From: Acidobacteriota bacterium
GTDB lineage: Bacteria; Acidobacteriota; Terriglobia; Acidiferrales; UBA7541
DNA length: 64,000 bases
Direction: 5' to 3'
Assembly: GCA_003223245.1 (NCBI GenBank)
Contig: QHYI01000108.1
Coordinates: forward strand, 1 to 64,000
Each line of letters begins with the position of its first letter. The stretch's first letter is position 1. This document shows, one piece after another, positions 1 through 64,000 of this stretch. The notes under the pieces are model-generated. The model saw only the letters and a list, made by a program, of their open reading frames with translations. It made no database searches and was not told the DNA's origin. The position numbers were made by a program, and so were the translations under genes.

Positions 1-166
1 GATGCGGTCCGTGTCCGGGATCGCTAGGCTTAGCGCAATGGCAGTTTGGCTTTCCGCACCGCCGTGTCGCGTTGGTGATCGAGCCCGGCTGGAAATCGCC
101 GAGTTGCGAGAGTTCCTCCAGGAGGTGGCTTCGGTCGTCGAGTAGATTGGGCAACGAGTCCGTCAT
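1..166 (-). CDS. DUF6788-like protein, N-terminal part, cut by window edge
   Basis: The minus strand reads from an ATG at 166 without a stop to the window edge, giving 55 residues that begin MTDSLPNLLDDRSHLLEELS and contain the Cys-rich signature RRCGKPNCHCAKPSDPGHGP. An AAGGAG motif lies about five bases upstream of the ATG. The RCGKPNCxCAxPxDPGHGP signature is, from memory, that of the DUF6788 family, whose function is unknown. The Cys spacing CxxxxCxC suggests a metal site (inference). The rest of the gene lies outside the window. Confidence 0.7.
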   Translation of the reverse strand, partial: MTDSLPNLLDDRSHLLEELSQLGDFQPGSITNATRRCGKPNCHCAKPSDPGHGPH

Positions 167-486
167 GGGAGCTCCTTGGATAGTATAAGCAGCAGAAGTC
201 TGGAAGTATTATATACTTTAAGAACTACGCGACAAAAAAAGAAAACAGCCTCTTAACACCTATAATGTCGCGCACGCCGAATTGTCTCGCGCGCAAGCGG
301 CTTGAAAACGAGGAGCACGCACCACAGATGAGAATGTAGGGCGTTCGGGCCTGCATCAAGTCTAGTGATAGTTAACCCTAGAAATTTCTATTTGCGGTGC
401 TATACTCCCCGGCTATAAACACGCAGTACCCCTTGCTGGCCGAATTTCCGGCTGGCATTGTGGGCCGGTTCCGTCCGGAGGTTGCC
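167..486. other. Intergenic region, 320 bases, no gene seen
   Basis: This A/T-rich stretch separates the leftward DUF6788-like gene from the rightward small membrane protein gene, so it should carry two divergent promoters. A perfect TATAAT lies at 261-266 and a TATACT at 401-406, but neither has a convincing -35 box at 16-18 bases. A GTG at 397 could extend the downstream ORF upstream by 30 codons, but it has no ribosome binding site. No RNA gene is recognisable. Confidence 0.5.
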
Positions 487-771
487 ATGGAAAATAGCCT
501 TACACCGCCTGTTTTCTATCTTTTAATAGTCTGGGGGATCGTTACCACCGTCTTCGTCATCCTGCTGATCTGGCGAGGCGTCTTATCCAGCCATGAAGAC
601 GATCAGATCTTCCTTGACTCAGCGGAAGAACACATGGCCAGGGAGCAGCGGGAGTTGGTGGCCAAGATAGGTACACTGTCTCGGCCCTTGCTCATCACCG
701 GCATCCTGTCAGGCATGCTTCTGCTGCTTGCCGGGGGGCTGTGGATTTACGAAGGCCTAAGGAATTTCTGA
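487..771 (+). CDS. Small two-span membrane protein, unknown function
   Basis: This is a 94-residue protein with one hydrophobic segment near residues 10-30 (VFYLLIVWGIVTTVFVILL), an acidic middle part (SSHEDDQIFLDSAEEHMARE), and a second hydrophobic segment near residues 67-87 (LITGILSGMLLLLAGGLW). The ATG at 487 is chosen because GGAGG lies six bases upstream. An in-frame GTG at 397 lacks such a site. The shape, two helices around a charged loop, gives no function, and I do not recognise a family. Neighbours do not suggest a role. Confidence 0.65.
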   Translation: MENSLTPPVFYLLIVWGIVTTVFVILLIWRGVLSSHEDDQIFLDSAEEHMAREQRELVAKIGTLSRPLLITGILSGMLLLLAGGLWIYEGLRNF

Positions 772-807
772 AGATTTTTGCCTGCCGGTGGCCACTTCTG
801 CGGCCTG

Positions 808-1431
808 CTAGAGCCCGTTTGGCTTCGCAGGCGCCTGCTGAGGCGTAGTTGTGTTCGCGGGAGCCGTCTGCTGCGCTCCCGGCGAGAGCGAAGTATGGTT
901 GTGCGCGATGAGCCAGTGATCGTTCCGCTTCACCAGCACAACCGTCGTCTGTCCCCGTGATTGTACCGGCTGCCCGTCCACATCGGCTGAAAAGTCCCAC
1001 TGATAACACGCCCAGCCGGTATTGCCGTTTACTTTAATGTAGGTATTCGAGCGATCCATGCGCACTCGCTGCATGCGGGCGCGCTGTTGCTGGTAAAGAG
1101 GAGCAAAATTTGCCCAGCCGATGACCGGCGGCGCCCACTCGCCGCTCACCATGGAAACGTCATCCGCGTATGTGGAATGCAACTTTTCCACGTCGTCGAT
1201 CTGCCAGGCGCCCAGCATCTCCGAGAGCAGATAATCGATCTGCTGCTCATCGCTCACGACCAAAACTGGCTTTGGATTATCCGTAGTTTGTGGCTGGTCT
1301 TTTTTCTTCTTCTTCTCTTTTTGCGCCGCCGCCATAGAAATACTTGCCAGCAGAAATACACTTGCCAGTAGGAACCACAATGCTCTCCGTATCCCCCTAA
1401 GGCATTGAACCATTCCGAGCTTTTTGTTCAT
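808..1431 (-). CDS. Secreted NTF2-like (SnoaL/DUF4440 type) protein
   Basis: This is a 207-residue protein when started at the ATG at 1431. An N-terminal signal peptide (ALWFLLASVFLLASISMAAA) is followed by a Lys-rich linker, and then by an NTF2-like fold region from about residue 60 to 180 (EQQIDYLLSEMLGAWQIDDV ... WLIAHNHTSL). That pattern is typical of the DUF4440/SnoaL superfamily, where the cavity binds small ligands. The C-terminus is Pro/Thr-rich. A longer frame from 1467 exists but adds only a non-hydrophobic stretch before MNKK. The ribosome binding site is weak for either start. The substrate is unknown. It ends 43 bases beyond the next leftward gene's stop. Confidence 0.7.
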   Translation of the reverse strand: MNKKLGMVQCLRGIRRALWFLLASVFLLASISMAAAQKEKKKKKDQPQTTDNPKPVLVVSDEQQIDYLLSEMLGAWQIDDVEKLHSTYADDVSMVSGEWAPPVIGWANFAPLYQQQRARMQRVRMDRSNTYIKVNGNTGWACYQWDFSADVDGQPVQSRGQTTVVLVKRNDHWLIAHNHTSLSPGAQQTAPANTTTPQQAPAKPNGL

Positions 1432-1473
1432 GACGTGTTTGGGCCCTCTGGAGCAAGAGGATAACACGCCCCA

Positions 1474-4110
1474 TTACGGCCGGCTGACGCTCGGCGCTGC
1501 CGTGTTCCGTTGGTTACTTTGGATTATTTGCCGGCCGGCGCACAGCAAATTGACAAACAGCCGGTACGCACCCGGAACGCCATCCGGCAGTTGCCGGAAG
1601 AACGCCAGCCCGGTGTAAATGTACGTGCCTTTGCCGTAATGCGCGTAAACTAGTCCCCCATCGAGGTCCGGCTCGCCAGGATCATGCATCGCCAGCAGCG
1701 CCGTGTACTTCGGGTCGAATTGCGTCCAGAAGTACAGACCGCGCTCTTGTATCCAGCCCTTGAAGTCCTCCTGCGTGATCTTGTTCGGCGTGTTCAGCAA
1801 CGGGTCATTCGGCTTAAGAAACTTCACAGGAGAATTTTCGTCCGTAATGCGGGGAAGCAGGCGCGGCGTCGGCGCAGCGCTTTCCTTTGCCGGCGGAGGC
1901 GGTGGTGAGATGAGCGCAGGATACGGAGCCGGTTGCAATTTGTCCCACACGAAGTCACGGTTGTACTGCACTACGAGCGTGCCGCCGTTCGAAACGTAAT
2001 CCAACAGCCGCTGATTGGCTCCGGGGAGCTCCGGGCGCAATTCGTAGGCGCGCACTCCGACTACAATCGCCCGGAAACGCGACAAATCGCCAAACGCCAA
2101 ATCCTTGGCGTCCAACATGTCGACCTGGATGCCCAACCGCCGCAGCGCCTCCGGTATGGGCTCGCCTTCCGCGGTGATGTAACCCACGCGAAGGCTCTGC
2201 GGCACGACGACGCTGAAGGCCTGCACGACACACTGCGCGGGCTCGCTCCAGAGCTGTGCCGGCAGGCTCGGCAGCGGCTCCAAGGTAAGATTGAACCTCT
2301 CGTCCTTGAGCCCCCGCGCGCGGTCCGCGGCCCGCTCCACATAAGCAGTAATCTTGTAGCGCCCTACGGCAAGTTTTTGCGGCGGGGTGACCGACACGCG
2401 CGCGTAACGATCGCCGGTTCCTGTGAATTTCAGCGCCACTGGAGCGCTGGCCTTCCATCCCTTGGGCACAACGAGTCCAACGTGTACTTGACAGGGCTCC
2501 GTCGCGTAGGAGTGCACGCGCAGCAAAACATCGAACAGCTTTCTTGGCTTCGACAGATTCTCCAAGTCTTGTTTCGGCTCTACGGCCAGCGCGTAAGGAG
2601 GAACCACCTGCGGGCTGATGCGGTCCACGCGCGTGGAGGTCGAGTGCACGCTGGCCACGGGCGAAGCCGCCGTGAACGCGTAACCGTCAATCACCGCTTC
2701 CTCGCTGGCAGTCATCAGCGAAGGCGGCTCCGGCAGAATAGCTACCGCCGGCCCGTCGGGGACGTGCGGTGGCCTTGGACTGGTCTGAATCGAAAACCGA
2801 ATGACACTTGGAGATTCCGGTTCTTCCTTGGAAACAGTCCACTCGGAAGGCAGTCTTAGCACCGGCTTCTTGAAATCCCCGGAAATACCTTCGCGATGGC
2901 GCGATTCCACGCGCACCGTGAAGCTTTCTCCGGGAACGATTTCACTTCGGTCGGCAACCGCCTCGAGCCACAATCCCGCTGCAAGGGCTAAAGCATCATC
3001 AACCTTTTCCCGCTTGCGCTCCGTGCTTCGCGCCAGCGAAAGGAGCGGCTCGGGGTTATTCCCGCCTGGATTTGGCTTGGGCACTTCATTCAGTTTCTTA
3101 CCGGCCTCTGCTAAAGAGTCCGTCGCAGCTTTCCAGTCCAGGCGCAAAGCGGCGTCGCGTGCTTCCAGCAAAGCCGAGTCGAGCGCTCGCATGAGCGGAT
3201 CGACCCCCATATTCCCCTCTTCGAAATCCTCGTCCAGAGGACCGAGTGGCTGCGCAAGGATTGCCGGATTCAACTCTTGTCCGTCTTCGCGTTTCAGCGC
3301 CATGGGGCGCCGCAGAAACGCAGAGCCCAGAAACACCGCGATTCCTTGCGAACGGTGATTTGCAAAAGCGTCGAGCCCGATTTCGCGCCAAGTCTTGCCG
3401 TAGAGAGGCGAAATCTCGTCCAGCGGAAGCAAGTAACCCTGCGGTTTCTCGCTCCGGTCCAAATCCAATGTCACCACCGGCTTTCGAACGCCCCACGCCG
3501 ACAACCCATGAAGTTGGAAAGAAGGATCCGCCGCCAACTGCACCGCTTTCGGTGTAAGCAGCCCCGCTGCTTGATGGTGCCCGTGGCCCCCGTGCACTCC
3601 GCCCCAGTTGTTGATGACCACGTTGGGACGGAAGGTGCGAATCACCCGGACCATGTCCTCGAGAACCTGTTCGCCCCAGACTTTCTCGGTCTCTTCCGGC
3701 GTCTTGGAAAAGCCGAAATCCTTGGCGCGCGTAAAGTACAGCTTCACGCCGTAGCTGCGCGTAGCCGCCAACAGTTCGTGGGTGCGAATCACCCCGAGCT
3801 GTGGCGCCTGTTCCGGGCCAAGATCGTTCTGCCCTCCTTCGCCGCGCGTCAGCGAAAGCAAAGCCACGTCCGCGTGCAATCCCCGCGCCAGGTACGTAAG
3901 CACAGCGCTTGATTCATCGTCGGGATGCGCGGTCACGTAAAGGATTCGTGTCGTGACGCGCGCACGCTCGATCGCTTCCACGGTTTCCGGCAATCCGGGA
4001 CCGGTTCCCGGCGCCGGTGGAAATTGCGGACAGACAATATTTGAAAACATCGCGCCAACGCCGTTGCCGAGCAAGACAACCATCGTCAATCGCTTGCGCA
4101 CAGAATTCAC
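1474..4110 (-). CDS. Secreted PIG-L family (LmbE-like) deacetylase
   Basis: This is an 878-residue protein. The catalytic PIG-L/LmbE domain carries the metal-binding HPDDE motif at residues 62-66 (YVTAHPDDESSAVL) and the later His-rich GGHGHHQA segment, as expected for zinc-dependent N-acetyl-sugar deacetylases. Beyond about residue 300 there are Ig/NEW3-like beta-rich segments and a C-terminal region resembling a glutamine-amidotransferase-like or ThuA-like fold (YVSNGGTLVVQYNRDF). Long PIG-L proteins of this kind are common in acidobacteria. The GTG at 4110 is preferred: it follows GGGGGA, starts a signal-like MNSVRKRLTMVVLLGNGVGA, and avoids overlap with the upstream permease. The ATGs at 4179 and 4083 are alternatives. 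The substrate is unknown. Confidence 0.85.
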   Translation of the reverse strand: MNSVRKRLTMVVLLGNGVGAMFSNIVCPQFPPAPGTGPGLPETVEAIERARVTTRILYVTAHPDDESSAVLTYLARGLHADVALLSLTRGEGGQNDLGPEQAPQLGVIRTHELLAATRSYGVKLYFTRAKDFGFSKTPEETEKVWGEQVLEDMVRVIRTFRPNVVINNWGGVHGGHGHHQAAGLLTPKAVQLAADPSFQLHGLSAWGVRKPVVTLDLDRSEKPQGYLLPLDEISPLYGKTWREIGLDAFANHRSQGIAVFLGSAFLRRPMALKREDGQELNPAILAQPLGPLDEDFEEGNMGVDPLMRALDSALLEARDAALRLDWKAATDSLAEAGKKLNEVPKPNPGGNNPEPLLSLARSTERKREKVDDALALAAGLWLEAVADRSEIVPGESFTVRVESRHREGISGDFKKPVLRLPSEWTVSKEEPESPSVIRFSIQTSPRPPHVPDGPAVAILPEPPSLMTASEEAVIDGYAFTAASPVASVHSTSTRVDRISPQVVPPYALAVEPKQDLENLSKPRKLFDVLLRVHSYATEPCQVHVGLVVPKGWKASAPVALKFTGTGDRYARVSVTPPQKLAVGRYKITAYVERAADRARGLKDERFNLTLEPLPSLPAQLWSEPAQCVVQAFSVVVPQSLRVGYITAEGEPIPEALRRLGIQVDMLDAKDLAFGDLSRFRAIVVGVRAYELRPELPGANQRLLDYVSNGGTLVVQYNRDFVWDKLQPAPYPALISPPPPPAKESAAPTPRLLPRITDENSPVKFLKPNDPLLNTPNKITQEDFKGWIQERGLYFWTQFDPKYTALLAMHDPGEPDLDGGLVYAHYGKGTYIYTGLAFFRQLPDGVPGAYRLFVNLLCAGRQIIQSNQRNTAAPSVSRP

Positions 4111-4138
4111 GAGTCCCCCAAAGCGGATCCGCCTGGAA

Positions 4139-4176
4139 GTCCGACGGTTAACGGTCAACTGCCAACGGCAAACGTT
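4139..4176. repeat. Degenerate GTTAACGGTCAAC element at a gene end
   Basis: The block contains ACGGTTAACGGTCAACTGCC, a series of near-repeats of the word G(T)TxAC. Similar blocks occur at 8940-8985, 18417-18546 and 29236-29330. Here it forms the last codons and stop of the permease gene and the spacer before the PIG-L gene. Membership in the family rests on visual similarity only. Confidence 0.4.
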
Positions 4177-5521
4177 CAAAAGGCCATTGTCGCACTTCCC
4201 GCGCGCGAACCAGAAACGCTAGCGCGCCCATGGCAATCTCTGCGAGTCCCCATTTCCGCGTCGTGCCCGTTTGCCAGAACAGCCAGGCCCATCCAATCAT
4301 GGTCAGCACGGCAGGGAGCGGGTAAAGCCACATCTTGTAAGGCAGGCGTTCTGGTCTCCAGCGCCGCCGCAACACCATGACTCCGATCGCTTGCCCGATG
4401 AACTGTACCAGTAAGCGCATGGCCAAAATGCCTGCAATGGCCGTCTCCAGTTTCAAGGTCACGCTGAAAAGGAATGCAAGTGCTCCCAGAACCAACAGTG
4501 AAATGTGGGGAAAATGTTTTGTGGGATGCAGCCGCGCAAACAGCGCAAAAAAGTTTCCATCCAGCGCTGCGGAATAAGGTACGCGCGAATAGCCCAGTAA
4601 AACCGAAAAGACCGACGCCAGCGCGATCCAGAGAACCATTCCGGTAGCGAGTTGTGCTGCGTGGGGTCCGTACAGTCGTTCGACGAACGTGCTCACGATG
4701 AACTTCGAGTTCTGTGCCTCGCGCCAGGACACCACGCCGAGAATGCTGGTTTGCATGGCCAAATACAGCACGGCAATTCCCGCAATCGAAAGAAAAATCC
4801 CGCGTGGAATATTCTTCTCCGGATCCTTGATTTCTCCCCCGAGATTGCAGATGTTGTAGTACCCCCAGTAGCTGTAAACCGTGTTCACCATGGCGGAGCC
4901 CAAGCCCGCGAACCACACCCAAGACAAATGGAACGCTCCGGGTGGAAAATCGAATGCCAGCTTGGCGTTGAAATGCGTCACGCCGCCCCAGATCAGCCAC
5001 AGCATCGTTCCCACCACGCCCGCCCACAGCAGAACCGAAATTTTCCCGATCGTGGTGATGCGCCGGTACAACAGAATCACAAGAAGAACTACCAGCCCGC
5101 CGGACAACATTTTCGTTTCCAGAGTAGAGAGCGGGTGCAAGTATCCTGCGTAGCGCGCGAATCCAATCGATGCGGACGCTACAGACAGTGGCGCTTGCAC
5201 GAACGTTTGCCACACAAACAAAAACGACATCAGCCGGCCCCATTTCCCCGGACCATATGCCTCGCGCAGAAACACATACGTTCCGCCGGCTTTGGGCATC
5301 GCTGCCCCCAACTCCGACCACACAAAACCATCCAACGTGGCCAGCAATGCTCCCGCCAGCCACGCAATCAGCGCTTGCGGCCCGCCCATCGCGCGAATCA
5401 CCAGCGAGCTAACCACGAACGGACCGATGCCCACGATCTCGATCATGTTCAGCGCTACGGCTTCTTTCAGGCCAAGGCCGCGCTCCAGTTCGCCGTTTGC
5501 CGCTTTATCCGGTTTCGTCAT
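4148..5521 (-). CDS. APC-superfamily amino acid permease
   Basis: This is a 457-residue integral membrane protein with about twelve hydrophobic segments. The N-terminal LGLKEAVALNMIEIVGIGPF matches the unwound TM1 substrate-binding signature of the amino acid/polyamine/organocation superfamily, and PKAGGTYVFLREAYGP follows as the conserved TM3 region. It is likely a proton- or solute-coupled amino acid importer or exchanger, but the substrate cannot be read from the sequence. It lies just upstream of the PIG-L gene on the same strand with a gap of 37 bases, so the two may be co-transcribed. Its last codons (LAVDR) fall in a GTCAAC-rich repeat element. Confidence 0.85.
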   Translation of the reverse strand: MTKPDKAANGELERGLGLKEAVALNMIEIVGIGPFVVSSLVIRAMGGPQALIAWLAGALLATLDGFVWSELGAAMPKAGGTYVFLREAYGPGKWGRLMSFLFVWQTFVQAPLSVASASIGFARYAGYLHPLSTLETKMLSGGLVVLLVILLYRRITTIGKISVLLWAGVVGTMLWLIWGGVTHFNAKLAFDFPPGAFHLSWVWFAGLGSAMVNTVYSYWGYYNICNLGGEIKDPEKNIPRGIFLSIAGIAVLYLAMQTSILGVVSWREAQNSKFIVSTFVERLYGPHAAQLATGMVLWIALASVFSVLLGYSRVPYSAALDGNFFALFARLHPTKHFPHISLLVLGALAFLFSVTLKLETAIAGILAMRLLVQFIGQAIGVMVLRRRWRPERLPYKMWLYPLPAVLTMIGWAWLFWQTGTTRKWGLAEIAMGALAFLVRAREVRQWPFERLPLAVDR

Positions 5522-5771
5522 CGGTCCGCCGAGGATAGCAAAACCGCCTTGTCCCGCCTAACGCAGATTGCGGGCACCAGCTCACTTGGTTCACGATCGC
5601 AAACATCCAGCCCATTCTTGATTCTCCGGGACGCACAAGGGTTTCCTCTCGACTGGCTAATTTCCCGCGATTTGGCTTTTTGCTGAACCCATTTCTTGAG
5701 TTTGCAACCCTCTTGGAACAGCTTAAACTCGACCCACGCAAAACCTGACCCTTGTGCGAAACTCCTTTTGA

Positions 5772-6752
5772 ATGAAGAGGACTGTCACCGTGGCGTCTTT
5801 TCGCAGTGCCGGTATTGGTTGCCTGGTTATTCTGGCTTTTCAAATCGACCACGCCCGCTCGGCGCAGCTCACTCTGCCTCCAGAGGCTCCCGAGATCCTC
5901 GATAAAATTTACTCCTTCGATCTCGAAGGCGCGCAGGAGGCAGCGAAGCAACTGCAAAATGAGCGGCCCGATGACGCCCTCGGCTATCTATTGGAATCGG
6001 ACGCGCTCTGGTGGCGCTTTTGGTGTGATGCAGCGGAATTCAAGTATGGAATGAGCGACGCCCGCCGCCGCGGAAAGCTTCCGGCAGATCAGTATTACCT
6101 GGAATTGGCAACCAAGGCCTCCTCGCTGGCAACCGCCCAGCTTAAGCAGAACGAAACCGCGGAAATGCAGCTTTATGCGGGCATGGCCGATGCAGCTGCG
6201 GCGCGCCTCTATGCGTTGCGCGGAGAAAACCGCAATACTGCGCGCTCGGGAGTTCGCGCGCGCGAACATTTTCTGCGCGCCAAGGCCCTCGATCCCGCCT
6301 TGGCCGACGCCGACTTTGGCCTTGGCTTGTACAACTATTACGTGGATACCCTGAGCGCCATCGCCAAAATCCTGCGCTTTTTCATGGGCATTCCCGGCGG
6401 TTCGAAACAAGAAGGCGTCCGCTTGCTAGAACACGCTATCGCTGATGGGGTTCTGACTCCTAGCATTGCCCGCTTTTATTTGGCCATGAATTTGCACCGC
6501 TACGATCAGCAGTATGAGCGTGCTCTGACGATCATCAGCCCGCTCGCGGAAAAATATCCTTCCAATCCTCTGTTTCAATTGGCGCGCGGCGATCTCTACG
6601 CCAAGCTCGGCCGTAAACCGCAAGCTTTGCAATGCTATCGTGCCGCAGCGGCTTTGCCGCGGCGCGACCCGGAGTGTGAGGCGCGCATTCAGCAGCTCGT
6701 TCGCGCTTCCATCGCCGCTCTCGGCTTGCCGCAGGAGACGACTACCCCCTGA
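5772..6752 (+). CDS. Secreted tetratricopeptide-repeat protein
   Basis: This is a 326-residue protein with a signal peptide (VTVASFRSAGIGCLVILAFQ) and then an all-helical body. TPR-like helices are visible at about 40-70 (DLEGAQEAAKQLQNERPDDA), 150-180 (AREHFLRAKALDPALADADF) and 255-300 (LAEKYPSNPLFQLARGDLYA ... KPQALQCYRAAAALP), with the usual Ala-8, Gly and Tyr pattern. TPR arrays hold protein partners; the export signal puts this one outside the inner membrane. It is divergent from the APC permease, with 250 bases between them, and appears monocistronic. The partner is unknown. Confidence 0.8.
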   Translation: MKRTVTVASFRSAGIGCLVILAFQIDHARSAQLTLPPEAPEILDKIYSFDLEGAQEAAKQLQNERPDDALGYLLESDALWWRFWCDAAEFKYGMSDARRRGKLPADQYYLELATKASSLATAQLKQNETAEMQLYAGMADAAAARLYALRGENRNTARSGVRAREHFLRAKALDPALADADFGLGLYNYYVDTLSAIAKILRFFMGIPGGSKQEGVRLLEHAIADGVLTPSIARFYLAMNLHRYDQQYERALTIISPLAEKYPSNPLFQLARGDLYAKLGRKPQALQCYRAAAALPRRDPECEARIQQLVRASIAALGLPQETTTP

Positions 6753-7140
6753 TTTCTTAGCGGGTTCATTGAGTCGGATTTGCGCCCGCCTTCCCCTTCG
6801 CAGAGACTCTCACTCGGAACTCAGCCCCGCCAGGGGATAGGATATGACGTGACCGGACAATCCCAACGGGCCGGGCTTTCCGGGGCTTTCCACATTGACC
6901 TCTCGCCTGTTCGGATGGTAAGCATGTAGGGTTCCGTTAGTGCAGTGATTTGAGGCAACGCGTTATCTTGCCGAAGGGGTGCGAGTCCCGACGAACGTTT
7001 TTCTGAGCAAGCCCGGTCTTGGTCAACGCTTCGCGCCGATTTGGCATCACACCCCCTAACGTGCGGCATCTCGGCTTGCTCGCCGTTTGCCCGCAGAAGT
7101 TAGCCCTCATGGCTTGGGCGCAAAAACAAAAGGAGTGGCA
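6753..7140. other. Intergenic region, 388 bases, unexplained leader
   Basis: No convincing gene lies here. The last bases give the downstream lipoprotein gene a strong AAAGGAG ribosome binding site. The preceding 200 bases (about 6900-7100) contain several short complementary words, such as CTCGGCTTGCTCGCC and GAGCAAGCCCGG, and could form a structured 5' leader. I could not fit them to a known riboswitch; c-di-GMP, TPP and cobalamin consensus cores were looked for by eye and not found. The direct repeat GGGCTTTCC occurs twice near 6880. Confidence 0.4.
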
Positions 7141-8808
7141 ATGAAGCGGTTTTGGGCAGCATTGGCTGTCGCAGTTCTGACAATTTTCATTGCGGCAGCT
7201 TGCAACGACTACGGCAATACTTTTCAATACCCGGGCGGCGCCGCGGTTACCTTCCTGTCTCCCTCGCAATTCCCGGCATGCCCCGCTCCCTGCAGCAACG
7301 GCTCGGGCTTTACTCTGACAATCAATGGCAGCGGCTTCGTCAAGCAGACAGTGGTCCAATGGAACGGCACGACTTGTCCCCTCAGTGGAACCTCCGGCGC
7401 AACCAACGCTCCATGCACCACCAACATCACTCTGGATTCCAACAACAACGTGACTTTGTTGACGGCCACCATAACGCCCGCGCTGATCGCCCAGCCGGGA
7501 ACTGCCGTCGTCAACACTAAGAACCCTTCCTCGAATTACGGAAGCGGAGCCGGCACCAACGGCCTCTCGAACGCCATCACCTTTATTATTAACAATCCGC
7601 CTAACGCCGTACCCACCGTCACTTCTGTTTCCCCCGCCTGCACTGTCGTTGGCAGCCCTCTCCCCATCACCGTCACCGGCACGAATTTCATGAACATTCC
7701 CGGCGCCAACGACCCCACAGGAACTCAATATTCCACGCTCACTTGGACCCTCGGCTCCTCCCAACTCAGGTTGACACCATATACCGCGACCGCAGCGACG
7801 ATCACTTCCACCCAAATCACGGCCACGATTCCTGCGGGCAACGTCAATGTTGCAGGCACCGCCGCCATTACCGTGTCCAATCCGCCTTCCACGCCTGTTC
7901 CTAACGTTGCTGGCAGCACCGGCAGCGGCGGCGGTACGAGCGCCCCGCCGGTCACGGTCACCGTTCAAACTTCTGCGTGTCCTGCGGCAGCCAAGGCTTC
8001 GGCAACTACCGATGCGATGAGCACTTTGGCCGAGGAAACTCCCGCGGTTAGTCTCGATGGGCGTCACGTGGCCTACGCCGCTTCGCAAAACGGACACGTG
8101 CAAATCCTCTTGCGCGACACTTGTGAGGGCGCTTCCACAACCTGCCGGCCTCAGACTTCTTTGCTCTCTGTCGCAGCCAATGGCGATCCTGGTTCCGGCG
8201 ACAGCCACACGCCTTCCATGAGTTCCGACAGCCGCTACGTCGCTTTTAGCTCCGACGCGACAAATCTCGTCGAGAATGCTCCTCCAGGCCGCCAGATTTA
8301 TTTGCGGGACACCTGCGTTGGCGCGGATGCCTCTTGCAAGGCGTCTACCATTCTTGTTTCCACCGATCCTGGAGGCGCGCTTGTCGGCGCGGAGAGCATC
8401 TTGCCTTCGGTCAGCGCTTCGGGGCGTTTCGTTGCGTTTCTCGCCCTGACGCCTGGCCATCCTTCGGAGCAAGCAAAGTCTCCCGGAAGCGCGCGCAACG
8501 GCGGCTTCCGCCAGGTATTTGTTCGCGACACTTGTCTCGGCTTCCGTTCCGGCCAATTCCTGCTCAACTTCGGGGTGCTTCTACGCCCGGACGCAAGTGA
8601 GGACGCAACCAATTGCACGCCGAAGACCACGCGCATTTCTATTCAGCCTGGGGATGGAACGGGAAGCGATGCGAATCCTGCAGGCCCCGCGCTGGATGGC
8701 CAGGCGAAACACGTAGCCATGACCGGCGCGAAAAACTCGACGCTTTTCACACGCTTCGTCGCCGTGGATGACAGCGTCTTTCTTTCGGCCACCAGCGACC
8801 AACACTAA
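7141..8808 (+). CDS. Lipoprotein with TIG/IPT domains and beta-propeller repeats
   Basis: This is a 555-residue protein. The ATG at 7141 follows AAAGGAG and starts MKRFWAALAVAVLTIFIAAA followed by Cys, a lipobox. Two Ig-like TIG/IPT domains follow, at about residues 30-150 and 165-290, recognised by SPSQFPACPAPCSNGSGFTL and TSVSPACTVVGSPLPITVTG. The C-terminal 250 residues hold PD40/TolB-like propeller blades (VSLDGRHVAYAAS, MSSDSRYVAFSSD, VSASGRFVAFLAL), each followed by a Cys-flanked RDTC hairpin. It is a surface or periplasmic protein of unknown ligand. The four-fold RDTC...C pattern suggests disulfides (inference). Confidence 0.8.
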   Translation: MKRFWAALAVAVLTIFIAAACNDYGNTFQYPGGAAVTFLSPSQFPACPAPCSNGSGFTLTINGSGFVKQTVVQWNGTTCPLSGTSGATNAPCTTNITLDSNNNVTLLTATITPALIAQPGTAVVNTKNPSSNYGSGAGTNGLSNAITFIINNPPNAVPTVTSVSPACTVVGSPLPITVTGTNFMNIPGANDPTGTQYSTLTWTLGSSQLRLTPYTATAATITSTQITATIPAGNVNVAGTAAITVSNPPSTPVPNVAGSTGSGGGTSAPPVTVTVQTSACPAAAKASATTDAMSTLAEETPAVSLDGRHVAYAASQNGHVQILLRDTCEGASTTCRPQTSLLSVAANGDPGSGDSHTPSMSSDSRYVAFSSDATNLVENAPPGRQIYLRDTCVGADASCKASTILVSTDPGGALVGAESILPSVSASGRFVAFLALTPGHPSEQAKSPGSARNGGFRQVFVRDTCLGFRSGQFLLNFGVLLRPDASEDATNCTPKTTRISIQPGDGTGSDANPAGPALDGQAKHVAMTGAKNSTLFTRFVAVDDSVFLSATSDQH

Positions 8809-8884
8809 TCTGTGGTTTTGGAAACCGAATTTTACAAAGCGTTGGATTTGCAGTCCGGTTTGCCGCGGAGCGCGCAACTTCTTG

Positions 8885-8985
8885 AAGCACTTTCTTCTCT
8901 CTGCTTCTGCCCTGTGCGCCCTCTGTGTTCGGTCTTTTTTTCCTCTGACTGTGAACTGTCGACCGTGAGCTGTCGACTTCTTCTC
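8885..8985. repeat. Intergenic C/T-rich plus GTCGAC repeat, copy 1
   Basis: The stretch between two convergent genes reads as a C/T-rich tract containing CCCTCTGTGTTCGGTC, then TTTTTTTCCTCTGACTGTGA, then ACTGTCGACCGTGAGCTGTC. On the opposite strand, 29236-29330 has the same order: CTCTGTGTCTCTGCG, a TTTCC-rich tract, then CTTTCGACCGTCAACTT. That shared order supports a dispersed element rather than chance. Confidence 0.55.
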
Positions 8986-9970
8986 AGTAGAACCGCACCT
9001 TGATGTCCGGCCTCTTCTCCAGGTGCACGGAATCAATAAAACGCACCTGCCGGTCATCGAGCGTCAAAATCATCGAACTGGTGCGCACGCCTTCACCGAA
9101 AAATCGCACGCCTTTCAGTAAATTGCCGTCCGTCACGCCTGTGCACGCAAACACCATCTTTTTCCCCGGCGCCAGGTCTTCGGTATCGTAAATGCGCTTC
9201 GGATCCTTCACTCCCATTTTCCCTAGCCGCTCCAAGTCTTCTGGTTTACCGATCACCAGCCGCGCCAGGATTTGTCCGTTCAAGCAGCGCAGCGCCGCCG
9301 CGGTCAACACCCCTTCCGGCGCGCCGCCCGTCCCCATTACTGCGTGTACTCCCGTGCCCACCACCGCTGCGGAAATACCCGCCGACAAATCGCCGTCGCC
9401 GATCAGCCGGATGCGCGCTCCCGCCGCGCGAATATCATCAATCAGTTTCTCGTGCCGCACGCGGTCCAGCACCACCACCACCAAGTCCTCCACGTCGCGT
9501 TCCAGCCGCTTGGCGATAGACTTGAGGTTGTCTGCCACCGGCGAGTCCAGATCGATCGCGCCCTTGCACGCCGGCCCCACCACGATTTTTTCCATGTACA
9601 GGTCGGGCGCGTGCAGCAATCCGCCGCGCTCGCTGGCTGCGAGCACCGCGATGGCGTTGGGCGCCCCGGTAGCGCACAGGTTTGTGCCTTCCAACGGATC
9701 GACCGCAATGTCTACTTGCGGAAACAGCGCCTTCGGCGCGTGCGTCGCCAACCCAACTTTTTCGCCGATGTACAGCATCGGCGCTTCATCGCGCTCGCCT
9801 TCGCCGATCACGATCGTTCCGTCCATCTCCACCGAGTCCATCGTCTTGCGCATGGCCTCGACCGCCACTTCATCGGCTTTGTGGCGGTCGCCGAAACCCA
9901 TCGTGCGCGCGGCCGCCACCGCTGCGTTTTCCACGACGCGTAGAAAATCCAGACTGAGTTGCTCTTCCAT
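8984..9970 (-). CDS. glpX: Fructose-1,6-bisphosphatase class II (GlpX)
   Basis: This is a 328-residue cytoplasmic enzyme hydrolysing fructose 1,6-bisphosphate to fructose 6-phosphate in gluconeogenesis. The GlpX family motifs are intact: [15 protein letters not shown] at about 57-71, the metal-binding [13 protein letters not shown] at about 91-103, and [17 protein letters not shown] near 215. Length is normal for the family (about 320-335). It appears monocistronic. It is convergent with the TIG lipoprotein and divergent from the M14 peptidase gene. Confidence 0.95.
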
Positions 9971-10151
9971 GAGTTCTCTCCGTCTTGCCCGTCAGGGCTT
10001 TGCCGCTTCAAGGATGGTCCCAAACCCTTTCAGGACCTGCCCCGGCATGCTCCGAGCGGCGCATATCATAGGCCAAAGCGCCTCGTCCCGTCGATCATCC
10101 AACCAGCTTAACCCGCAAATAAACCCTGGGCTTTTCTGCCACGCCAACCGC

Positions 10152-10180
10152 TTGAGGTTTCTCGACTCAACGCTATAGAA
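10152..10180 (+). promoter_or_regulatory. Candidate sigma70-type promoter of the M14 peptidase gene
   Basis: TTGAGG at 10152-10157 is followed after 16 bases by TATAGAA at 10174-10180, 34 bases before the ATG at 10214. The spacing and both hexamers are close to consensus. Acidobacterial promoters are poorly characterised, so this is tentative. Confidence 0.4.
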
Positions 10181-10213
10181 TCCCCGCGCCATATTCTTGC
10201 CCCGAGGTGGCCC

Positions 10214-13200
10214 ATGATGCGCAACCTGCGCCGCGTTTTGCTTTCTATGTGTATATTCTCCGGCTCCTGCCTCGCGCAGTCCAAGCCCTGCACCGTGGCC
10301 GATCACGTCGAGTACACGAAAAAAATCAAAGAGTTCACCACCGAATCGTTCTTCACTACGGAACTGGTTGATCATCTGCAGCTCAGCTCCTGCGTTCCCC
10401 CGCCTGACGCTTTCCTCCACCACATCATCGGAGCCCCCGACATTCTCGATTACACCAAAGACATCAACGCCTATTTTCATCTTCTCGCGAGCAAAAGCCC
10501 GCGTGTCAAAGTCTGGAGCATTGGCAGGTCCGAAGAAGGCCGCGAAATGCTCGTTGCCGCTGTCTCCGATGAAGCTAATCTCGCCAAACTTGACCGCTAC
10601 AAGGAAATCACCGCGCGGTTGGCCGATCCTCGCGGCCTCAGTGAAGCCGAAGCGCAAAAGCTTATTGCCGAAGGCAAGCCCATGTATTGGGCCGACGGCA
10701 GCATTCATTCGCCGGAAACTGGCGCTCCGGAAATGCTGATGGAACTCGCCTATCGCCTCGCCGTCGAAGAAACGCCCTTTATCGAACAAATTCGCAATGA
10801 CTCCATCGTGCTTATCACTCCCATTGTCGAAGTCGACGGCCACGACCGCATGGTCGACATCTACTTGCAGCACAAAAAGCACCCCGACGAGCCGCCCTAT
10901 CCTCTCATCTGGTGGGGCCACTACGTCTCCCACGACAATAACCGCGACAATCTCGGCGTCACCCTGGCGCTCTCGCGCAACATGCTCAAGACCTATCTCG
11001 ACTGGCATCCCACCGTCATGCACGACCTCCACGAATCCGTTCCATATCTCTACATCATGACCGGCACTGGTCCGTACAACGCGTGGCTCGATCCCATAGT
11101 CATCAGCGAGTGGCAGGAAATGGCCTATCACGAGATCGAAGAGATGACCAAGCGCGGCGTCATCGGCGTCTGGACGCACGGCTTCTACGACGGCTGGGCG
11201 CCTAACTATCTCCTCTCTATCGCCAACAATCACAACTCCATCGGCCGTTTCTACGAGACCTTCGGCAACGGCGGCGCGGATACGCGCGTCCGCACGCTTC
11301 GCCCCTCGGACACCAGCCGCGAGTGGTATCGTCCCAATCCGCCACTGCCCAAGGTCAAATGGTCCGCGCGCGACAACATCAACATGCAGGAGAGCGCCAT
11401 CCTCTTTGGCATGAACAACGTAGCTTCGAACGGCCAGAAATTCCTCAACAACTTCTACCTGAAGAGCAAGCGTGCCGTTGCAAAAGCCCGCACGGAAGGC
11501 CCGGCGGCCTGGGTCTTTCCCGCCGACGATCCTCGTCCCGCCGAGCAAGCCAGTGTCTTGAATCTGTTTGAACTGCAGGGCATCGAAGTTCATCGCACGG
11601 AAAAAGAGATTCGTCTCCCGGCGAGCGAAAGCGGCCGCGACGCCGAGGCGCGCAAGGAAAAATCCAGAGAGAAGGCCGCCGAGAAATCAGCGGAGAAATC
11701 TTCGGAGAAACCGGCTACCGACTCCAGAACCAAAGACGAAAAGAAGCCCGCGGAAACGGTTATCCCTGCCGGCAGCTACGTCGTCCGCATGGACCAGCCT
11801 TACAGCCGCCTCGCCGACATGGTTCTCGACACGCAGTATTACAGCCCACGCGATCCCCGCTCCTACGATGACACTGGCTGGACTCTTGGCGCACTTCGCG
11901 GCGTGAAAACCATGAGCGTCACTGACGTCTCCCTTCTCGACGCGCCCATGCGCAAAGTCGGCAAAGTCGATCCTCCCGGCGGCATCGACGGGCAGGGCAA
12001 AACTTTTCTCATCCGCCACAATACCGACAACACGCTTGCCACGCTGCGTTTTCGCCTCGCTTCCGTTCCCATGGAAGCGGCCGAAGATGCTTTCGAAGCG
12101 GACGGCCTCAAGTTCAATGCTGGCACGTTCATCCTTCGCAACGCCGACCGCGCGCAACTCGAAAAAGCCGCCGCCGAACTCGGCCTCCGGGTCCACGCTT
12201 CCAACGCCACTCTCTTCGTTGCCACGCATCCCATCTCGGCTCCGCGCGTTGGCATCGTTCACAACTGGCAGAACACACAAAACGACGGCTGGTTCCGCAT
12301 CGCGTTTGACGAACTGAAAATTCCCTACACCTACGTCGCCGACACCTGGCTCCGCGAAAATTCCAATCCCCGCGAAAAATTCGACGTACTGATACTTCCT
12401 CCGATGGGCGGAGGTGGTGCGGCCGGTCTTGCCGCTGAGCTTCGTGGCCTGCCCATGCGCGGCAGTCCACGCCCCTGGCAGAACACCGCCGACACCCCCA
12501 ACTTCGTGGCACTGGGCCTCGATTCGACCGCCGACATCCGCGGCGGCCTCGGCTATCAGGGCCTAGCCAATCTCGATCGCTTCGTCAGCGAAGGCGGCCT
12601 TTTGCTCGCTGTTCAATCGAGCGCCGCGCTTCCCGTTGCGGGCGGCATGACCGAGATGGTCAACGTTTCCGATGCCCGCGCCATGCAGGCGCCTGGCAGC
12701 GTCGTTCTTTCCACTGTCGATGACAAGAAGAGTCCGATCACCTACGGCTACAGCGACCAACTTTACGTGTATTTCCGCCAAGGTCCGGTCATCACCGTTG
12801 GCGGAGTTTTCGGCGGCTTCACCCCTGAAGAAGGTCCGGGGGCCTCAGCGCGCTCGAGCGGCCGAGGCTCGCTCACCGATCCCGATGTGATTCAGGCTCG
12901 CCCCTACATGCCGCCGGAAAAGCCCGTCAAACGCACGCCGCACGAACAAGAGCTCTTTGTCCCCGAAGATTTGGCGGAATTTGCCCGCTGGGCAATTCCC
13001 CCGGCGGATCAGCAGCCGCGCGTGGTTCTTCGCTTTGCCGCCGAAAAGGATCTTCTCCTCAGCGGCATGATTACTGGCGCGAACGAAATCGCGGAAAAGC
13101 CTGCCGTCGTAGACGTCCCTCACGGCCAAGGTCACGTCGTCCTGTTCGCCAATAACCCCATCTGGCGCGGCGAAACCACTGGCAGCTATTTTCTTGTTTT

Positions 13201-13303
13201 TAATGCCATCTTGAACTTCGACCACCTCAACGCCGGCTTCACCCCTCCCGCGCCATCTTCTGTGCCGTCCAAAGTCGCCCATGAGGGCGACAACCAGAAT
13301 TGA
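10214..13303 (+). CDS. Large secreted M14-family zinc carboxypeptidase-like protein
   Basis: This is a 1029-residue protein. A signal peptide (RRVLLSMCIFSGSCLAQ) precedes an M14 peptidase domain at about residues 60-430. The first two zinc ligands fit H165xxE168 in SIHSPETGAPE. HYVSHDNNRDN and VMHDLHESVPY follow as expected Arg/His substrate and metal positions. Past residue 450 comes a charged low-complexity linker rich in Lys, Glu and Ala (about 465-515), then a further 500 residues without a clear family, partly like a glutamine-amidotransferase-like fold. M14 enzymes usually remove C-terminal residues or split cell-wall amides; the substrate here is unknown. The start follows GAGGTGG. Confidence 0.85.
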   Translation: MMRNLRRVLLSMCIFSGSCLAQSKPCTVADHVEYTKKIKEFTTESFFTTELVDHLQLSSCVPPPDAFLHHIIGAPDILDYTKDINAYFHLLASKSPRVKVWSIGRSEEGREMLVAAVSDEANLAKLDRYKEITARLADPRGLSEAEAQKLIAEGKPMYWADGSIHSPETGAPEMLMELAYRLAVEETPFIEQIRNDSIVLITPIVEVDGHDRMVDIYLQHKKHPDEPPYPLIWWGHYVSHDNNRDNLGVTLALSRNMLKTYLDWHPTVMHDLHESVPYLYIMTGTGPYNAWLDPIVISEWQEMAYHEIEEMTKRGVIGVWTHGFYDGWAPNYLLSIANNHNSIGRFYETFGNGGADTRVRTLRPSDTSREWYRPNPPLPKVKWSARDNINMQESAILFGMNNVASNGQKFLNNFYLKSKRAVAKARTEGPAAWVFPADDPRPAEQASVLNLFELQGIEVHRTEKEIRLPASESGRDAEARKEKSREKAAEKSAEKSSEKPATDSRTKDEKKPAETVIPAGSYVVRMDQPYSRLADMVLDTQYYSPRDPRSYDDTGWTLGALRGVKTMSVTDVSLLDAPMRKVGKVDPPGGIDGQGKTFLIRHNTDNTLATLRFRLASVPMEAAEDAFEADGLKFNAGTFILRNADRAQLEKAAAELGLRVHASNATLFVATHPISAPRVGIVHNWQNTQNDGWFRIAFDELKIPYTYVADTWLRENSNPREKFDVLILPPMGGGGAAGLAAELRGLPMRGSPRPWQNTADTPNFVALGLDSTADIRGGLGYQGLANLDRFVSEGGLLLAVQSSAALPVAGGMTEMVNVSDARAMQAPGSVVLSTVDDKKSPITYGYSDQLYVYFRQGPVITVGGVFGGFTPEEGPGASARSSGRGSLTDPDVIQARPYMPPEKPVKRTPHEQELFVPEDLAEFARWAIPPADQQPRVVLRFAAEKDLLLSGMITGANEIAEKPAVVDVPHGQGHVVLFANNPIWRGETTGSYFLVFNAILNFDHLNAGFTPPAPSSVPSKVAHEGDNQN

Positions 13304-13305
13304 AC

Positions 13306-13366
13306 GTAGGGACGGCCTTGCGGCCCGCCCGCTTTTCTCTTGGGGGTGTGGCGGGCTTGCCGCTAC
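13306..13366. repeat. Palindromic repeat with GTAG and CTAC ends
   Basis: Between the M14 gene and lysE the sequence starts GTAGGGACGGCCTTGCGGCC and ends GCGGGCTTGCCGCTAC, so the two arms are roughly inverted copies bounded by GTAG and CTAC. It resembles the hairpins at 26086, 26693, 33537, 33618, 59782 and 59903. Confidence 0.5.
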
Positions 13367-13444
13367 TTTCGCTTCCCTAAGCGCTGGGCGACAATGAGAC
13401 GCGCCTTCTTGCAACGCCCCTCACCTGCCCCTTACAATTCTCAA

Positions 13445-14068
13445 ATGCTTGACGCGCATCGCCTGCTTCTTTTCTTCGCCGCCGCTTTGCTTTTGGCCAT
13501 CACTCCAGGCCCGGGTATTTTCTACGTGCTCGCGCGCAGCCTCGCCGGGGGAAAGCGCGAAGGTATCCATTCCTCGCTCGGCACGTTCGTCGGCGGGCTC
13601 TTCCACGTTTTCGCCGCCGCCCTCGGCCTCTCCGCAATTCTGGCCGCTTCCGCTGTCGCGTTTCACACTGTCAAATACGCCGGCGCCGCCTACCTCATTT
13701 GGCTCGGCATTCGCATGATCCGCACACGCAACGTGGAAATGCCCGTGGCCGCCGTAAGCCCAATCAACGGGGCCTTTCCTCAGGGCATCCTCACCGAGGT
13801 CTTGAATCCCAAAACCGCCCTTTTCTTCCTCTCCTTCATTCCCCAATTTGTTGCGCCAGCCCATGGACACGTCTTCTTTCAGTTCGTCTTGCTCGGCTGC
13901 ATTTCCGTCAGCCTCAATACCGCCGCCGACCTCATCGTTGTCGGTATGGCCTCTCCGCTGGAACGCAAATTGAAGGACAGCGCCCGCTTCCGTGGGCGCC
14001 AGCGCACCGCCTCCGGCCTCGGTATGATCGGCCTGGGCGCCTACCTCGTGCTGGCCGACTCTAAGTAG
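13445..14068 (+). CDS. LysE/RhtB-family amino acid exporter
   Basis: This is a 207-residue membrane protein with five to six hydrophobic segments. The N-terminal ITPGPGIFYVLARSLAGGKR is the LysE/RhtB family signature, and the GAAYLIWLGIRMIRT and GILTEVLNPKTALFFLSFIP blocks match TM3 and the central loop of the family. Proteins of this kind export amino acids or homoserine lactone-like solutes; the substrate is unknown. The ATG at 13445 is preferred because residues upstream of it in the longer frame are not hydrophobic. It is convergent with the LacI regulator. Confidence 0.85.
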   Translation: MLDAHRLLLFFAAALLLAITPGPGIFYVLARSLAGGKREGIHSSLGTFVGGLFHVFAAALGLSAILAASAVAFHTVKYAGAAYLIWLGIRMIRTRNVEMPVAAVSPINGAFPQGILTEVLNPKTALFFLSFIPQFVAPAHGHVFFQFVLLGCISVSLNTAADLIVVGMASPLERKLKDSARFRGRQRTASGLGMIGLGAYLVLADSK

Positions 14069-14081
14069 CTGCTTCTCTGCC

Positions 14082-14117
14082 CGGCAAACGGGGAACGGGG
14101 ATTCCTCTTGTTTGCCG
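14082..14117. terminator. Hairpin between convergent genes, possible terminator
   Basis: CGGCAAAC at 14082-14089 pairs perfectly with GTTTGCCG at 14110-14117. An inner GGAA/TTCC pair shortens the loop. It sits just past the lysE stop. No run of T follows, so a factor-independent terminator is uncertain. Confidence 0.35.
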
Positions 14118-14270
14118 AACTCGAAGGGCCTGTTGCGACCGTGTTCCGAGTGGTGTCCAAATGATGAGCGGTGGGTACAACAAAATCTACCAACAACCTG
14201 CCTGCGGCCTCCCCGAGACTGCCGTCTGTCTCAAGGCCCCTGTACACCACTCTGCGTTACTGGCTCACTC

Positions 14271-15467
14271 TCACTTCCTTGCTTCGCTATTTTCCTCCGA
14301 TGACGCGCCAGCCGTCACTGCCTTCGTCGAATCGCGAATCACCAACTCTGGCGTCACCTTGTGCCGCGAAATGCTCCAATCGCGATTCTCCAAGCTCGCG
14401 TTGATGCCTTCCATGACGATGCTCGCCGCCAGGTTTCCCATGGCTTCCAGCGGTTGCCGGACGGTGGTCAAAGAAGGCGCAGCCATAGCGGAAAGCGGTA
14501 CGTCGTCGAATCCCACCACCGAGCAGTGTTCCGGCACTTTCATTCCGGACTTGGTTAGGGCGCGAATCGCGCCCAGGGCAGTCAAGTCGTCAAAGGCCAT
14601 CACTGCCGTGAACTTCTTTTTGCGTTGCAGCAATTCCTCCGTCAGCCGATAGCCTCCCTCGAATCCCGAATTCGGGTCCCAAACATCGGGAAGTTGCACC
14701 ACCAGCGAAGGATCGATCTCCAATCCCACGGAGTGCGCGAACTTCTGCGTGCCTTTCCACCGTGGCGCGCTGTCAATAAGCATTTTGGGGCCGCGGATAA
14801 ATGCAATCTTGCGGTGCCCCAGATGGTAGAGATGCTCGAGCGCCAGCCGTCCTCCCGCTTCATTGTCCACGATCACCGAGCTCACGGAGTCGCCGGGCAC
14901 TTCCCAGCAGATCGTCGCCACGGTGATGTTTCGTTTGCTCAAGTCCGCCAGAACCTGAATGTCTACAAAAAGCCAGTTGGCCACCACGATCAGGGCTTCG
15001 ACGTGATGCTCCAACAGCATTTCCAGACAGTGCTCGAACCGGCTTCTCTGGTTGTGCGCGTCGGAAAAAATCGGCACGTAAGAAGACTGATACAGCGCGT
15101 TCTCGATGCCGCGCAAAATCGGCGCGCAAAATGGATCGGTGACATCAAAGAGCATCACCCCCACGCTGTGGCTTCGTTTGCTGCGCAGAAACCGTGCCAT
15201 CGCGTTCGGCCGGTAGCCGAGCTTCTTGGCCGCGTCTTCAATCCGTTTCTTTGTTGCTGGGGCGATATACCGCGCCAACGGCGCGTTGTTCAACACGATG
15301 GAAACGGTGGCTGGCGAGAACCCGCTGGCCTGCGCCACGTCGCGCATGGTCACCATTCTGACTCTCGTGCTTTGCCGTTTCATCGATCTGGATTCTTCCG
15401 CGGCCATCAGCATTCCTTCCGGGGCCGCCTTGGGCGCAGCGTTTTTAGTTCGCCCGGTGGGACTCAT
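14271..15467 (-). CDS. LacI-family transcriptional regulator
   Basis: This is a 398-residue protein. The helix-turn-helix lies at about residues 38-60 (VTMRDVAQASGFSPATVSIV) followed by the hinge-helix RRIxxxAxxLGYRPN-type segment (KKRIEDAAKKLGYRPNAMAR). A periplasmic-binding-like ligand domain ends with CSVVGFDDVPLSAMAAPSLT. The ATG at 15467 overlaps the TGA of the upstream permease gene as ATGA, so translation is probably coupled. This also explains the unusual 35-residue N-terminal extension before the HTH. A LacI-type palindrome upstream of the permease makes autoregulation of the pair likely (inference). The ligand is unknown. Confidence 0.9.
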   Translation of the reverse strand: MSPTGRTKNAAPKAAPEGMLMAAEESRSMKRQSTRVRMVTMRDVAQASGFSPATVSIVLNNAPLARYIAPATKKRIEDAAKKLGYRPNAMARFLRSKRSHSVGVMLFDVTDPFCAPILRGIENALYQSSYVPIFSDAHNQRSRFEHCLEMLLEHHVEALIVVANWLFVDIQVLADLSKRNITVATICWEVPGDSVSSVIVDNEAGGRLALEHLYHLGHRKIAFIRGPKMLIDSAPRWKGTQKFAHSVGLEIDPSLVVQLPDVWDPNSGFEGGYRLTEELLQRKKKFTAVMAFDDLTALGAIRALTKSGMKVPEHCSVVGFDDVPLSAMAAPSLTTVRQPLEAMGNLAASIVMEGINASLENRDWSISRHKVTPELVIRDSTKAVTAGASSEENSEARK

Positions 15468-16807
15468 TCCGGCGGCATCTCAAACGAAAGTTGTTCCCGG
15501 AATCCGCGCGTCTTCCATACGCCGAACACAATTCCTACAAACATCCAGATGCTTCCAAGAATTTTTGCCGGGGTGCTCAGGCTCCACCACAGTCCCGCGC
15601 AAACAACGAAGCCGACAAGCGGCACGACAAAACTCCCGAGCGTCCTTTGTTTGCCCTTTAGAAAGTAGTGTACAAATGACGATGCATTCACTCCCATGAA
15701 CGCGATCAGCGCGCCGAAATTCAGCAGTTCCACTCCCCGTCCGTAGGTTAGGAAGAAAGATCCGGCGAGAACGATCACTCCGATGAAAATCACGTTATTT
15801 CTGGGAATATGATGTCTCTCATCCACCTGGCCAAAGAATGACCTTGGCAACGCGTTGCTCCTGCCCATGCCATAGAGTAGCCGTGCGGCGCCAATCTGCG
15901 CGCCCATTCCCGAACCAAAGTTGGCTACCAGCAAAGTAAGTCCCACAATGCTGAACAGTGGCGCCCAGGTTCGCGCCGCCATGAACACATACGCTTGGTC
16001 TTCGTTCGGAAATGACTGAGATGCCGGCCACACGAGCTGCCCTACATAAACTTCCGCAGCCGAAAGCAAGCCGACCACGAGGCAAGTCATCACCGTCGCG
16101 ACCATGATATTGCGCCGCGGATTTTCCGCTTCCTCGGAGAGCGTCGAGATTCCGTCGAATCCGATGTACGTCAGCACCGCGAGCGCCGTGCATCCGAACA
16201 AGTTATCGAACGTAAAGGTTTGCGGGTCATAGAATGGGCGTGTGAAAAATCCAGGGTCGCTGTGCGGGTGCCCGAAGATGTAGCGAATCGTGGTGATAAA
16301 AACGATTACAACTACGGCGCTCATTCCCGCCGCCAGTCCGGCATTCACGCGCGCCGAAGTCTTGATGCCTTGTAGGTTCAAGAGGGTAAACACAACCGCA
16401 AAAAATATTTTCCAGCTCCACTCGGGCATGGCGGGCGCAAACTTGAATGCCTGTCCCGCGCACCAAATCGTGCAGATCAAGGGGTTCACGATGTAATCCA
16501 TGACCATGCTCCACCCGGTGATGTACCCTGCTGCCGGATGAATCTCCCGTGCCACATAGGTGAACGCTGAACCGGCGCTCGGGTAAACGCTCGCCATTTT
16601 GCCGTAGCTCACCGCCGTGGCGAGCATGGCCACCATGGCGATGAAGATGGCCGTCACCACGAGCCCGTGCCCCCGGTTGCTCAGCACTCCAAAGGCGGAC
16701 ATGGGCGCCACCGGTTGCAGCACGATCACGCCATATAGAATTAAGTCCCACAGCGTGAGCGATCGCCGCAGCCGTGGTCCGGCGCTTGCGCCACTTTCTC
16801 TATCCAA
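15464..16807 (-). CDS. APC-superfamily amino acid or polyamine permease
   Basis: This is a 447-residue membrane protein with about twelve hydrophobic segments. LTLWDLILYGVIVLQPVAPM, SYGKMASVYPSAGSAFTYVA and YIGFDGISTLSEEAENPRRN are conserved APC segments, closest in feel to the putrescine importer/PuuP group. The TTG at 16807 is chosen because AAAGGAG lies six bases upstream. The frame can be extended to a TTG at 16840 but without a site. It is followed by a LacI regulator with a four-base overlap, which suggests a ligand-controlled uptake operon. Confidence 0.85.
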   Translation of the reverse strand: MDRESGASAGPRLRRSLTLWDLILYGVIVLQPVAPMSAFGVLSNRGHGLVVTAIFIAMVAMLATAVSYGKMASVYPSAGSAFTYVAREIHPAAGYITGWSMVMDYIVNPLICTIWCAGQAFKFAPAMPEWSWKIFFAVVFTLLNLQGIKTSARVNAGLAAGMSAVVVIVFITTIRYIFGHPHSDPGFFTRPFYDPQTFTFDNLFGCTALAVLTYIGFDGISTLSEEAENPRRNIMVATVMTCLVVGLLSAAEVYVGQLVWPASQSFPNEDQAYVFMAARTWAPLFSIVGLTLLVANFGSGMGAQIGAARLLYGMGRSNALPRSFFGQVDERHHIPRNNVIFIGVIVLAGSFFLTYGRGVELLNFGALIAFMGVNASSFVHYFLKGKQRTLGSFVVPLVGFVVCAGLWWSLSTPAKILGSIWMFVGIVFGVWKTRGFREQLSFEMPPE

Positions 16808-16855
16808 GTAGTTCTCCTTTCGGAGACAAATTAGGCACAACTAGGGCCCCGTTTT

Positions 16856-16869
16856 TTGAACCGTTTCAA
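16856..16869. promoter_or_regulatory. LacI-type operator upstream of permease-lacI operon
   Basis: TTGAACCGTTTCAA is a 14-base near-palindrome centred on CG with one mismatched pair. It differs at one base from TTGAAACGTTTCAA, a common operator form for LacI-family repressors. It lies 49 bases upstream of the permease start codon, where it could block transcription. The regulator gene in the same operon is the obvious candidate to bind it. Confidence 0.6.
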
Positions 16870-17102
16870 GTCAGACAATTTTGCGCACTCTCGACCATGG
16901 CGGCAACAAAAAAAGTTTCAGCGCTCGCCTCGCTTCGACAGACTCTGTTTTCGGCGATTCTTGGCCTGTCCTTTGGGACAGTAGGTGTCGTTTATATCAC
17001 TCTCCCGTTAATTCTTACACAAGGTCGCTCACCCGCTTTGTAGTCTAATCAAGTACACAACCAGCCCGGGGCAAATCGGGGTTACGAATCGCAAAAGGGA
17101 CC

Positions 17103-18416
17103 ATGGGTCAGACTTCCCTCTCGTCGCACGCGCGCACCCGCACGACAATCTTCTTGTCGCATGTCGGCGGTTTTCTGCTGGTCATTCTTGCCGCCTATTG
17201 GCTGCGCAGCCTCACGATTCCTCGCGACGCCCTGCTGCAGGGCTATCTCGAGGTCATCAGCAGCCTACTCGCGTTTGTTTTCGCCGCTGTCACTCTGGTT
17301 CGTTTCCAAGGCACCCAGGATCGTATCTCCCTGATTCTCGGTGCAGGCTTCTTCCTCTCTGGCGGCGTCCTGATCGCCACCGGCGTGCTCTTTTTTCAAT
17401 TCCTACCGGATGCCCCCCATCTTCTTCCCTGGGCTCCTATCGCTTGGTGGCTCGGTCGCATCATCCCGGCGGTTCTGGTAGTCGCCGCGCTCCTGGTTGA
17501 ACACTTCATGCCCCGTTCGCGTCATCCGAAGCGGGAAATTGCTGGCGCACTCCTGGCGGCTGTCGCCGTCACCTATGGGCTGGCCGCCGCGCTGCGCCAC
17601 CTACCGCCCCAAGTTTCGCCTCACCCCAGCGCTTTCTTCCCTAGTCCGCAGCAGTTGTTGCCCGGCGCGCTTTTCCTGGTGAGCTTGTTCTGGTACCGCC
17701 GCCGCTTGACGGTAGAAGATTCTTCCTTTGACCGCACTATGTATGCTGCCGTCTGGTTGAACGTGGCCGCTCAGCTGGCGGCCGCGCAATCCGCACGCCT
17801 GATGGATGCTCCCTTCGTATTTGCCCAGGGGCTCATGGTTTTGGGATACACCGTCGCGCTGGGCGGCGCGCTTCTTGACAATGCCCGCCTGTTCGAGCGC
17901 GTCCGCCACATGGCCGTCAGCGATCCTCTCACGGGGCTCGCCAACTATCGCCGTCTGCTCGACGTCCTCGAAAACGAAACCGAGCGCACCGACCGTTCCG
18001 GCCGCCCCTTTGCCGTCCTGCTTCTCGACGTGGATGGCCTGAAGTTGATTAACGACAGCTACGGCCACCTTGTCGGCAGCCGCGCCATCTGCCGCCTCGC
18101 CGATATTCTACGCATTCACTGCCGCGCTATTGACACTGCCGCGCGTTACGGTGGAGACGAATTTGCCCTGGTTCTTCCGGAATCGCAAGAAGACGAAGCG
18201 CACCGCGTCGCCGACCGTATCCGCCAGGTGATGGCCAATGACGATGAACCGCCGGCCCTCTCCGCGAGTATGGGCATTGCCGTGTATCGCGGCGATGGCG
18301 AGCGCATCGAAAAGCTGCTTTCCGAAGCGGATCAGCAACTCTACGCCGAAAAGGCCAAACGGGCCAGTCGCGTTCCAGCCTTGACGTATCCCCGGCCCCG
18401 CGTCCCCAGATTGTAA
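17103..18416 (+). CDS. Membrane-bound diguanylate cyclase (GGDEF)
   Basis: This is a 437-residue protein. About seven hydrophobic segments fill residues 20-265, a MASE-like sensor region that I cannot name. A GGDEF domain follows at about 270-420 with an intact active-site motif GGDEF at 350-354, so it should make cyclic di-GMP from two GTP. The RxxD inhibitory site is also present as RAID at 341-344, exactly five residues before GGDEF, which predicts product feedback inhibition. There is no EAL domain. The start codon follows AAAGGGA. It is monocistronic and divergent from the permease-lacI operon. Confidence 0.9.
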   Translation: MGQTSLSSHARTRTTIFLSHVGGFLLVILAAYWLRSLTIPRDALLQGYLEVISSLLAFVFAAVTLVRFQGTQDRISLILGAGFFLSGGVLIATGVLFFQFLPDAPHLLPWAPIAWWLGRIIPAVLVVAALLVEHFMPRSRHPKREIAGALLAAVAVTYGLAAALRHLPPQVSPHPSAFFPSPQQLLPGALFLVSLFWYRRRLTVEDSSFDRTMYAAVWLNVAAQLAAAQSARLMDAPFVFAQGLMVLGYTVALGGALLDNARLFERVRHMAVSDPLTGLANYRRLLDVLENETERTDRSGRPFAVLLLDVDGLKLINDSYGHLVGSRAICRLADILRIHCRAIDTAARYGGDEFALVLPESQEDEAHRVADRIRQVMANDDEPPALSASMGIAVYRGDGERIEKLLSEADQQLYAEKAKRASRVPALTYPRPRVPRL

Positions 18417-18546
18417 CGTTCAACAGTTCGCAGTCGACAGAACTCTCGAGCTCACCGTAGAGAAGAGAAGAAAAGAGAAGAAGAAAGTAGGCCGGAAAAG
18501 GCTCATTTCTGGTTTCCTTTGAACTGCCGACTGCGGACTCTTCTGG
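18417..18546. repeat. Intergenic purine-rich plus GTCGAC repeat, copy 2
   Basis: Between two convergent genes lies CAACAGTTCGCAGTCGACAG, then a GAGAAGAGAAGAAAAGAG-like tract, then TGAACTGCCGACTGCGGAC. The two ends are partly inverted copies of each other. Read on the minus strand, the left half matches copy 1 in order: C/T-rich tract followed by GTCGAC words. Confidence 0.5.
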
Positions 18547-18547
18547 C

Positions 18548-19702
18548 TTAATACACTGCGCGCTTCTTGACGGTTTCTTTGGTGACCAGCGAAAATCGCG
18601 GCTCCGGTTTCGCGCGGTCGAGAAGTTGCCCGGCCAGATACTCGCCCACGGCCGGCCCGTGCTTGAATCCGTGTCCCGAGCCGCCGCCCGCAAACCACAC
18701 GTTCTCCATTTCCGGGTGGCGGTCAACCAAAAAATCTCCGCTCGAAGTGTTTTCATACTGGCACACGCGCGTCTCCACAATCGGCGCATCGCGCAACGCC
18801 GGAAACCGTCGCGCCACGTATTCGCGCACCGCTTTGGTCATTTCCGGCGAAACGATTCGCGATTGCGTGTCGGGATCCACGCGTTCGCCGTGTTCGTCAA
18901 AAGCAATCTTCAGACCGCGGCCCTCGATATCCGGCATCCCGTAGACCAAATCTTCTTGAAATAGCCACGTCGGCAGCGCGGGCGGAGCAAATCGTGTTTC
19001 CGCCGGTGGAATCGCAAAGAAGAAAACTTCCTGCCGCGAAGGAAAAATGCGCGCGCCCAGCACGTCAGGAAAAATCTTTCCGAGCCATGCCCCGCACGCA
19101 AAAACCAATTGCCCCCCAATGATTCGTTCGCCTTGGCTCGTCGTGATATGCTCCACGCGTCCCGCTTCGCGTGGATTTAGAGCCTGCGCACAGCGATACT
19201 CCACGCCAAGCCGTATCGCATCTTCGACCACCGCGGCCACCGCTCGCCGCGCCATCAATACTCCACTATTAGGTTCGAACATTCCCTTCTGAATCTTTTC
19301 CAGCCCGATTTGCGGATATTTTCTTTCGAGCGCCGTACGGTCGTATTCTTCGAACGCAACGCCGCATCGCTTCAGCGTTGCTGCGGTGTCCTTGAGCCGT
19401 GCATCATTCTTTCCCGCCATCCACAACACACCAGTCTCAAGGAATAATTTCTGATGCGTTGCTTTGCAAAATTCTTTCCATCGCACGAGCGACCGCTGCG
19501 ACCATCGCGTGTACAACTCATCCGCGCCATATCCCATGCGAATGATCCGCGTCTCGCCTCCCGAGCTCGCCCGCGAATGCCCCGGCCCGTACGCTTCGAG
19601 TAGCACGACGCGCTTGCCACGCTTCGCCAGGTGCCACGCCGTCCATGCCCCAAACACTCCGGCTCCCACCACCGCCACGTCGTAAGTTTTCTGCCCGCTC
19701 AT
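18548..19702 (-). CDS. FAD-dependent amine oxidase, monomeric sarcosine oxidase-like
   Basis: This is a 384-residue flavoprotein. The dinucleotide motif VVGAGVFGAWTAWHLA lies at about 10-25. HSRASSGGETRIIRMGY at about 43-60 is the conserved flavin-facing loop of the MSOX/MTOX group. Cys314 in VCQYENTSSGDFLVD aligns by context with the cysteine that binds FAD covalently in monomeric sarcosine oxidase. C-terminal GGGSGHGFKHGPAVGE is also conserved. It should oxidise an N-methyl or secondary amine such as sarcosine, N-methyltryptophan or pipecolate with release of hydrogen peroxide; the exact substrate is unknown. It is monocistronic. Confidence 0.85.
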   Translation of the reverse strand: MSGQKTYDVAVVGAGVFGAWTAWHLAKRGKRVVLLEAYGPGHSRASSGGETRIIRMGYGADELYTRWSQRSLVRWKEFCKATHQKLFLETGVLWMAGKNDARLKDTAATLKRCGVAFEEYDRTALERKYPQIGLEKIQKGMFEPNSGVLMARRAVAAVVEDAIRLGVEYRCAQALNPREAGRVEHITTSQGERIIGGQLVFACGAWLGKIFPDVLGARIFPSRQEVFFFAIPPAETRFAPPALPTWLFQEDLVYGMPDIEGRGLKIAFDEHGERVDPDTQSRIVSPEMTKAVREYVARRFPALRDAPIVETRVCQYENTSSGDFLVDRHPEMENVWFAGGGSGHGFKHGPAVGEYLAGQLLDRAKPEPRFSLVTKETVKKRAVY

Positions 19703-20133
19703 CTTCGCAATTTCATCCCGCCCGCATACTATCTCACCAAAACTTCCGACGGGCAGCTGAGTTTGCTTATAATTGATGGCCGTGTTTGTAGGGAACGACC
19801 TTTCACCGACCAGATATTTTTACATGACGACTGTATTGTTGCCGCGCAACCGTGGTACAAGCGTTCCCTCCAGGGACCAAGTGAAAACAGTTATGGAGCG
19901 TCGCGGGAATTTCTTTGGTGCACCGGGGCTGTGCATTTCCACGGACGGATCGTAACTCGGCGTTGGGGTTGCATCTGGATTCCCAGCGCATTGCCTGAGT
20001 ATGACACCATCAAGGATCTGGCATTAAGCTGGAGAGTTGCCTCGCCTAGCAGCTAGCTGCTAGTTAGGCCCCGCATCTTCGAACGTTGGTGATACCATAC
20101 AGCCTTTCAGATTCATTCTCTGGAGGAGAGAAC
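19703..20133. other. Intergenic region, 431 bases, promoter region
   Basis: This region separates a leftward oxidase gene from a rightward sortilin-like gene. A perfect TATAAT lies at 19768-19773 with a weak -35 (TTCCGA). A TTTGTAGGG word occurs near 19785, as in the hairpin family seen elsewhere, but no hairpin follows. A perfect 18-base palindrome lies at 20046-20063. A 60-codon frame from 19773 has no ribosome binding site and is not called. Confidence 0.45.
20046..20063. promoter_or_regulatory. Perfect 18-base palindrome upstream of sortilin-like gene
   Basis: CTAGCAGCTAGCTGCTAG is fully self-complementary and contains CTAG three times. It lies 70 bases upstream of the GTG start. It could be a dimeric regulator's operator or a hairpin in the leader. 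No known operator is recognised. Confidence 0.45.
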
Positions 20134-23100
20134 GTGTCTCGTTGGTGCGTGGTTTCAGCCGCAGTTGTGTGTGTTTTGATTCTTGTTGCCGTTGGTTCGC
20201 CCGCCGATGCGCAGCAGATTGATCCCAAAACTTACAACGGCATGAAGTGGCGGCTTGTCGGTCCGTTTCGTGGTGGCCGCGTGCTGGCGGTGACGGGCGT
20301 GCCGAGCCAGCCAAACACCTATTATTTCGGAGCCGTCGGCGGAGGCGTCTGGAAAACCACCGACGGCGGTATCACTTGGGATCCACTGTTCAATAAGGAG
20401 CCGGTCTCTTCCATCGGCGCCATCGCGGTTGCGGATTCCGATCCCAACGTCATTTACGTTGGCACCGGCGAAGCCTGCATTCGCGGCAATATTTCCTTTG
20501 GTGACGGCGTTTACAAATCCACGGACGCGGGCAAGAGCTGGATCAACGTGGGCTTGAAAGACACTCGCCATATCGGCGCGGTCATTATTCATCCCACGAA
20601 TCCTGACATCGTTTTTGTGGCCGCTCTCGGCCATGCTTACGGCCCGAACACCGAACGCGGAGTCTTCCGCACGCGCGACGGCGGCAAGACGTGGGAAAAA
20701 GTTCTCTATCTTGACGACCGCACCGGCGCCATCGACGTCGTTTTCGATCCGCAGAATCCGCACATTCTTTTTGCGGCGATGTGGGAGGGCTGGCGCACAC
20801 CGTGGACGCTCAATAGCGGCGGCGCAAAAGACGGCCTCTACCGTTCGAATGACGATGGCACGACCTGGAAGCGTCTCGAAGGCAACGGCCTGCCCGAAGG
20901 TCCGCTCGGCCGCATCGGCGTTTCAGTTTCCGGCGGCGATTCGGACGTGGTCTACGCGCTTATCGAAGCCAAAAAAGGCGGCCTTTATCGCAGCGACGAC
21001 GGCGGCGCGAAGTGGTCGCTCGTCAACGACGATCATCGCTTCCGCCAGCGTGCGTGGTATTTCACGCATGTTTGGGCAGACACGAAAGACCCGAACAAGG
21101 TGTACATCGCCAACACCGGCCTGTATCGCTCCATTGACGCCGGCAAAACTTTTGAGCGCATCAACGCGCCGCACGGCGACCATCACGCCCTGTGGATCGA
21201 TCTCGAAAATCCCAATCGCCTCATCAACGGCAACGACGGTGGCGCCACGATTTCCATCGACGGAGGCAAGAACTGGTCCACGCAAAACAATCAGCCCACC
21301 GCGCAGTTCTATCACGTCGCGGCGGACAACGATTTTCTCTATCGCGTCTACGGCTCGCAGCAAGACAACTCTTCGGTCGGCATCCAAACCCGCAGCGACC
21401 GCGGCTTCATCGATCGCGGCGATTGGGACGCGGTCGGCGGCGGCGAAAGCGGCTACATAGTTCCTGATCCGCGCGACTCGAATATCGTTTACGCCGACGA
21501 TGAAGGGCCCATCCTCACGCGCTTCGACCGCCGCACGAATCAGGCGCAGAGCATTCAGGAATGGCCCGAGGATCCCAACGGCTATTCCGCCTCCACGCAA
21601 AAGTACCGCTACACCTGGACCATGCCGATTGTCATCTCCTCCCACAATCCCGACGTGATTTATCACAGCTCGCAGTATGTGTTTCGCTCGACTGACGCAG
21701 GGCGCACCTGGACCACCATCAGCCCGGACCTCACGCGCAACGACAAAACCAAGCAGCAGGATTCCGGCGGGCCGCTCACCAAAGATCAGTACACCGTCGA
21801 GTACTACGACACGGTGTTCGCGCTCGCGGAATCACCCAAACAGGAAGGCGTGCTCTGGGCCGGCACGGATGATGGCTTGATTCAGCTGACGCGCGACGGC
21901 GGAAAGAATTGGGCCAACGTCACGCCAAAAGAAGTTCCCGAGTGGTCCATGATCAGCCTCATCGAAGCGTCGCCGTTCGAAGCGGGAACCGCATACGCCG
22001 CAGTAGACGCGCACAAGCTCGACAATTTCAAGCCCTACATTTTTAAGACTTCGGATTTCGGCAAGACCTGGACACAAATCATCACGGGCCTGCCTGACAA
22101 TTCTTATGCTCACGCGCTGCGCGAAGACCCCAAGCGTAAAGGGCTTCTTTATTGCGGGACCGAAACGGCCATTTGGGTCTCCTTCAACGACGGCGCGAAT
22201 TGGCAGCCGCTCCAGCTCAATCTGCCGCAGACTCCCATTCACGACATGATTGTTCACGATGATGATCTTGTCGTTGCCACCCACGGGCGTTCGTTCTGGG
22301 TGCTCGACGACATCAGCCCGCTGCGCCAAGCTGCCGCTTCGATTGCCGCGGAACAAGCGCACCTCTTCGCGCCGCGCACCACATGGCGCACGAGAACCGG
22401 CCATTTCAATCCGCGCCGCTACCCGGTTGGCGAAAATCCGCCGAATGGCGCGATGGTGTACTACTACTTGAAGGAAGAGCAGAAGCAGCCCGCCAAGCTC
22501 GAAATTCTCGAGGCGCAAGGCAAAGTGGTTCGCTCGTTCACCAGTGAGGAAAAGAAGACGGAAGAAGCGCCGGAAGAATGGGAGAGGGACAATCCGGAAG
22601 AACACATTCCTGCCAAGGCGGGCCTGAATCTTTTCACCTGGGATCTGCGCTATGAAGTTCCTGCGAAAATTCCGCGAGCCGTTTATGATGCGGGCGAACC
22701 AATCGCTCCGCTCGTGCTGCCTGGGACGTATCAGGTGCGCTTGACCGTTGGAGGCAAAGCGCAAACCGCTTCCTTCGAAGTCAAAATGGATCCGCGCGTC
22801 AGAACTCTCGCCGAAGATCTGCGCAAGCAATTCGACCTGCTGCTCAAGATGCGCGACCGCACGGACGAAATGAACAAAACCATCCTTGCGATTCGTAACC
22901 TTCGGGGACAACTGCAGGCGCTCGAAAAGCATCTCGGCCCCACGCAAGCTGCGCAGACCGATGCAAGCGACCCACCGAATCCCGTGCTCGCGGCGTCGGT
23001 CGATTTGCGGAAGAAAATCAGCGCCATCGAGGAAGAGCTCATCCAGGTGAATGGCAAGTCGACAGAAGATTTCGCCAACTATCCCACGAAGCTTGAAAGC

Positions 23101-23310
23101 AAGCTCGCATACCTGCAGAACGTGACCGACAGCGCGGACGCTGCGCCGACGGCAGCCGAAGAGGCGGTCTTCGGCGAGCTCGAACAGCGGCTTGAAGCGC
23201 AGCTCGTCAAGTGGCGCGACGTCCTCGCGAAAGATGTTCCGGCTCTCAACGACACCGTGCGCAGAAACAACATTGCGCTCATCGCCCCGTCTGCCCCCGC
23301 GGCCAAGTGA
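20134..23310 (+). CDS. Secreted sortilin-like/BNR beta-propeller protein
   Basis: This is a 1058-residue protein started at the GTG at 20134, which follows GGAGGAGAG; an ATG at 20086 lacks a site and adds no hydrophobic residues. A signal peptide (CVVSAAVVCVLILVAVGSPA) is followed by two linked propellers built from BNR/Asp-box blades, for example DGGITW, DAGKSW, DGGKTW, DGTTW, DAGRTW and DFGKTW. This is the fold of VPS10/sortilin and of xyloglucanase-type glycosidases, often labelled glycosyl hydrolase. The last 250 residues are a helical, charged region (LRKQFDLLLKMRDRTDEMNK). No catalytic acids can be assigned, so binding may be its only role. Confidence 0.8.
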   Translation: MSRWCVVSAAVVCVLILVAVGSPADAQQIDPKTYNGMKWRLVGPFRGGRVLAVTGVPSQPNTYYFGAVGGGVWKTTDGGITWDPLFNKEPVSSIGAIAVADSDPNVIYVGTGEACIRGNISFGDGVYKSTDAGKSWINVGLKDTRHIGAVIIHPTNPDIVFVAALGHAYGPNTERGVFRTRDGGKTWEKVLYLDDRTGAIDVVFDPQNPHILFAAMWEGWRTPWTLNSGGAKDGLYRSNDDGTTWKRLEGNGLPEGPLGRIGVSVSGGDSDVVYALIEAKKGGLYRSDDGGAKWSLVNDDHRFRQRAWYFTHVWADTKDPNKVYIANTGLYRSIDAGKTFERINAPHGDHHALWIDLENPNRLINGNDGGATISIDGGKNWSTQNNQPTAQFYHVAADNDFLYRVYGSQQDNSSVGIQTRSDRGFIDRGDWDAVGGGESGYIVPDPRDSNIVYADDEGPILTRFDRRTNQAQSIQEWPEDPNGYSASTQKYRYTWTMPIVISSHNPDVIYHSSQYVFRSTDAGRTWTTISPDLTRNDKTKQQDSGGPLTKDQYTVEYYDTVFALAESPKQEGVLWAGTDDGLIQLTRDGGKNWANVTPKEVPEWSMISLIEASPFEAGTAYAAVDAHKLDNFKPYIFKTSDFGKTWTQIITGLPDNSYAHALREDPKRKGLLYCGTETAIWVSFNDGANWQPLQLNLPQTPIHDMIVHDDDLVVATHGRSFWVLDDISPLRQAAASIAAEQAHLFAPRTTWRTRTGHFNPRRYPVGENPPNGAMVYYYLKEEQKQPAKLEILEAQGKVVRSFTSEEKKTEEAPEEWERDNPEEHIPAKAGLNLFTWDLRYEVPAKIPRAVYDAGEPIAPLVLPGTYQVRLTVGGKAQTASFEVKMDPRVRTLAEDLRKQFDLLLKMRDRTDEMNKTILAIRNLRGQLQALEKHLGPTQAAQTDASDPPNPVLAASVDLRKKISAIEEELIQVNGKSTEDFANYPTKLESKLAYLQNVTDSADAAPTAAEEAVFGELEQRLEAQLVKWRDVLAKDVPALNDTVRRNNIALIAPSAPAAK

Positions 23311-23378
23311 CGCAAGTATGTTCTTTGTAGGGCATATCACGTTTTATTTCTAAGGCTAAAAACGGGCAACTCCGAGTC

Positions 23379-24146
23379 TTATCGTTTGAATGCGCTAGCA
23401 ATCGACTTGGCCCAGTGGGAAAGGTGATTGAGCGACTCCGTGTGTGTGGGATCAAGGTGAAGGGGCGTAATAGAAACGGCGCCGGAAAAAATCGCGGCGT
23501 AATCGGTATCCGGCTCGACGTTCTTGTCAAGTTTCTGCTCGAACAGCCAGAAATAGCTGCGCCCGCGCGGATCCTTTCCTTCGCTCAGCTGATTGCGCGT
23601 GATTTTCTTCGACTGCCGCGTGAAGCGCACGACGCCATTCCACGGTTCCGGCACGTTCACGTTGAGCAGCACCTGGTCGGGCAGGCCTTCCTTGAAAATC
23701 ATTTCCGCGGTGGCCCGCGCCACGCGCGCCGAATCCTCAAATTTCGCGTTTTCCTTTCTTGCGCACAGCGAGACCGCCACCGAGGGAATATGATGCAACG
23801 CGCCTTCCCGCGCCGCGCCCACCGTCCCCGAATAGTAGATATTCTCGCCGAGATTCGCTCCGTGGTTAATTCCGGAAATCAGCAGGTCCGGCCTTTCCGG
23901 CAAGAGTTTTTGCAGCGCCACGATCACGCAGTCCGCCGGCGTCCCGTCAATGGCCCACTCGCACTCCGCAATGCGGTTGCACACAATGGGCTGGCGCAGC
24001 GTCAGCGATTGCGCCGCACCGCTCTGCTCCTTGCTCGGCGCGACAATATGCACGGTAGCAAAATCCGCCAACACCCCCGCCACCGCCCGCAGCCCTTCCG
24101 CCTGGTACCCATCATCATTTGTTAGGAGGATATGCTTCATGTGCAT
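23379..24146 (-). CDS. surE: 5'/3'-nucleotidase SurE
   Basis: This is a 255-residue enzyme that removes phosphate from nucleoside 5'- or 3'-monophosphates and is linked to stationary-phase survival. The metal-binding N-terminus ILLTNDDGYQAEGLRAV, the APSKEQSGAAQSLTL block and the SGINHGANLGENIYYSGTVG block are all present and intact. Length is typical. The first ATG is at 24146; most SurE proteins begin at the equivalent of the next Met (24140), only two codons later. It lies downstream of tRNA-Pro and probably has its own promoter. Confidence 0.93.
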   Translation of the reverse strand: MHMKHILLTNDDGYQAEGLRAVAGVLADFATVHIVAPSKEQSGAAQSLTLRQPIVCNRIAECEWAIDGTPADCVIVALQKLLPERPDLLISGINHGANLGENIYYSGTVGAAREGALHHIPSVAVSLCARKENAKFEDSARVARATAEMIFKEGLPDQVLLNVNVPEPWNGVVRFTRQSKKITRNQLSEGKDPRGRSYFWLFEQKLDKNVEPDTDYAAIFSGAVSITPLHLDPTHTESLNHLSHWAKSIASAFKR

Positions 24147-24304
24147 TTGACTCGAGCTGCGAGCACTCTAATCCTCAGTCTCACAGCCCAGACCCTGCCT
24201 GAACGTTGCCTCACTCATTTTGAGTGATTCCCATCATTTTCTTGTCCTTGCGAGGTCACCACTCCGGCGTATCTTGAAAGACGATTACGAAAGCGTGGAG
24301 AAAA

Positions 24305-24381
24305 TGGTCGGGACGGCGAGATTTGAACTCGCGACCTCACGCACCCCAAGCGTGCGCGCTACCAGGCTGCGCTACGTCCCG
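24305..24381 (-). tRNA. tRNA-Pro (GGG)
   Basis: The minus strand folds into a full cloverleaf: acceptor stem CGGGACG/CGTCCCG, D stem GCGC/GCGC, anticodon stem CACGC/GCGTG with loop TTGGGGT (anticodon GGG), T stem GCGAG/CTCGC with loop TTCAAAT. An encoded CCA follows the discriminator A. It lies just downstream of a MerR-family gene. Confidence 0.95.
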
Positions 24382-24420
24382 ACCGAGGGAAACTGTCAAT
24401 CAGGCCACTCGCCCTACTTG

Positions 24421-24507
24421 CCATTCCGAGCGAAGCAAGGAGTCTGCTTTTCTGAAGCTCAGGGAAACAGCAGATTCCTCGGGCAAACCCCGCCCTTGGG
24501 ATGACAA
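24421..24507. repeat. CATTCCGAGCGAAGC-type dispersed inverted repeat
   Basis: CCATTCCGAGCGAAGCAAGG followed by AGTCTGCTTTTCTGAAG, then an inverted arm CAGCAGATTCCTCGGGC and TTGGGATGACA. It resembles a repeat I have seen in many bacterial genomes (GTCATTCCGAGCGAAGCGAG). A second, partial copy in reverse orientation is at 28178-28210. Confidence 0.6.
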
Positions 24508-24542
24508 ACTCCAGGCCTTTTGCGTCAGCCTACTCAAGGCTA

Positions 24543-24938
24543 TCACCGGCGTTCGAGAAGCGTCAAGAAAGCGCGCAGCGCGTCGCGCAAATCGAGCAGC
24601 ATCCTGCGGCTGAGCAATTGCGACGCGCCGTCGGCGGAAGAATTCGAGCTGCGAAACACCGGATCATCGGCTCCGCCTTTTTCGCGCAAATGGCGGCGCG
24701 CGCCGGCGATGGTGTATCCCTCGTCGTAGAGCAGGCGCTTGATGCGGAAGACCATGTCCACATCTTCCTGGCGATAAACGCGGCGCCCCGCCTCATCTTT
24801 CGTGGGCAGCAGCATGGGAAACTCGGTTTCCCAGTAGCGCAGCACGAAGGCCTTCAGGTCCGCCAGGCGGCTGACCTCGCCAATGGTGTAGAGGCGTTCT
24901 TCGGTCGCGGTTTTTGTGGCCGTGACGTTGCCTGCCAT
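24543..24938 (-). CDS. MerR-family transcriptional regulator
   Basis: This is a 131-residue protein started at the ATG at 24938, which follows GGGAGGAG; a longer frame to 25058 has no site. The winged helix-turn-helix starts RLYTIGEVSRLADLKAFVLR and continues YWETEFPMLLPTKDEAGRRV YRQEDV, the MerR pattern. The C-terminal helix lacks the Cys of metal sensors. MerR genes directly before tRNA-Pro are, from memory, common in proteobacteria, where ihfA precedes them. Here der precedes it, with 116 bases between, so it may share the der transcript. The target is unknown. Confidence 0.85.
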   Translation of the reverse strand: MAGNVTATKTATEERLYTIGEVSRLADLKAFVLRYWETEFPMLLPTKDEAGRRVYRQEDVDMVFRIKRLLYDEGYTIAGARRHLREKGGADDPVFRSSNSSADGASQLLSRRMLLDLRDALRAFLTLLERR

Positions 24939-25054
24939 GCTCCTCCCCTGCCGGGAAATCCTTCGCGCCTCCGCATCGGATCTCAGGACGAAGGGGACGC
25001 CGCTATCGTAGCAGTTTACGGGCCATTCCTGTAGAGGGCTTTGCAGGGATGTTG

Positions 25055-26626
25055 TCATTCATCACCCCGGGATGCCGCGCGGGCGCGCCGCTCGCGTTTG
25101 CGGAGTCGTTGCACGAAGCGCACGGGAGTGCCGATGAAATCGAATTTGGCGCGAAGCTGGTTTTCCAGAAAGCGCTCATAGCTGAAGTGCAGCGGCATTT
25201 TCTGATTCGTGAACAGGAGAAACGTCGGCGGAGCCGTTTTTGCCTGCGTTAGGTAGTAGATGCGCACGGGGCGCGACTTCGGCGTACTGCCGCGCTGGAG
25301 ATCGACGTCTTGCTTGAGCCAGTCGTTCAACGCTGGCGTGGGGATACGTCGGCGGCGCGCATCCGAGCATTGGTTGATGAGCGGAAACAGTTTTTCGGCG
25401 CGTTCGCCAGTTTTTGCGGAAAGAAAGACGATGGGCGCGTAGCTCAGAAATTTCAGTTTCGCGCGAATCATTTTTTCATAGTCGAGCATCAGCTTGCCCG
25501 GATCAACCGTTGCTGCGTTCTTGCCTAGAGGACTTCTTGAGGAATTTCCGCCCTTTCCAAAGGAAATGCTGGGGCGCTCCGTGCCTTTTGAGAAATTGGA
25601 GTCGCGACGCGCGGCCGCTTCGCGCGCGGCGGCCAGCGCGAGATCCCACTTGTTGACCACGAGAATCACCGAGCGGCCGGATTCTTCCGCATAGCCGGCA
25701 ATCGTGGCATCGCCTTGCGTGACGCCTTGCTCTCCATCGATGACCAACAGCGCCACGTCGCAGCGTTCGAGCCCGCGGCGGGCCATCACCACGCTGAGTT
25801 TTTCCGCAACTAGCGTGGTTCTGCCTTTGCGACGAATTCCAGCAGTGTCGACAAAGCGATAGTCGCGGCCTGCTCGCGTGATTTCGGTGTCCACGTTGTC
25901 CATGGTCGTTCCGGGAATCGGTGACACGATGGAGCGCTCTTCGCCAACCAGGCAGTTCAACAGCGTGGATTTGCCAACGTTAGGACGGCCAATGATAGCC
26001 ACCTCGATAGGCGCCGTCTCTATCGGCAGCTCGACGAGCGGAAGCTCCGCTCCAACAACCGGTGCCTGTGCCTCTTTCCGTTGTAGGGGCGCAGCATGCT
26101 GCGCCCCTGGCACCTCCTGCTGCTCAGCAAAAACATGCGCGAGGGCGTGGTCGAGAAGATCGTCGACGCCGGTGCCATGTTCCGCGGTAATCGGAAACAC
26201 AGGAACGCCGAGCGAATGAAATGGCGCGGCATTCGCTTCCTGCGAAGGCGCATCCACTTTATTGACAGCCAGCACAAAAGGTTTGCCGGTGCCGCGCAAA
26301 AGCCGCGCCAGTTCTTCGTCGAGCGGCGTGAGACCCGCTTGGCTGTCCACAACAAGAACCAGCAGCGCCGCTTTTTTGATGGCCACCTGCGCCTGACGGA
26401 AAATTTCCTGCGGGATGAGCCCTTTCTCGTCGGGAAGGATGCCGCCGGTGTCCACGACTTCCAGCGCCTTGCCGCGCCATTCCGCTTTGCCATAGATGCG
26501 GTCGCGCGTGATGCCCGGCTCATTGGTGACGATGGAGCGCCGCGTGCCGGTCAAGCGATTGAACAGCGTGGACTTGCCCACGTTCGGGCGTCCGACAATC
26601 ACCAGAGATGGCAGCCCCGCAATCAT
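25055..26626 (-). CDS. der: Ribosome-assembly GTPase Der (EngA) with two extra segments
   Basis: This is a 523-residue protein, longer than the usual 440-490. Two tandem GTPase domains are intact: G1 motifs GRPNVGKST at 12-20 and 213-221, DTGG near 59 and DTAG near 260, NKVD near 122 and NKWD near 325. A C-terminal KH-like domain ends the protein. Der acts in 50S subunit maturation. Two stretches look inserted. Residues about 168-196, in the linker, are partly encoded by a 22-base perfect palindrome. Residues about 332-378, after NKWD, include RDSNFSKGTERPSISFGKGG and are absent from typical Der. The ATG at 26626 is chosen because upstream residues in the longer frame lack the conserved start. 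Confidence 0.93.
   Translation of the reverse strand: MIAGLPSLVIVGRPNVGKSTLFNRLTGTRRSIVTNEPGITRDRIYGKAEWRGKALEVVDTGGILPDEKGLIPQEIFRQAQVAIKKAALLVLVVDSQAGLTPLDEELARLLRGTGKPFVLAVNKVDAPSQEANAAPFHSLGVPVFPITAEHGTGVDDLLDHALAHVFAEQQEVPGAQHAAPLQRKEAQAPVVGAELPLVELPIETAPIEVAIIGRPNVGKSTLLNCLVGEERSIVSPIPGTTMDNVDTEITRAGRDYRFVDTAGIRRKGRTTLVAEKLSVVMARRGLERCDVALLVIDGEQGVTQGDATIAGYAEESGRSVILVVNKWDLALAAAREAAARRDSNFSKGTERPSISFGKGGNSSRSPLGKNAATVDPGKLMLDYEKMIRAKLKFLSYAPIVFLSAKTGERAEKLFPLINQCSDARRRRIPTPALNDWLKQDVDLQRGSTPKSRPVRIYYLTQAKTAPPTFLLFTNQKMPLHFSYERFLENQLRAKFDFIGTPVRFVQRLRKRERRARAASRGDE
26086..26107. repeat. 22-base perfect palindrome inside der
   Basis: Starting GGGGCGCAGC and ending GCTGCGCCCC, centred on ATGC, this palindrome is preceded by TTGTA and codes for part of the variable linker of Der. 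Its inner 18 bases recur exactly at 59903-59920 outside any gene, also preceded by TTTGTAGGGGCG. Confidence 0.75.
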
Positions 26627-26692
26627 GAATGTGCTCTGTAGTGCAATCCCCCCAATGTATCGCAACCTTGCGTCCGCCGCATTGCGAACTCC

Positions 26693-26722
26693 GGAGCCCG
26701 GCTGAAGCCCGGCCGCTACAAA
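26693..26722. repeat. GCCGGGCTTCAGCC-type hairpin repeat
   Basis: On the minus strand the sequence is TTTTGTAGCGGCCGGGCTTC then AGCCGGGCTC, a short hairpin with one mismatch preceded by TTGTAG. It lies between the hydantoinase stop and the der start. Confidence 0.5.
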
Positions 26723-26729
26723 ATGCAAA

Positions 26730-28121
26730 TCACAGTCCGGAGTAGGTTTGGCGGCGGAGGAATTGGCCGCAGCCGGGGCGGCCGACAAATTTTCCGGAGT
26801 CGATGACCGCGCGGCCGCGAGAGAAAACCGTTTTGGGCGCGCCTTTGATCTTAATGCCCTCGAACATGGAGTAGTCCACGCGCATGTGATGCGTTTTGGC
26901 GCTGATAACTTCTTCGTGGTTGGGATCGAACAGGACCAGGTCGGCGTCCGAGCCGACGGCGATGGTCCCTTTGCGCGGGTAGAGGCCAAAGAGTTTTGCG
27001 GGCGCGGTAGAAACAAGCTGGACAAAGCGGTTCGGCGAAAAATGTTTGCCGTGGACGCCGCCGGTGTAAACGAGGCTCAGGCGATGTTCGATGCCGGGGC
27101 CGCCATTGGGAATTTTGGTGAAGTCTTCCTTGCCCAGCTCTTTCTGCTCCTTAAAGCAGAACGGGCAATGGTCAGTAGAAACGACCTGCAACGTGTCTTT
27201 CGCCAGGCCTTGCCAGAGCTTTTCCTGATGCCATTTTTCGCGCAGGGGCGGCGTGAAAACGTATTTCGCGCCCTCGAAGCCAGGAACGTCAAAATTCTCG
27301 ATCGAAAGATACAAGTATTGCGGGCAGGTTTCCGCGTAGGCGGGCAGGCCGCGGTCGCGCGCTTCGCGGACTTTTTCAAGCGCGTCGTTGCAGGAGAGAT
27401 GCACGATGTAGACGGGCGCGCCGGCCATTTCCGCGAGAGCGATGGCGCGGGAAGTGGCTTCGGCTTCGGCGGTGGTGGGGCGGGTGAGCGCGTGGTACTT
27501 TGGCGCGCGTTTGCCCTCGGCGAGGGCGCGCTGTACGATCACGTCAATCGCGCCGCCGTTTTCCGCGTGCATGCAGATGAGGCCGTTGTGCTGCGCGGCT
27601 TGCCGCATGGCTTTGAAAATGGTGGCGTCATCGAGCATGAACACTCCGGGATACGCCATGAACAGCTTGAAGCTGGTGACGCCGTCGCGAATGAGCTGGC
27701 CCATCTCTTCGAGCTGGGCGCTGCCGAGATCGGTGATGATGCAGTGGAACGCGTAGTCGGTGACGGCTTTGTCGTGGGCTTTTTTCATCCAGGTGTCGAA
27801 AGCCTGGCGCAGCGATTGGCCTTTGTACTGGATGGCGAAGTCGATAAGCGTGGTAGTGCCGCCAAAAGCCGCGGCGATGGTGCCGGTCTCGAAATCGTCG
27901 GAACTGGTGGTGCCGCCGAAGGGCATGTCGAGGTGCGTGTGCACATCGATGCCGCCGGGGATGAGCAGCAGGCCGCTGGCGTCGGTGACGCGGCCGGCGT
28001 TTTCGGCGGGAAGCTGCGCGGCGATGGCGCTGACGCGATCGCCGGTGATTCCGACGTCGGCGCGATAGGTGTCGGTGGCGGTGACCACGGTGGCGTTGCG
28101 AATCACGGTGTCAAATCGCAT
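26730..28121 (-). CDS. hydA: Dihydropyrimidinase / D-hydantoinase
   Basis: This is a 463-residue amidohydrolase that opens dihydropyrimidine or hydantoin rings to N-carbamoyl amino acids. The binuclear metal site is complete: H61 and H63 in DVHTHLD, the carboxylated lysine K152 in SFKLFMAYPG, H184 in MHAENG, H240 in IVHLS, and D316 in STDHCPF. Length is typical of the family. It is the last gene of a minus-strand cluster with a luciferase-like oxidoreductase, an NCS1 transporter and a beta-ureidopropionase-like nitrilase, so reductive pyrimidine degradation is the best guess, with hydantoin use the alternative. Confidence 0.92.
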   Translation of the reverse strand: MRFDTVIRNATVVTATDTYRADVGITGDRVSAIAAQLPAENAGRVTDASGLLLIPGGIDVHTHLDMPFGGTTSSDDFETGTIAAAFGGTTTLIDFAIQYKGQSLRQAFDTWMKKAHDKAVTDYAFHCIITDLGSAQLEEMGQLIRDGVTSFKLFMAYPGVFMLDDATIFKAMRQAAQHNGLICMHAENGGAIDVIVQRALAEGKRAPKYHALTRPTTAEAEATSRAIALAEMAGAPVYIVHLSCNDALEKVREARDRGLPAYAETCPQYLYLSIENFDVPGFEGAKYVFTPPLREKWHQEKLWQGLAKDTLQVVSTDHCPFCFKEQKELGKEDFTKIPNGGPGIEHRLSLVYTGGVHGKHFSPNRFVQLVSTAPAKLFGLYPRKGTIAVGSDADLVLFDPNHEEVISAKTHHMRVDYSMFEGIKIKGAPKTVFSRGRAVIDSGKFVGRPGCGQFLRRQTYSGL

Positions 28122-28177
28122 CGAAGTTCCTCAGGGTTAGAACTATACACTGCACGGGTTGTGATTCGTGACTGGTC

Positions 28178-28210
28178 GAAGAGCAGATTGCTCGTTGCAC
28201 CCGGGATGAC
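28178..28210. repeat. Partial CATTCCGAGC-type repeat, reverse orientation
   Basis: On the minus strand it reads GTCATCCCGGGTGCAACGAG then CAATCTGCTC, matching the order of GTCATTCCGAGCGAAGCGAGGAATCTGCT with several changes. It sits in the gap between the LLM oxidoreductase and hydantoinase genes. Confidence 0.45.
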
Positions 28211-28227
28211 GGGAGAAGCTGAACACA

Positions 28228-29223
28228 TCAACGGCGGTAGTGGCGGAGGATTTTGTGTTTGTAGACGTCGAGGGTTTGCTCTTCGTCGCCGCACATTAAA
28301 TAAATGTTGAATTGCGTAACGCCGGCTTTGCGGAGGCGGTCGAGTTTTTTGCGATGGTCGTCGGGCGCTCCGAGGATGCAGAAGCGGTCGACGACTTCGT
28401 CGCTGACGAAATCGGCGTTATCGCTGCCCACTTCGCAGTGATGAAGATAGTCGTACTTGCCGCGGTTTTTGACGTAGGAAGTCAATGCGGGAGGCAACTC
28501 TTCCGGCTTGTATTTGGAGATCAGGTCCATGACGTGATTCGAGACTAGCGCGGGGAACCAGCGAACGCGCGCGCGCGCGGTCTTCACGTCGTCGGACGGC
28601 CACACTGGTGCCGCCGCCATTACTTGGATTTTGCCGAAGTCGCGGCCGGCTTCTTTGGCGCCTTCACGCGCGAAGCCGAGGCACCATTCGATGAGATCGG
28701 GGTCGGCAAACTGGAGAATGACGCCATCGCCGATGCGGCCCGCGGTGCGGAGAGCCTTTGGGCCATAGCCCGCGACCCAAACGCGCGGGACTTGGCCATT
28801 CGCCCAGGGAAATTTTGTGGGAACGCCGTCGACGTTGACGGTTTTGCCGGCGTTCAAATTGCGGAAAACGCGAACGAATTCTTCGAGGGTTTCGAGGGTG
28901 GCGGGCTTTTTGCCGAGGACGCGGCGGGAGCTGTCGCCACGCCCGATGCCAAGCTCCATGCGGCCATGCGAGGCAAGGTTGAGCGTGGCGAACAGGCTCG
29001 AGGAAACGGTGACGTCGCGGACAGCGGGATTGGTGACACACGTGCCGAGGCGAATTTTTTTCGTATTGGCAGCCATCAGGGTGAGCAGAGGAAACGGCTC
29101 CTTCCAGATGACGTGGGAGTCGAACATCCAGGCGTAAGAGAAGCCGGAGGCTTCGGCCTGTTCGGTGAGTTTAACAATGCGGTCGATAGAGATGTCAGGC
29201 TTGATGGTGATGCCGAAGTCCAT
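28228..29223 (-). CDS. LLM-class (luciferase-like) flavin/F420 oxidoreductase
   Basis: This is a 331-residue TIM-barrel oxidoreductase of the bacterial luciferase-like superfamily, in the subgroup close to methylene-tetrahydromethanopterin reductase. MDFGITIKPDISIDRIVKLT, FSYAWMFDSHVIWKEPFPLL, IRLGTCVTNPAVRDVTVSSS and GRMELGIGRGDSSRRVLGKK are typical of proteins named F420-dependent, though some relatives occur in organisms without F420. The ATG at 29223 follows GAGGA and begins exactly at the conserved strand; a longer frame to 29379 is rejected. The reaction is unknown. Its place between hydantoinase and NCS1 transporter genes suggests it acts on a pyrimidine or hydantoin-like ring. Confidence 0.88.
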   Translation of the reverse strand: MDFGITIKPDISIDRIVKLTEQAEASGFSYAWMFDSHVIWKEPFPLLTLMAANTKKIRLGTCVTNPAVRDVTVSSSLFATLNLASHGRMELGIGRGDSSRRVLGKKPATLETLEEFVRVFRNLNAGKTVNVDGVPTKFPWANGQVPRVWVAGYGPKALRTAGRIGDGVILQFADPDLIEWCLGFAREGAKEAGRDFGKIQVMAAAPVWPSDDVKTARARVRWFPALVSNHVMDLISKYKPEELPPALTSYVKNRGKYDYLHHCEVGSDNADFVSDEVVDRFCILGAPDDHRKKLDRLRKAGVTQFNIYLMCGDEEQTLDVYKHKILRHYRR

Positions 29224-29235
29224 GGGGTTCCTCAC

Positions 29236-29330
29236 GCAAGTTGACGGTCGAAAGTCCAGAGTTGAACAAAACAAAGGAAAGGAAAGGATAACGCAGAGAC
29301 ACAGAGCGCCGAGAGAAACGCGTAGAATTT
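29236..29330. repeat. Intergenic C/T-rich plus GTCGAC repeat, copy 3 (reverse)
   Basis: Read on the minus strand: a CTCTGTGTCTCTGCG word, then a TTTCC/TTTG tract, then TTCAACTCTGGACTTTCGAC and CGTCAACTT. The order matches copy 1 at 8885-8985. Confidence 0.55.
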
Positions 29331-29404
29331 TGCAACCGCTGCCGCGATGGGGGCTCCTTGTCAGGGGATAAAGCGGCATGGAATTCCATCCAGCTCCGGC
29401 CTTC

Positions 29405-30838
29405 TCAATCTGCCGCCTGGGGGACGGCCGCGGGTTTGGGCATTAGCGCAAAGTAAACGCCAAAGCTGACGAAAAAACCAACGAACCAGGCGTAATCGTA
29501 AAGGACGCGCAGCGGCGAAACGATCAAGCCCACGAAGGCAACGCCCGCGCCTGCAGCCAAAGCAACGACGCCGGTCCAGTGGAAGCCGCGCAGATATTCG
29601 TACTGGCCGCCGCGACGGTAAAGATCCTCAGCAGCGAGAACGGTCTTGCGCACGACGAAATAATCGCAAATGAGGACTCCTGCTATAGGCCCGAGAAAAC
29701 CGGAATAGCCCACGAGCCAGGTGAAGATGTAACTCCCGTAGCTAGCGAGGAGCTTCCAAGGCTGCATGAGCAGGCCCACGACGGCGGTGAGCAGGCCGCC
29801 CACGCGGAAACTGATTCGTCGCGGAGAAAGATTCGAGAAGTCGTTAGCGGGGGAGACGACATTGGCGGCGACATTGACGTTCAGCGTGGCCATAAGCAAA
29901 GCGATCATGGCAACAACGACGGCCCAGGGATTGCCAAGACGTGCCAGAACTTTTACGGGATCCCAGATGGCCTGTCCAAAAATAATCATCGTGGCGGAAG
30001 TGACCGCGATGCCGATGAAGGAATAGAAGGTCATGGTGGCGGGCAGGCCAAGGGCCTGGCCGACCATTTGGTCGCGCTGGCTGCGGGCATAGCGGGTGAA
30101 GTCGGGAATGTTCAGCGAAACGGTAGCCCAGAAGCCAACAACGCCGGTGAGCGAGGGAATAAAGAAGCGGAAGAATTCGCCAAAGGATTGAAATTTCGAG
30201 GGCGTGGAGAGCATGGGGCCGAAACCACCGGCTTTGCCGCGCGCCCAGAGCAGCAGTAGCAGGCCGATGAGAAGCAAGAAAGGCGCAGAGATGCCCTGCA
30301 GGAAGCGAATGGTCTCGATGCCGCGGAGAATGACAAAGACGTTGAGAAGCCAGAACAGAACGAAGCAGACCGCCGCGCCAGAATGAAATTTGGCCCAGCC
30401 CGGCGCGAGAGCGACGATCATGGCATTGATGGCTTCGCCGCCAATCCAGGTTTGAATGCCAAACCAGCCGCAGGCCACCAGGGCGCGAAGAATGGCGGGG
30501 ATGTTGGCGCCAAGTACGCCGAACGAAGCGCGGGCAAAGACAGGAAACGGGATGCCGTATTGCGCGCCGGCGTGAGCGTTAAGAAGCATAGGAATCAACA
30601 CCAGGACGTTGCCGAGAAAAACGGTAAAGAGGGCCTGGCTCCAGTTCATGCCGCCGGCAATCATGCCGCTGGCCAGCATGTAAGTGGGAATGTTGACGCT
30701 CATAGAGATCCAAAGAGCAGCGTAATTGTAAGTACGCCAGCGGCGACGCTCGGACGCAACAGGAGCAAGATCCTTGTTGTAGAGAGAGCTGGACTCGATG
30801 GTGCTGGCGTGAAGGGCTGCGGTATCTAAATGGCTCAT
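29405..30838 (-). CDS. NCS1-family nucleobase/hydantoin/allantoin transporter
   Basis: This is a 477-residue membrane protein with about twelve hydrophobic segments. SLYNKDLAPVASERRRWRTY NYAALWISMSVN is the NCS1 N-terminal signature, and VACGWFGIQTWIGGEAI, GFWATVSLNIPDFTRYARSQ and ATLNVNVAANVVSPANDFSN hold the Trp, Trp and Asn positions that line the substrate site in Mhp1-like transporters. NCS1 proteins import uracil, cytosine, allantoin, hydantoins or thiamin with sodium or protons. The flanking hydrolases point to uracil, dihydropyrimidines or hydantoins. Confidence 0.9.
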   Translation of the reverse strand: MSHLDTAALHASTIESSSLYNKDLAPVASERRRWRTYNYAALWISMSVNIPTYMLASGMIAGGMNWSQALFTVFLGNVLVLIPMLLNAHAGAQYGIPFPVFARASFGVLGANIPAILRALVACGWFGIQTWIGGEAINAMIVALAPGWAKFHSGAAVCFVLFWLLNVFVILRGIETIRFLQGISAPFLLLIGLLLLLWARGKAGGFGPMLSTPSKFQSFGEFFRFFIPSLTGVVGFWATVSLNIPDFTRYARSQRDQMVGQALGLPATMTFYSFIGIAVTSATMIIFGQAIWDPVKVLARLGNPWAVVVAMIALLMATLNVNVAANVVSPANDFSNLSPRRISFRVGGLLTAVVGLLMQPWKLLASYGSYIFTWLVGYSGFLGPIAGVLICDYFVVRKTVLAAEDLYRRGGQYEYLRGFHWTGVVALAAGAGVAFVGLIVSPLRVLYDYAWFVGFFVSFGVYFALMPKPAAVPQAAD

Positions 30839-30841
30839 GGA

Positions 30842-30872
30842 AGTCTTAAGTTATAGGTTTTAAGTTGTAAGT
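30842..30872. repeat. Short TTAAGTT direct repeats
   Basis: GTCTTAAGTTATAGGTTTTA followed by AGTTGTAAGT gives two imperfect copies of TTAAGTTRTARGT in tandem, directly before the NCS1 start codon. They could act in regulation or be degenerate repeat debris. Confidence 0.35.
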
Positions 30873-31050
30873 AAACCCCAAAATAGAGCCGGTTCTTGCC
30901 TATGCCCCTCGTTTGGACCGCGTTGCTAGAAAGCAAAAACCGGTCAAAACCAAGATGCTGGGCCGCAGCCCGGCGCCGCAAGTACTTTCAACTTTTGCGA
31001 CTCCAGCGGGCAGTGCCTTCCCACATTCGACCAACAACGCAAGCGGAATT

Positions 31051-31962
31051 TCAATCGGCGGCTTCGCTGGAACTGGCAGATTCCGCGGCGCGCGTGCGTG
31101 TAATTTCTCCATAGGTCTCGGGGCGCCGATCGCGGAAAAACTGCCAGGTGTCACGAACCTTTTGAATTTCATCGAGATCGAGGTCTGCGACGAGCAGTTC
31201 ATCTTTGTCGCGGCTGGCTTGGGCAATAATTTTCCCGCGCGGATTGCAAAAGTAGCTCTTGCCGTAGAATTCGCCAATTTTCCAGGGACCTTCCGTGCCG
31301 ACGCGGTTGATGGCAGCGACAAAATAGGCGTTGGCGACGGCGTGGGCGGGCTGTTCGAGTTCCCAGAGATATTCGGAGAGGCCCGCAACGGTGGCCGAGG
31401 GATTGTAAACAATTTCCGCGCCGTTGAGGCCAAGGATTCGCGCGCCTTCGGGGAAATGCCGGTCGTAACAAATGTACACGCCGACGCGAGCGTAGCGCGT
31501 GTCAAAGACGGGATAACCGGCATTTCCGGGCGTGAAGTAAAATTTTTCCCAAAACCCGGGATGGCAGTGCGGAATATGGTGCTTGCGGTATTTGCCCAAA
31601 TAGCGTCCGTCGGCGTCGATGACTGCGGCGGTGTTGTAATAAACGCCGGTCATTTCCACTTCGTAGACCGGGACAATCAGAACCATCTGATATTTTTTCG
31701 CGAGTTTTTGCATCAGGGAGATGGTGGGGCCGTTGGGAACGCGCTCGGTCAGTTCATACCAGCGGGTCTCCTGCTCGGCACAGAAATAAGGGCCGTAGAA
31801 AAGTTCCTGGAGGCCCAGGATTTGTATTTTTTTCTTAGCCGCGGCGGCAATGAGACCCTCGTGCTTGGCGATCATTTTCTTTTTTATGTCGGGAAGCAAA
31901 TATTTCTCTGAAGACCAATCACAGTGAGCTTGAATCAGGCCGCAGCGAACGACGCGAGGCAT
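31051..31962 (-). CDS. Nitrilase-superfamily amidase, beta-ureidopropionase-like
   Basis: This is a 303-residue enzyme with the complete nitrilase triad: E53 in LQELFYGPYFC, K127 in GKYRKHHIP and C165 in YICYDRHFPEG. NGAEIVYNPSATVAGLSEYL WELEQPAHAVANAYFVAAIN RVGTE resembles animal beta-ureidopropionase closely in my memory, so N-carbamoyl-beta-alanine hydrolysis (beta-alanine, ammonia and carbon dioxide release) is the likely reaction; N-carbamoyl-D-amino acid hydrolysis is the alternative. GGAGG lies six bases before the ATG. It is the first gene of the four-gene cluster. Confidence 0.88.
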   Translation of the reverse strand: MPRVVRCGLIQAHCDWSSEKYLLPDIKKKMIAKHEGLIAAAAKKKIQILGLQELFYGPYFCAEQETRWYELTERVPNGPTISLMQKLAKKYQMVLIVPVYEVEMTGVYYNTAAVIDADGRYLGKYRKHHIPHCHPGFWEKFYFTPGNAGYPVFDTRYARVGVYICYDRHFPEGARILGLNGAEIVYNPSATVAGLSEYLWELEQPAHAVANAYFVAAINRVGTEGPWKIGEFYGKSYFCNPRGKIIAQASRDKDELLVADLDLDEIQKVRDTWQFFRDRRPETYGEITRTRAAESASSSEAAD

Positions 31963-32432
31963 ACTGCACCTCCGAAAAAATCGCAGGAAAAAGTCTACCT
32001 CTCAGGAGTTTACCCTACAAGCCGGTGCCGCTGGTATTTCAGGCAGGTAATTTTTCGGGGGAGTAGAGCTTTTTTACCAGGAAATAGTATGGAGTGTGTT
32101 GAAAACAAAGGGATTAAGTATGGCGAAGAGGTTGCAGTTCTTGAAAGCCGTGGGGGAGGCGAGCCGAGGATCCCTTTAGGGGATTGAGGGCTGGGCCGGT
32201 TCGCTTCTCCCCGATACTTTCGCCGATTCGGTGAGCAGACTGACTCCTGCTGAGCCTCACCAAGCCACCCTAAGAAACACCCCGGAAATATAAAAAGTCG
32301 GCGAAAGTGTGAGTGTGTCTTTCCGGCGTGAGCCGGCCAGAAATCCGAAGTCAAAAGCCAAGACAATTCTGAAAGCGAAGGACGGACCTGGACGCAACCC
32401 GTGTTACCAGGCCTACAGGTTAGCAGGGATGA
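31963..32432. other. Intergenic region, 470 bases, no gene seen
   Basis: Both flanking genes are on the minus strand, so this holds the end of the oxidase operon transcript and the promoter of the pyrimidine cluster. Small hairpins are visible: CCGGC/GCCGG around GTGA at 32323-32336 and ATCCC/GGGAT near 32171-32184. Neither has a T tract. TTGTAGGGTAAACT occurs on the minus strand near 32010, but no clear promoter pair stands out. Confidence 0.45.
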
Positions 32433-32765
32433 TCAGACGCGGTAAAAAACCGCAGGTGGGACGAGGCGGCTCATGCGCGGCTGGCGGGTCTGATAATCGG
32501 CGAGAGTGAGCGCCAGCATGATGGCCAGCCAGAAGATCGCACAAACGATGACCAGCCGGGTACGCCCCACGCTGTAACGGGCGTGCATGAAGAAAAGAAC
32601 GACCAGCGTGGCCTTGGCGGTGGCGATGCCGAGGGCGATGACAATATTGAACGGGCCAAAGTTCTGGAAGGCCGCCCAAGTGGTGAGGCTCGTGCCGATA
32701 ACCAGCGCGATGAAGATGGTGAAGTAGATTTTCGGCGAAACGATGTGTTCGGAATGTTCAGGCAC
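32433..32765 (-). CDS. Cytochrome c oxidase subunit IV
   Basis: This is a 110-residue protein with three hydrophobic segments (YFTIFIALVIGTSLTTWAAF, NIVIALGIATAKATLVVLFF and VIVCAIFWLAIMLALTLADY). The AKATLVVLFFMHARYS segment is the prokaryotic subunit IV (COX4_pro/CtaF) signature. It is the last gene of the act-caa3 operon and lies 20 bases after the subunit III gene. It supports assembly or stability of the oxidase in the inner membrane. Confidence 0.9.
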   Translation of the reverse strand: MPEHSEHIVSPKIYFTIFIALVIGTSLTTWAAFQNFGPFNIVIALGIATAKATLVVLFFMHARYSVGRTRLVIVCAIFWLAIMLALTLADYQTRQPRMSRLVPPAVFYRV

Positions 32766-32785
32766 GTGGTCTTCTCCCCATTTTC

Positions 32786-33517
32786 CTAGCGATGCCGGTC
32801 AATCAGATAAAACAGCGGAAACAGATAAATCCAGACAATATCGACGAAATGCCAGTACAAGCCGATGTTCTCGACAGGGGTGTGGTAGTGCGGAGTAAAT
32901 CGGCCTTTTAGCGATGCGCCGATGAGCCACATCACCAGGCCGGCGCCAACGACCATGTGCAAGGCGTGAAGACCGGTCATGGCGAAATAAAGGGAAAAAT
33001 AAAGCTGCGCGTGAGAATTGGTATCAGGATCGGAAGCCAAGGCTTTCGCCAGTTCTTCCTTCTCGAAAGCAATTTCTTTGGGATCGTCCCCCGGAGCAGG
33101 GTGGTTGACGTGGTAAGAGATGTCAAAACTGCGGCCGGGGACGAGGTGATGGTGGAATTTCTGCTTGTATTCGACAAATTTGATGCCCAGGAAGGCGCAG
33201 CCGAGCACCAGGGTGAGAACCAGAAAAAGCGGAACAAGTTTTTTCTTGCCGGTTTGCGCGCACCAGACGGCCATAGCCATGGTAAAGCTGCTCAGGATGA
33301 GCACCAGGGTATTGGTAGTGCCGAGGGTGATATCCAGATCGTTGCTGCCGACGCCGAAGGCCGTGAAGTATGCGTGGCGGTTGATGGTATAGGTCAGGAA
33401 CATGCCGCCAAAGAACAACACTTCGGTAGCCAGGAAGACCCACATGCCGAAAGTGGCGGACTCCCTCTGTTGTTCCAAGGTTTGAAAATGCCCGAACAGC
33501 TCTCCGGTGCGATGCAC
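32786..33517 (-). CDS. coxC: Cytochrome c oxidase subunit III (caa3)
   Basis: This is a 243-residue protein with seven hydrophobic segments. ATFGMWVFLATEVLFFGGMF at about 20-40 is the subunit III signature including the conserved Glu, and SLYFAMTGLHALHMVVGAGL and GLYWHFVDIVWIYLFPLFYL close the protein. A charged stretch (PAPGDDPKEIAFEKEELAKA) between helices is an insertion relative to short subunit III proteins. Subunit III carries no metal; it stabilises proton uptake in subunit I. It is separated from coxA by 122 bases containing two hairpin repeats, the only long gap in the operon. Confidence 0.93.
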   Translation of the reverse strand: MHRTGELFGHFQTLEQQRESATFGMWVFLATEVLFFGGMFLTYTINRHAYFTAFGVGSNDLDITLGTTNTLVLILSSFTMAMAVWCAQTGKKKLVPLFLVLTLVLGCAFLGIKFVEYKQKFHHHLVPGRSFDISYHVNHPAPGDDPKEIAFEKEELAKALASDPDTNSHAQLYFSLYFAMTGLHALHMVVGAGLVMWLIGASLKGRFTPHYHTPVENIGLYWHFVDIVWIYLFPLFYLIDRHR

Positions 33518-33536
33518 GCGGCACTCCTTTTCTTTT

Positions 33537-33637
33537 GCCGGGTTAAAGCCCGGCCTCCAAAAAATCCACTGAGCGGCATTGTTAAGTGCGGCCGCTCAGT
33601 TACGTTCAGAACAAACAGGACAGACCAAAGTCTGTCC
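33537..33637. repeat. Two hairpin repeats between coxA and coxC
   Basis: GCCGGG/CCCGGC around TTAAAG at 33537-33554 and GGACAGAC/GTCTGTCC around CAAA at 33618-33637 are both perfect stems. The second is followed by TAC, as in other members of the GTAG/CTAC hairpin group. They may stabilise or attenuate the transcript between oxidase genes. Confidence 0.6.
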
Positions 33638-33639
33638 TA

Positions 33640-35313
<1,674 letters not shown>

Positions 35314-35317
35314 AGTC

Positions 35318-36301
35318 CTATTTCTTCCTTGCGGACGGCGCAATCCCGGCACCCTTAGCGGGCACGGGCTGTGATTGCAACGACTTGATATAAGAAGTGA
35401 GTGCGATGATTTGCTCCTCCGTCAGTTGGCCCTGGAACGTGGGCATGAGCGGCTGGTAGCCGGCCACAATCTTGGCATTAGGCTGGAGAATGGATTCACG
35501 GATGTAGGCGTCGTCGGCGGTGACCGTAGTGCCGTCGGCCAAAAGCACTTGCGCGCCGTACAGTCCATTAAGCGAGGGAGCGCGGCCAGAGCCGTCGGCA
35601 ATGTGGCAGGTGGCGCAGGCCTTATCCTCGAAGAGTTTTGCGCCGACGTCGACGGGATTCGCTGCGCCGCCCGAGGTACCGGAAAGCCATGCGGCGTAAT
35701 CCGTGGGGTCCATGACCGTGACCCATCCTCCCATCAAGGCATGGTTCGTGCCGCAATACTGCGAGCAGAAAAAGTGGTAGCGGCCCGGCTTGGTAGGACG
35801 AAACCACATGGTGTTGTAGCGGCCGGGCACGACGTCCATCTTCACGCGAAACGCGGGGACAAAGAAATCATGGACCACATCCTCGCTGGCCAAGATGAGC
35901 CGAATGTTACGCCCCACGGGCACGTGCAGCTCGTTAATCTCCTTCAGGCCGTTGGGCTGCTGCGCCTTCCACATCCATTGCTTGCCGACGACATAGATGT
36001 CGAGAGTGTCCGGCGGGGTGTGGCGATAGTCCACGTAAACGGCCGCGCCCCAGCCAAACATGCTCAGCGCAAGAATGGAAGGAATGATGATCCAAGTGGC
36101 TTCGAGGCGCATATCACCGTGAATAGGAGCACCTACTTCATCGGGACGCTTGCGGTGGTATTTGAAGAAGAAATAGACGATGGCCGCGGTGATAAGGAAG
36201 GCGAAGAAGACGCAGACGTACGTGAGGTACGTCATCAGGTCGTCCACGCGCGGCGCGAAGTTGGACGCCGCCGGGGGATACAGTGGAAATTGCGATTGCA
36301 C
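35318..36301 (-). CDS. coxB: Cytochrome c oxidase subunit II with fused cytochrome c (caa3)
   Basis: This is a 327-residue protein. Two transmembrane helices lie at about 25-48 and 70-90. The periplasmic CuA domain has the full ligand set H144, C179, C183, H187 and M190 in [14 protein letters not shown]-terminal class I cytochrome c domain carries CATCH at 229-233 and a likely axial Met in [11 protein letters not shown]. This fusion defines caa3-type oxidases, which take electrons from a bound or soluble cytochrome, here presumably from the ActE heme. It ends four bases before coxA. Confidence 0.95.
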
Positions 36302-36305
36302 GGCT

Positions 36306-37163
36306 CTAGCGCGCTCCTTGAACTTTCGAATGGCCCGCGTGCGTTTCGCGGCGCCGGGAAATCCAAATTCCTCCGACGATTACGAGAATCGTCAGGATGC
36401 CGCCAAGGCGAATGATCCTAAGAATGGAAGCGCTATACTTCGCGGTCGAAGGATCGTAATGGAAGCAGAACAGCAAGACGCGATCGATAGGCGAGCCGAT
36501 CTTTCCTGCAGAAGCATCGACGAGACCCAAGCGCATGTCGCGGCTGGGATACTCGACGCCGTAGAAATAGCGGGAGATGCGGCCGTCGGGGGTCAAGATC
36601 ATCACGCCGCTGGCATGCGCGAAGAGTTTGGACTTCGCGTCGTAACGGAAGCGGAAATTCGCGGCGCGCGTGACAGCGGCAATGGATTCTTCCGAGCCGG
36701 TCAGGAAATGCCAGCCTGAAACGGTTTCCGGGCGGTGGAAACGCTCGACGGCCACCCTTTTCTTCTCTGCGGCGACTTCGGGCGTATCGTGCGGATCAAA
36801 ACTGATGAAAACGACCTGGTAGTCGCGGCCAGGGTTGAAGGAAAGCATGCGTAAAGTGCCGGCGACGCCCATCTGGACCTGGTCACATAGCATCGGGCAA
36901 GTGTAATAGACAAACGCCAGGACCACGGGCTTCTGACCGAAGAACTCAAGCAACTGAACGTCGCGGCCCGATTCATCGCGAAAGTGCACCTCCAGCGGCA
37001 TGTGCCCGTTGAGGGGCGGCTCAAAACCGACATTCTGCAAGGCAGGAGGGAGCGTTGCAGCAGTGGGACCAACATTATTGGGAACGGTCTGCGCGTGCAG
37101 AGCGCAAGAGCCTGCAAGCAGCGTGCCGAGTGCAAATGCTAATAGGTAGTGAACTTTTTGCAT
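36306..37163 (-). CDS. SCO1/SenC copper chaperone for CuA assembly
   Basis: This is a 285-residue thioredoxin-fold protein. A signal peptide (QKVHYLLAFALGTLLAGSCA) precedes a SCO domain with the copper-binding CPMLC at 89-93 and the distant His in KLFAHASGVMILTPDG near 177. Unlike many SCO proteins it also ends with a transmembrane helix (IIRLGGILTILVIVGGIWIS). It inserts copper into the CuA site of subunit II, whose gene follows after four bases. The ATG at 37163 is chosen; the longer frame to 37223 would overlap the upstream gene by over 50 bases. Confidence 0.93.
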   Translation of the reverse strand: MQKVHYLLAFALGTLLAGSCALHAQTVPNNVGPTAATLPPALQNVGFEPPLNGHMPLEVHFRDESGRDVQLLEFFGQKPVVLAFVYYTCPMLCDQVQMGVAGTLRMLSFNPGRDYQVVFISFDPHDTPEVAAEKKRVAVERFHRPETVSGWHFLTGSEESIAAVTRAANFRFRYDAKSKLFAHASGVMILTPDGRISRYFYGVEYPSRDMRLGLVDASAGKIGSPIDRVLLFCFHYDPSTAKYSASILRIIRLGGILTILVIVGGIWISRRRETHAGHSKVQGAR

Positions 37164-37167
37164 TCTT

Positions 37168-37635
37168 TCACTTCTTTTTCTCCGCCGTGGCCGGCGAAAA
37201 CGAAGGCAAACCTTTTTCCGCAACCATCTTCATGGCGTCTTCGACGGGGATCTGCGCGATGCCAGCGTTCTTATCGAGCCACTGAAGCTTCTCGTTCTCG
37301 GCAGTGTCGGCCTTCACTTTTTCGCGCAAGTCCTTCTGCGGGTCAGAGGGATGGCCGGGAACCCCTTGCAACCGAGGTTCGGGCGGCAGAGCCCGGTAGT
37401 TTTTGCCCAGGGCCTCCCGTGAAGGAGGGGGAGGAGCATCCGAGGAAGCGGCGAGATGGTTCGTGAAATGCAAAACGAAAACGCAAATGAGCAAAGCGAT
37501 AAATGTAGCCAGACCGAGTGCGGAAAGGTACCAATACATGGCGCCCACTTTAATGTCGCGTTCCTCGAAGGAAACGTCTGGGTGGCGAGGCGGCTCGCCG
37601 GATGTGGTTCCAGTTTTGTGATGCTCAGTGTTCAT
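37168..37635 (-). CDS. Small membrane protein of the act-caa3 operon
   Basis: This is a 155-residue protein. One transmembrane helix (MYWYLSALGLATFIALLICV FVLHF) lies at about 33-58, followed by a Pro-rich periplasmic tail that ends GIAQIPVEDAMKMVAEKGLP. That IPVxxAMxxxxxxGLP motif recurs, from memory, in small proteins encoded beside alternative complex III and oxidase genes. No cofactor motif is present. It overlaps the actF stop by 11 bases and precedes sco, so a role in assembling or linking the two complexes is plausible (inference). Confidence 0.75.
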   Translation of the reverse strand: MNTEHHKTGTTSGEPPRHPDVSFEERDIKVGAMYWYLSALGLATFIALLICVFVLHFTNHLAASSDAPPPPSREALGKNYRALPPEPRLQGVPGHPSDPQKDLREKVKADTAENEKLQWLDKNAGIAQIPVEDAMKMVAEKGLPSFSPATAEKKK

Positions 37636-38812
37636 GGTGCTCAATAGCCTCCGCCAATTGGGGATCGCCAAGCGGGAGGAGCGGGGACCGCTTCAAGTTA
37701 AAAGCGAAAAAGCTGAGCCACAGCCCACCAAGGGCAATGGGCAATACGAAGTCGAGCCACGAGGGCACGGCGCTCGAAGTGAATTCCGGGCGGGTCATCC
37801 AGAACAGGTCCACGAGGCGCATCAGGATGAGCCACAAGGCAATTTTGGAAAGGACTTGGGCCCGGCGTTTCAGATCTTGAGAGAGGAGCAGGAAAAAGGG
37901 AACAAAAAAGTGGAAGACGCATACAATCACAGCCACAGCGGCCCACTCTCCATAGAGCCGGGTGCGGTAAAAACTGATTTCCGCAGGCAGGTTACCGGAC
38001 CAAATGATTAGCAGTTGGGAAAAATCGAAATAGGCCCAAAGCATCACAAACGAAAGAAGCAATTTGCCCATGTCGTGCAGATGGCGCGGCTGAAGAACGC
38101 CTGCCAGGGGCTGGTAGCGAGCGAGCAGCACGACTACGGCGATCAGGAAGGACATCGAGGAGATGAGCTGACCTCCGACCACAATGAAACCGTAGATGGT
38201 GGAAGCCCAGTGGGGCGAAAGAGACATCACCCAATCGATCGCGGCGAAGCTCATGCCTAAAACGTAAAGAATGATGCCGGGACCGGCGAGCATCTTAAAC
38301 CTTTGACGAAGTATGCGGTCGGTCTGGTTGACGTCCTGCTGCTTCGACCAAATATTGAATATGAACATCAAGGCCAGCCAAACGGCAAAATAAATTACGG
38401 CGCGGATGAGGTAGCCGGTATGGGTCAGGTAATGTTGCTGAAAACCGGAAAGAGGGTGCTCCTTCAGGGCCTGGGGGTCGAGCCACTCGCCGTAAAGATA
38501 TTTCATGCCGAAAAGCGCAATGGGAACGAAAAAGATGGCAATGAGGGGAAGTGTGCGCGTCGCCGATTCCGCCGGGCGCCGGATAATGATGCCCCAGTGA
38601 CCGGCGGTTAGGTGCTGAAGCATCACAAGACCGAGCGAGCCGAGAGTTAAACCGAGCACCAGAAGATAGCTCATCAGATAGGACTGATAAAATTGGGCGG
38701 GCGATCGCAGGCCACCTAAGATGGCCAGGATCAGGGCGGCAGTCCCTACTCCAAACGCACGCGCTTGGAAGCGGCTAACGCTTTCCGGAGCCAGATATTC
38801 TTCAACGGCCAT
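37625..38812 (-). CDS. actF: Alternative complex III subunit ActF
   Basis: This is a 395-residue membrane protein with about ten helices, related to ActC/NrfD. RSPAQFYQSYLMSYLLVLGL, AGHWGIIIRRPAESATRTLP, and AIDWVMSLSPHWASTIYGFI are recognisable ActF blocks. In the Rhodothermus and Flavobacterium complexes ActC and ActF form the membrane core, ActC being the better supported quinol-oxidising subunit. Its start overlaps the actE stop by one base (TGATG). Confidence 0.92.
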   Translation of the reverse strand: MAVEEYLAPESVSRFQARAFGVGTAALILAILGGLRSPAQFYQSYLMSYLLVLGLTLGSLGLVMLQHLTAGHWGIIIRRPAESATRTLPLIAIFFVPIALFGMKYLYGEWLDPQALKEHPLSGFQQHYLTHTGYLIRAVIYFAVWLALMFIFNIWSKQQDVNQTDRILRQRFKMLAGPGIILYVLGMSFAAIDWVMSLSPHWASTIYGFIVVGGQLISSMSFLIAVVVLLARYQPLAGVLQPRHLHDMGKLLLSFVMLWAYFDFSQLLIIWSGNLPAEISFYRTRLYGEWAAVAVIVCVFHFFVPFFLLLSQDLKRRAQVLSKIALWLILMRLVDLFWMTRPEFTSSAVPSWLDFVLPIALGGLWLSFFAFNLKRSPLLPLGDPQLAEAIEHHEH

Positions 38813-39420
38813 CAGTCCTGGCCTCCTGTCGAATCCTTGGCAGTTCCCGATTGATTCAATTTTTCGCGGAGCTCCGGCGGCAATTCGCTTGCTTTCGCGT
38901 CACGGCTGAGCTGTAAGGCGCGCTCGTAAGCCACGATGGCCCAGCGATCGCGGGGCGGAATCTGTGCGGAATAACCGTACATGGCGCCAAAGCCGTTGGT
39001 GATGACGCCGTAAAGGTAGCCATTTGTGGCTTGGCGAAGACGGTCCTGATGGAAGCTCGGCGGATGCTTCATCCCACGCATGGCAATGAGGCCATTACCA
39101 TCCCCCTGCAAGCCATGACAGGGTGAGCAGAAAATTTTGTAGCGATCCTGGCCGCGTTCGACCAGTTGCTGATTCACAGGCAACGGAAAAGCGTTCGAAT
39201 CTTTAGGCACAAAAAGCGCATCCTCGGCAATCGAGCCGCGCGCCACAGTATTGTCCAGCAGGGGGCGCTCGGAGCGGCCGTCTCCGAAGAAATCCGAAGG
39301 CGAAAGTGGAAGGTTCTTGGGTTGGTTGGCCATATCCTGCCTGAGGTAGCGACAGCCGCCGGCAAGAACGCAAGCAGCCGCAGCGAAGGCCACAAAGAGG
39401 AAGCGCGAGGCGTTAGTCAT
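38812..39420 (-). CDS. actE: Alternative complex III monoheme cytochrome c subunit ActE
   Basis: This is a 202-residue lipoprotein: a short hydrophobic segment (FLFVAFAAAACVLAGGC) ends in a lipobox Cys, and a single class I cytochrome c domain follows with CSPCHG at about 100 and a likely axial Met in NGFGAMYGYSAQIPP. ActE passes electrons from the complex to the next carrier, probably the cytochrome domain of subunit II encoded in the same operon. The ATG at 39420 overlaps the actD end by eight bases. Confidence 0.93.
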   Translation of the reverse strand: MTNASRFLFVAFAAAACVLAGGCRYLRQDMANQPKNLPLSPSDFFGDGRSERPLLDNTVARGSIAEDALFVPKDSNAFPLPVNQQLVERGQDRYKIFCSPCHGLQGDGNGLIAMRGMKHPPSFHQDRLRQATNGYLYGVITNGFGAMYGYSAQIPPRDRWAIVAYERALQLSRDAKASELPPELREKLNQSGTAKDSTGGQD

Positions 39421-39955
39421 CCGGCACCTCGCTGACGTGCCGTGCGTGCAGCCCCTGAAGGAAGCGCGCTGTATCCGCGAGATGGAATTTGGGATCGCGC
39501 GCTTCGACGCAGAGATAAAAGCGGTCCGCCGAGGCATGAACGAAGCGCTTCACATTAAAAACCGGATGGTGGGGTTGTGGCAGGTGGTTCAGGGCCAGCA
39601 TGCCGAACACGCAAGACAGAGCAGCACCGAGCACGGTCAACTCGAACGTAACAGGAATGAACGCGGGCCAGCTATTCAAAGGCCGGCCACCGATATCCTC
39701 TGGGTAAGACAGAACATTTGCCCACCACTGGAAGAAAAAGGCACTCAGACCGCCGAAGAGGCCGCCGATCAGAGTGATCAGGGGCACCATGTTGCGCTTT
39801 AGCCCCATGGCCTCCGAAAGACCCTCCACCGGGAAGGGGGTATAGGCATCCATGCGGCGATAGCCCTCTGCCCTGGCCCTCTCCGTGGCATGGATGAGCT
39901 TTTCCGGAGTGTCGAACTCCGCCATCACGCCGTAGATGTGCGAACGCTGCTCCAT
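39413..39955 (-). CDS. actD: Alternative complex III subunit ActD (DUF3341)
   Basis: This is a 180-residue protein with two transmembrane helices (MVPLITLIGGLFGGLSAFFF and FELTVLGAALSCVFGMLALN) and a cytoplasmic N-terminal domain beginning HIYGVMAEFDTPEKLIHATE, the DUF3341 pattern of ActD. It has no cofactor. The ATG at 39955 lies two bases after the actC stop; the longer upstream frame is rejected. Confidence 0.92.
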   Translation of the reverse strand: MEQRSHIYGVMAEFDTPEKLIHATERARAEGYRRMDAYTPFPVEGLSEAMGLKRNMVPLITLIGGLFGGLSAFFFQWWANVLSYPEDIGGRPLNSWPAFIPVTFELTVLGAALSCVFGMLALNHLPQPHHPVFNVKRFVHASADRFYLCVEARDPKFHLADTARFLQGLHARHVSEVPDD

Positions 39956-39957
39956 GA

Positions 39958-41346
39958 CTAATCGGCCGCCGCTTCGGAAGTCTCGGCCACGAGTTCGCGC
40001 ATTTCCGTAATCGATATCGCTGGAAGAACGCGCACGAACAGGAAAACCAACATGATAAAGAATCCGATGGTGCCCAACAGCGTTGCCCAATCCCAGAAAG
40101 TGGCTTGATAGCGGCCCCAGGCCGAGGGCGTGAAGTCGCGGGTGAGGCTGATCACCACGATGACAAAGCGCTCAAGCCACATGCCGATGTTGATGACCAA
40201 GGACATGAGGAACAGGATGGGGACGTTGTGGCGTATTTTATAAGACCAGAGGAGCTGCGGGAGCAGGACGTTGCACAAAATCAGCGCATAGTAGAAGTGA
40301 GCGTAGGGGCCGTGGAACAACATGCGAAACAGGTACATGTCAAACTTGTCGCCGCTGTATTGGGACATGAAAAACTCAAAGAAGTAACCGTAAGCGACGA
40401 TCTCGCCGGTGGCCAGCATGACTTTCGCCATGTTGTCGAGATGCCGCATGGTGATGTAGTCTTCGAGGCCATAGGCTTTGCGCAGAGGAATGGCGATGGA
40501 CAACACCATGGCGAACCCGGAATAAATGGCCCCAGCCACAAAGTAGGGCGGGAAGATGGTGGTGTGCCAGCCGGGAACGATGGCAATCGCAAAGTCAAAG
40601 CTGACAACGGTGTGAACGGAAACCACCAGCGGCGTGGCTAGGCCTGCCAGGAGCAGATAGGCGGACTGGTAGCGGTGCCAGTGGCGTACCGAACCGCGCC
40701 AGCCCATGGCGAGCATTCCGTAGATGATTTGCTTGGCTTTGGTGGTGGCTCGGTCACGAAGGGTGGCCAAATCCGGAATCAGGCCAACGAACCAGAAGAT
40801 CAGGGAAACCGTTCCGTAGGTGGAAACCGCAAAGACGTCCCAGATGAGCGGACTGCGGAACTGCGGCCAGAGTCCCATGGTGGCAGGGTACGGGAACAAG
40901 TAAAACGCCATCCAGGGGCGGCCGGTGTGAATCAGCGGGAAGATCCCCGCGCAGGCAACGGCGAAGAGCGTCATGGCTTCAGCGAAGCGGTTGATGGAGG
41001 TGCGCCACTTTTGATTCAAAAGGTACAAGATGGCGGAGATAAGCGTGCCGGCGTGGCCGATACCGATCCACCAAACGAAATTCACGATAGCGAATCCCCA
41101 GCCGACGGGAATGTCGATACCCCAGATGCCCACGCCTTTGGTAAACAACCAAGCGATGGCGATGGTCATCATCGCGGTAAAGCCAAAGGTAATCGCAAAA
41201 CCGACGAACCAGCCATAGGAAATCGGGCGCGTGAGAACAATCGAACTGATTTTGTCGGTTACCGAGCGAAAGGTGTGGCCCGGGCCTAACACCGGAGTAA
41301 GGCGGCTGATTTGCGGAGAATCGATTGGCGGCTGGCCGGCGCTCAT
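39958..41346 (-). CDS. actC: Alternative complex III quinol-binding membrane subunit ActC (NrfD-like)
   Basis: This is a 462-residue protein with ten transmembrane helices of the NrfD/PsrC family. Blocks such as SYGWFVGFAITFGFTAMMTI, WWIGIGHAGTLISAILYLLN and HTVVSFDFAIAIVPGWHTTI match ActC; the last resembles the quinol-site loop. It oxidises quinol and hands electrons to the FeS clusters of ActB. Its ATG overlaps the actB stop as ATGA, so the two are translated together. Confidence 0.95.
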   Translation of the reverse strand: MSAGQPPIDSPQISRLTPVLGPGHTFRSVTDKISSIVLTRPISYGWFVGFAITFGFTAMMTIAIAWLFTKGVGIWGIDIPVGWGFAIVNFVWWIGIGHAGTLISAILYLLNQKWRTSINRFAEAMTLFAVACAGIFPLIHTGRPWMAFYLFPYPATMGLWPQFRSPLIWDVFAVSTYGTVSLIFWFVGLIPDLATLRDRATTKAKQIIYGMLAMGWRGSVRHWHRYQSAYLLLAGLATPLVVSVHTVVSFDFAIAIVPGWHTTIFPPYFVAGAIYSGFAMVLSIAIPLRKAYGLEDYITMRHLDNMAKVMLATGEIVAYGYFFEFFMSQYSGDKFDMYLFRMLFHGPYAHFYYALILCNVLLPQLLWSYKIRHNVPILFLMSLVINIGMWLERFVIVVISLTRDFTPSAWGRYQATFWDWATLLGTIGFFIMLVFLFVRVLPAISITEMRELVAETSEAAAD

Positions 41347-44300
41347 GCGTTGTCCAGTTCAGAATTGGGATTTCGAACCGCGGCGAGGTAGGTGGTGCGC
41401 GCCCGAGTATTCAATTCCGGCATGATCTGGTAGTTGCGCTGCTGCGCGCGCAACTTGGCTACGCGGCTGTTGGGATCATTGGCGTTGCCGAAAACGATGG
41501 CTTGCGCGGGGCAGGCCTGTGCGCAGGCCGTAACGATGGCGCCATCGGCGACGGGCTGATTCTTTTTATCGGCTTCGATGCGCGCCCTGTCGATGCGCTG
41601 CACGCAGTAAGTGCATTTTTCCATGACGCCGCGGCTGCGGACGGTCACTTCCGGATTGCGCATGAGCTTGAATTGCGGAGTTTCCCAGTCCTGGAAGCGC
41701 AGGAAGTTGAAGCGGCGCACTTTATAAGGACAGTTATTCGAGCAGTAGCGCGTTCCGACACAGCGCTGGTAGACCATGTCGTTAAGGCCTTCGGCGCTGT
41801 GCACCGTGGCGCCCACGGGACAAACCTCCTCGCATGGAGCGTTCTCGCACTGCTGGCAGGGCACGGGTTGGAAAAAGGTTTCCGGATTCTCGAGGGCCGG
41901 CTGATATTCGGAAGGATCGCCGGTGGACTGGCCGGTGGCCGAGGATGCCGTGTTCGTATAGTAGCGATCGACGCGAATCCAGTGCATTTCGCGAGCGCGC
42001 ATCACCTGGTCCTTGCCGACAACCGCAATGTTGTTTTCCGCCTGGCAGGCGATGATGCAGGCGTTGCAGCCATTGCAGCTATTGAGGTCGATGGACATGG
42101 CCCATTTGTCGCGCTTGTACGGAAATTCGGCCTCGCCCTTGTAAAGGGAATCGTTTTCCGGCGGCGTTTCCTCGCTTTTGGCAAAATTCGGATTCTTGCG
42201 GTATTCCTCGAGAGTTGCCGTCATCATGATGTGGCGGCTTTCCATGTTGAAGTGATATTGCGTGCAGGCCATCGGGTAGCCGTTGCCGGTTTTCCGGATC
42301 ACACCAGCAGGAGCCGGCGCAGCCCAAAGCGTGTTCGAGGTGCGCACGACGTAAGCGTTGAAGCCTTTGTTTGTGCCGGCATAGCCCGCCTTTTTGCGCC
42401 CGTAGCCCAAGGGCAGAACCACAACACCCTCGGCTTGGCCCGGGAGGATCCAAGCGGCGGCGGTGACCTTGCTTCCAGAAAGAGCAATGTCAATGACGTC
42501 CGAAAGGACTTGCCCGTGTTCACCGCCCCGCGAAGGGATGGTGTGGGTTAGATCGAGTTTCTGGGCGGTTTTGGGGCTTACCAAGGCGGCGTTGTCCCAG
42601 GTCAGCTTCGTTACCGGCTTCGGCAATTCCTGGAGCCAGCCGTTATTCGCGAAGCGGCCATCGTAAATGCTGGGGTCTGGACGGAAAAGGAATTCGAGTT
42701 CGCCGGCGGAGGATTCATTGACGGGAGGCAGGCTCGCGGGAGTGAACTTCAAAGAAACATTGATGGGGGGAAAGGTCGTGCCCGCCACCACTCCGTCGTT
42801 TAGAGTTTTACGCCAGAACTTCTCAAAATCCACGGCGGGATTCTCGGCCTGGAGCCGGTCACGCACGGCGTCATAATCGGAAAGCCCGGGCTCGTCGGTA
42901 AACGCGGCCAGCGTTTCGTGCACGGAATGCGTTTTGTAGAGCGGCGCGATAAGCGGCTGCACCACGCTCACGGTGCCGTCAAAGGCGCGCGCATCACCCC
43001 AGGTTTCCAGATAGTGGGATTCGGCAACGTGCCAGTCGCAATACTGTGCCGTTTCGTCAAAATGAGGGCTGATATAAATGACGGTCTCAATTTTTTTCTT
43101 TCCGAGTTTTTCGTCAAAGCGCAACTTGCCCGCGAAATCAAAATCGTGCGGCGCCGTGTACACGGGATTGACGCCGACAATGATGAGTGTGGAGACCTTG
43201 CCGTTCTCGGTGTCTGCGCAAAGCTCCCGCAGCGATTCCAAGTGATTGACGGGATGCGCTTCGACGGGCTCCGTGTAATATAGCGTGGTGCCGACATTGC
43301 CGAGCGACGCATTGATGGCGTGAGCCAAAGCGTGGACTTCCGCAGGTTGCTGTTCGCCGGCGACGACCAAAGTGCGGCGCGGATGCTTCTTCAAATCCTT
43401 TACCACGGTATCAAGCCACTTCTCGATGTTGGGGTCGAGTTTTCCGCTGCCGCCCAAGCCGAATTTTGCCGCCAACGCGCGGGCAAACCGCGCGATTTCT
43501 GCGTAACGAAGCGGCAGGCGATGGTCCGCGCTCGAACCAGTCACAGACGGCGTGGGCTCGACAACGTACAAGCGACTCATCTCGGAACCCACGCGATCTG
43601 CTTGGGCGGATTCGTTAAGCTTGCGCCGGCGGTAAAATTCCCGCATGTAACGGACGTTGCCAGGCCCGCTGACGAGAAAATCGGAGTCGAGCGAAAGAAT
43701 GACGTCGGCGTTCTCAGGACGATAGACCGTGTTGACGTATCTTCCGAAAGCGAGCTTTGCGCCCTCGCGCGTGCCATCCCCAACGGCCGGTTCCCACTGG
43801 TGCCACTTGGCTAGCGGGTAGCGCGTCAGAATAGATTCCAACTGCGCCGTGAGAACGGGCGAGTTGATGATTCCGGTAAGAAAGCGAAGCCCTTCGCCGC
43901 GGGTGGAACGGAAGGTTGCGGCCAACGCCTGTGCGACGTCCAGAAACTGCGACCAAGTCTGAATCTCTCCGGCCTTGGTTACCGTTTGCGCGCGATCAGG
44001 GTCGTAAAGGTCGAGGATGGACGCCTGCGCAAAAACGTTGGTTGCGCCAAGACTCGAAGGATGGTCAGGATTGCCCTCAATTTTCGTTGGCCGCCCTTCG
44101 TGGCTCTCCACGAGCAAGCCAATCGAATCGGCCCCGAACGGCATCGCCGTCGCAAAAAACAGCGGCTTACCCGGAACCATGCCATCCGGTTGCTTGACGT
44201 AAGGAACGAGATACTGCTCGGGCTCGCGCCCGCAGCCGGAAAGCCCGGCCAGTGCTAGCGAGGCGGCCATGAGCTTTAGAAAATCGCGCCGGTCTACCGA

Positions 44301-44534
44301 GTCGTCCCATTCCGAGGGCGCCTGCCGCGGGAATTCCCGATGGAGCAGTTCTTCAAAGGCAGGATCCTCAGCGAGCTCTTCGAGAGTGCGCCAATACTGC
44401 TTGCCGGTCTTGGATTGCAATTTGGCGCGCACCGCCGCCAGGTCCAGGGGCCGCTCGGGAAATGACAGATCGCCTAAATGTACGTCTATTGCTGGTCTAT
44501 CGTCCTTATGTTCTGGTTGCGGTTGCTCGTTCAT
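41343..44534 (-). CDS. actB: Alternative complex III fused molybdopterin-like/FeS subunit ActB
   Basis: This is a 1063-residue protein. A twin-arginine signal lies at about 81-101 (DRRDFLKLMAASLALAGLSG then Cys), preceded by a long N-terminal extension typical of ActB. Residues about 110-740 resemble a molybdopterin oxidoreductase but, as known for ActB, without cofactor. The C-terminal part is a four-cluster ferredoxin: CNGCNACIIACQAE, CQQCENAPCEEVCP, CVGTRYCSNNCPYK, CTYCVQ and CAQACP supply the ligands. It relays electrons from quinol to the c hemes. A diverged fragment of a second actB survives at 47111-47330. Confidence 0.95.
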   Translation of the reverse strand: MNEQPQPEHKDDRPAIDVHLGDLSFPERPLDLAAVRAKLQSKTGKQYWRTLEELAEDPAFEELLHREFPRQAPSEWDDSVDRRDFLKLMAASLALAGLSGCGREPEQYLVPYVKQPDGMVPGKPLFFATAMPFGADSIGLLVESHEGRPTKIEGNPDHPSSLGATNVFAQASILDLYDPDRAQTVTKAGEIQTWSQFLDVAQALAATFRSTRGEGLRFLTGIINSPVLTAQLESILTRYPLAKWHQWEPAVGDGTREGAKLAFGRYVNTVYRPENADVILSLDSDFLVSGPGNVRYMREFYRRRKLNESAQADRVGSEMSRLYVVEPTPSVTGSSADHRLPLRYAEIARFARALAAKFGLGGSGKLDPNIEKWLDTVVKDLKKHPRRTLVVAGEQQPAEVHALAHAINASLGNVGTTLYYTEPVEAHPVNHLESLRELCADTENGKVSTLIIVGVNPVYTAPHDFDFAGKLRFDEKLGKKKIETVIYISPHFDETAQYCDWHVAESHYLETWGDARAFDGTVSVVQPLIAPLYKTHSVHETLAAFTDEPGLSDYDAVRDRLQAENPAVDFEKFWRKTLNDGVVAGTTFPPINVSLKFTPASLPPVNESSAGELEFLFRPDPSIYDGRFANNGWLQELPKPVTKLTWDNAALVSPKTAQKLDLTHTIPSRGGEHGQVLSDVIDIALSGSKVTAAAWILPGQAEGVVVLPLGYGRKKAGYAGTNKGFNAYVVRTSNTLWAAPAPAGVIRKTGNGYPMACTQYHFNMESRHIMMTATLEEYRKNPNFAKSEETPPENDSLYKGEAEFPYKRDKWAMSIDLNSCNGCNACIIACQAENNIAVVGKDQVMRAREMHWIRVDRYYTNTASSATGQSTGDPSEYQPALENPETFFQPVPCQQCENAPCEEVCPVGATVHSAEGLNDMVYQRCVGTRYCSNNCPYKVRRFNFLRFQDWETPQFKLMRNPEVTVRSRGVMEKCTYCVQRIDRARIEADKKNQPVADGAIVTACAQACPAQAIVFGNANDPNSRVAKLRAQQRNYQIMPELNTRARTTYLAAVRNPNSELDNA

Positions 44535-44542
44535 ACTTTCCG

Positions 44543-45202
44543 TTAGCGGTGACAGGTCGAGCAGCTAGTGAGCTCGGCCGTTGTCCGAAGGTTGCGCTCC
44601 CTCGCAAACTCTTTCCCCAACTCTTCCTGATTCGGTCCCGGTCTCCAATCCATGACATACACTTGATCCATCGGCCGAAGGTACGGTTCAGGATTCCTGT
44701 GGCAGTCGATGCACCATTGCATCAGCAGCGTGTTGGCTTGGAACACCAGCGGCATCTCATCCACGCGACCATGACAGGTCGAACAGCCTATGCCCTTATT
44801 CACATGAATGCTGTGGTCGAAATACACGAAATCGGCAAGGCGGTGAATCTTGATCCACTTGATGGATTCACCCGTGCGGTAGCTTTCGCGCACCGGCTCC
44901 AGATAGTCCGCATTCTTGAAGAGGACGGAATGGCAGTTCATGCAGGTTTTCGTGGGCGGGATACCTGGAAAAGCGGAGGTCTCCACGCTGGTATGGCAAT
45001 ACCGGCAATCGATTCCATCGTCTCCGACATGATGTTTGTGGCTGAACTGCACTGGCTGTTCGCGCGTGATGTTCTGGCGGGTCATATAAGGAGAACGCGC
45101 CGCCCAAAGTACCGCCAAAATAGCAAACCCCCACATAAAAATATACGAGAAGACACTAAAACGAGAGATGAAGTTGGTGCTTCTATGAAAAATCTGGGCC
45201 AT
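44543..45202 (-). CDS. actA: Alternative complex III pentaheme cytochrome c subunit ActA
   Basis: This is a 219-residue protein, anchored by one N-terminal helix (FSVFSYIFMWGFAILAVLWA). Five CxxCH motifs are present: CRYCH at 66-70, then CMNCH, CSTCH, CIDCH and CSTCH near the C-terminus, as in ActA of Rhodothermus. It receives electrons from ActB. First gene of the twelve-gene operon; actB starts eight bases after its stop. The ATG at 45202 is chosen because the membrane anchor begins there; upstream codons to 45415 look non-coding. Confidence 0.94.
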   Translation of the reverse strand: MAQIFHRSTNFISRFSVFSYIFMWGFAILAVLWAARSPYMTRQNITREQPVQFSHKHHVGDDGIDCRYCHTSVETSAFPGIPPTKTCMNCHSVLFKNADYLEPVRESYRTGESIKWIKIHRLADFVYFDHSIHVNKGIGCSTCHGRVDEMPLVFQANTLLMQWCIDCHRNPEPYLRPMDQVYVMDWRPGPNQEELGKEFARERNLRTTAELTSCSTCHR

Positions 45203-45647
45203 GTTCGTTTTTTTGCACTTTGGCGGGGAGCGCGCTGAATGAGCCCTTAAGCTAGGGCGTCCCACGTGTAACCGGGAAGTGCGAGAAACCGGGCCAGCTT
45301 TTGACCGCCTAGTTTCCAATAAAACATTCGCGAATGCAACATTCATCCCTATACTTTTTCGGGAAATTTTTGCTTTCACGAATTGTGGAAGCAATTTTTT
45401 GGCTGGAGGATTCAAATTTATAGCGCACTACCAAGGGGATCTGCATCCGTAAAAGACCTGAACTGGCTTCAGGATTTTTATACGGCTGCGTTTTTTTCGA
45501 TATCTTGAAACGCAATTTTTGTTCCGCCAAGAAGCTGCGCAGCTCATGGAATTCGTGGTATCTTAGACTTAGCCTTGCCCGCATTTTTTTGCGGCCGAGC
45601 CCACCTACTTCCAGCGTTTTCCCCGAAAAGCCGGGGATTGCCACCGC
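45203..45647. other. Promoter region of the act-caa3 operon, 445 bases
   Basis: No gene is seen. The stretch is A/T-rich (for example TTTTTATACGGCTGCG and GAAATTTTTGC) and must contain the minus-strand promoter of actA and the plus-strand promoter of tRNA-Asn. A 12-base palindrome lies at 45325-45336. On the minus strand TATAGG near 45350 is a possible -10 box without a good -35. Confidence 0.5.
45325..45336. promoter_or_regulatory. Palindrome CATTCGCGAATG upstream of actA
   Basis: This perfect 12-base palindrome, followed at once by a partial copy (AACATTC), lies 123 bases upstream of the actA start codon. It could bind a dimeric regulator of the respiratory operon. No known operator matches it. 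Confidence 0.35.
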
Positions 45648-45723
45648 TGGGGCGTGGTCCAATCGGTAGGACACCTCACTGTTAATGAGGATGGTGGAGG
45701 TTCGAATCCTCCCGCCCCAGCCA
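45648..45723 (+). tRNA. tRNA-Asn (GTT)
   Basis: Full cloverleaf: acceptor TGGGGCG/CGCCCCA, D stem GTCC/GGAC, anticodon stem CCTCA/TGAGG with loop CTGTTAA (anticodon GTT), T stem GGAGG/CCTCC with loop TTCGAAT, discriminator G, then an encoded CCA. Confidence 0.96.
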
Positions 45724-45753
45724 TTTTTTAGAAGCAAAACCGACCGGGCGCAG

Positions 45754-46125
45754 TTACCCCTTGACCGTCGGCAATCCAGCGGAAATCCAACCCTTCCAGC
45801 CGCCGTCCATGGATTCCACGTTCGAGTACCCCATTTTCTGAAGACTTTCCGCGGCGATGGCGGAACGGAAGCCGCCGCCGCAGTACAGAACGAGTTTTGT
45901 CTTGCTATCCGTAACCGCTTGTTCGATGTCGCGCTCGATGACACCTTTCCCCAGGTGAATTGCTCCGGGAATGTGCCCGCTGGCCCACTCGTTGTCCTCG
46001 CGCACATCCACGAGAAGAAGTTTTTCTCCCGCATCGATGCGGCGCTTCACGTCGGCTACATTCGTCTCTTTGATCTTTTTCTTTGACTCATTGACTAGTT
46101 TCAGAAATTGTGGCGCGTGCGCCAT
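45754..46125 (-). CDS. Rhodanese-domain sulfurtransferase
   Basis: This is a 123-residue single-domain rhodanese. The catalytic Cys82 lies in YCGGGFRSA, and the DVREDNEWASGHIPGAIHLG block at about 40-59 is the conserved CH2A region. It transfers sulfane sulfur between thiol acceptors, probably in the cytoplasm as there is no signal peptide. A cytochrome c gene lies upstream on the same strand, 122 bases away with a hairpin between (ACCGCCA/TGGCGGT, 46198-46220). Confidence 0.9.
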   Translation of the reverse strand: MAHAPQFLKLVNESKKKIKETNVADVKRRIDAGEKLLLVDVREDNEWASGHIPGAIHLGKGVIERDIEQAVTDSKTKLVLYCGGGFRSAIAAESLQKMGYSNVESMDGGWKGWISAGLPTVKG

Positions 46126-46247
46126 GAAGATATGCTCCTTTCCAAAATTCTCTAAGCGAGCATACCACGAGCCAAACAGAGCACGCCTTAACGGAAGACC
46201 GCCAAGGTTGCCGTGGCGGTGGGCGTGCGAGGTGAAACTACACCAAA

Positions 46248-46715
46248 TTAAGGTTGCGGGTTTTCCGTCTTGGGTTTTTCCGCAGCCGCCGCGCCCTTCT
46301 TTCCGAAGGAACGGATGAGATTCACAAGGTTCCAGCGCATCTTTTCCGGAGAGCGATCAGCTTCGCCTCCCACCATTTTCCCTCTGCCGTAGCTGATAAC
46401 CCAGAAGAGCTCTCCGTCGGTCATCTTTTCAAGCGTTGCGGGGTCGCGCCAGTCGTGCAGTTCCAATTTCATGTCCTGGGCAAGGTCGCCCTTGCCATCG
46501 CCATCCTTGCCATGGCACATGGCGCAGTCATACCCGTACTGCTTGCGCGCTACCGCTAGTCCTTCCGGCGAAGTTGGAACGGGATTTTTCCTGGCCACAT
46601 CGTCCGGTGTCATTTTAGGTTCCGCGGAACCATTTTTGTCCTGGGTAAAATTTGGTTTGGGACAGAGAATTCCGAACAGCAGCACCGCACTTGCAACAAG
46701 AATCGTCCGATGCAT
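46248..46715 (-). CDS. Secreted monoheme cytochrome c
   Basis: This is a 155-residue protein. A signal peptide (RTILVASAVLLFGILCPKPN) precedes a class I cytochrome c with CAMCH at 64-68 and a probable axial Met in ISYGRGKMVGGEADRSPEKM. The KDGDGKGDLAQDM segment is typical of small acidobacterial c-type cytochromes. It is a candidate electron carrier between complexes, or a leftover of a second respiratory locus, since a fragment of another actB lies 400 bases away. Confidence 0.88.
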   Translation of the reverse strand: MHRTILVASAVLLFGILCPKPNFTQDKNGSAEPKMTPDDVARKNPVPTSPEGLAVARKQYGYDCAMCHGKDGDGKGDLAQDMKLELHDWRDPATLEKMTDGELFWVISYGRGKMVGGEADRSPEKMRWNLVNLIRSFGKKGAAAAEKPKTENPQP

Positions 46716-46760
46716 AGCATCCTCCCGACAGGTCGAGCGCCGCCGAAGGAGCGAACTCGG

Positions 46761-46867
46761 CTTGATTTTGAGCGGATTCTACGCCCACGCCGCGAGAAAA
46801 GAAAGGGTTATAAGAGCATCATTCGTGCAGCCCGTCGCCTTCCTGTTTCCCAACTAAGGCTGCGGTT
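46761..46867. repeat. Duplicated protease 3' flank, copy A
   Basis: TTTTGAGCGGATTCTACGCC CACGCCG at 46766-46793 and the following GAGAAAAGAAAGGGT match, with small indels, 47331-47375. Both stretches lie just downstream of protease C-terminal coding sequence on the minus strand, so they are flanks of paralogous genes. Confidence 0.55.
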
Positions 46868-47110
46868 TTGAATTGGTTTGCGCGCCCGAACGGGATTTTT
46901 TCGTTCTCGGCACGGGACACGAGTGTATGGGCGGATGGGTCACCGAGACCCGCGCGGAAGGGCGTGGATTCGCGGATGCGCGTGCGCAATCCATCGATGA
47001 CCGGAGGAATTGCGGGATGCGGCATTCCCTGGATGAGCAAGATCATCAGCGCCGCCTCGCCAGGCGAATCCACGCTGGAGGTAATGCCCACGCCCTGCAC
47101 ACCACTCATC
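46868..47110 (-). pseudogene. Remnant of a third Ig-like/trypsin protease gene (C-terminus only)
   Basis: The minus strand encodes GVQGVGITSSVDSPGEAALM ILLIQGMPHPAIPPVIDGLR TRIRESTPFRAG, nearly identical to residues 930-980 of the intact protein encoded at 49625-52660. Everything upstream (signal, Ig repeats, protease) is missing: at 47110 the homology stops and an actB fragment begins in another frame. The small ORF cannot encode a working protease. Confidence 0.8.
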
Positions 47111-47330
47111 GTTTTCCGCTTGGCAGACGATGATGCATGCGTGGCAGCCGTCGCAACGGTTTAAGTCGATGGCCATGACCCATTTGTCGCGTTTATAGGG
47201 AAACTCCGCTTCGCCCTTGTAGAGCGAATCGTCAGGCGGCGGCACCTCCGCATGCTCGTTGGCAAAATTCGGATTCTTGCGAAACTCGTCGAGCGTTGCC
47301 GTCGCCAGAATATGGCGGCCTTCCACTTGA
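47111..47330 (-). pseudogene. Fragment of a second actB gene
   Basis: The minus strand encodes MEGRHILATATLDEFRKNPN F, then DDSLYKGEAEFPYKRDKWVM and AIDLNRCDGCHACIIVCQAE N, matching residues about 762-832 of intact ActB (MESRHIMMTATLEEYRKNPN F and so on) with many substitutions. It starts and ends abruptly, so it is a piece of a diverged paralogue, not a recent copy. It is joined out of frame to the protease remnant at 47110. Confidence 0.85.
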
Positions 47331-47426
47331 TTGAGCGGATTCTAACGCCCAGACGCCGGAGAAGAAAAGGGTGAAAAAGCGAGTAATGGAGCACGAGGAT
47401 TCGGGCTCGCCGATCCGTTTTCCCAG
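47326..47426. repeat. Duplicated protease 3' flank, copy B
   Basis: TTGATTGAGCGGATTCTAAC GCCCAGACGCCG and the following GAAAAGGGTGAAAAAGCGAG match copy A at 46761. It sits directly after the stop of the 47427-49520 protease gene and abuts the actB fragment on the other side. Confidence 0.55.
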
Positions 47427-49520
47427 CTACCGCCGCGGCCGCTTTACCTGCTTTTCTCGCGCGCTTGGGACCAAGCAACCGCGCTGTTGGGCAGAGTCGC
47501 CAAAACCGGCGCGGAAGCGGCTGGATTCCCGCACTCGCGTTCGCACGCCATCAATGACCAGCGGAATTGCCGGATGCGCCGCTCCCCGAATCAGGAAGAT
47601 CACCAGCGCCGCCTCGCCGGGCGAATCCACGCTCGAGCCAGCGCCAAATCCTTGCACTCCAGGCTGCCTCATCCATCCTTCCGCGTGAATGCTGTGCACG
47701 GCTTGGACGCGGGCCAGTTCGCTATCAGAAATGGAGTAAACCAGCTGCGGGGGCGGGATGGACTGTTCCAGCGCCGCGCTCTCCTCAGCGGTTAGAATAC
47801 CTCGGTGCGCGAAGAGTTCGCCCTCGACGATGCGCGTGGTGACCCCGTCCACCCCTGTGGGAAGATTCCTGTGTGGTTGTCCCTTCGTTACGAAAAGCAA
47901 AATGGCCGGCTCCCCAGGATGGTCGTAACTGCCGCCGACGCCGACCGCTTGCACTTCCGGGTGCGCAAGGAGTTCCGGAGCGTCGGCATCGCGCGCGGCA
48001 AAGGCCTTCTGAAGCGCGGTGGCGGAGGGTGTCGAAGTCGGCACAGTCAAACTCGCCGAAGCAGGTTTCACTGGCAAGCTACAACCAATGACCGCGTGTG
48101 CCGAGCCGCCTACGAAGGTCAAGGCGTTGCCACCGCTCTGGAAGAAGTTCAGCACGTCGGAAACAGGATCGCCCACGCTATCGGTGTCGGAGCCAGCGTA
48201 AAGCAGCGCCACCGGATCGGCTGTGTTTTGCGTGACGATGATCGATCCGGAATCGCCCGGGGCACTGAAGCCGCCTCCCGCAATCTCCACCTGATTCGCA
48301 AACATTTCGGTGAATATCGTTCCCGTTCCACAACCTTTCTGATACTGGACCGACACCGTGGTGTTCGTTGCCAGAACTCTCGAGCAGGTTAGGCCGGTCG
48401 ACCGGCCGCTTTTCGCCACTAGCGTGTTGAGGGTAGCTGTGACGCCAGATCCTGCGTGCGGGGCGCCCGGTAGCGGAACATTGTTTGGATCGGTCGAGGC
48501 GCCCAGAAAAAGAATGTTCCCCGTGCTGTCGACGGCTCCGGTGACCGCCTGCGCGATGGCCGCGTCGATTTTGGGAGGCGATCCCGTCTCCAGATTGTAA
48601 AACTGAGAAAGGTGCCCCACAGTAGAAAAGGCTCCTTGTCCGCAGCGGGCATCGACGAGTCCGGGCTGGATGATGGACTCACCAAGAGCCGCAAGATCGG
48701 TGCGCGCGAGCACGTGATTATTGCTCAGGATGTACTGCGTGCCGCCCCGTGCGACCAGCGAGCCGAGCGTCCCACCACAGCAAGTGATGGTGTTTCCACT
48801 CGTGCTTGAATCATTTTGATTCCCGCCGGACGTTCCGAACGGGATGGACCCCGCCTGCAAATTCTGATTGGGCGGAAAGATCGCCACGGTTGCCGATCCG
48901 GAAGAGTTTGCGTTCGCAACCGCGGTCACCCTGACTGGCGCGGTGGTAACCCCGCCGTTTCCGCTGGAGGTCGTCGGAACCCCACCAGGCGCAACAAAAA
49001 GCCCCGAGCTTGAAATGTACCCCGTGTTCTGGGTGCCGCCGGTAACTCCGTTGACTTCCCAGGTCACCGCAGTGCTCGGGACTCCATTCACCGTAGCAGA
49101 GAACTGCTGCGTGGTGAAAATTGCCACGCTGACAGGGTTCGGAGTCACCGTTACCGCGACTTGCTGGGCAATCGTGACCGTAGCTGAGCCGGAATCTGCT
49201 GCATTCGCAGCCGATACCGCCGTCACCGTTGCCGTCGGGGGATTGGGGATCGTGCCAGGAGCAGTGTACAAGCCATTTGTGTTAATTGTGCCGATGGTCG
49301 TGTTGCCGCCGGTGGTCCCGTTGACCTGCCAGGTTACGGCTGTATTCGTGGTCCCGGTAACTGTGGCTATGAATTGCCTGGTTGTGCCGGGACTTACCGT
49401 AGCGGAAGCTGGCATGATCGTGACGGAGACCGGCGGAGGGGGAGGCGCACTGCCGCCGCCGCAAGAGCCGAGGACGAGAGAAGCCGCAAGGATGGGAATC
49501 AACAACACCGCAGTCCGCAT
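47427..49520 (-). CDS. Lipoprotein with Ig-like repeats and trypsin-like protease domain (paralogue 1)
   Basis: This is a 697-residue protein. A lipobox (LAASLVLGSC, Cys20) anchors it, probably to the outer membrane. Two bacterial Ig-like (BIG2-type) domains fill residues about 31-118 and 121-215. A trypsin-fold domain follows with a complete triad: H269 in LSNNHVLA, D319 in KIDAAIAQ, S424 in PGDSGS. CCGGTLGSLV before the His resembles NAL1-like proteases. The C-terminal part holds two related 45-residue repeats (EVQAVGVGGSYDHPGEPAIL and GVQGFGAGSSVDSPGEAALV). It lies 104 bases downstream of its longer paralogue. The substrate is unknown. Confidence 0.82.
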   Translation of the reverse strand: MRTAVLLIPILAASLVLGSCGGGSAPPPPPVSVTIMPASATVSPGTTRQFIATVTGTTNTAVTWQVNGTTGGNTTIGTINTNGLYTAPGTIPNPPTATVTAVSAANAADSGSATVTIAQQVAVTVTPNPVSVAIFTTQQFSATVNGVPSTAVTWEVNGVTGGTQNTGYISSSGLFVAPGGVPTTSSGNGGVTTAPVRVTAVANANSSGSATVAIFPPNQNLQAGSIPFGTSGGNQNDSSTSGNTITCCGGTLGSLVARGGTQYILSNNHVLARTDLAALGESIIQPGLVDARCGQGAFSTVGHLSQFYNLETGSPPKIDAAIAQAVTGAVDSTGNILFLGASTDPNNVPLPGAPHAGSGVTATLNTLVAKSGRSTGLTCSRVLATNTTVSVQYQKGCGTGTIFTEMFANQVEIAGGGFSAPGDSGSIIVTQNTADPVALLYAGSDTDSVGDPVSDVLNFFQSGGNALTFVGGSAHAVIGCSLPVKPASASLTVPTSTPSATALQKAFAARDADAPELLAHPEVQAVGVGGSYDHPGEPAILLFVTKGQPHRNLPTGVDGVTTRIVEGELFAHRGILTAEESAALEQSIPPPQLVYSISDSELARVQAVHSIHAEGWMRQPGVQGFGAGSSVDSPGEAALVIFLIRGAAHPAIPLVIDGVRTRVRESSRFRAGFGDSAQQRGCLVPSAREKQVKRPRR

Positions 49521-49624
49521 GAGAAGCCCCGGGAGGGCGGGGACAACTCACGTTAGCACGGGGAACGTTCTGCTCAGCAAAGATTTCACAAGGGTTTCTT
49601 CCAGCGCATATGCCCGAAACGCTT

Positions 49625-52600
49625 CTAAGGCCGCCGGGCTGGTCCCGGAATAGGCGCTGCTTGCTTTTTTCTTGTGATTGGCAGGTGGCAACTACGCTGC
49701 GGTGAGGCGCCATCTAGCCTCGCGCGGAAGGGCGTCGTTTCCCGTACGCGCGTGCGCAATCCATCGATGACCGGAGGAATTGCCGGATGCGGCATTCCCT
49801 GGATGAGGAAGATCATCAGCGCCGCCTCGCCGGGCGAATCCACGCTGGAGGTAATGCCCACGCCCTGCACACCACGCATCTTCATTAGTTCATTCACGTG
49901 GGCAGCATGTACCACCTTTGCGCGAGCCACTTCCGCGTCCGAGATCGGATAAACCATCTGTGGCGGCGCAGTAGACTGTTCGAGTACAGCGCTCTCTGCC
50001 GCAGACAGCACGCCATGCGGCCAGGGCTGCTGTACTTCGACGATGCGCGTGCGCACTCCCTCGATTTCGGTGGGCAGGTTGGATCTTGCTTGTCCTGCCA
50101 TCACAAAAAGCACGATTGCCGATTCGGACGGATTGTCATAACTCGGGCCCACGCCGACAGCCTGCACTTCAGGATGTCGCAGCAATTCCGCGGCGTGCCT
50201 GTCCCGCACAACGATTGCTTGAGCAAGGGCTTGGTTCGATGGAGTAACCTTCTGCACTGCCAATCGCGCCGCCATGGCTGCCGACGGACCCGGCAAAGTG
50301 CAGCCGATTACCTGCGGAGTTGCGCCCGGCCCGCGGCTTCCGCCGACGAAGCTGACGGTGTTGCCGTTGGAAGCGAAGAATTTCAGCACATCTGAGACGG
50401 GATTGCCGACTGTGTCTGTCTTCGAGTCGGCGTAGAGCAGCGCCACAGGAGTCGCATCGGTTTGCGTCACAATGAGCGATCCCGAGTCTCCGGAGCTGGA
50501 AAAATCGCCGCCGATAACATCCACTTGATTGGAATAAGTTATGGTGAATATTTGGCCGGTGCCGTTGCAATTCGTCGAGTATTGTACGTTGACCGTGTCC
50601 ATAATGGAGCCGATGGTGGAACACGTGAGCCCGGTGGTGCGGCCGGACTTTGCTACTGCCAAGCCGACCGATGGCGCCTGACCTTGTCCGGCCTGAGGCG
50701 CTCCCGGCACGGGAACGCCATTCGCGTCCACCGCGTTTCCCAGCATCAGGATGTTCCCGGACGGATCGACTGCTCCCGAAGCAACCTGCGCGATCGCAGC
50801 GTCTACCGTGGTTGCGGTCGTGTTTTGCAGATTAATCGAGCCTTGCGTCAGGTTGGCGACGGTCTTGGTTCCCTGTGAGCTGCAATTCGTGTCGATGTAC
50901 CCCGGTTGAATAATAGCTTCCCCGGCCGCGCCTGCGCCGCTGCGAGCCAAGACGTGATCCGCGCTCAAAATATATTGCGCTGAACTACTCGCGAGGAGTG
51001 AACCCAGCGTTCCCCCGCAGCAGGTTGTGTTTCCGCCGCTAGTGTTGAAGTCCAGCGTATTGCTCCCGGAAGTGCCCAGTTCAATTGGCGTGCTCTGTGC
51101 GCTTTTGCCCGGGACCGTCAGTGTCACTGTGGCCGATCCGGAATTCGAGGTGTTTGCCGTAGAAACCGCCGTGACGGTTACCGTGACAGGCGCGCCGTTA
51201 GGCTGAATGATGCTGTTCGCGATGAAGTGCGGCGCGCTGTACAGGCCGCTGGTTGAAATCGTCCCGGTGATGGTGTTGCCGCCGGTCGTCCCGTTGACCT
51301 GCCAGGTCACGGCGGTGGTCGGCTGGCCGTTGATCGTGGCGGAGAATTGCTGCGTGGTGAAAACTTCTACGCTTGCTGTGGCGGGGCTAACCGCTACGGC
51401 TCCACCGGCTTGGCTCGTGATCGTGACCGTGGCGGAAGCGGACTTCGTGGTGTCCGCGGCGGAGGTAGCCGTCACCGTTACTGTCGGAATGGCCGGGACG
51501 GTTGCCGGAGCCGTGTAGGTTGCGGGCACGCCGCTGGTGGTGGTGGCTGGAGCAATCGTGCCGCAGGTCGGCGAGCACGCAGCGCCCCCTTGCGAAAGCG
51601 TCCAGGTGACGCTGGTGTTGGCCGTTCCAGTGACGGTGGCCGTGAACGGCTGAGTTTGCGCTACCACCACGGTCGCGGTCGTCGGCGACACCGAGACGCT
51701 GACGCCCGGTGTGACCGTGACGGCTGCGGAAGCAGACTTGGTCGTGTCGGCCACAGAAGTTGCCGTGATCGTTACCCCCAGATTGGCTGACACCGTCGCG
51801 GGCGCCGTGTAGGTCGTGGGTGCGCCGCTCGCAGTCGAAGCGGGCGAAACCGACCCGCATGCCGAAGCTGAACAGGAGACCGTCCAGGTCACGCCCCTAT
51901 TGGCGGGATCGTTGCTAACCGCAGCCGTAAAAGCCTGCGTGCCGCCTGCTGGCACGTTGGCGGAGGCGGGCGAAATCGTTACTGTAATGGGCGGCGGTGG
52001 CGTTACCGTCACAGTGGCTGAAGCGGACTTGCTCGAGTCCGCAACAGAGGTGGCCGTGACCGTCACCGTCAGATTGGCTGATACCGTGGCTGGCGCAGTA
52101 TAGGTTGCGGGTGCGCCGCTTGCAGTCGAGGCGGGTGAAATTGACCCGCACGCCGAAGCTGAACAGGAAACCGTCCAATTCACACCGGTGTTGCTTGTTC
52201 CGGTCACTGTCGCCGTGAAGGCCTGCGTCTGGCCTGCTGGAACGCTCGCCGTGGACGGCGCGACAGACACGCTCACGTTCTGCGTGATCGTGATCGTTGC
52301 GGATCCAGATACGGAGGCGTCCGCGGCCGACGTGGCTGTTATCGTCACCGTAGCTCCCTGAGTTGGCGGCGCCGCGGGAGCGGTGTAGGTCGTTGGTGCA
52401 GCGCTGGTGGTGCTCGTCGGCGAGATCGTGCCGCAGCCCGGTGAACATGCTGTTCCGCCTTGCGTCAGCGTCCAGGTGACGCCCAGAATGGGCGTGCCGG
52501 TCACGGTCGCAGTGAATGTTTGCGTCTGGCCCACGCCAACGCTTGCCGTGGAGGGCGAGACCGTGACCGTGATTTGCCGGACAATTTGGGTGGTGGCACC

Positions 52601-52660
52601 GCAGCCCGTCAGGTACAGGAGTAGACCAATAGCAGGAAACAAGAGCAACATCCGGCGCAT
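49625..52660 (-). CDS. Lipoprotein with five Ig-like repeats and trypsin-like protease domain (paralogue 2)
   Basis: This is a 1011-residue protein started at the ATG at 52660, which follows GAGG; MRRMLLLFPAIGLLLYLTGC gives a lipobox. About five Ig-like repeats of roughly 85-95 residues follow (each starting VSVSPSTASV or a variant and ending TVTVTP); repeats 2 and 3 are nearly identical (CGSISPASTASGAPATYTAP and CGSVSPASTASGAPTTYTAP). The protease domain has SADHVLAR (His), TTVDAAIAQ (Asp) and SGDSGS with Ser about 726. Two related 45-residue repeats (from about 831 and 931) end the protein. Compared with paralogue 1 the main change is three extra Ig units, presumably a longer stalk. Confidence 0.82.
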   Translation of the reverse strand: MRRMLLLFPAIGLLLYLTGCGATTQIVRQITVTVSPSTASVGVGQTQTFTATVTGTPILGVTWTLTQGGTACSPGCGTISPTSTTSAAPTTYTAPAAPPTQGATVTITATSAADASVSGSATITITQNVSVSVAPSTASVPAGQTQAFTATVTGTSNTGVNWTVSCSASACGSISPASTASGAPATYTAPATVSANLTVTVTATSVADSSKSASATVTVTPPPPITVTISPASANVPAGGTQAFTAAVSNDPANRGVTWTVSCSASACGSVSPASTASGAPTTYTAPATVSANLGVTITATSVADTTKSASAAVTVTPGVSVSVSPTTATVVVAQTQPFTATVTGTANTSVTWTLSQGGAACSPTCGTIAPATTTSGVPATYTAPATVPAIPTVTVTATSAADTTKSASATVTITSQAGGAVAVSPATASVEVFTTQQFSATINGQPTTAVTWQVNGTTGGNTITGTISTSGLYSAPHFIANSIIQPNGAPVTVTVTAVSTANTSNSGSATVTLTVPGKSAQSTPIELGTSGSNTLDFNTSGGNTTCCGGTLGSLLASSSAQYILSADHVLARSGAGAAGEAIIQPGYIDTNCSSQGTKTVANLTQGSINLQNTTATTVDAAIAQVASGAVDPSGNILMLGNAVDANGVPVPGAPQAGQGQAPSVGLAVAKSGRTTGLTCSTIGSIMDTVNVQYSTNCNGTGQIFTITYSNQVDVIGGDFSSSGDSGSLIVTQTDATPVALLYADSKTDTVGNPVSDVLKFFASNGNTVSFVGGSRGPGATPQVIGCTLPGPSAAMAARLAVQKVTPSNQALAQAIVVRDRHAAELLRHPEVQAVGVGPSYDNPSESAIVLFVMAGQARSNLPTEIEGVRTRIVEVQQPWPHGVLSAAESAVLEQSTAPPQMVYPISDAEVARAKVVHAAHVNELMKMRGVQGVGITSSVDSPGEAALMIFLIQGMPHPAIPPVIDGLRTRVRETTPFRARLDGASPQRSCHLPITRKKQAAPIPGPARRP

Positions 52661-52868
52661 GAAGAACCTCGCTGTGGACTGGGGAGGGAGTTTTTTAACG
52701 AAAAAGGAATCAGTCAAACCCCGAGGGACCGGGGACGACTTTCCCAGTTAGACTCTAGGCAAAACATAGAGACGAATACCCACAGAAATTTAGGCACAGC
52801 TGCGGGAACGTTTGCTATCCGTAAAACACCCCAATCCCGAGTGCCGCGGCGTGAAGCTGTCTATCCAG

Positions 52869-52894
52869 GGTTTGGTTTAACGGTTTGGCTTAAC
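52869..52894. repeat. Tandem 13-base direct repeat
   Basis: GGTTTGGTTTAAC at 52869-52881 is followed at once by GGTTTGGCTTAAC at 52882-52894. It lies in the 250-base gap between the polA stop and the lipoprotein start, with no other feature seen there. Confidence 0.6.
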
Positions 52895-52912
52895 AAAAAT
52901 TCAATCAGACAT

Positions 52913-55543
52913 TTAATCCTTCAAATCACGCCAATTGGGGCCCACGCCGATTTCTACGACCATGGGAACGGTCAGCTTATAAACGCCTTCCATTTCTTCT
53001 CTCACCAACTTCTGCAGTTTACCTGATTCCTTCGCGGGCGCCTCGAAAAGCAATTCGTCGTGCACCTGCAAAATCATTTTCGCCTCAAATTTTTCCTCGG
53101 CTAGCCGCCGGTCGATGTCAATCATGGCCATCTTGATGAGATCGGCCGCCGTCCCTTGCAAAGGCGAGTTCAATGCGGTGCGCTCGGCGAAGTTACGCAA
53201 TTGCACCTGCGGAGAAGTAATCTCTGGAATCGGGCGGATTCTTCCGAACAGCGTTCTTGCCATGCCTGTCTTGCGCGTTTCGGCAAGAACGTTGTCCAGA
53301 TATTCCTTCACTCCCCGGTAGCGCGCGAAATACGCATTGATGAACTGCGCCGCTTCCTTCTGTTCAATGCCGAGTTGTTGCGCTAAACCAAAGGGAGAAA
53401 GCCCGTAAATGATGCCGAAATTGATAGCCTTGGCGGCGCGGCGGTGTTCCGCCGTTTGCGCCATGGGGCCCACGCCGAAAACTTCCTGCGCCGTGCGCGC
53501 GTGAATGTCCTCGCCGTTGCGAAACGCCTCTACAAGGACCGGATCTTTCGAAAAATGCGCCATCACGCGCAACTCGATTTGCGAATAATCGGCAGAAAGC
53601 AGGACCTTGCCCTTCTCCGCGACAAAAGCGGCCCGAATCTGCCGGCCAAGCTCGGTGCGAATCGGAATGTTTTGCAAATTGGGGTCGCTCGAGCTGAGCC
53701 TGCCAGTAGCCGTGCCGGTTTGAGAAAAACTCGTGTGCAGCCGCCCAGTCTCCGGGTGAATCAGCTTCGGCAGCGCGTCAACGTAGGTGGATTTGAGCTT
53801 GGAGACTTCGCGGAATTCGATGACCTTCGCCGGTAGCGGATGCCGTGCGGAGAGCTCTTCCAAAATCTCCGCCGCTGTCGATCGCGCCTTGGCCTTTCCC
53901 CGCCGCGCGTTCGGTTGCAGATTTAATTTGTCGAAAAGAATTTCCGCGAGCTGCGGCGGCGAGTTGACGTTGAACTCCACTCCTGCCATTTCCCAGATTT
54001 CTTTTTCCAGGCGCCGGATTTCCTTGTCCATCGCCTCCGACATTTTCCCGAGCTCTTTGGGCTCGACCCGAATTCCGACGCGTTCGATATCCGCAAGCAC
54101 AGGGGCGAGAGGCAAATCAATCTTTTCGTAAACGCTTTCGAGTTGCTGCTCCTTTACTTGCTCGTACAGAACCGGCGCAAGTCGCTGCAAGTAATCAGCG
54201 CGTTCGCCGGGGCCGCCTGTCAGGACGGCACTGAACTGGCGCATCACCACATCCGCGAAATTATGATTTGCTGTGGTGGGCCGCAGCAGGTAGGAATAAA
54301 GCTGCGTGGCGTGCTGGATATTTGCCGCCCGTCCCGTCAGCAGCTGAAAAAGTTTCGGATCGTGGACGATCTTGGGCCGCTTGGGGTCTTCAAGCAGCGG
54401 CGCGAGGGCCCTCAGCGCTTCTCCTTTTTCGTCCGTCCATACCGATCGCCCCTCGCCGGCTTTGGGAGAAATTTCGATTCCTGCGATTCGCGTCCCGAAT
54501 CCTTCCGATTCGCGTTGACCGAGATCGAGATTCAGCCAAACCGCAAGCGGCTGTTTCGCCGGAAGCTTTGCCAGATATTCATGAAATTCCGAGGCATTCC
54601 CCAATTGCGCGTAGTCGGCTTTCCCGCCCGCCGCCGAAACTTCCGGTGCACAGGCCGCCACTGCGCTGGCGCCCAGTTCCTTCAAGAGGGAGTTGAAGCC
54701 TAACTCGCGGTAAAGCGCGGCTAGTGACGTGGCATCGGGCTCGCGCCGCTCCAGCGCGTGCAAATCCAGCGCCAGCGGCACGTCGGTGGCGATCGTGGCA
54801 AGCTGTTTGGACATCAGCACCTGGTCGCGCTGCTGCTGAAGCGCCTCGCGGTAGCGCTTGTTTGAGACTTCGTCGGCGTGGTCCAGCGCTTTTTCGACGC
54901 TTCCGTATTTCTGGATCAATTCAGTAGCGCCTTTTTCTCCAATTCCTTTTGCGCCGGGAATGTTGTCCACCGTATCGCCCATCAGCGCCATCACATCGAT
55001 AACTTTTTCCGGCGGCACACCGAGGATTTCCTGCACCTTTTCCGCATCGACAATGACATCCGCTTTCGCACCGCCCGATCCTGTCCGGAGGATTCGCACG
55101 CCGCCGTTCACGAGCTGCATCATGTCCTTGTCATTGGTGACGATCAGGACATCGAGCCTTTTCTTTGCTGCTTGCATGGCCATCGCCCCGATGACATCGT
55201 CGGCCTCGTAACCCTGCACTTCGAGGATGGGCAGTCGCATCACTTCACAAAGCTTTCGAACGTAGGGCAGTTGCAGGCGCATTTCGTCCGGCATCGGCGG
55301 CCGCTGCGCTTTGTACTTTTCAAAGAGTTTGTCGCGAAACGTTGCCCCCGGAGGATCAAAAACAATTCCCAGATAGTCCGGCTGATAGTCTTTCAGCAAG
55401 CGCCTCAGAATATTTGCAAAAAGAAAGGGAACTTTTGTGGGCATACCGGAGGGCGCGCTCATGCGCACCATTGGCGCGTAAAACGCGCGGTAAACGTGCG
55501 CCATCGCGTCTACAAGAAACAATTTCTTCGCTGCCGAGACCAT
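52913..55543 (-). CDS. polA: DNA polymerase I
   Basis: This is an 876-residue protein for repair and Okazaki-fragment processing. The N-terminal 5' nuclease domain (VDAMAHVYRAFYAP, EADDVIGAMA, TNDKDMMQLV, GDTVDNIPGAKGIGEKGA) is intact. The polymerase domain has motif A LLSADYSQIELRVMAHF, motif B RRAAKAINFGIIYG and motif C QVHDEL. The middle 3'-5' exonuclease domain is present but lacks the DxE of motif I (LAVWLNLDLGQ) and the Asp of motif II (KIVHDPKLFQL), so proofreading is probably lost, as in Thermus and Bacillus Pol I. The ATG at 55543 is used; an upstream TTG at 55567 is less likely. Confidence 0.95.
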   Translation of the reverse strand: MVSAAKKLFLVDAMAHVYRAFYAPMVRMSAPSGMPTKVPFLFANILRRLLKDYQPDYLGIVFDPPGATFRDKLFEKYKAQRPPMPDEMRLQLPYVRKLCEVMRLPILEVQGYEADDVIGAMAMQAAKKRLDVLIVTNDKDMMQLVNGGVRILRTGSGGAKADVIVDAEKVQEILGVPPEKVIDVMALMGDTVDNIPGAKGIGEKGATELIQKYGSVEKALDHADEVSNKRYREALQQQRDQVLMSKQLATIATDVPLALDLHALERREPDATSLAALYRELGFNSLLKELGASAVAACAPEVSAAGGKADYAQLGNASEFHEYLAKLPAKQPLAVWLNLDLGQRESEGFGTRIAGIEISPKAGEGRSVWTDEKGEALRALAPLLEDPKRPKIVHDPKLFQLLTGRAANIQHATQLYSYLLRPTTANHNFADVVMRQFSAVLTGGPGERADYLQRLAPVLYEQVKEQQLESVYEKIDLPLAPVLADIERVGIRVEPKELGKMSEAMDKEIRRLEKEIWEMAGVEFNVNSPPQLAEILFDKLNLQPNARRGKAKARSTAAEILEELSARHPLPAKVIEFREVSKLKSTYVDALPKLIHPETGRLHTSFSQTGTATGRLSSSDPNLQNIPIRTELGRQIRAAFVAEKGKVLLSADYSQIELRVMAHFSKDPVLVEAFRNGEDIHARTAQEVFGVGPMAQTAEHRRAAKAINFGIIYGLSPFGLAQQLGIEQKEAAQFINAYFARYRGVKEYLDNVLAETRKTGMARTLFGRIRPIPEITSPQVQLRNFAERTALNSPLQGTAADLIKMAMIDIDRRLAEEKFEAKMILQVHDELLFEAPAKESGKLQKLVREEMEGVYKLTVPMVVEIGVGPNWRDLKD

Positions 55544-55680
55544 GCCGGCGAGTATAGCAAAGGACAAGCGCTCGGCTGGGCACCTCGCAAATTAAGCTTG
55601 GAAATCATGGTGCGGTCACCAATTTGGCGGTTGCAGGTCATGCTCGCTTAAGCCAATCTGAGCACAAGGCGAAAACATTC

Positions 55681-56085
55681 ATGCCCGACTACAAATTATT
55701 AGTGCGTCGATACTATTCGGAGATCTGGAATGAATGGAGCGAGCCCGCGCTCGAAGAACTCATCTCCCCCGATGTTGGGTTTCATGGTTCCATCGGCACG
55801 GCAGTGAAAGGAATCGCCGAATTCAAGCGGTATGTGAACCGCATCCGGTCAGCGTTCCCTGACTTTCACAATCAGGTCGAAGAGCTGATCGCCGAAGGCC
55901 ATAAAGCCGCTGCCCGCCTCATTTACACCGGGACTCACCGAGAAGAGTTGCTCGGGTTCCCGGGCACAGGAAACAAAATCAGTTATCAGGGCCTGGCTAT
56001 CTTTGAATTCAAACAACACAGAATCGTGAAAGGTTATGTTCTCGGCGATATTGAAACCTTGAAGAAACAGCTCGCACAAAAATAA
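55681..56085 (+). CDS. SnoaL-like (NTF2-fold) protein
   Basis: This is a 134-residue cytoplasmic protein. LLVRRYYSEIWNEWSEPALE ELISPDVGFHGSIGT at the start, followed by RIRSAFPDFHNQVEELIAEG, is the SnoaL/polyketide-cyclase-like ester cyclase pattern of small ligand-binding proteins. The ATG at 55681 fits the family start; a longer frame to 55624 adds unrelated residues. It is divergent from polA and convergent with the Gly/Ala-rich gene. The ligand is unknown. Confidence 0.8.
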   Translation: MPDYKLLVRRYYSEIWNEWSEPALEELISPDVGFHGSIGTAVKGIAEFKRYVNRIRSAFPDFHNQVEELIAEGHKAAARLIYTGTHREELLGFPGTGNKISYQGLAIFEFKQHRIVKGYVLGDIETLKKQLAQK

Positions 56086-56140
56086 ACAAACCGCGCCAGA
56101 ATTCAGTTCCTGGCGCGGCCCTCCAACTGAAAAGTAGTGG

Positions 56141-57121
56141 TTACGGCCTTTCCGCCTTGCCTCGTTCTGTCCTCTGCCCAGATTTGCGATCGGGCTTGCC
56201 TTCCACAGAGTGTTTGGACTCACCCGCCGAACCGGCTTGCGCTTGGGTAACCAGCAGCATGCGCGTCCCGCTGTCGAGGTGGATATCCTTCCCCGCCGAA
56301 GTGATCACGCTGCCCTCGGTCGCATTGGAAGCCGCGGCGTTCAAGTTCAATCCGTTCAAACCGAACACGCCTTGGCTGTTCGAAGTAAGTTGCCCCGCCG
56401 CATTCAGTCCGCCGACCGCACCGCGAGAAGCTCCCACGACATTTCCGGCTGTGCTGGCCGCCGAATTCACTGTGCCGCTCGCAGCTCCCCCCACGTTCGC
56501 GGCAGTGTTCGTCACCGTGCCCACGGCGCCTCCAGCCGCGGAAGTTACTCCGCCGACCGCGCCGCGTCCGCCAGCGGCGGAGCCGCTAAGGCCTCCCATG
56601 GCGTCCATCTCGTCGCCGGCCATCGACGCGCTGCTCTGTGCCGAGGCTAGAGCCTGAATCGCCACGTTCAGCGGAACTTCCTGGCCGTTTTTCAGGATCG
56701 CTTTATCAAAAACTACGCCCAACTCAGATTCTGCTTCTCCCTGGCCACGCGCCGAAGCCCTCGTCACGTGCCCAACCAGCTTCGCGCCTCTGGGAATGAT
56801 CGTCTGGCCTTCGGACTTGACCGCTTCTGTGGTACGCGCGTTCACCGCGTCGCCTGGCTTGCACTTCTTCGAATCCAGCGATGAAGTTAACGCCGCATTG
56901 AATGTAGTTCCATTGGCCAACCCGGCATGGGCTTGTCCGTTCTGTGCTGCAGCCGCTGCGGATAGAGAGCTCGAAGCTCCTGTCTGCGCCTGTGTATTGC
57001 CGGCTTGGACCGATGCTTGTCCGCTCCCTTGTGCTCCGGCTTGCGCGCCCGCCTGCGGGTGCGCCGGGGCGCCTACCGCCAAAAGCGTCCCCACAACCAT
57101 CGAGATTCCTATGCGATACAT
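56141..57121 (-). CDS. Secreted Gly/Ala-rich protein with a VirB10-like domain
   Basis: This is a 326-residue protein. A signal peptide (ISMVVGTLLAVGAPAHPQAG) is followed by an Ala/Gln/Gly-rich tract. A beta domain at about 75-160 (LTSSLDSKKCKPGDAVNART, IIPRGAKLVGHVTRASARGQ and VVFDKAILKNGQEVPLNVAI) resembles the TrbI/VirB10 C-terminal fold in its GDxVxAxxxExVxxxGxxxIPxGxxxxGxV pattern. After it comes about 100 residues of glycine- and alanine-rich repeats (AAGGRGAVGGVTSAAGGAVG). No secretion-system genes are near, so it is a stand-alone relative. AGGAGG lies 11 bases before the ATG, a long spacing. Confidence 0.7.
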   Translation of the reverse strand: MYRIGISMVVGTLLAVGAPAHPQAGAQAGAQGSGQASVQAGNTQAQTGASSSLSAAAAAQNGQAHAGLANGTTFNAALTSSLDSKKCKPGDAVNARTTEAVKSEGQTIIPRGAKLVGHVTRASARGQGEAESELGVVFDKAILKNGQEVPLNVAIQALASAQSSASMAGDEMDAMGGLSGSAAGGRGAVGGVTSAAGGAVGTVTNTAANVGGAASGTVNSAASTAGNVVGASRGAVGGLNAAGQLTSNSQGVFGLNGLNLNAAASNATEGSVITSAGKDIHLDSGTRMLLVTQAQAGSAGESKHSVEGKPDRKSGQRTERGKAERP

Positions 57122-57346
57122 GATCGTATAGACCTCCTCAAGCTTAGAACTGAAGTTGGACCCCACTACCCTCTAAGGGGTGTTCGAAAAGCGCACTGAT
57201 AGACGCAAAGCGCATGCCTATCTATAAGTCTTTCTCTTTCTATAGCTTATGAAAGACAGGTTGCGCAGAGACTATTGAGAAATAACCTGGCAGCAGGTAG
57301 GACTTACAGACTCTTCTTGCCGCGAAGGTCTCGAGAAGATGCGCGT

Positions 57347-58561
57347 CTAGATAACCCCCAGAGATTTTCCGACTTCGCCAAGGATATTTGCCGCGCGCAA
57401 CAACTGTTCGCGTTTATGTGCCGCGCTGACGATGGCGCGCAGCCGCGCCTTGCCTTCTGCGACGGTGGGATAACCCACTGCTGGAGCAAACACTCCGGCC
57501 TCAAAAAGCTTCTTCGAAAACTCAAACGCTTTCACCGCATCGCCCACATGAATGGGAATGATTGGCGTCTCACTGCCTTTGAACTGGAACCCGCGCTTTT
57601 TCAACTCGCGCTTGAAGAACTTCGTGTTGGCCCAGAGTTTCTTCACCAGCTTTTCGCCTTCCGGGGAAGCCAGCAGGGTAAACGCGGCCTGGCACGCGCC
57701 CACGGTGGCTGGCGGATGCGAAGTCGAAAACAAAAACGGCCGCGCGCGCAAATAGAGAAAATCGATCAGGTTGCGCGAGCCGCACACGTATCCGCCCATT
57801 GCGCCAATCGCTTTACTCAAAGTTCCCACCTGAATGTGCACGCGCCCGTGGCACTGATGATGGTCCACCGTGCCGCGACCATTGCTGCCCAGCACGCCCG
57901 AAGCGTGCGCGTCATCCACCATCATGATGCAGTTGTATTTTTCCGCCAGGTCGCACAGTTGCGGCAGCGGCGCGATGTCGCCGTCCATGGAAAACACGCC
58001 GTCGGTGATAATCAGCTTTTTCCCTGGAAAACTCGCATGCTCCTGCAAGATGCGCTCGCAGTCCTGCACATCTTTGTGCTTGAAAATTTTGATGGTCGCC
58101 TTGGAAAGCCGCGCTCCATCGATAATGGAGGCGTGATTCAATTCGTCTGAAACGATCAGATCGTCTTTGCCCAGCACCGCGGAAACCGTTCCGGCATTCG
58201 CGGTAAATCCGGACTGAAACACCACGCACGCTTCCACTTTTTTGAACGCCGCAATCTGCTCTTCCAATTCCATGTGCAGCTTCATTGTGCCGGCAATCGC
58301 GCGGACTGCACCCGCGCCCACGCCGTACCGTTTCACCGCGTCCAGCGCGGCCTTGCGCAAGGCTTTGTGGGTGGTCAGCCCCAGATAGTTGTTCGAAGCC
58401 AGGTTGATCACTTCCCGCCCGTCGAACACGCACACGGGCCGCTGTTCGCCTTCGAGGACGCGCAGTTTCGGCGCCACGCCTTTCGCGCGCAGCTCATTCA
58501 ACTGCTCGGTGATGTAATACAGCGGATTTTGCTTCGTCGCCAATGTGGCGGTCTCCGACAT
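57347..58561 (-). CDS. kbl: 2-amino-3-ketobutyrate CoA ligase (glycine C-acetyltransferase)
   Basis: This is a 404-residue PLP enzyme of the alpha-oxoamine synthase family that splits 2-amino-3-ketobutyrate with CoA into glycine and acetyl-CoA. The PLP lysine is K250 in VGTLSKAIGAMGGY, with VDDAHASGVLG before it and RPFLFSTSHPPAT after it. The ATG at 58561 is preceded by AGGAG; the longer frame to 58618 is rejected. Together with tdh, 119 bases upstream on the same strand, it completes threonine breakdown. Confidence 0.93.
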   Translation of the reverse strand: MSETATLATKQNPLYYITEQLNELRAKGVAPKLRVLEGEQRPVCVFDGREVINLASNNYLGLTTHKALRKAALDAVKRYGVGAGAVRAIAGTMKLHMELEEQIAAFKKVEACVVFQSGFTANAGTVSAVLGKDDLIVSDELNHASIIDGARLSKATIKIFKHKDVQDCERILQEHASFPGKKLIITDGVFSMDGDIAPLPQLCDLAEKYNCIMMVDDAHASGVLGSNGRGTVDHHQCHGRVHIQVGTLSKAIGAMGGYVCGSRNLIDFLYLRARPFLFSTSHPPATVGACQAAFTLLASPEGEKLVKKLWANTKFFKRELKKRGFQFKGSETPIIPIHVGDAVKAFEFSKKLFEAGVFAPAVGYPTVAEGKARLRAIVSAAHKREQLLRAANILGEVGKSLGVI

Positions 58562-58680
58562 GTTGTCGCTCCTGGTGGTAGGCATCGGCCGGGGGGAGAC
58601 TCTATTCTGCTCCTGCACGGGCCTTAGGGTAAACCCCTGGATTACTTTTTAGGGCTAAGCAAGCGATATAGAAGGAACTT

Positions 58681-59736
58681 TCAGCGCCGCACTCCGTTGG
58701 GATAGAGGAGAATCTTCCCCGGGAGTCCTTCCCGAAGCTTTGCAAAAGCGTCCTCGAACTTCGCCAGCGGCGCGCGCTGCCCAAAGAGCGGCTCGAGATT
58801 CAGTCGCCCCGCCTTCAGCAGCGCCGTCATCTGCACCCACGTTTCGTACATGCGCCGCCCGTAAATTCCCTGCACCGTGGCGCCCTTGAAAATCACGTCG
58901 TTCACCAGGTCCAGCGGCACATTTTCCGTAGGAATACCCAGCAGCGAGGCACGCCCTCCAGCCCGTAGCGCCTTGAAGCCCTGCTGAATCGCTTGCGGAT
59001 TCCCGCTCATTTCCAGGAGCGCGTCCACTCCCGTCCCATCGGTTTCGCCGAGAATCCGCTTCACCGCATCTTCCGCTGCAGGATTAATCACCACGTCGGC
59101 GCCCATCTTCTTCGCCATGACGCGCCGCGCGTCGTTCGTTTCCGTCGCAAAAACCGTCGAGCTTCCGCAAGCCTTGGCCACGGCAATGGACATCAACCCG
59201 ATCGGCCCGCAACCGGTCACCAAAACGGTTTGCCCTGCGATTGGCCCCGCCAGCACCGTATGCACAGCATTTCCGAGCGGGTCGAGTATCGCTCCATAGT
59301 GCTCCGGAATGCTCGGATCCAGCTTGATGATGTTCGACGCCGGTATCCTCACGAAATCCGCAAACGCCCCGTCTTGATCGATCCCGACAATGCGCAGGTT
59401 CTGGCAAATGTGCGCTTGCCCCAGCCGGCATTGGCGGCAGTGCCCGCAGTTGATGTGCATCTCCGCGCTCACAAAGTCTACCGCTTTGACTGCTGTAACT
59501 TCATCTCCCACTCGTTCGACGTGTCCGCAGAATTCATGTCCCAGCGTCAGCGGCGGCTTGATGCGTCCTTGCGACCAGTGATCCCATCCGTAGATGTGCA
59601 GGTCCGTCCCGCAGATCGACGCGGCCTTCACCCGGACAAGCACGTCGGTCGGGCCAACCGCCGGCACGGCGACCGTATCCATCTGCAAGCCTTTCGCAGG
59701 CTGCATTTTCCGCAACGCTTTCATTGTCGCTGCCAT
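58681..59736 (-). CDS. tdh: L-threonine 3-dehydrogenase
   Basis: This is a 351-residue zinc-dependent medium-chain dehydrogenase that oxidises threonine to 2-amino-3-ketobutyrate with NAD. Catalytic zinc ligands C42, H67 and E68 are seen in CGTDLHIYGWD and GHEFCGHVERVG; the structural zinc site has C97, C100, C103 and C111. VTGCGPIGLMS is the NAD-binding turn. The CGTDLHIYxWDxW signature separates it from other alcohol dehydrogenases. It forms a unit with kbl. Confidence 0.93.
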   Translation of the reverse strand: MAATMKALRKMQPAKGLQMDTVAVPAVGPTDVLVRVKAASICGTDLHIYGWDHWSQGRIKPPLTLGHEFCGHVERVGDEVTAVKAVDFVSAEMHINCGHCRQCRLGQAHICQNLRIVGIDQDGAFADFVRIPASNIIKLDPSIPEHYGAILDPLGNAVHTVLAGPIAGQTVLVTGCGPIGLMSIAVAKACGSSTVFATETNDARRVMAKKMGADVVINPAAEDAVKRILGETDGTGVDALLEMSGNPQAIQQGFKALRAGGRASLLGIPTENVPLDLVNDVIFKGATVQGIYGRRMYETWVQMTALLKAGRLNLEPLFGQRAPLAKFEDAFAKLREGLPGKILLYPNGVRR

Positions 59737-59781
59737 TGGTCTCCCTGTAACCGCCGCCTTCTTAGGCGCGTTCTTGTAGTG

Positions 59782-59799
59782 GCCGGTCTTCAGACCGGC
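59782..59799. repeat. Hairpin repeat GCCGGTCT/AGACCGGC
   Basis: A perfect eight-base stem around TC, preceded by TTGTAGTG at 59774-59781. It is a member of the TGTAG-headed hairpin group, between tdh and the M28 peptidase gene. Confidence 0.6.
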
Positions 59800-59886
59800 T
59801 CTGTTCTCTTACCGTCTATTCAGCTAAATTTTTTCGATTGTTTCCTGCACCGTCCTCGATGCTAACACACCGCTATCGTCCAGTCT

Positions 59887-59920
59887 TTGTAGGGGCGGTA
59901 GAGGCGCAGCATGCTGCGCC
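59887..59920. repeat. Palindromic repeat sharing its core with the der insertion
   Basis: TTTGTAGGGGCGGTAGAGGC then a perfect 18-base palindrome at 59903-59920 whose sequence equals the inner 18 bases of the palindrome at 26086-26107 in der. It lies between the M28 gene and tdh. Confidence 0.75.
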
Positions 59921-59994
59921 CAGCGTGCCACCGGCCTCTCTTGCGTCCCGGCTTTGGCCTTTCTTCCCAACCGCGATTTTTGAAGGCCTTTCCT

Positions 59995-62109
59995 TTATTT
60001 TGCCTGCTCCACGATCCCAATTTTCTCCAGAGCCTTCAAATACTCAACTACCAACTCCAGTGGTACTGGCCCGTACTCCGCCGAAACGGCATCGCGAATC
60101 TCCTGCGCGTTCCGTTTTCCATCCGCAAAATTCAGCACTTCGTATGCGTATTCTTCTCCGCCGCCCCACAATCCTTCGTAATTCAGCAGCTTTGGCGATG
60201 CCACTCCCGCGGTTTTCGTATGGTCCGCAAAATAGTTATAACCAAACACCGCCAGGGGGCCGCGCGGTTCATTCTTTCGCGAGCAGGTCACAAGACCATC
60301 GCCAGTTGCTTTTGGCCTGTTGGAAGGGTTCAACCGCCTATCGTAGGGCACCGCGAAACCAGTCGGGGGCGGTGAGAATTGATCTACCGAATAGGAAACC
60401 CCTCCGTCGTATTCCGCCTCGTTTCTCCGCAGCGCTTCCGCTTCTTCATTTGGCATCTGTCGAGGTGGTCTGTCGAAAGACAGTAGTCTTATGCTTCGCC
60501 CGTGAATGACGGCCAAAGCCAGTTCGACGCCGCCAGCGCTATTCAGGTTCGCTAGGTAATATCCGCTGGCCGCGCCGATGAAAGCGGCGCGCTTCAGCTT
60601 CGTTGGATCGATATTCGCCGCGGCATCGAAATTCGTGTGGATGTAGCGGTCCGGCCAGTCGTTCAGATAAATCGCAGGAATCCCAAACGACGAGTCCTGA
60701 TACACGTCGTGGTCACTGCCCATGGTGTAGGCCGAATACTCCGCGCGCAGCGGCTCCTTGCCGCCCTCCGGCGCAACCATTGGATAATCGCCTTTCCCGG
60801 TCGCCGCAAATTGGTAGGACTCCTCGTTCACCCACTCCGCAAACGCCCACGCCACGTCATGCACAAAACTCGGCAAGCTCATCGGCCCACGCGTCACGTG
60901 GAACACTGCTTTCGTCTCCAGCCCCCCTCCCACCATGTCCATGTGCACCACGGCTTTGATGCGCTTTGAAAATTCCGGCTGCGCATTGAGAAGCGCAATC
61001 GTCCCTTCAATCTCCTGCGGGAAGATGAACCGCATTGTCCGAGCGGGCCGGGCCATTTCCCCTTCGCTGATCAGTTTCTCAAGCGTCCGAGCCACTTCTA
61101 AAATCGTCACGCACCCGCTGGCGTTGTCATTCGCTCCCGGCCGCTGGTGGTCCAGGTGACAACTGAACGCAATTTCTTCGCCCTTTAGCTTCGCATCCGC
61201 TCCCGGAATCGTCGCCGTCACCACCTCATAGCCTCCTGGATGCTGTCCCGCTTTCACCACTGCATGCAGCGTGATCTTTTCCCCATGCGTTAGCCGCTCC
61301 CGCATTCGCCCCGCCATTTTCAAAGACACCATAAACGCAAATGTCTTGTTTGGCGAAAACGTTTCCAGATGTCCCCAACGAATCAAGTTTTCGTCTTCGC
61401 CCCACCACGCGGTCTTCTGGTTCTGCGCATAACTCACAATTCCCGCCGCGCCAAACTTTCCCACCGCCAAATCCTGTACCGCTCCCGGCTGTGCGCTCAC
61501 CAACACCATTTTCCCTTTTGCACCCTTACCCGTGTAGTCGCTCTCCTTTGTTCCTTCGCCCACATCCACTAACTCCGTGGTCACATCCGCGTTCTCGCTG
61601 TCCTCCGCCAAAACCACCGGCTCCGCCTCATAACTTGCCAAAAGATGGGTATGCAGCTTCGGGTCGCAATCCTCGCTCAACAGGAGGGCAAGCTGCTTAC
61701 GCCCTTCCTCGTCAGGTGCAGTAGGCGGTTTATGCGCGGCCTCGTAACAAGCTGCCCCAACCGGATCCAGTTCCCACAAATTCCCTCTTTCGGCATCCCA
61801 CGCCGGCCTCGACCTCTGTGTCCCGTAAAAAATCTTCCCGTCCGCGGGAAACTGCAGAATCGCCACGTCGCTCAGCCCATACACACGTAGCCGCTCCGCG
61901 ACCAACTCCGCCGCCGCATGGAAACCCCGCGACCCACGCTGCCGGTGAAACCTCGCAATCGCCTCTAAATTTCTCTTCGCCGTCTCCCCGCTCAATTCAT
62001 TCGCCAGCGCGGCGACATCCTTTTCCGGCAGCAGCGGAGGCTTCTGCGCCTCGGCGAGAAGCGCTCCACCCAACAACAAGGTCCCCACGACAAAGTACGC
62101 TCTGTTCAT
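59995..62109 (-). CDS. Secreted M28-family aminopeptidase
   Basis: This is a 704-residue protein with a signal peptide (YFVVGTLLLGGALLAEAQ). A PA-like insert (VDVGEGTKESDYTGKGAKGK MVLVSAQPGA) lies at about 180-230 and the di-zinc peptidase domain at about 300-540: H318 and D328 in CHLDHQRPGANDNASG, E366/E368 in PQEIEGT, D391 in HMDMVGG, and a His in YIHTNFDAA. A winged-helix-like tail (AYEVLNFADGKRNAQEIRDA) ends the protein. It should release N-terminal residues outside the cell. It is divergent from the ABC operon. Confidence 0.88.
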   Translation of the reverse strand: MNRAYFVVGTLLLGGALLAEAQKPPLLPEKDVAALANELSGETAKRNLEAIARFHRQRGSRGFHAAAELVAERLRVYGLSDVAILQFPADGKIFYGTQRSRPAWDAERGNLWELDPVGAACYEAAHKPPTAPDEEGRKQLALLLSEDCDPKLHTHLLASYEAEPVVLAEDSENADVTTELVDVGEGTKESDYTGKGAKGKMVLVSAQPGAVQDLAVGKFGAAGIVSYAQNQKTAWWGEDENLIRWGHLETFSPNKTFAFMVSLKMAGRMRERLTHGEKITLHAVVKAGQHPGGYEVVTATIPGADAKLKGEEIAFSCHLDHQRPGANDNASGCVTILEVARTLEKLISEGEMARPARTMRFIFPQEIEGTIALLNAQPEFSKRIKAVVHMDMVGGGLETKAVFHVTRGPMSLPSFVHDVAWAFAEWVNEESYQFAATGKGDYPMVAPEGGKEPLRAEYSAYTMGSDHDVYQDSSFGIPAIYLNDWPDRYIHTNFDAAANIDPTKLKRAAFIGAASGYYLANLNSAGGVELALAVIHGRSIRLLSFDRPPRQMPNEEAEALRRNEAEYDGGVSYSVDQFSPPPTGFAVPYDRRLNPSNRPKATGDGLVTCSRKNEPRGPLAVFGYNYFADHTKTAGVASPKLLNYEGLWGGGEEYAYEVLNFADGKRNAQEIRDAVSAEYGPVPLELVVEYLKALEKIGIVEQAK

Positions 62110-62262
62110 GGCCGCTCCTTTGCGCCCGCACTCTATTCCCGGTTTGCTGGTTTTTGGTTGTTGCCTTTCAATTCTCTCGTCACGCTAGTGCTTCATCCGG
62201 CATCCAAATTTGCTGAAATTTCCCGGCCCCGCTCGTCGTATCATGAATGGACCACACATCTT

Positions 62263-62964
62263 ATGACCGAGCTTCCTCCCGCCATCCGCCTGGAATCGGT
62301 TTCCCGCCACTACCTCATGGGCGAGGCCGTCATCCGCGCCGTCCATGACGTCTCTCTTTCAGTCCCGAGTGGCGAATTTCTCGCTCTTCTCGGCAGCTCC
62401 GGCTCCGGCAAGTCCACACTGCTCAATTTGATCGCCGGCCTCGACCGCCCCAGCTCCGGCTCGGTCATCGCGCACGGCCAGGACCTCTCGAAAATGTCTT
62501 CCCTCGAACTTGCCCGCTACCGCCGGCAAACCGTGGGCATGGTTTTTCAATCCTTCAATCTTCTTCCGCGCATGACCCTCGAAGAAAATGTTGAGCTTCC
62601 GCTGCGTCTCGCTGAAGTGGACCGTTCCGAGCGCGCCGCGCGCGTCGGCGAAGCGCTCCGGCGCGTCGGTCTTGAAAAACGCACCGGCCATCGCCCGAGC
62701 GAGCTCTCCGGCGGCGAACAGCAGCGCACCGCGATCGCCCGCGCGCTGGTCAATCGGCCGAAAATTCTTCTCGCCGATGAACCCACCGGCAATCTCGATA
62801 GCGCCACTGGCGAATCCATCCTTACGTTGCTTCGTGAAATCCAGAGAAATCCCGGCATGACCATCATCATGGTTACGCACGAACGCACTCTGGCGGAGCG
62901 TTTCGCTGACCGCCTCGCGGTTATGGGCGATGGCCAGTTGCTTCCGAATGGAGCTCCTCGGTGA
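62263..62964 (+). CDS. ABC transporter ATPase, MacB/LolD type
   Basis: This is a 233-residue ATP-binding protein. Walker A GSSGSGKST at 44-52, Q-loop VFQSFN near 96, signature LSGGEQQR at 148-155, Walker B ILLADEP at 168-174 and switch His in VTHER are all intact. The GLDRPSSGSV and ARYRRQTVGMVFQSFNLLPR MTLEENVELPL blocks mark the MacB/LolD/FtsE-like group. It drives the adjoining permease; the gene overlaps the permease start by four bases (GTGA). The ATG at 62263 is preferred over 62158 because the family start is here. Confidence 0.92.
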   Translation: MTELPPAIRLESVSRHYLMGEAVIRAVHDVSLSVPSGEFLALLGSSGSGKSTLLNLIAGLDRPSSGSVIAHGQDLSKMSSLELARYRRQTVGMVFQSFNLLPRMTLEENVELPLRLAEVDRSERAARVGEALRRVGLEKRTGHRPSELSGGEQQRTAIARALVNRPKILLADEPTGNLDSATGESILTLLREIQRNPGMTIIMVTHERTLAERFADRLAVMGDGQLLPNGAPR

Positions 62965-64000
62965 AGGTCCGCGACCTCAGCGATCTCGCTTTCCGCAATC
63001 TCCGCGAAGCCGTTTTGCGCAATTCGCTCACGACACTCGGCGTGGCCGTGGGCGTGGCCTCGCTCGTGGCCATGCTTTCTCTCGGCGTCGGCCTCCAGCA
63101 ACTCGCCACCAGCCGCCTCGCGAAGAGCGGCCTGTTCGACTCCATCTTTGTCACTCCGAAAACAAATCTGCGGGGCCCGGGGGGAGGCCCGCCCGGCACT
63201 CGCACTCCGGCGCCGAAGGCCCGCCCGCTTGACGCCGACGCACGCGCTGAAATCTACCGCATGCCCAACGTGATCGAGGTCTATCCGCAAATCCGGTTTT
63301 TCACCGAAGTGCGTTACGACGGCAAGCCCTTTGCCACTATGGTCGCGGGCCTGCCCGAATCGTCAAAAGCCAGCGGCGCATTTGACGGCATGCAAGGAAG
63401 CTTTTTTTCTTCCCCCAAAGCGGATGAAGCCATCCTGCAGGCGGAATTTGCCAAGGAGCTGAATCCGCAAACCACTTCGTTGATTGGCAAAGATCTGGTC
63501 CTGCGCTACGCGGAGCGCCAGTCCCTCCCTGCCCAGCCCGGCGATCCCGCTGACAATTCCGGTGGTTTTTCGGTCGTGCCCAAGGAAAAGCACCTTCGCA
63601 TCATCGGCGTGGTCGAAACTGAACCCGCCTCCGGCTTCGGCGGCTTTGCAAGCGGCCGCTTGCTCATCCCACTTCCCCTCGCGGAGAATCTCCGTGCCGC
63701 GCAGGTTAACGACCTGCGTGACATTCTTCGCGATTCTTCGACCGATAAACCGACTTATTCCAGTCTCACCGTTCGAGTGAAGAGTCCTTCTCTGGTAGAA
63801 ACAACAGAAGACCAGCTCAAGGCTCTTGGCTTCAGCGCCTTCTCCCTTCTCGACGCTTCGAAAAGTCTGCGCATCTTTTTCTCTGTTTTCGATCTTCTTC
63901 TGGGCATCTTCGGCAGTTTGGCTCTTGCCGTCGCCACACTCGGCATCATCAATACTTTGGTCATGGCCATTCTGGAGCGTCGCCGCGAAATCGGCGTGCT
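62961..64000 (+). CDS. MacB-like ABC permease, 3' end beyond window
   Basis: The frame opens with GTG at 62961, overlapping the ATPase stop, and stays open to the window edge (346 codons). It starts VKVRDLSDLAFRNLREAVLR, then a first helix (TTLGVAVGVASLVAMLSLGV), a long periplasmic MacB-like domain, and a second helix near residues 310-335 (LLLGIFGSLALAVATLGIIN TLVMAILERRREIGVL), the FtsX-family signature. The remaining helices are cut off. Together with the ATPase it forms a two-component exporter or lipoprotein-releasing machine; the substrate is unknown. Confidence 0.9.
   Translation, partial: MKVRDLSDLAFRNLREAVLRNSLTTLGVAVGVASLVAMLSLGVGLQQLATSRLAKSGLFDSIFVTPKTNLRGPGGGPPGTRTPAPKARPLDADARAEIYRMPNVIEVYPQIRFFTEVRYDGKPFATMVAGLPESSKASGAFDGMQGSFFSSPKADEAILQAEFAKELNPQTTSLIGKDLVLRYAERQSLPAQPGDPADNSGGFSVVPKEKHLRIIGVVETEPASGFGGFASGRLLIPLPLAENLRAAQVNDLRDILRDSSTDKPTYSSLTVRVKSPSLVETTEDQLKALGFSAFSLLDASKSLRIFFSVFDLLLGIFGSLALAVATLGIINTLVMAILERRREIGV

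Follow-up and report, generated by a model that had tools for sequence, protein, structure and literature searches.

How does a long perfect palindrome come to be read in frame within der, an essential GTPase gene, and did it arrive there as a mobile element? We addressed this question for an acidobacterial der gene carried on a 64,000-nucleotide stretch of contig QHYI01000108.1, hereafter the window (features in Table 1). The first-pass annotation had described a perfect palindrome of 22 bases at 26086-26107; the palindrome is real and two bases longer than described, covering 24 bases (AGGGGCGCAGCATGCTGCGCCCCT), and it is the longest loop-free palindrome within the window. Its GTAG head is oriented antisense to der (head and palindrome together: GTAGGGGCGCAGCATGCTGCGCCCC), and as RNA the element is predicted to form a hairpin of -22.3 kcal/mol (z -3.24). 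A palindrome in a GC-rich gene could be a product of chance, and those of 14-18 bases are indeed common by chance in the window, but 60 first-order Markov simulations of the window contained none of 24 bases or more, and length 22 was expected only 0.033 times per window. Together with exact repeats that include the head and zero matches to reversed controls, this refutes a chance origin.

Table 1 Features of the window around and beyond the der palindrome.
Feature	Position	Strand	Basis
der (EngA), host gene, 523 aa	25055..26626	-	open frame and translation; Pfam MMR_HSR1 twice, KH_dom-like
REP element: GTAG head 26083-26086 and perfect palindrome 26085-26108	26083..26108	+	sequence, repeat count, hairpin
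Probable older REP remnant in sense orientation relative to der, coding for VVGAELP(L), about 25 bases from the new REP	26036..26059	-	Der linker alignment and codons
GTAG hairpin GTAGGACAGACTTTGGTCTGTCC, resembling REPs beside the RAYT at L075 (G022)	33618-33640	-	sequence
REP type GTAGTGGCCGGTCTTCAGACCGGC, as flanking the RAYTs of L081 and L087	59776-59799	+	sequence
Second copy, 1 mismatch to the 24-mer, with extra detached head 59886-59897	59898..59921	+	sequence

The inner 18 bases had been said to recur exactly at 59903-59920, and they do. The head ascribed to this second copy, TTTGTAGGGGCG, is present but does not abut the palindrome; the head that abuts it is a second one, GTAGAGGCG, starting at 59898. 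When the whole genome (G000, a 6.31 Mb draft of 237 contigs, 95.8% complete) was searched, the 20-base core was found at 18 sites with up to 2 mismatches, 6 of them exact (reversed pattern, 0), and the 24-mer with its head at 20 distinct sites on many contigs with up to 3 mismatches, again with no match to the reversed-pattern controls. The GTAG-bearing 24-mer is exact at 5 of these 20 sites. The der palindrome is a dispersed multicopy element of a small family, not a sequence confined to its host gene. The short head TGTAGGGGCGCAGC taken alone is weak evidence, with 52 + 45 matches at up to 2 mismatches against 33 + 41 for the controls, and only its 13 exact matches are telling. The motif CT[CT]GGC lies within 14 bases 3' of 6 of the 20 copies, compared with 1.1% of random window positions, and it may be a fixed 3' tail or a target preference. 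Elsewhere in the window, an 18-base perfect palindrome (CTAGCAGCTAGCTGCTAG) lies at 20046-20063, a length of which about 0.4 are expected per window.

The family extends well beyond this genome. The 24-mer was found in 33 of 36 genomes of the genus, with 0 control matches in every genome, and the exact 24-mer occurs in at least 120 stretches of named GTDB genomes, the 80 listed among them including records titled planctomycete, Gemmatimonadetes, Chloroflexi, Bacteroidetes, Myxococcota, Serratia, Desulfuromonas and Acidobacteria. Among the matches listed, Pfam-supported genes of other phyla that carry it in frame include mfd (L158), a protein kinase gene (L186) and an SMC gene (L216), all chosen from 20 of 52 long ORFs that were mostly in the GAQHAAP phase and hence uninformative on phase; it lies between domains in mfd and inside the kinase domain in the protein kinase.

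GTAG-tagged REPs are thought to be mobilised by RAYT transposases. According to the available text of Di Nocera 2013 (PMC3733652), such REPs have a GTAG end on a short hairpin and occur in many copies. The der element is like them in its GTAG at one end, with the tag outside or at the foot of the stem, in a 6-13 bp stem, in its dispersal and in the in-frame position of some copies within genes; with a perfect palindrome of 24 bases it also agrees with the short stem-loop (20-40 bp) of this class. Among 120 fetched stretches with the exact 24-mer (at least 120 exist), a RAYT profile built here gave one match, in a Desulfuromonas MAG (L184). One exact copy of the palindrome is found there 46 bases outside the RAYT gene, on its start side, and another is read in frame inside the gene as VGAQHAAPL, sharing VGAQHAAP with the Der peptide. 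A search of the genus with this protein returned seven full-length-like RAYT loci in six genomes, and in all seven an in-frame REP occupies the same position between the HUH and Y motifs. The peptides encoded there are VGAQHAAP (G005), VGAQHCCA (G012), VGARYIVP (G013 and both loci of G027), VGAGLAPP (G009) and an antisense RHAVP type (G010). Six of the seven loci have a REP of matching type close by, and none was found near the RAYT of L256 (G012). The RAYT of L254 (G005) contains exactly the same palindrome in frame, with a flanking copy on one side only, and may be dead because of an in-frame TGA near its N-terminus. As for the motifs, NH(V/M)H and WQ are present, and the tyrosine motif reads YI..NP, not strictly the YIxNNP of the published set (NH[IFV]H, WQ, YIxNNP).

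Because the same palindrome stands in frame inside matching RAYT genes, as published for subclass 2.4, the der element is best filed as a GTAG-tagged REP, most similar to the REP of RAYT (TnpA-REP) subclass 2.4. In-frame REPs inside RAYT genes, double-foot REPs and scatter across phyla are all described in the available text of Quentin 2018 (PMC6006769), so we make no claim of novelty for REPs within RAYT genes. Our elements share with that subclass the position between the HuH and Y motifs, the scattered phyla and, at L184, the double foot (GTAG...CTAC), whereas they differ in that most copies in G000 are single-footed and that the palindrome also occupies housekeeping genes.

Palindromic elements of Rickettsia are likewise palindromes inserted in frame in protein genes, and a comparable mobile palindrome had been proposed for der. 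The likeness holds for a mobile-type insertion in a coding gene, and in-frame palindromes within protein genes are described for Rickettsia in PMC3733652 too; the family attribution does not hold. RPE-4 and RPE-6 of Rickettsia are assigned in the available text of that paper to CGTC REPs with no associated transposase, and we rejected an element of this kind because the tag here is GTAG, not CGTC.

Der has two GTPase domains and a KH-like domain by Pfam, and the REP lies in frame between the two G domains, where der reads through it as EVPGAQHAAPLQRKE to encode GAQHAAPL at about residues 174-181. In an AlphaFold2 model from a 14-sequence alignment, which is modest to weak overall (mean pLDDT 67.5, pTM 0.48), the span that holds the insert (residues 168-202) has pLDDT below 50. 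We compared Der linkers from 31 of the 36 genus genomes (none was recovered for G001, G013, G016, G020 and G028). The linker has 56 residues in G000, 16 more than the 40 of the sister species G030, with which it groups at support 99, and 29 in many others; the antisense REP is found at this place in G000 only, 1 of the 31. On this comparison the REP is shown to have entered the linker after the split from the sister species, which makes it a recent insertion. We infer the mobility of the element from its presence and absence, and the proposal that an inserted palindrome had created part of the Der linker is borne out by a sequence that is repeated in the genome and unshared by relatives. Two other segments of the region were noted. 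The Der G4-G5 loop (25505-25625, minus strand) exceeds that of most relatives by 12-13 residues; considered as a second mobile insert, it was rejected as a repeat, since it is single copy in the genome and similarly long in G030. A REP-like hairpin, GTAGCGGCCGGGCTTCAGCCGGGCTCC, lies at 26693-26719 (minus strand), just upstream of the der start codon.

The linker probably has an older layer as well. The segment at 26036-26059 looks like an old, decayed REP, and at this older position the same REP type in sense orientation is found in G014, G022 and G008 and a GLAPP type in G015, G017 and G029, so that der of G000 is not a lone case of a REP in this linker. On the trees, short-linker and REP-bearing species are intermixed, and for this reason gain, loss and recombination are not fully separable at the older position. 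One may ask whether homologous recombination between der alleles of different species instead brought in the REP-bearing linker. This intermixing among close relatives would agree with such exchange, and so would the motif F/Y-P...VVGA that long linkers share before the REP, which is expected from recombination or from an old insertion held in common; but support is low at several nodes of the der tree (as it is at several backbone nodes of the species tree, 25-63), and the new antisense copy has no known donor because none of the other Der linkers among the 31 carries it. We consider recombination distinctly unlikely as the source of the REP-bearing linker.

The extra sequence in G000 der amounts to 48 bases, compared with about 26-34 for the element itself, and therefore the event involved more than the insertion of a REP alone. 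An inserted length greater than the element would fit a palindrome made by template switching or another single-stranded DNA copying error that used a REP as template, with no transposase involved. Such an origin would also agree with the search for a RAYT in G000, which found none by the Pfam Y1 model, the L184 protein or the RAYT profile in a draft of 237 contigs that is 95.8% complete. A REP need not share its genome with a cognate RAYT, however, because RAYTs can be lost, as stated in the available text of Quentin 2018 (PMC6006769). Against a copying error stands the abundance in the genus of REPs with cognate RAYTs: Y1_Tnp is found by Pfam in 29 of the 36 genomes, G000 not among them, and many of the fetched RAYT loci have GTAG or GTGG REPs alongside, each with its own sequence. 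We regard the copying error as unlikely, and prefer insertion of a RAYT-mobilised REP, although only one of the 120 fetched stretches contained a RAYT ORF and the G005 RAYT has an in-frame TGA and a single flanking copy.

Pfam was run on 10 of the 14 ORFs of at least 200 aa that span copies in G000, and der, prmC, purL and anmK are Pfam-supported genes with the element in frame, that is, at least 4 of the 20 sites. All four read it in the GAQHAAP phase, an agreement for which we claim no significance because 20 of 52 long ORFs were scanned and these were mostly chosen in that phase. We analysed prmC and purL in 30 of the 36 genus genomes each, with at most 30 loci taken per gene, fragments left out and purL of L355 masked in the loop. 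In prmC, 11 of the 30 orthologues carry a REP (three types, at most 2 mismatches), 2 more look decayed, and 8 have short loops without a REP. The second purL loop likewise has a REP in 11 of 30 (four types, at most 3 mismatches) and is empty in several others; the type GTAGTGGCCGGTCTTCAGACCGGC is in frame in purL of G013, G027 and G014. A different palindromic insert (CHPESPRSSRGEG and similar) occupies the same purL loop in G030 (L330), G024 (L332), G008 (L357) and G019 (L358). The orthologous der, prmC and purL loops thus hold differing REP types, or none, across the genus.

Close relatives differ within the same prmC loop. It is empty in G014 and holds the QHAAP type in its sister G022 (support 95), and G028 likewise lacks a REP there, next to G013 and G027 with RYIVP (support 100). 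The sister species G007 (L302) and G010 (L311) have the same RHAVP-type REP at about the same position in opposite orientation. With REP types assigned by hand, and with the non-REP palindromic inserts in purL (CHPES type) scored as no REP, parsimony required at least 4 changes for der, 7 for prmC and 10 for purL. After shuffling, the minimum was 7 for der and 9 for prmC, so that both show some phylogenetic signal, whereas purL shows none, its 10 changes being on a par with the shuffled values (mean 10.6, minimum 8).

This variation bears on a possible recruitment of the element for some role in der, as an mRNA hairpin, a gyrase site or a linker spacer. Its hairpin is stable and REPs recur in the der linkers of several species, as recruitment would have it, but the orthologues vary in REP type, orientation and position or have no REP, and older copies look decayed. 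Recruitment is accordingly a very improbable reading. The very likely explanation is that a dispersed REP, which also stands in frame in prmC, purL and anmK, entered der after the split from the sister species and is tolerated there as an in-frame linker insert. A RAYT would have moved the REP in trans, as single-stranded DNA, and its gene would since have been lost or would lie within a gap of the assembly. The insertion persists because the frame is kept, the peptide GAQHAAP is small and stop-free, and the linker is flexible. The insert most likely does nothing for Der and would be expected to decay, which seems to have happened already to the older segment next to it.

The type held by a loop may follow the REP that is active in its genome. 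At the same prmC codon and between similar flanks, G005 reads KLSS followed by VGAQHAAPLR, and G013 and G027 read KV(S/P)T followed by VGARYIVPLR. A subclass-2.4-like RAYT and a typed prmC REP occur together in five genomes, and in four of them (G005, G010, G013 and G027; not G009) the prmC type is that of the RAYT's own internal REP. Genome counts of RYIVP are high where prmC has RYIVP (42 in G027, 19 in G013), and G021 and G033, with QHAAP in prmC, have 0, yet G005 has 40 RYIVP matches and a QHAAP prmC. The prmC pattern suggests, short of proof, in-place replacement by locally active REPs. Tentatively, and with more doubt than confidence, we raise the possibility that flexible loops of essential genes in this genus are standing docking sites for REPs, in which the resident REP would be replaced in place by the locally active type and the peptide would switch among VGAQHAAP, VGARYIVP and VGARHAVP at the same codons.

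Events of this kind are already known, both as intragenic REPs (Di Nocera 2013) and as REPs in frame in RAYT genes (Quentin 2018). What is less familiar is that, within one genus, the same loops are repeatedly occupied and change REP type. The available text of PMC3733652 reports different REPs at about the same site in recB of two Xanthomonas species, in contrast to the several REP types in orthologous der, prmC and purL loops of one genus here; apart from this remark, a text search of the literature found, in the texts it reached, no paper on recurrent use of the same loop by REPs across a genus, and the available text of PMC3733652 yielded no mention of Der.

With this insertion, the essential GTPase gene der joins the genes that tolerate in-frame REPs. 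The finding also carries a warning, in that a peptide such as VGAQHAAP in a bacterial protein derives from a transposon and is not a conserved motif. Within one genus, the same der, prmC and purL loops can be compared with REPs, without REPs and with different types, and therefore the target choice of RAYTs and the in-place replacement of REPs become testable questions. The loops of this genus are a natural record of how REP palindromes are tolerated within genes.
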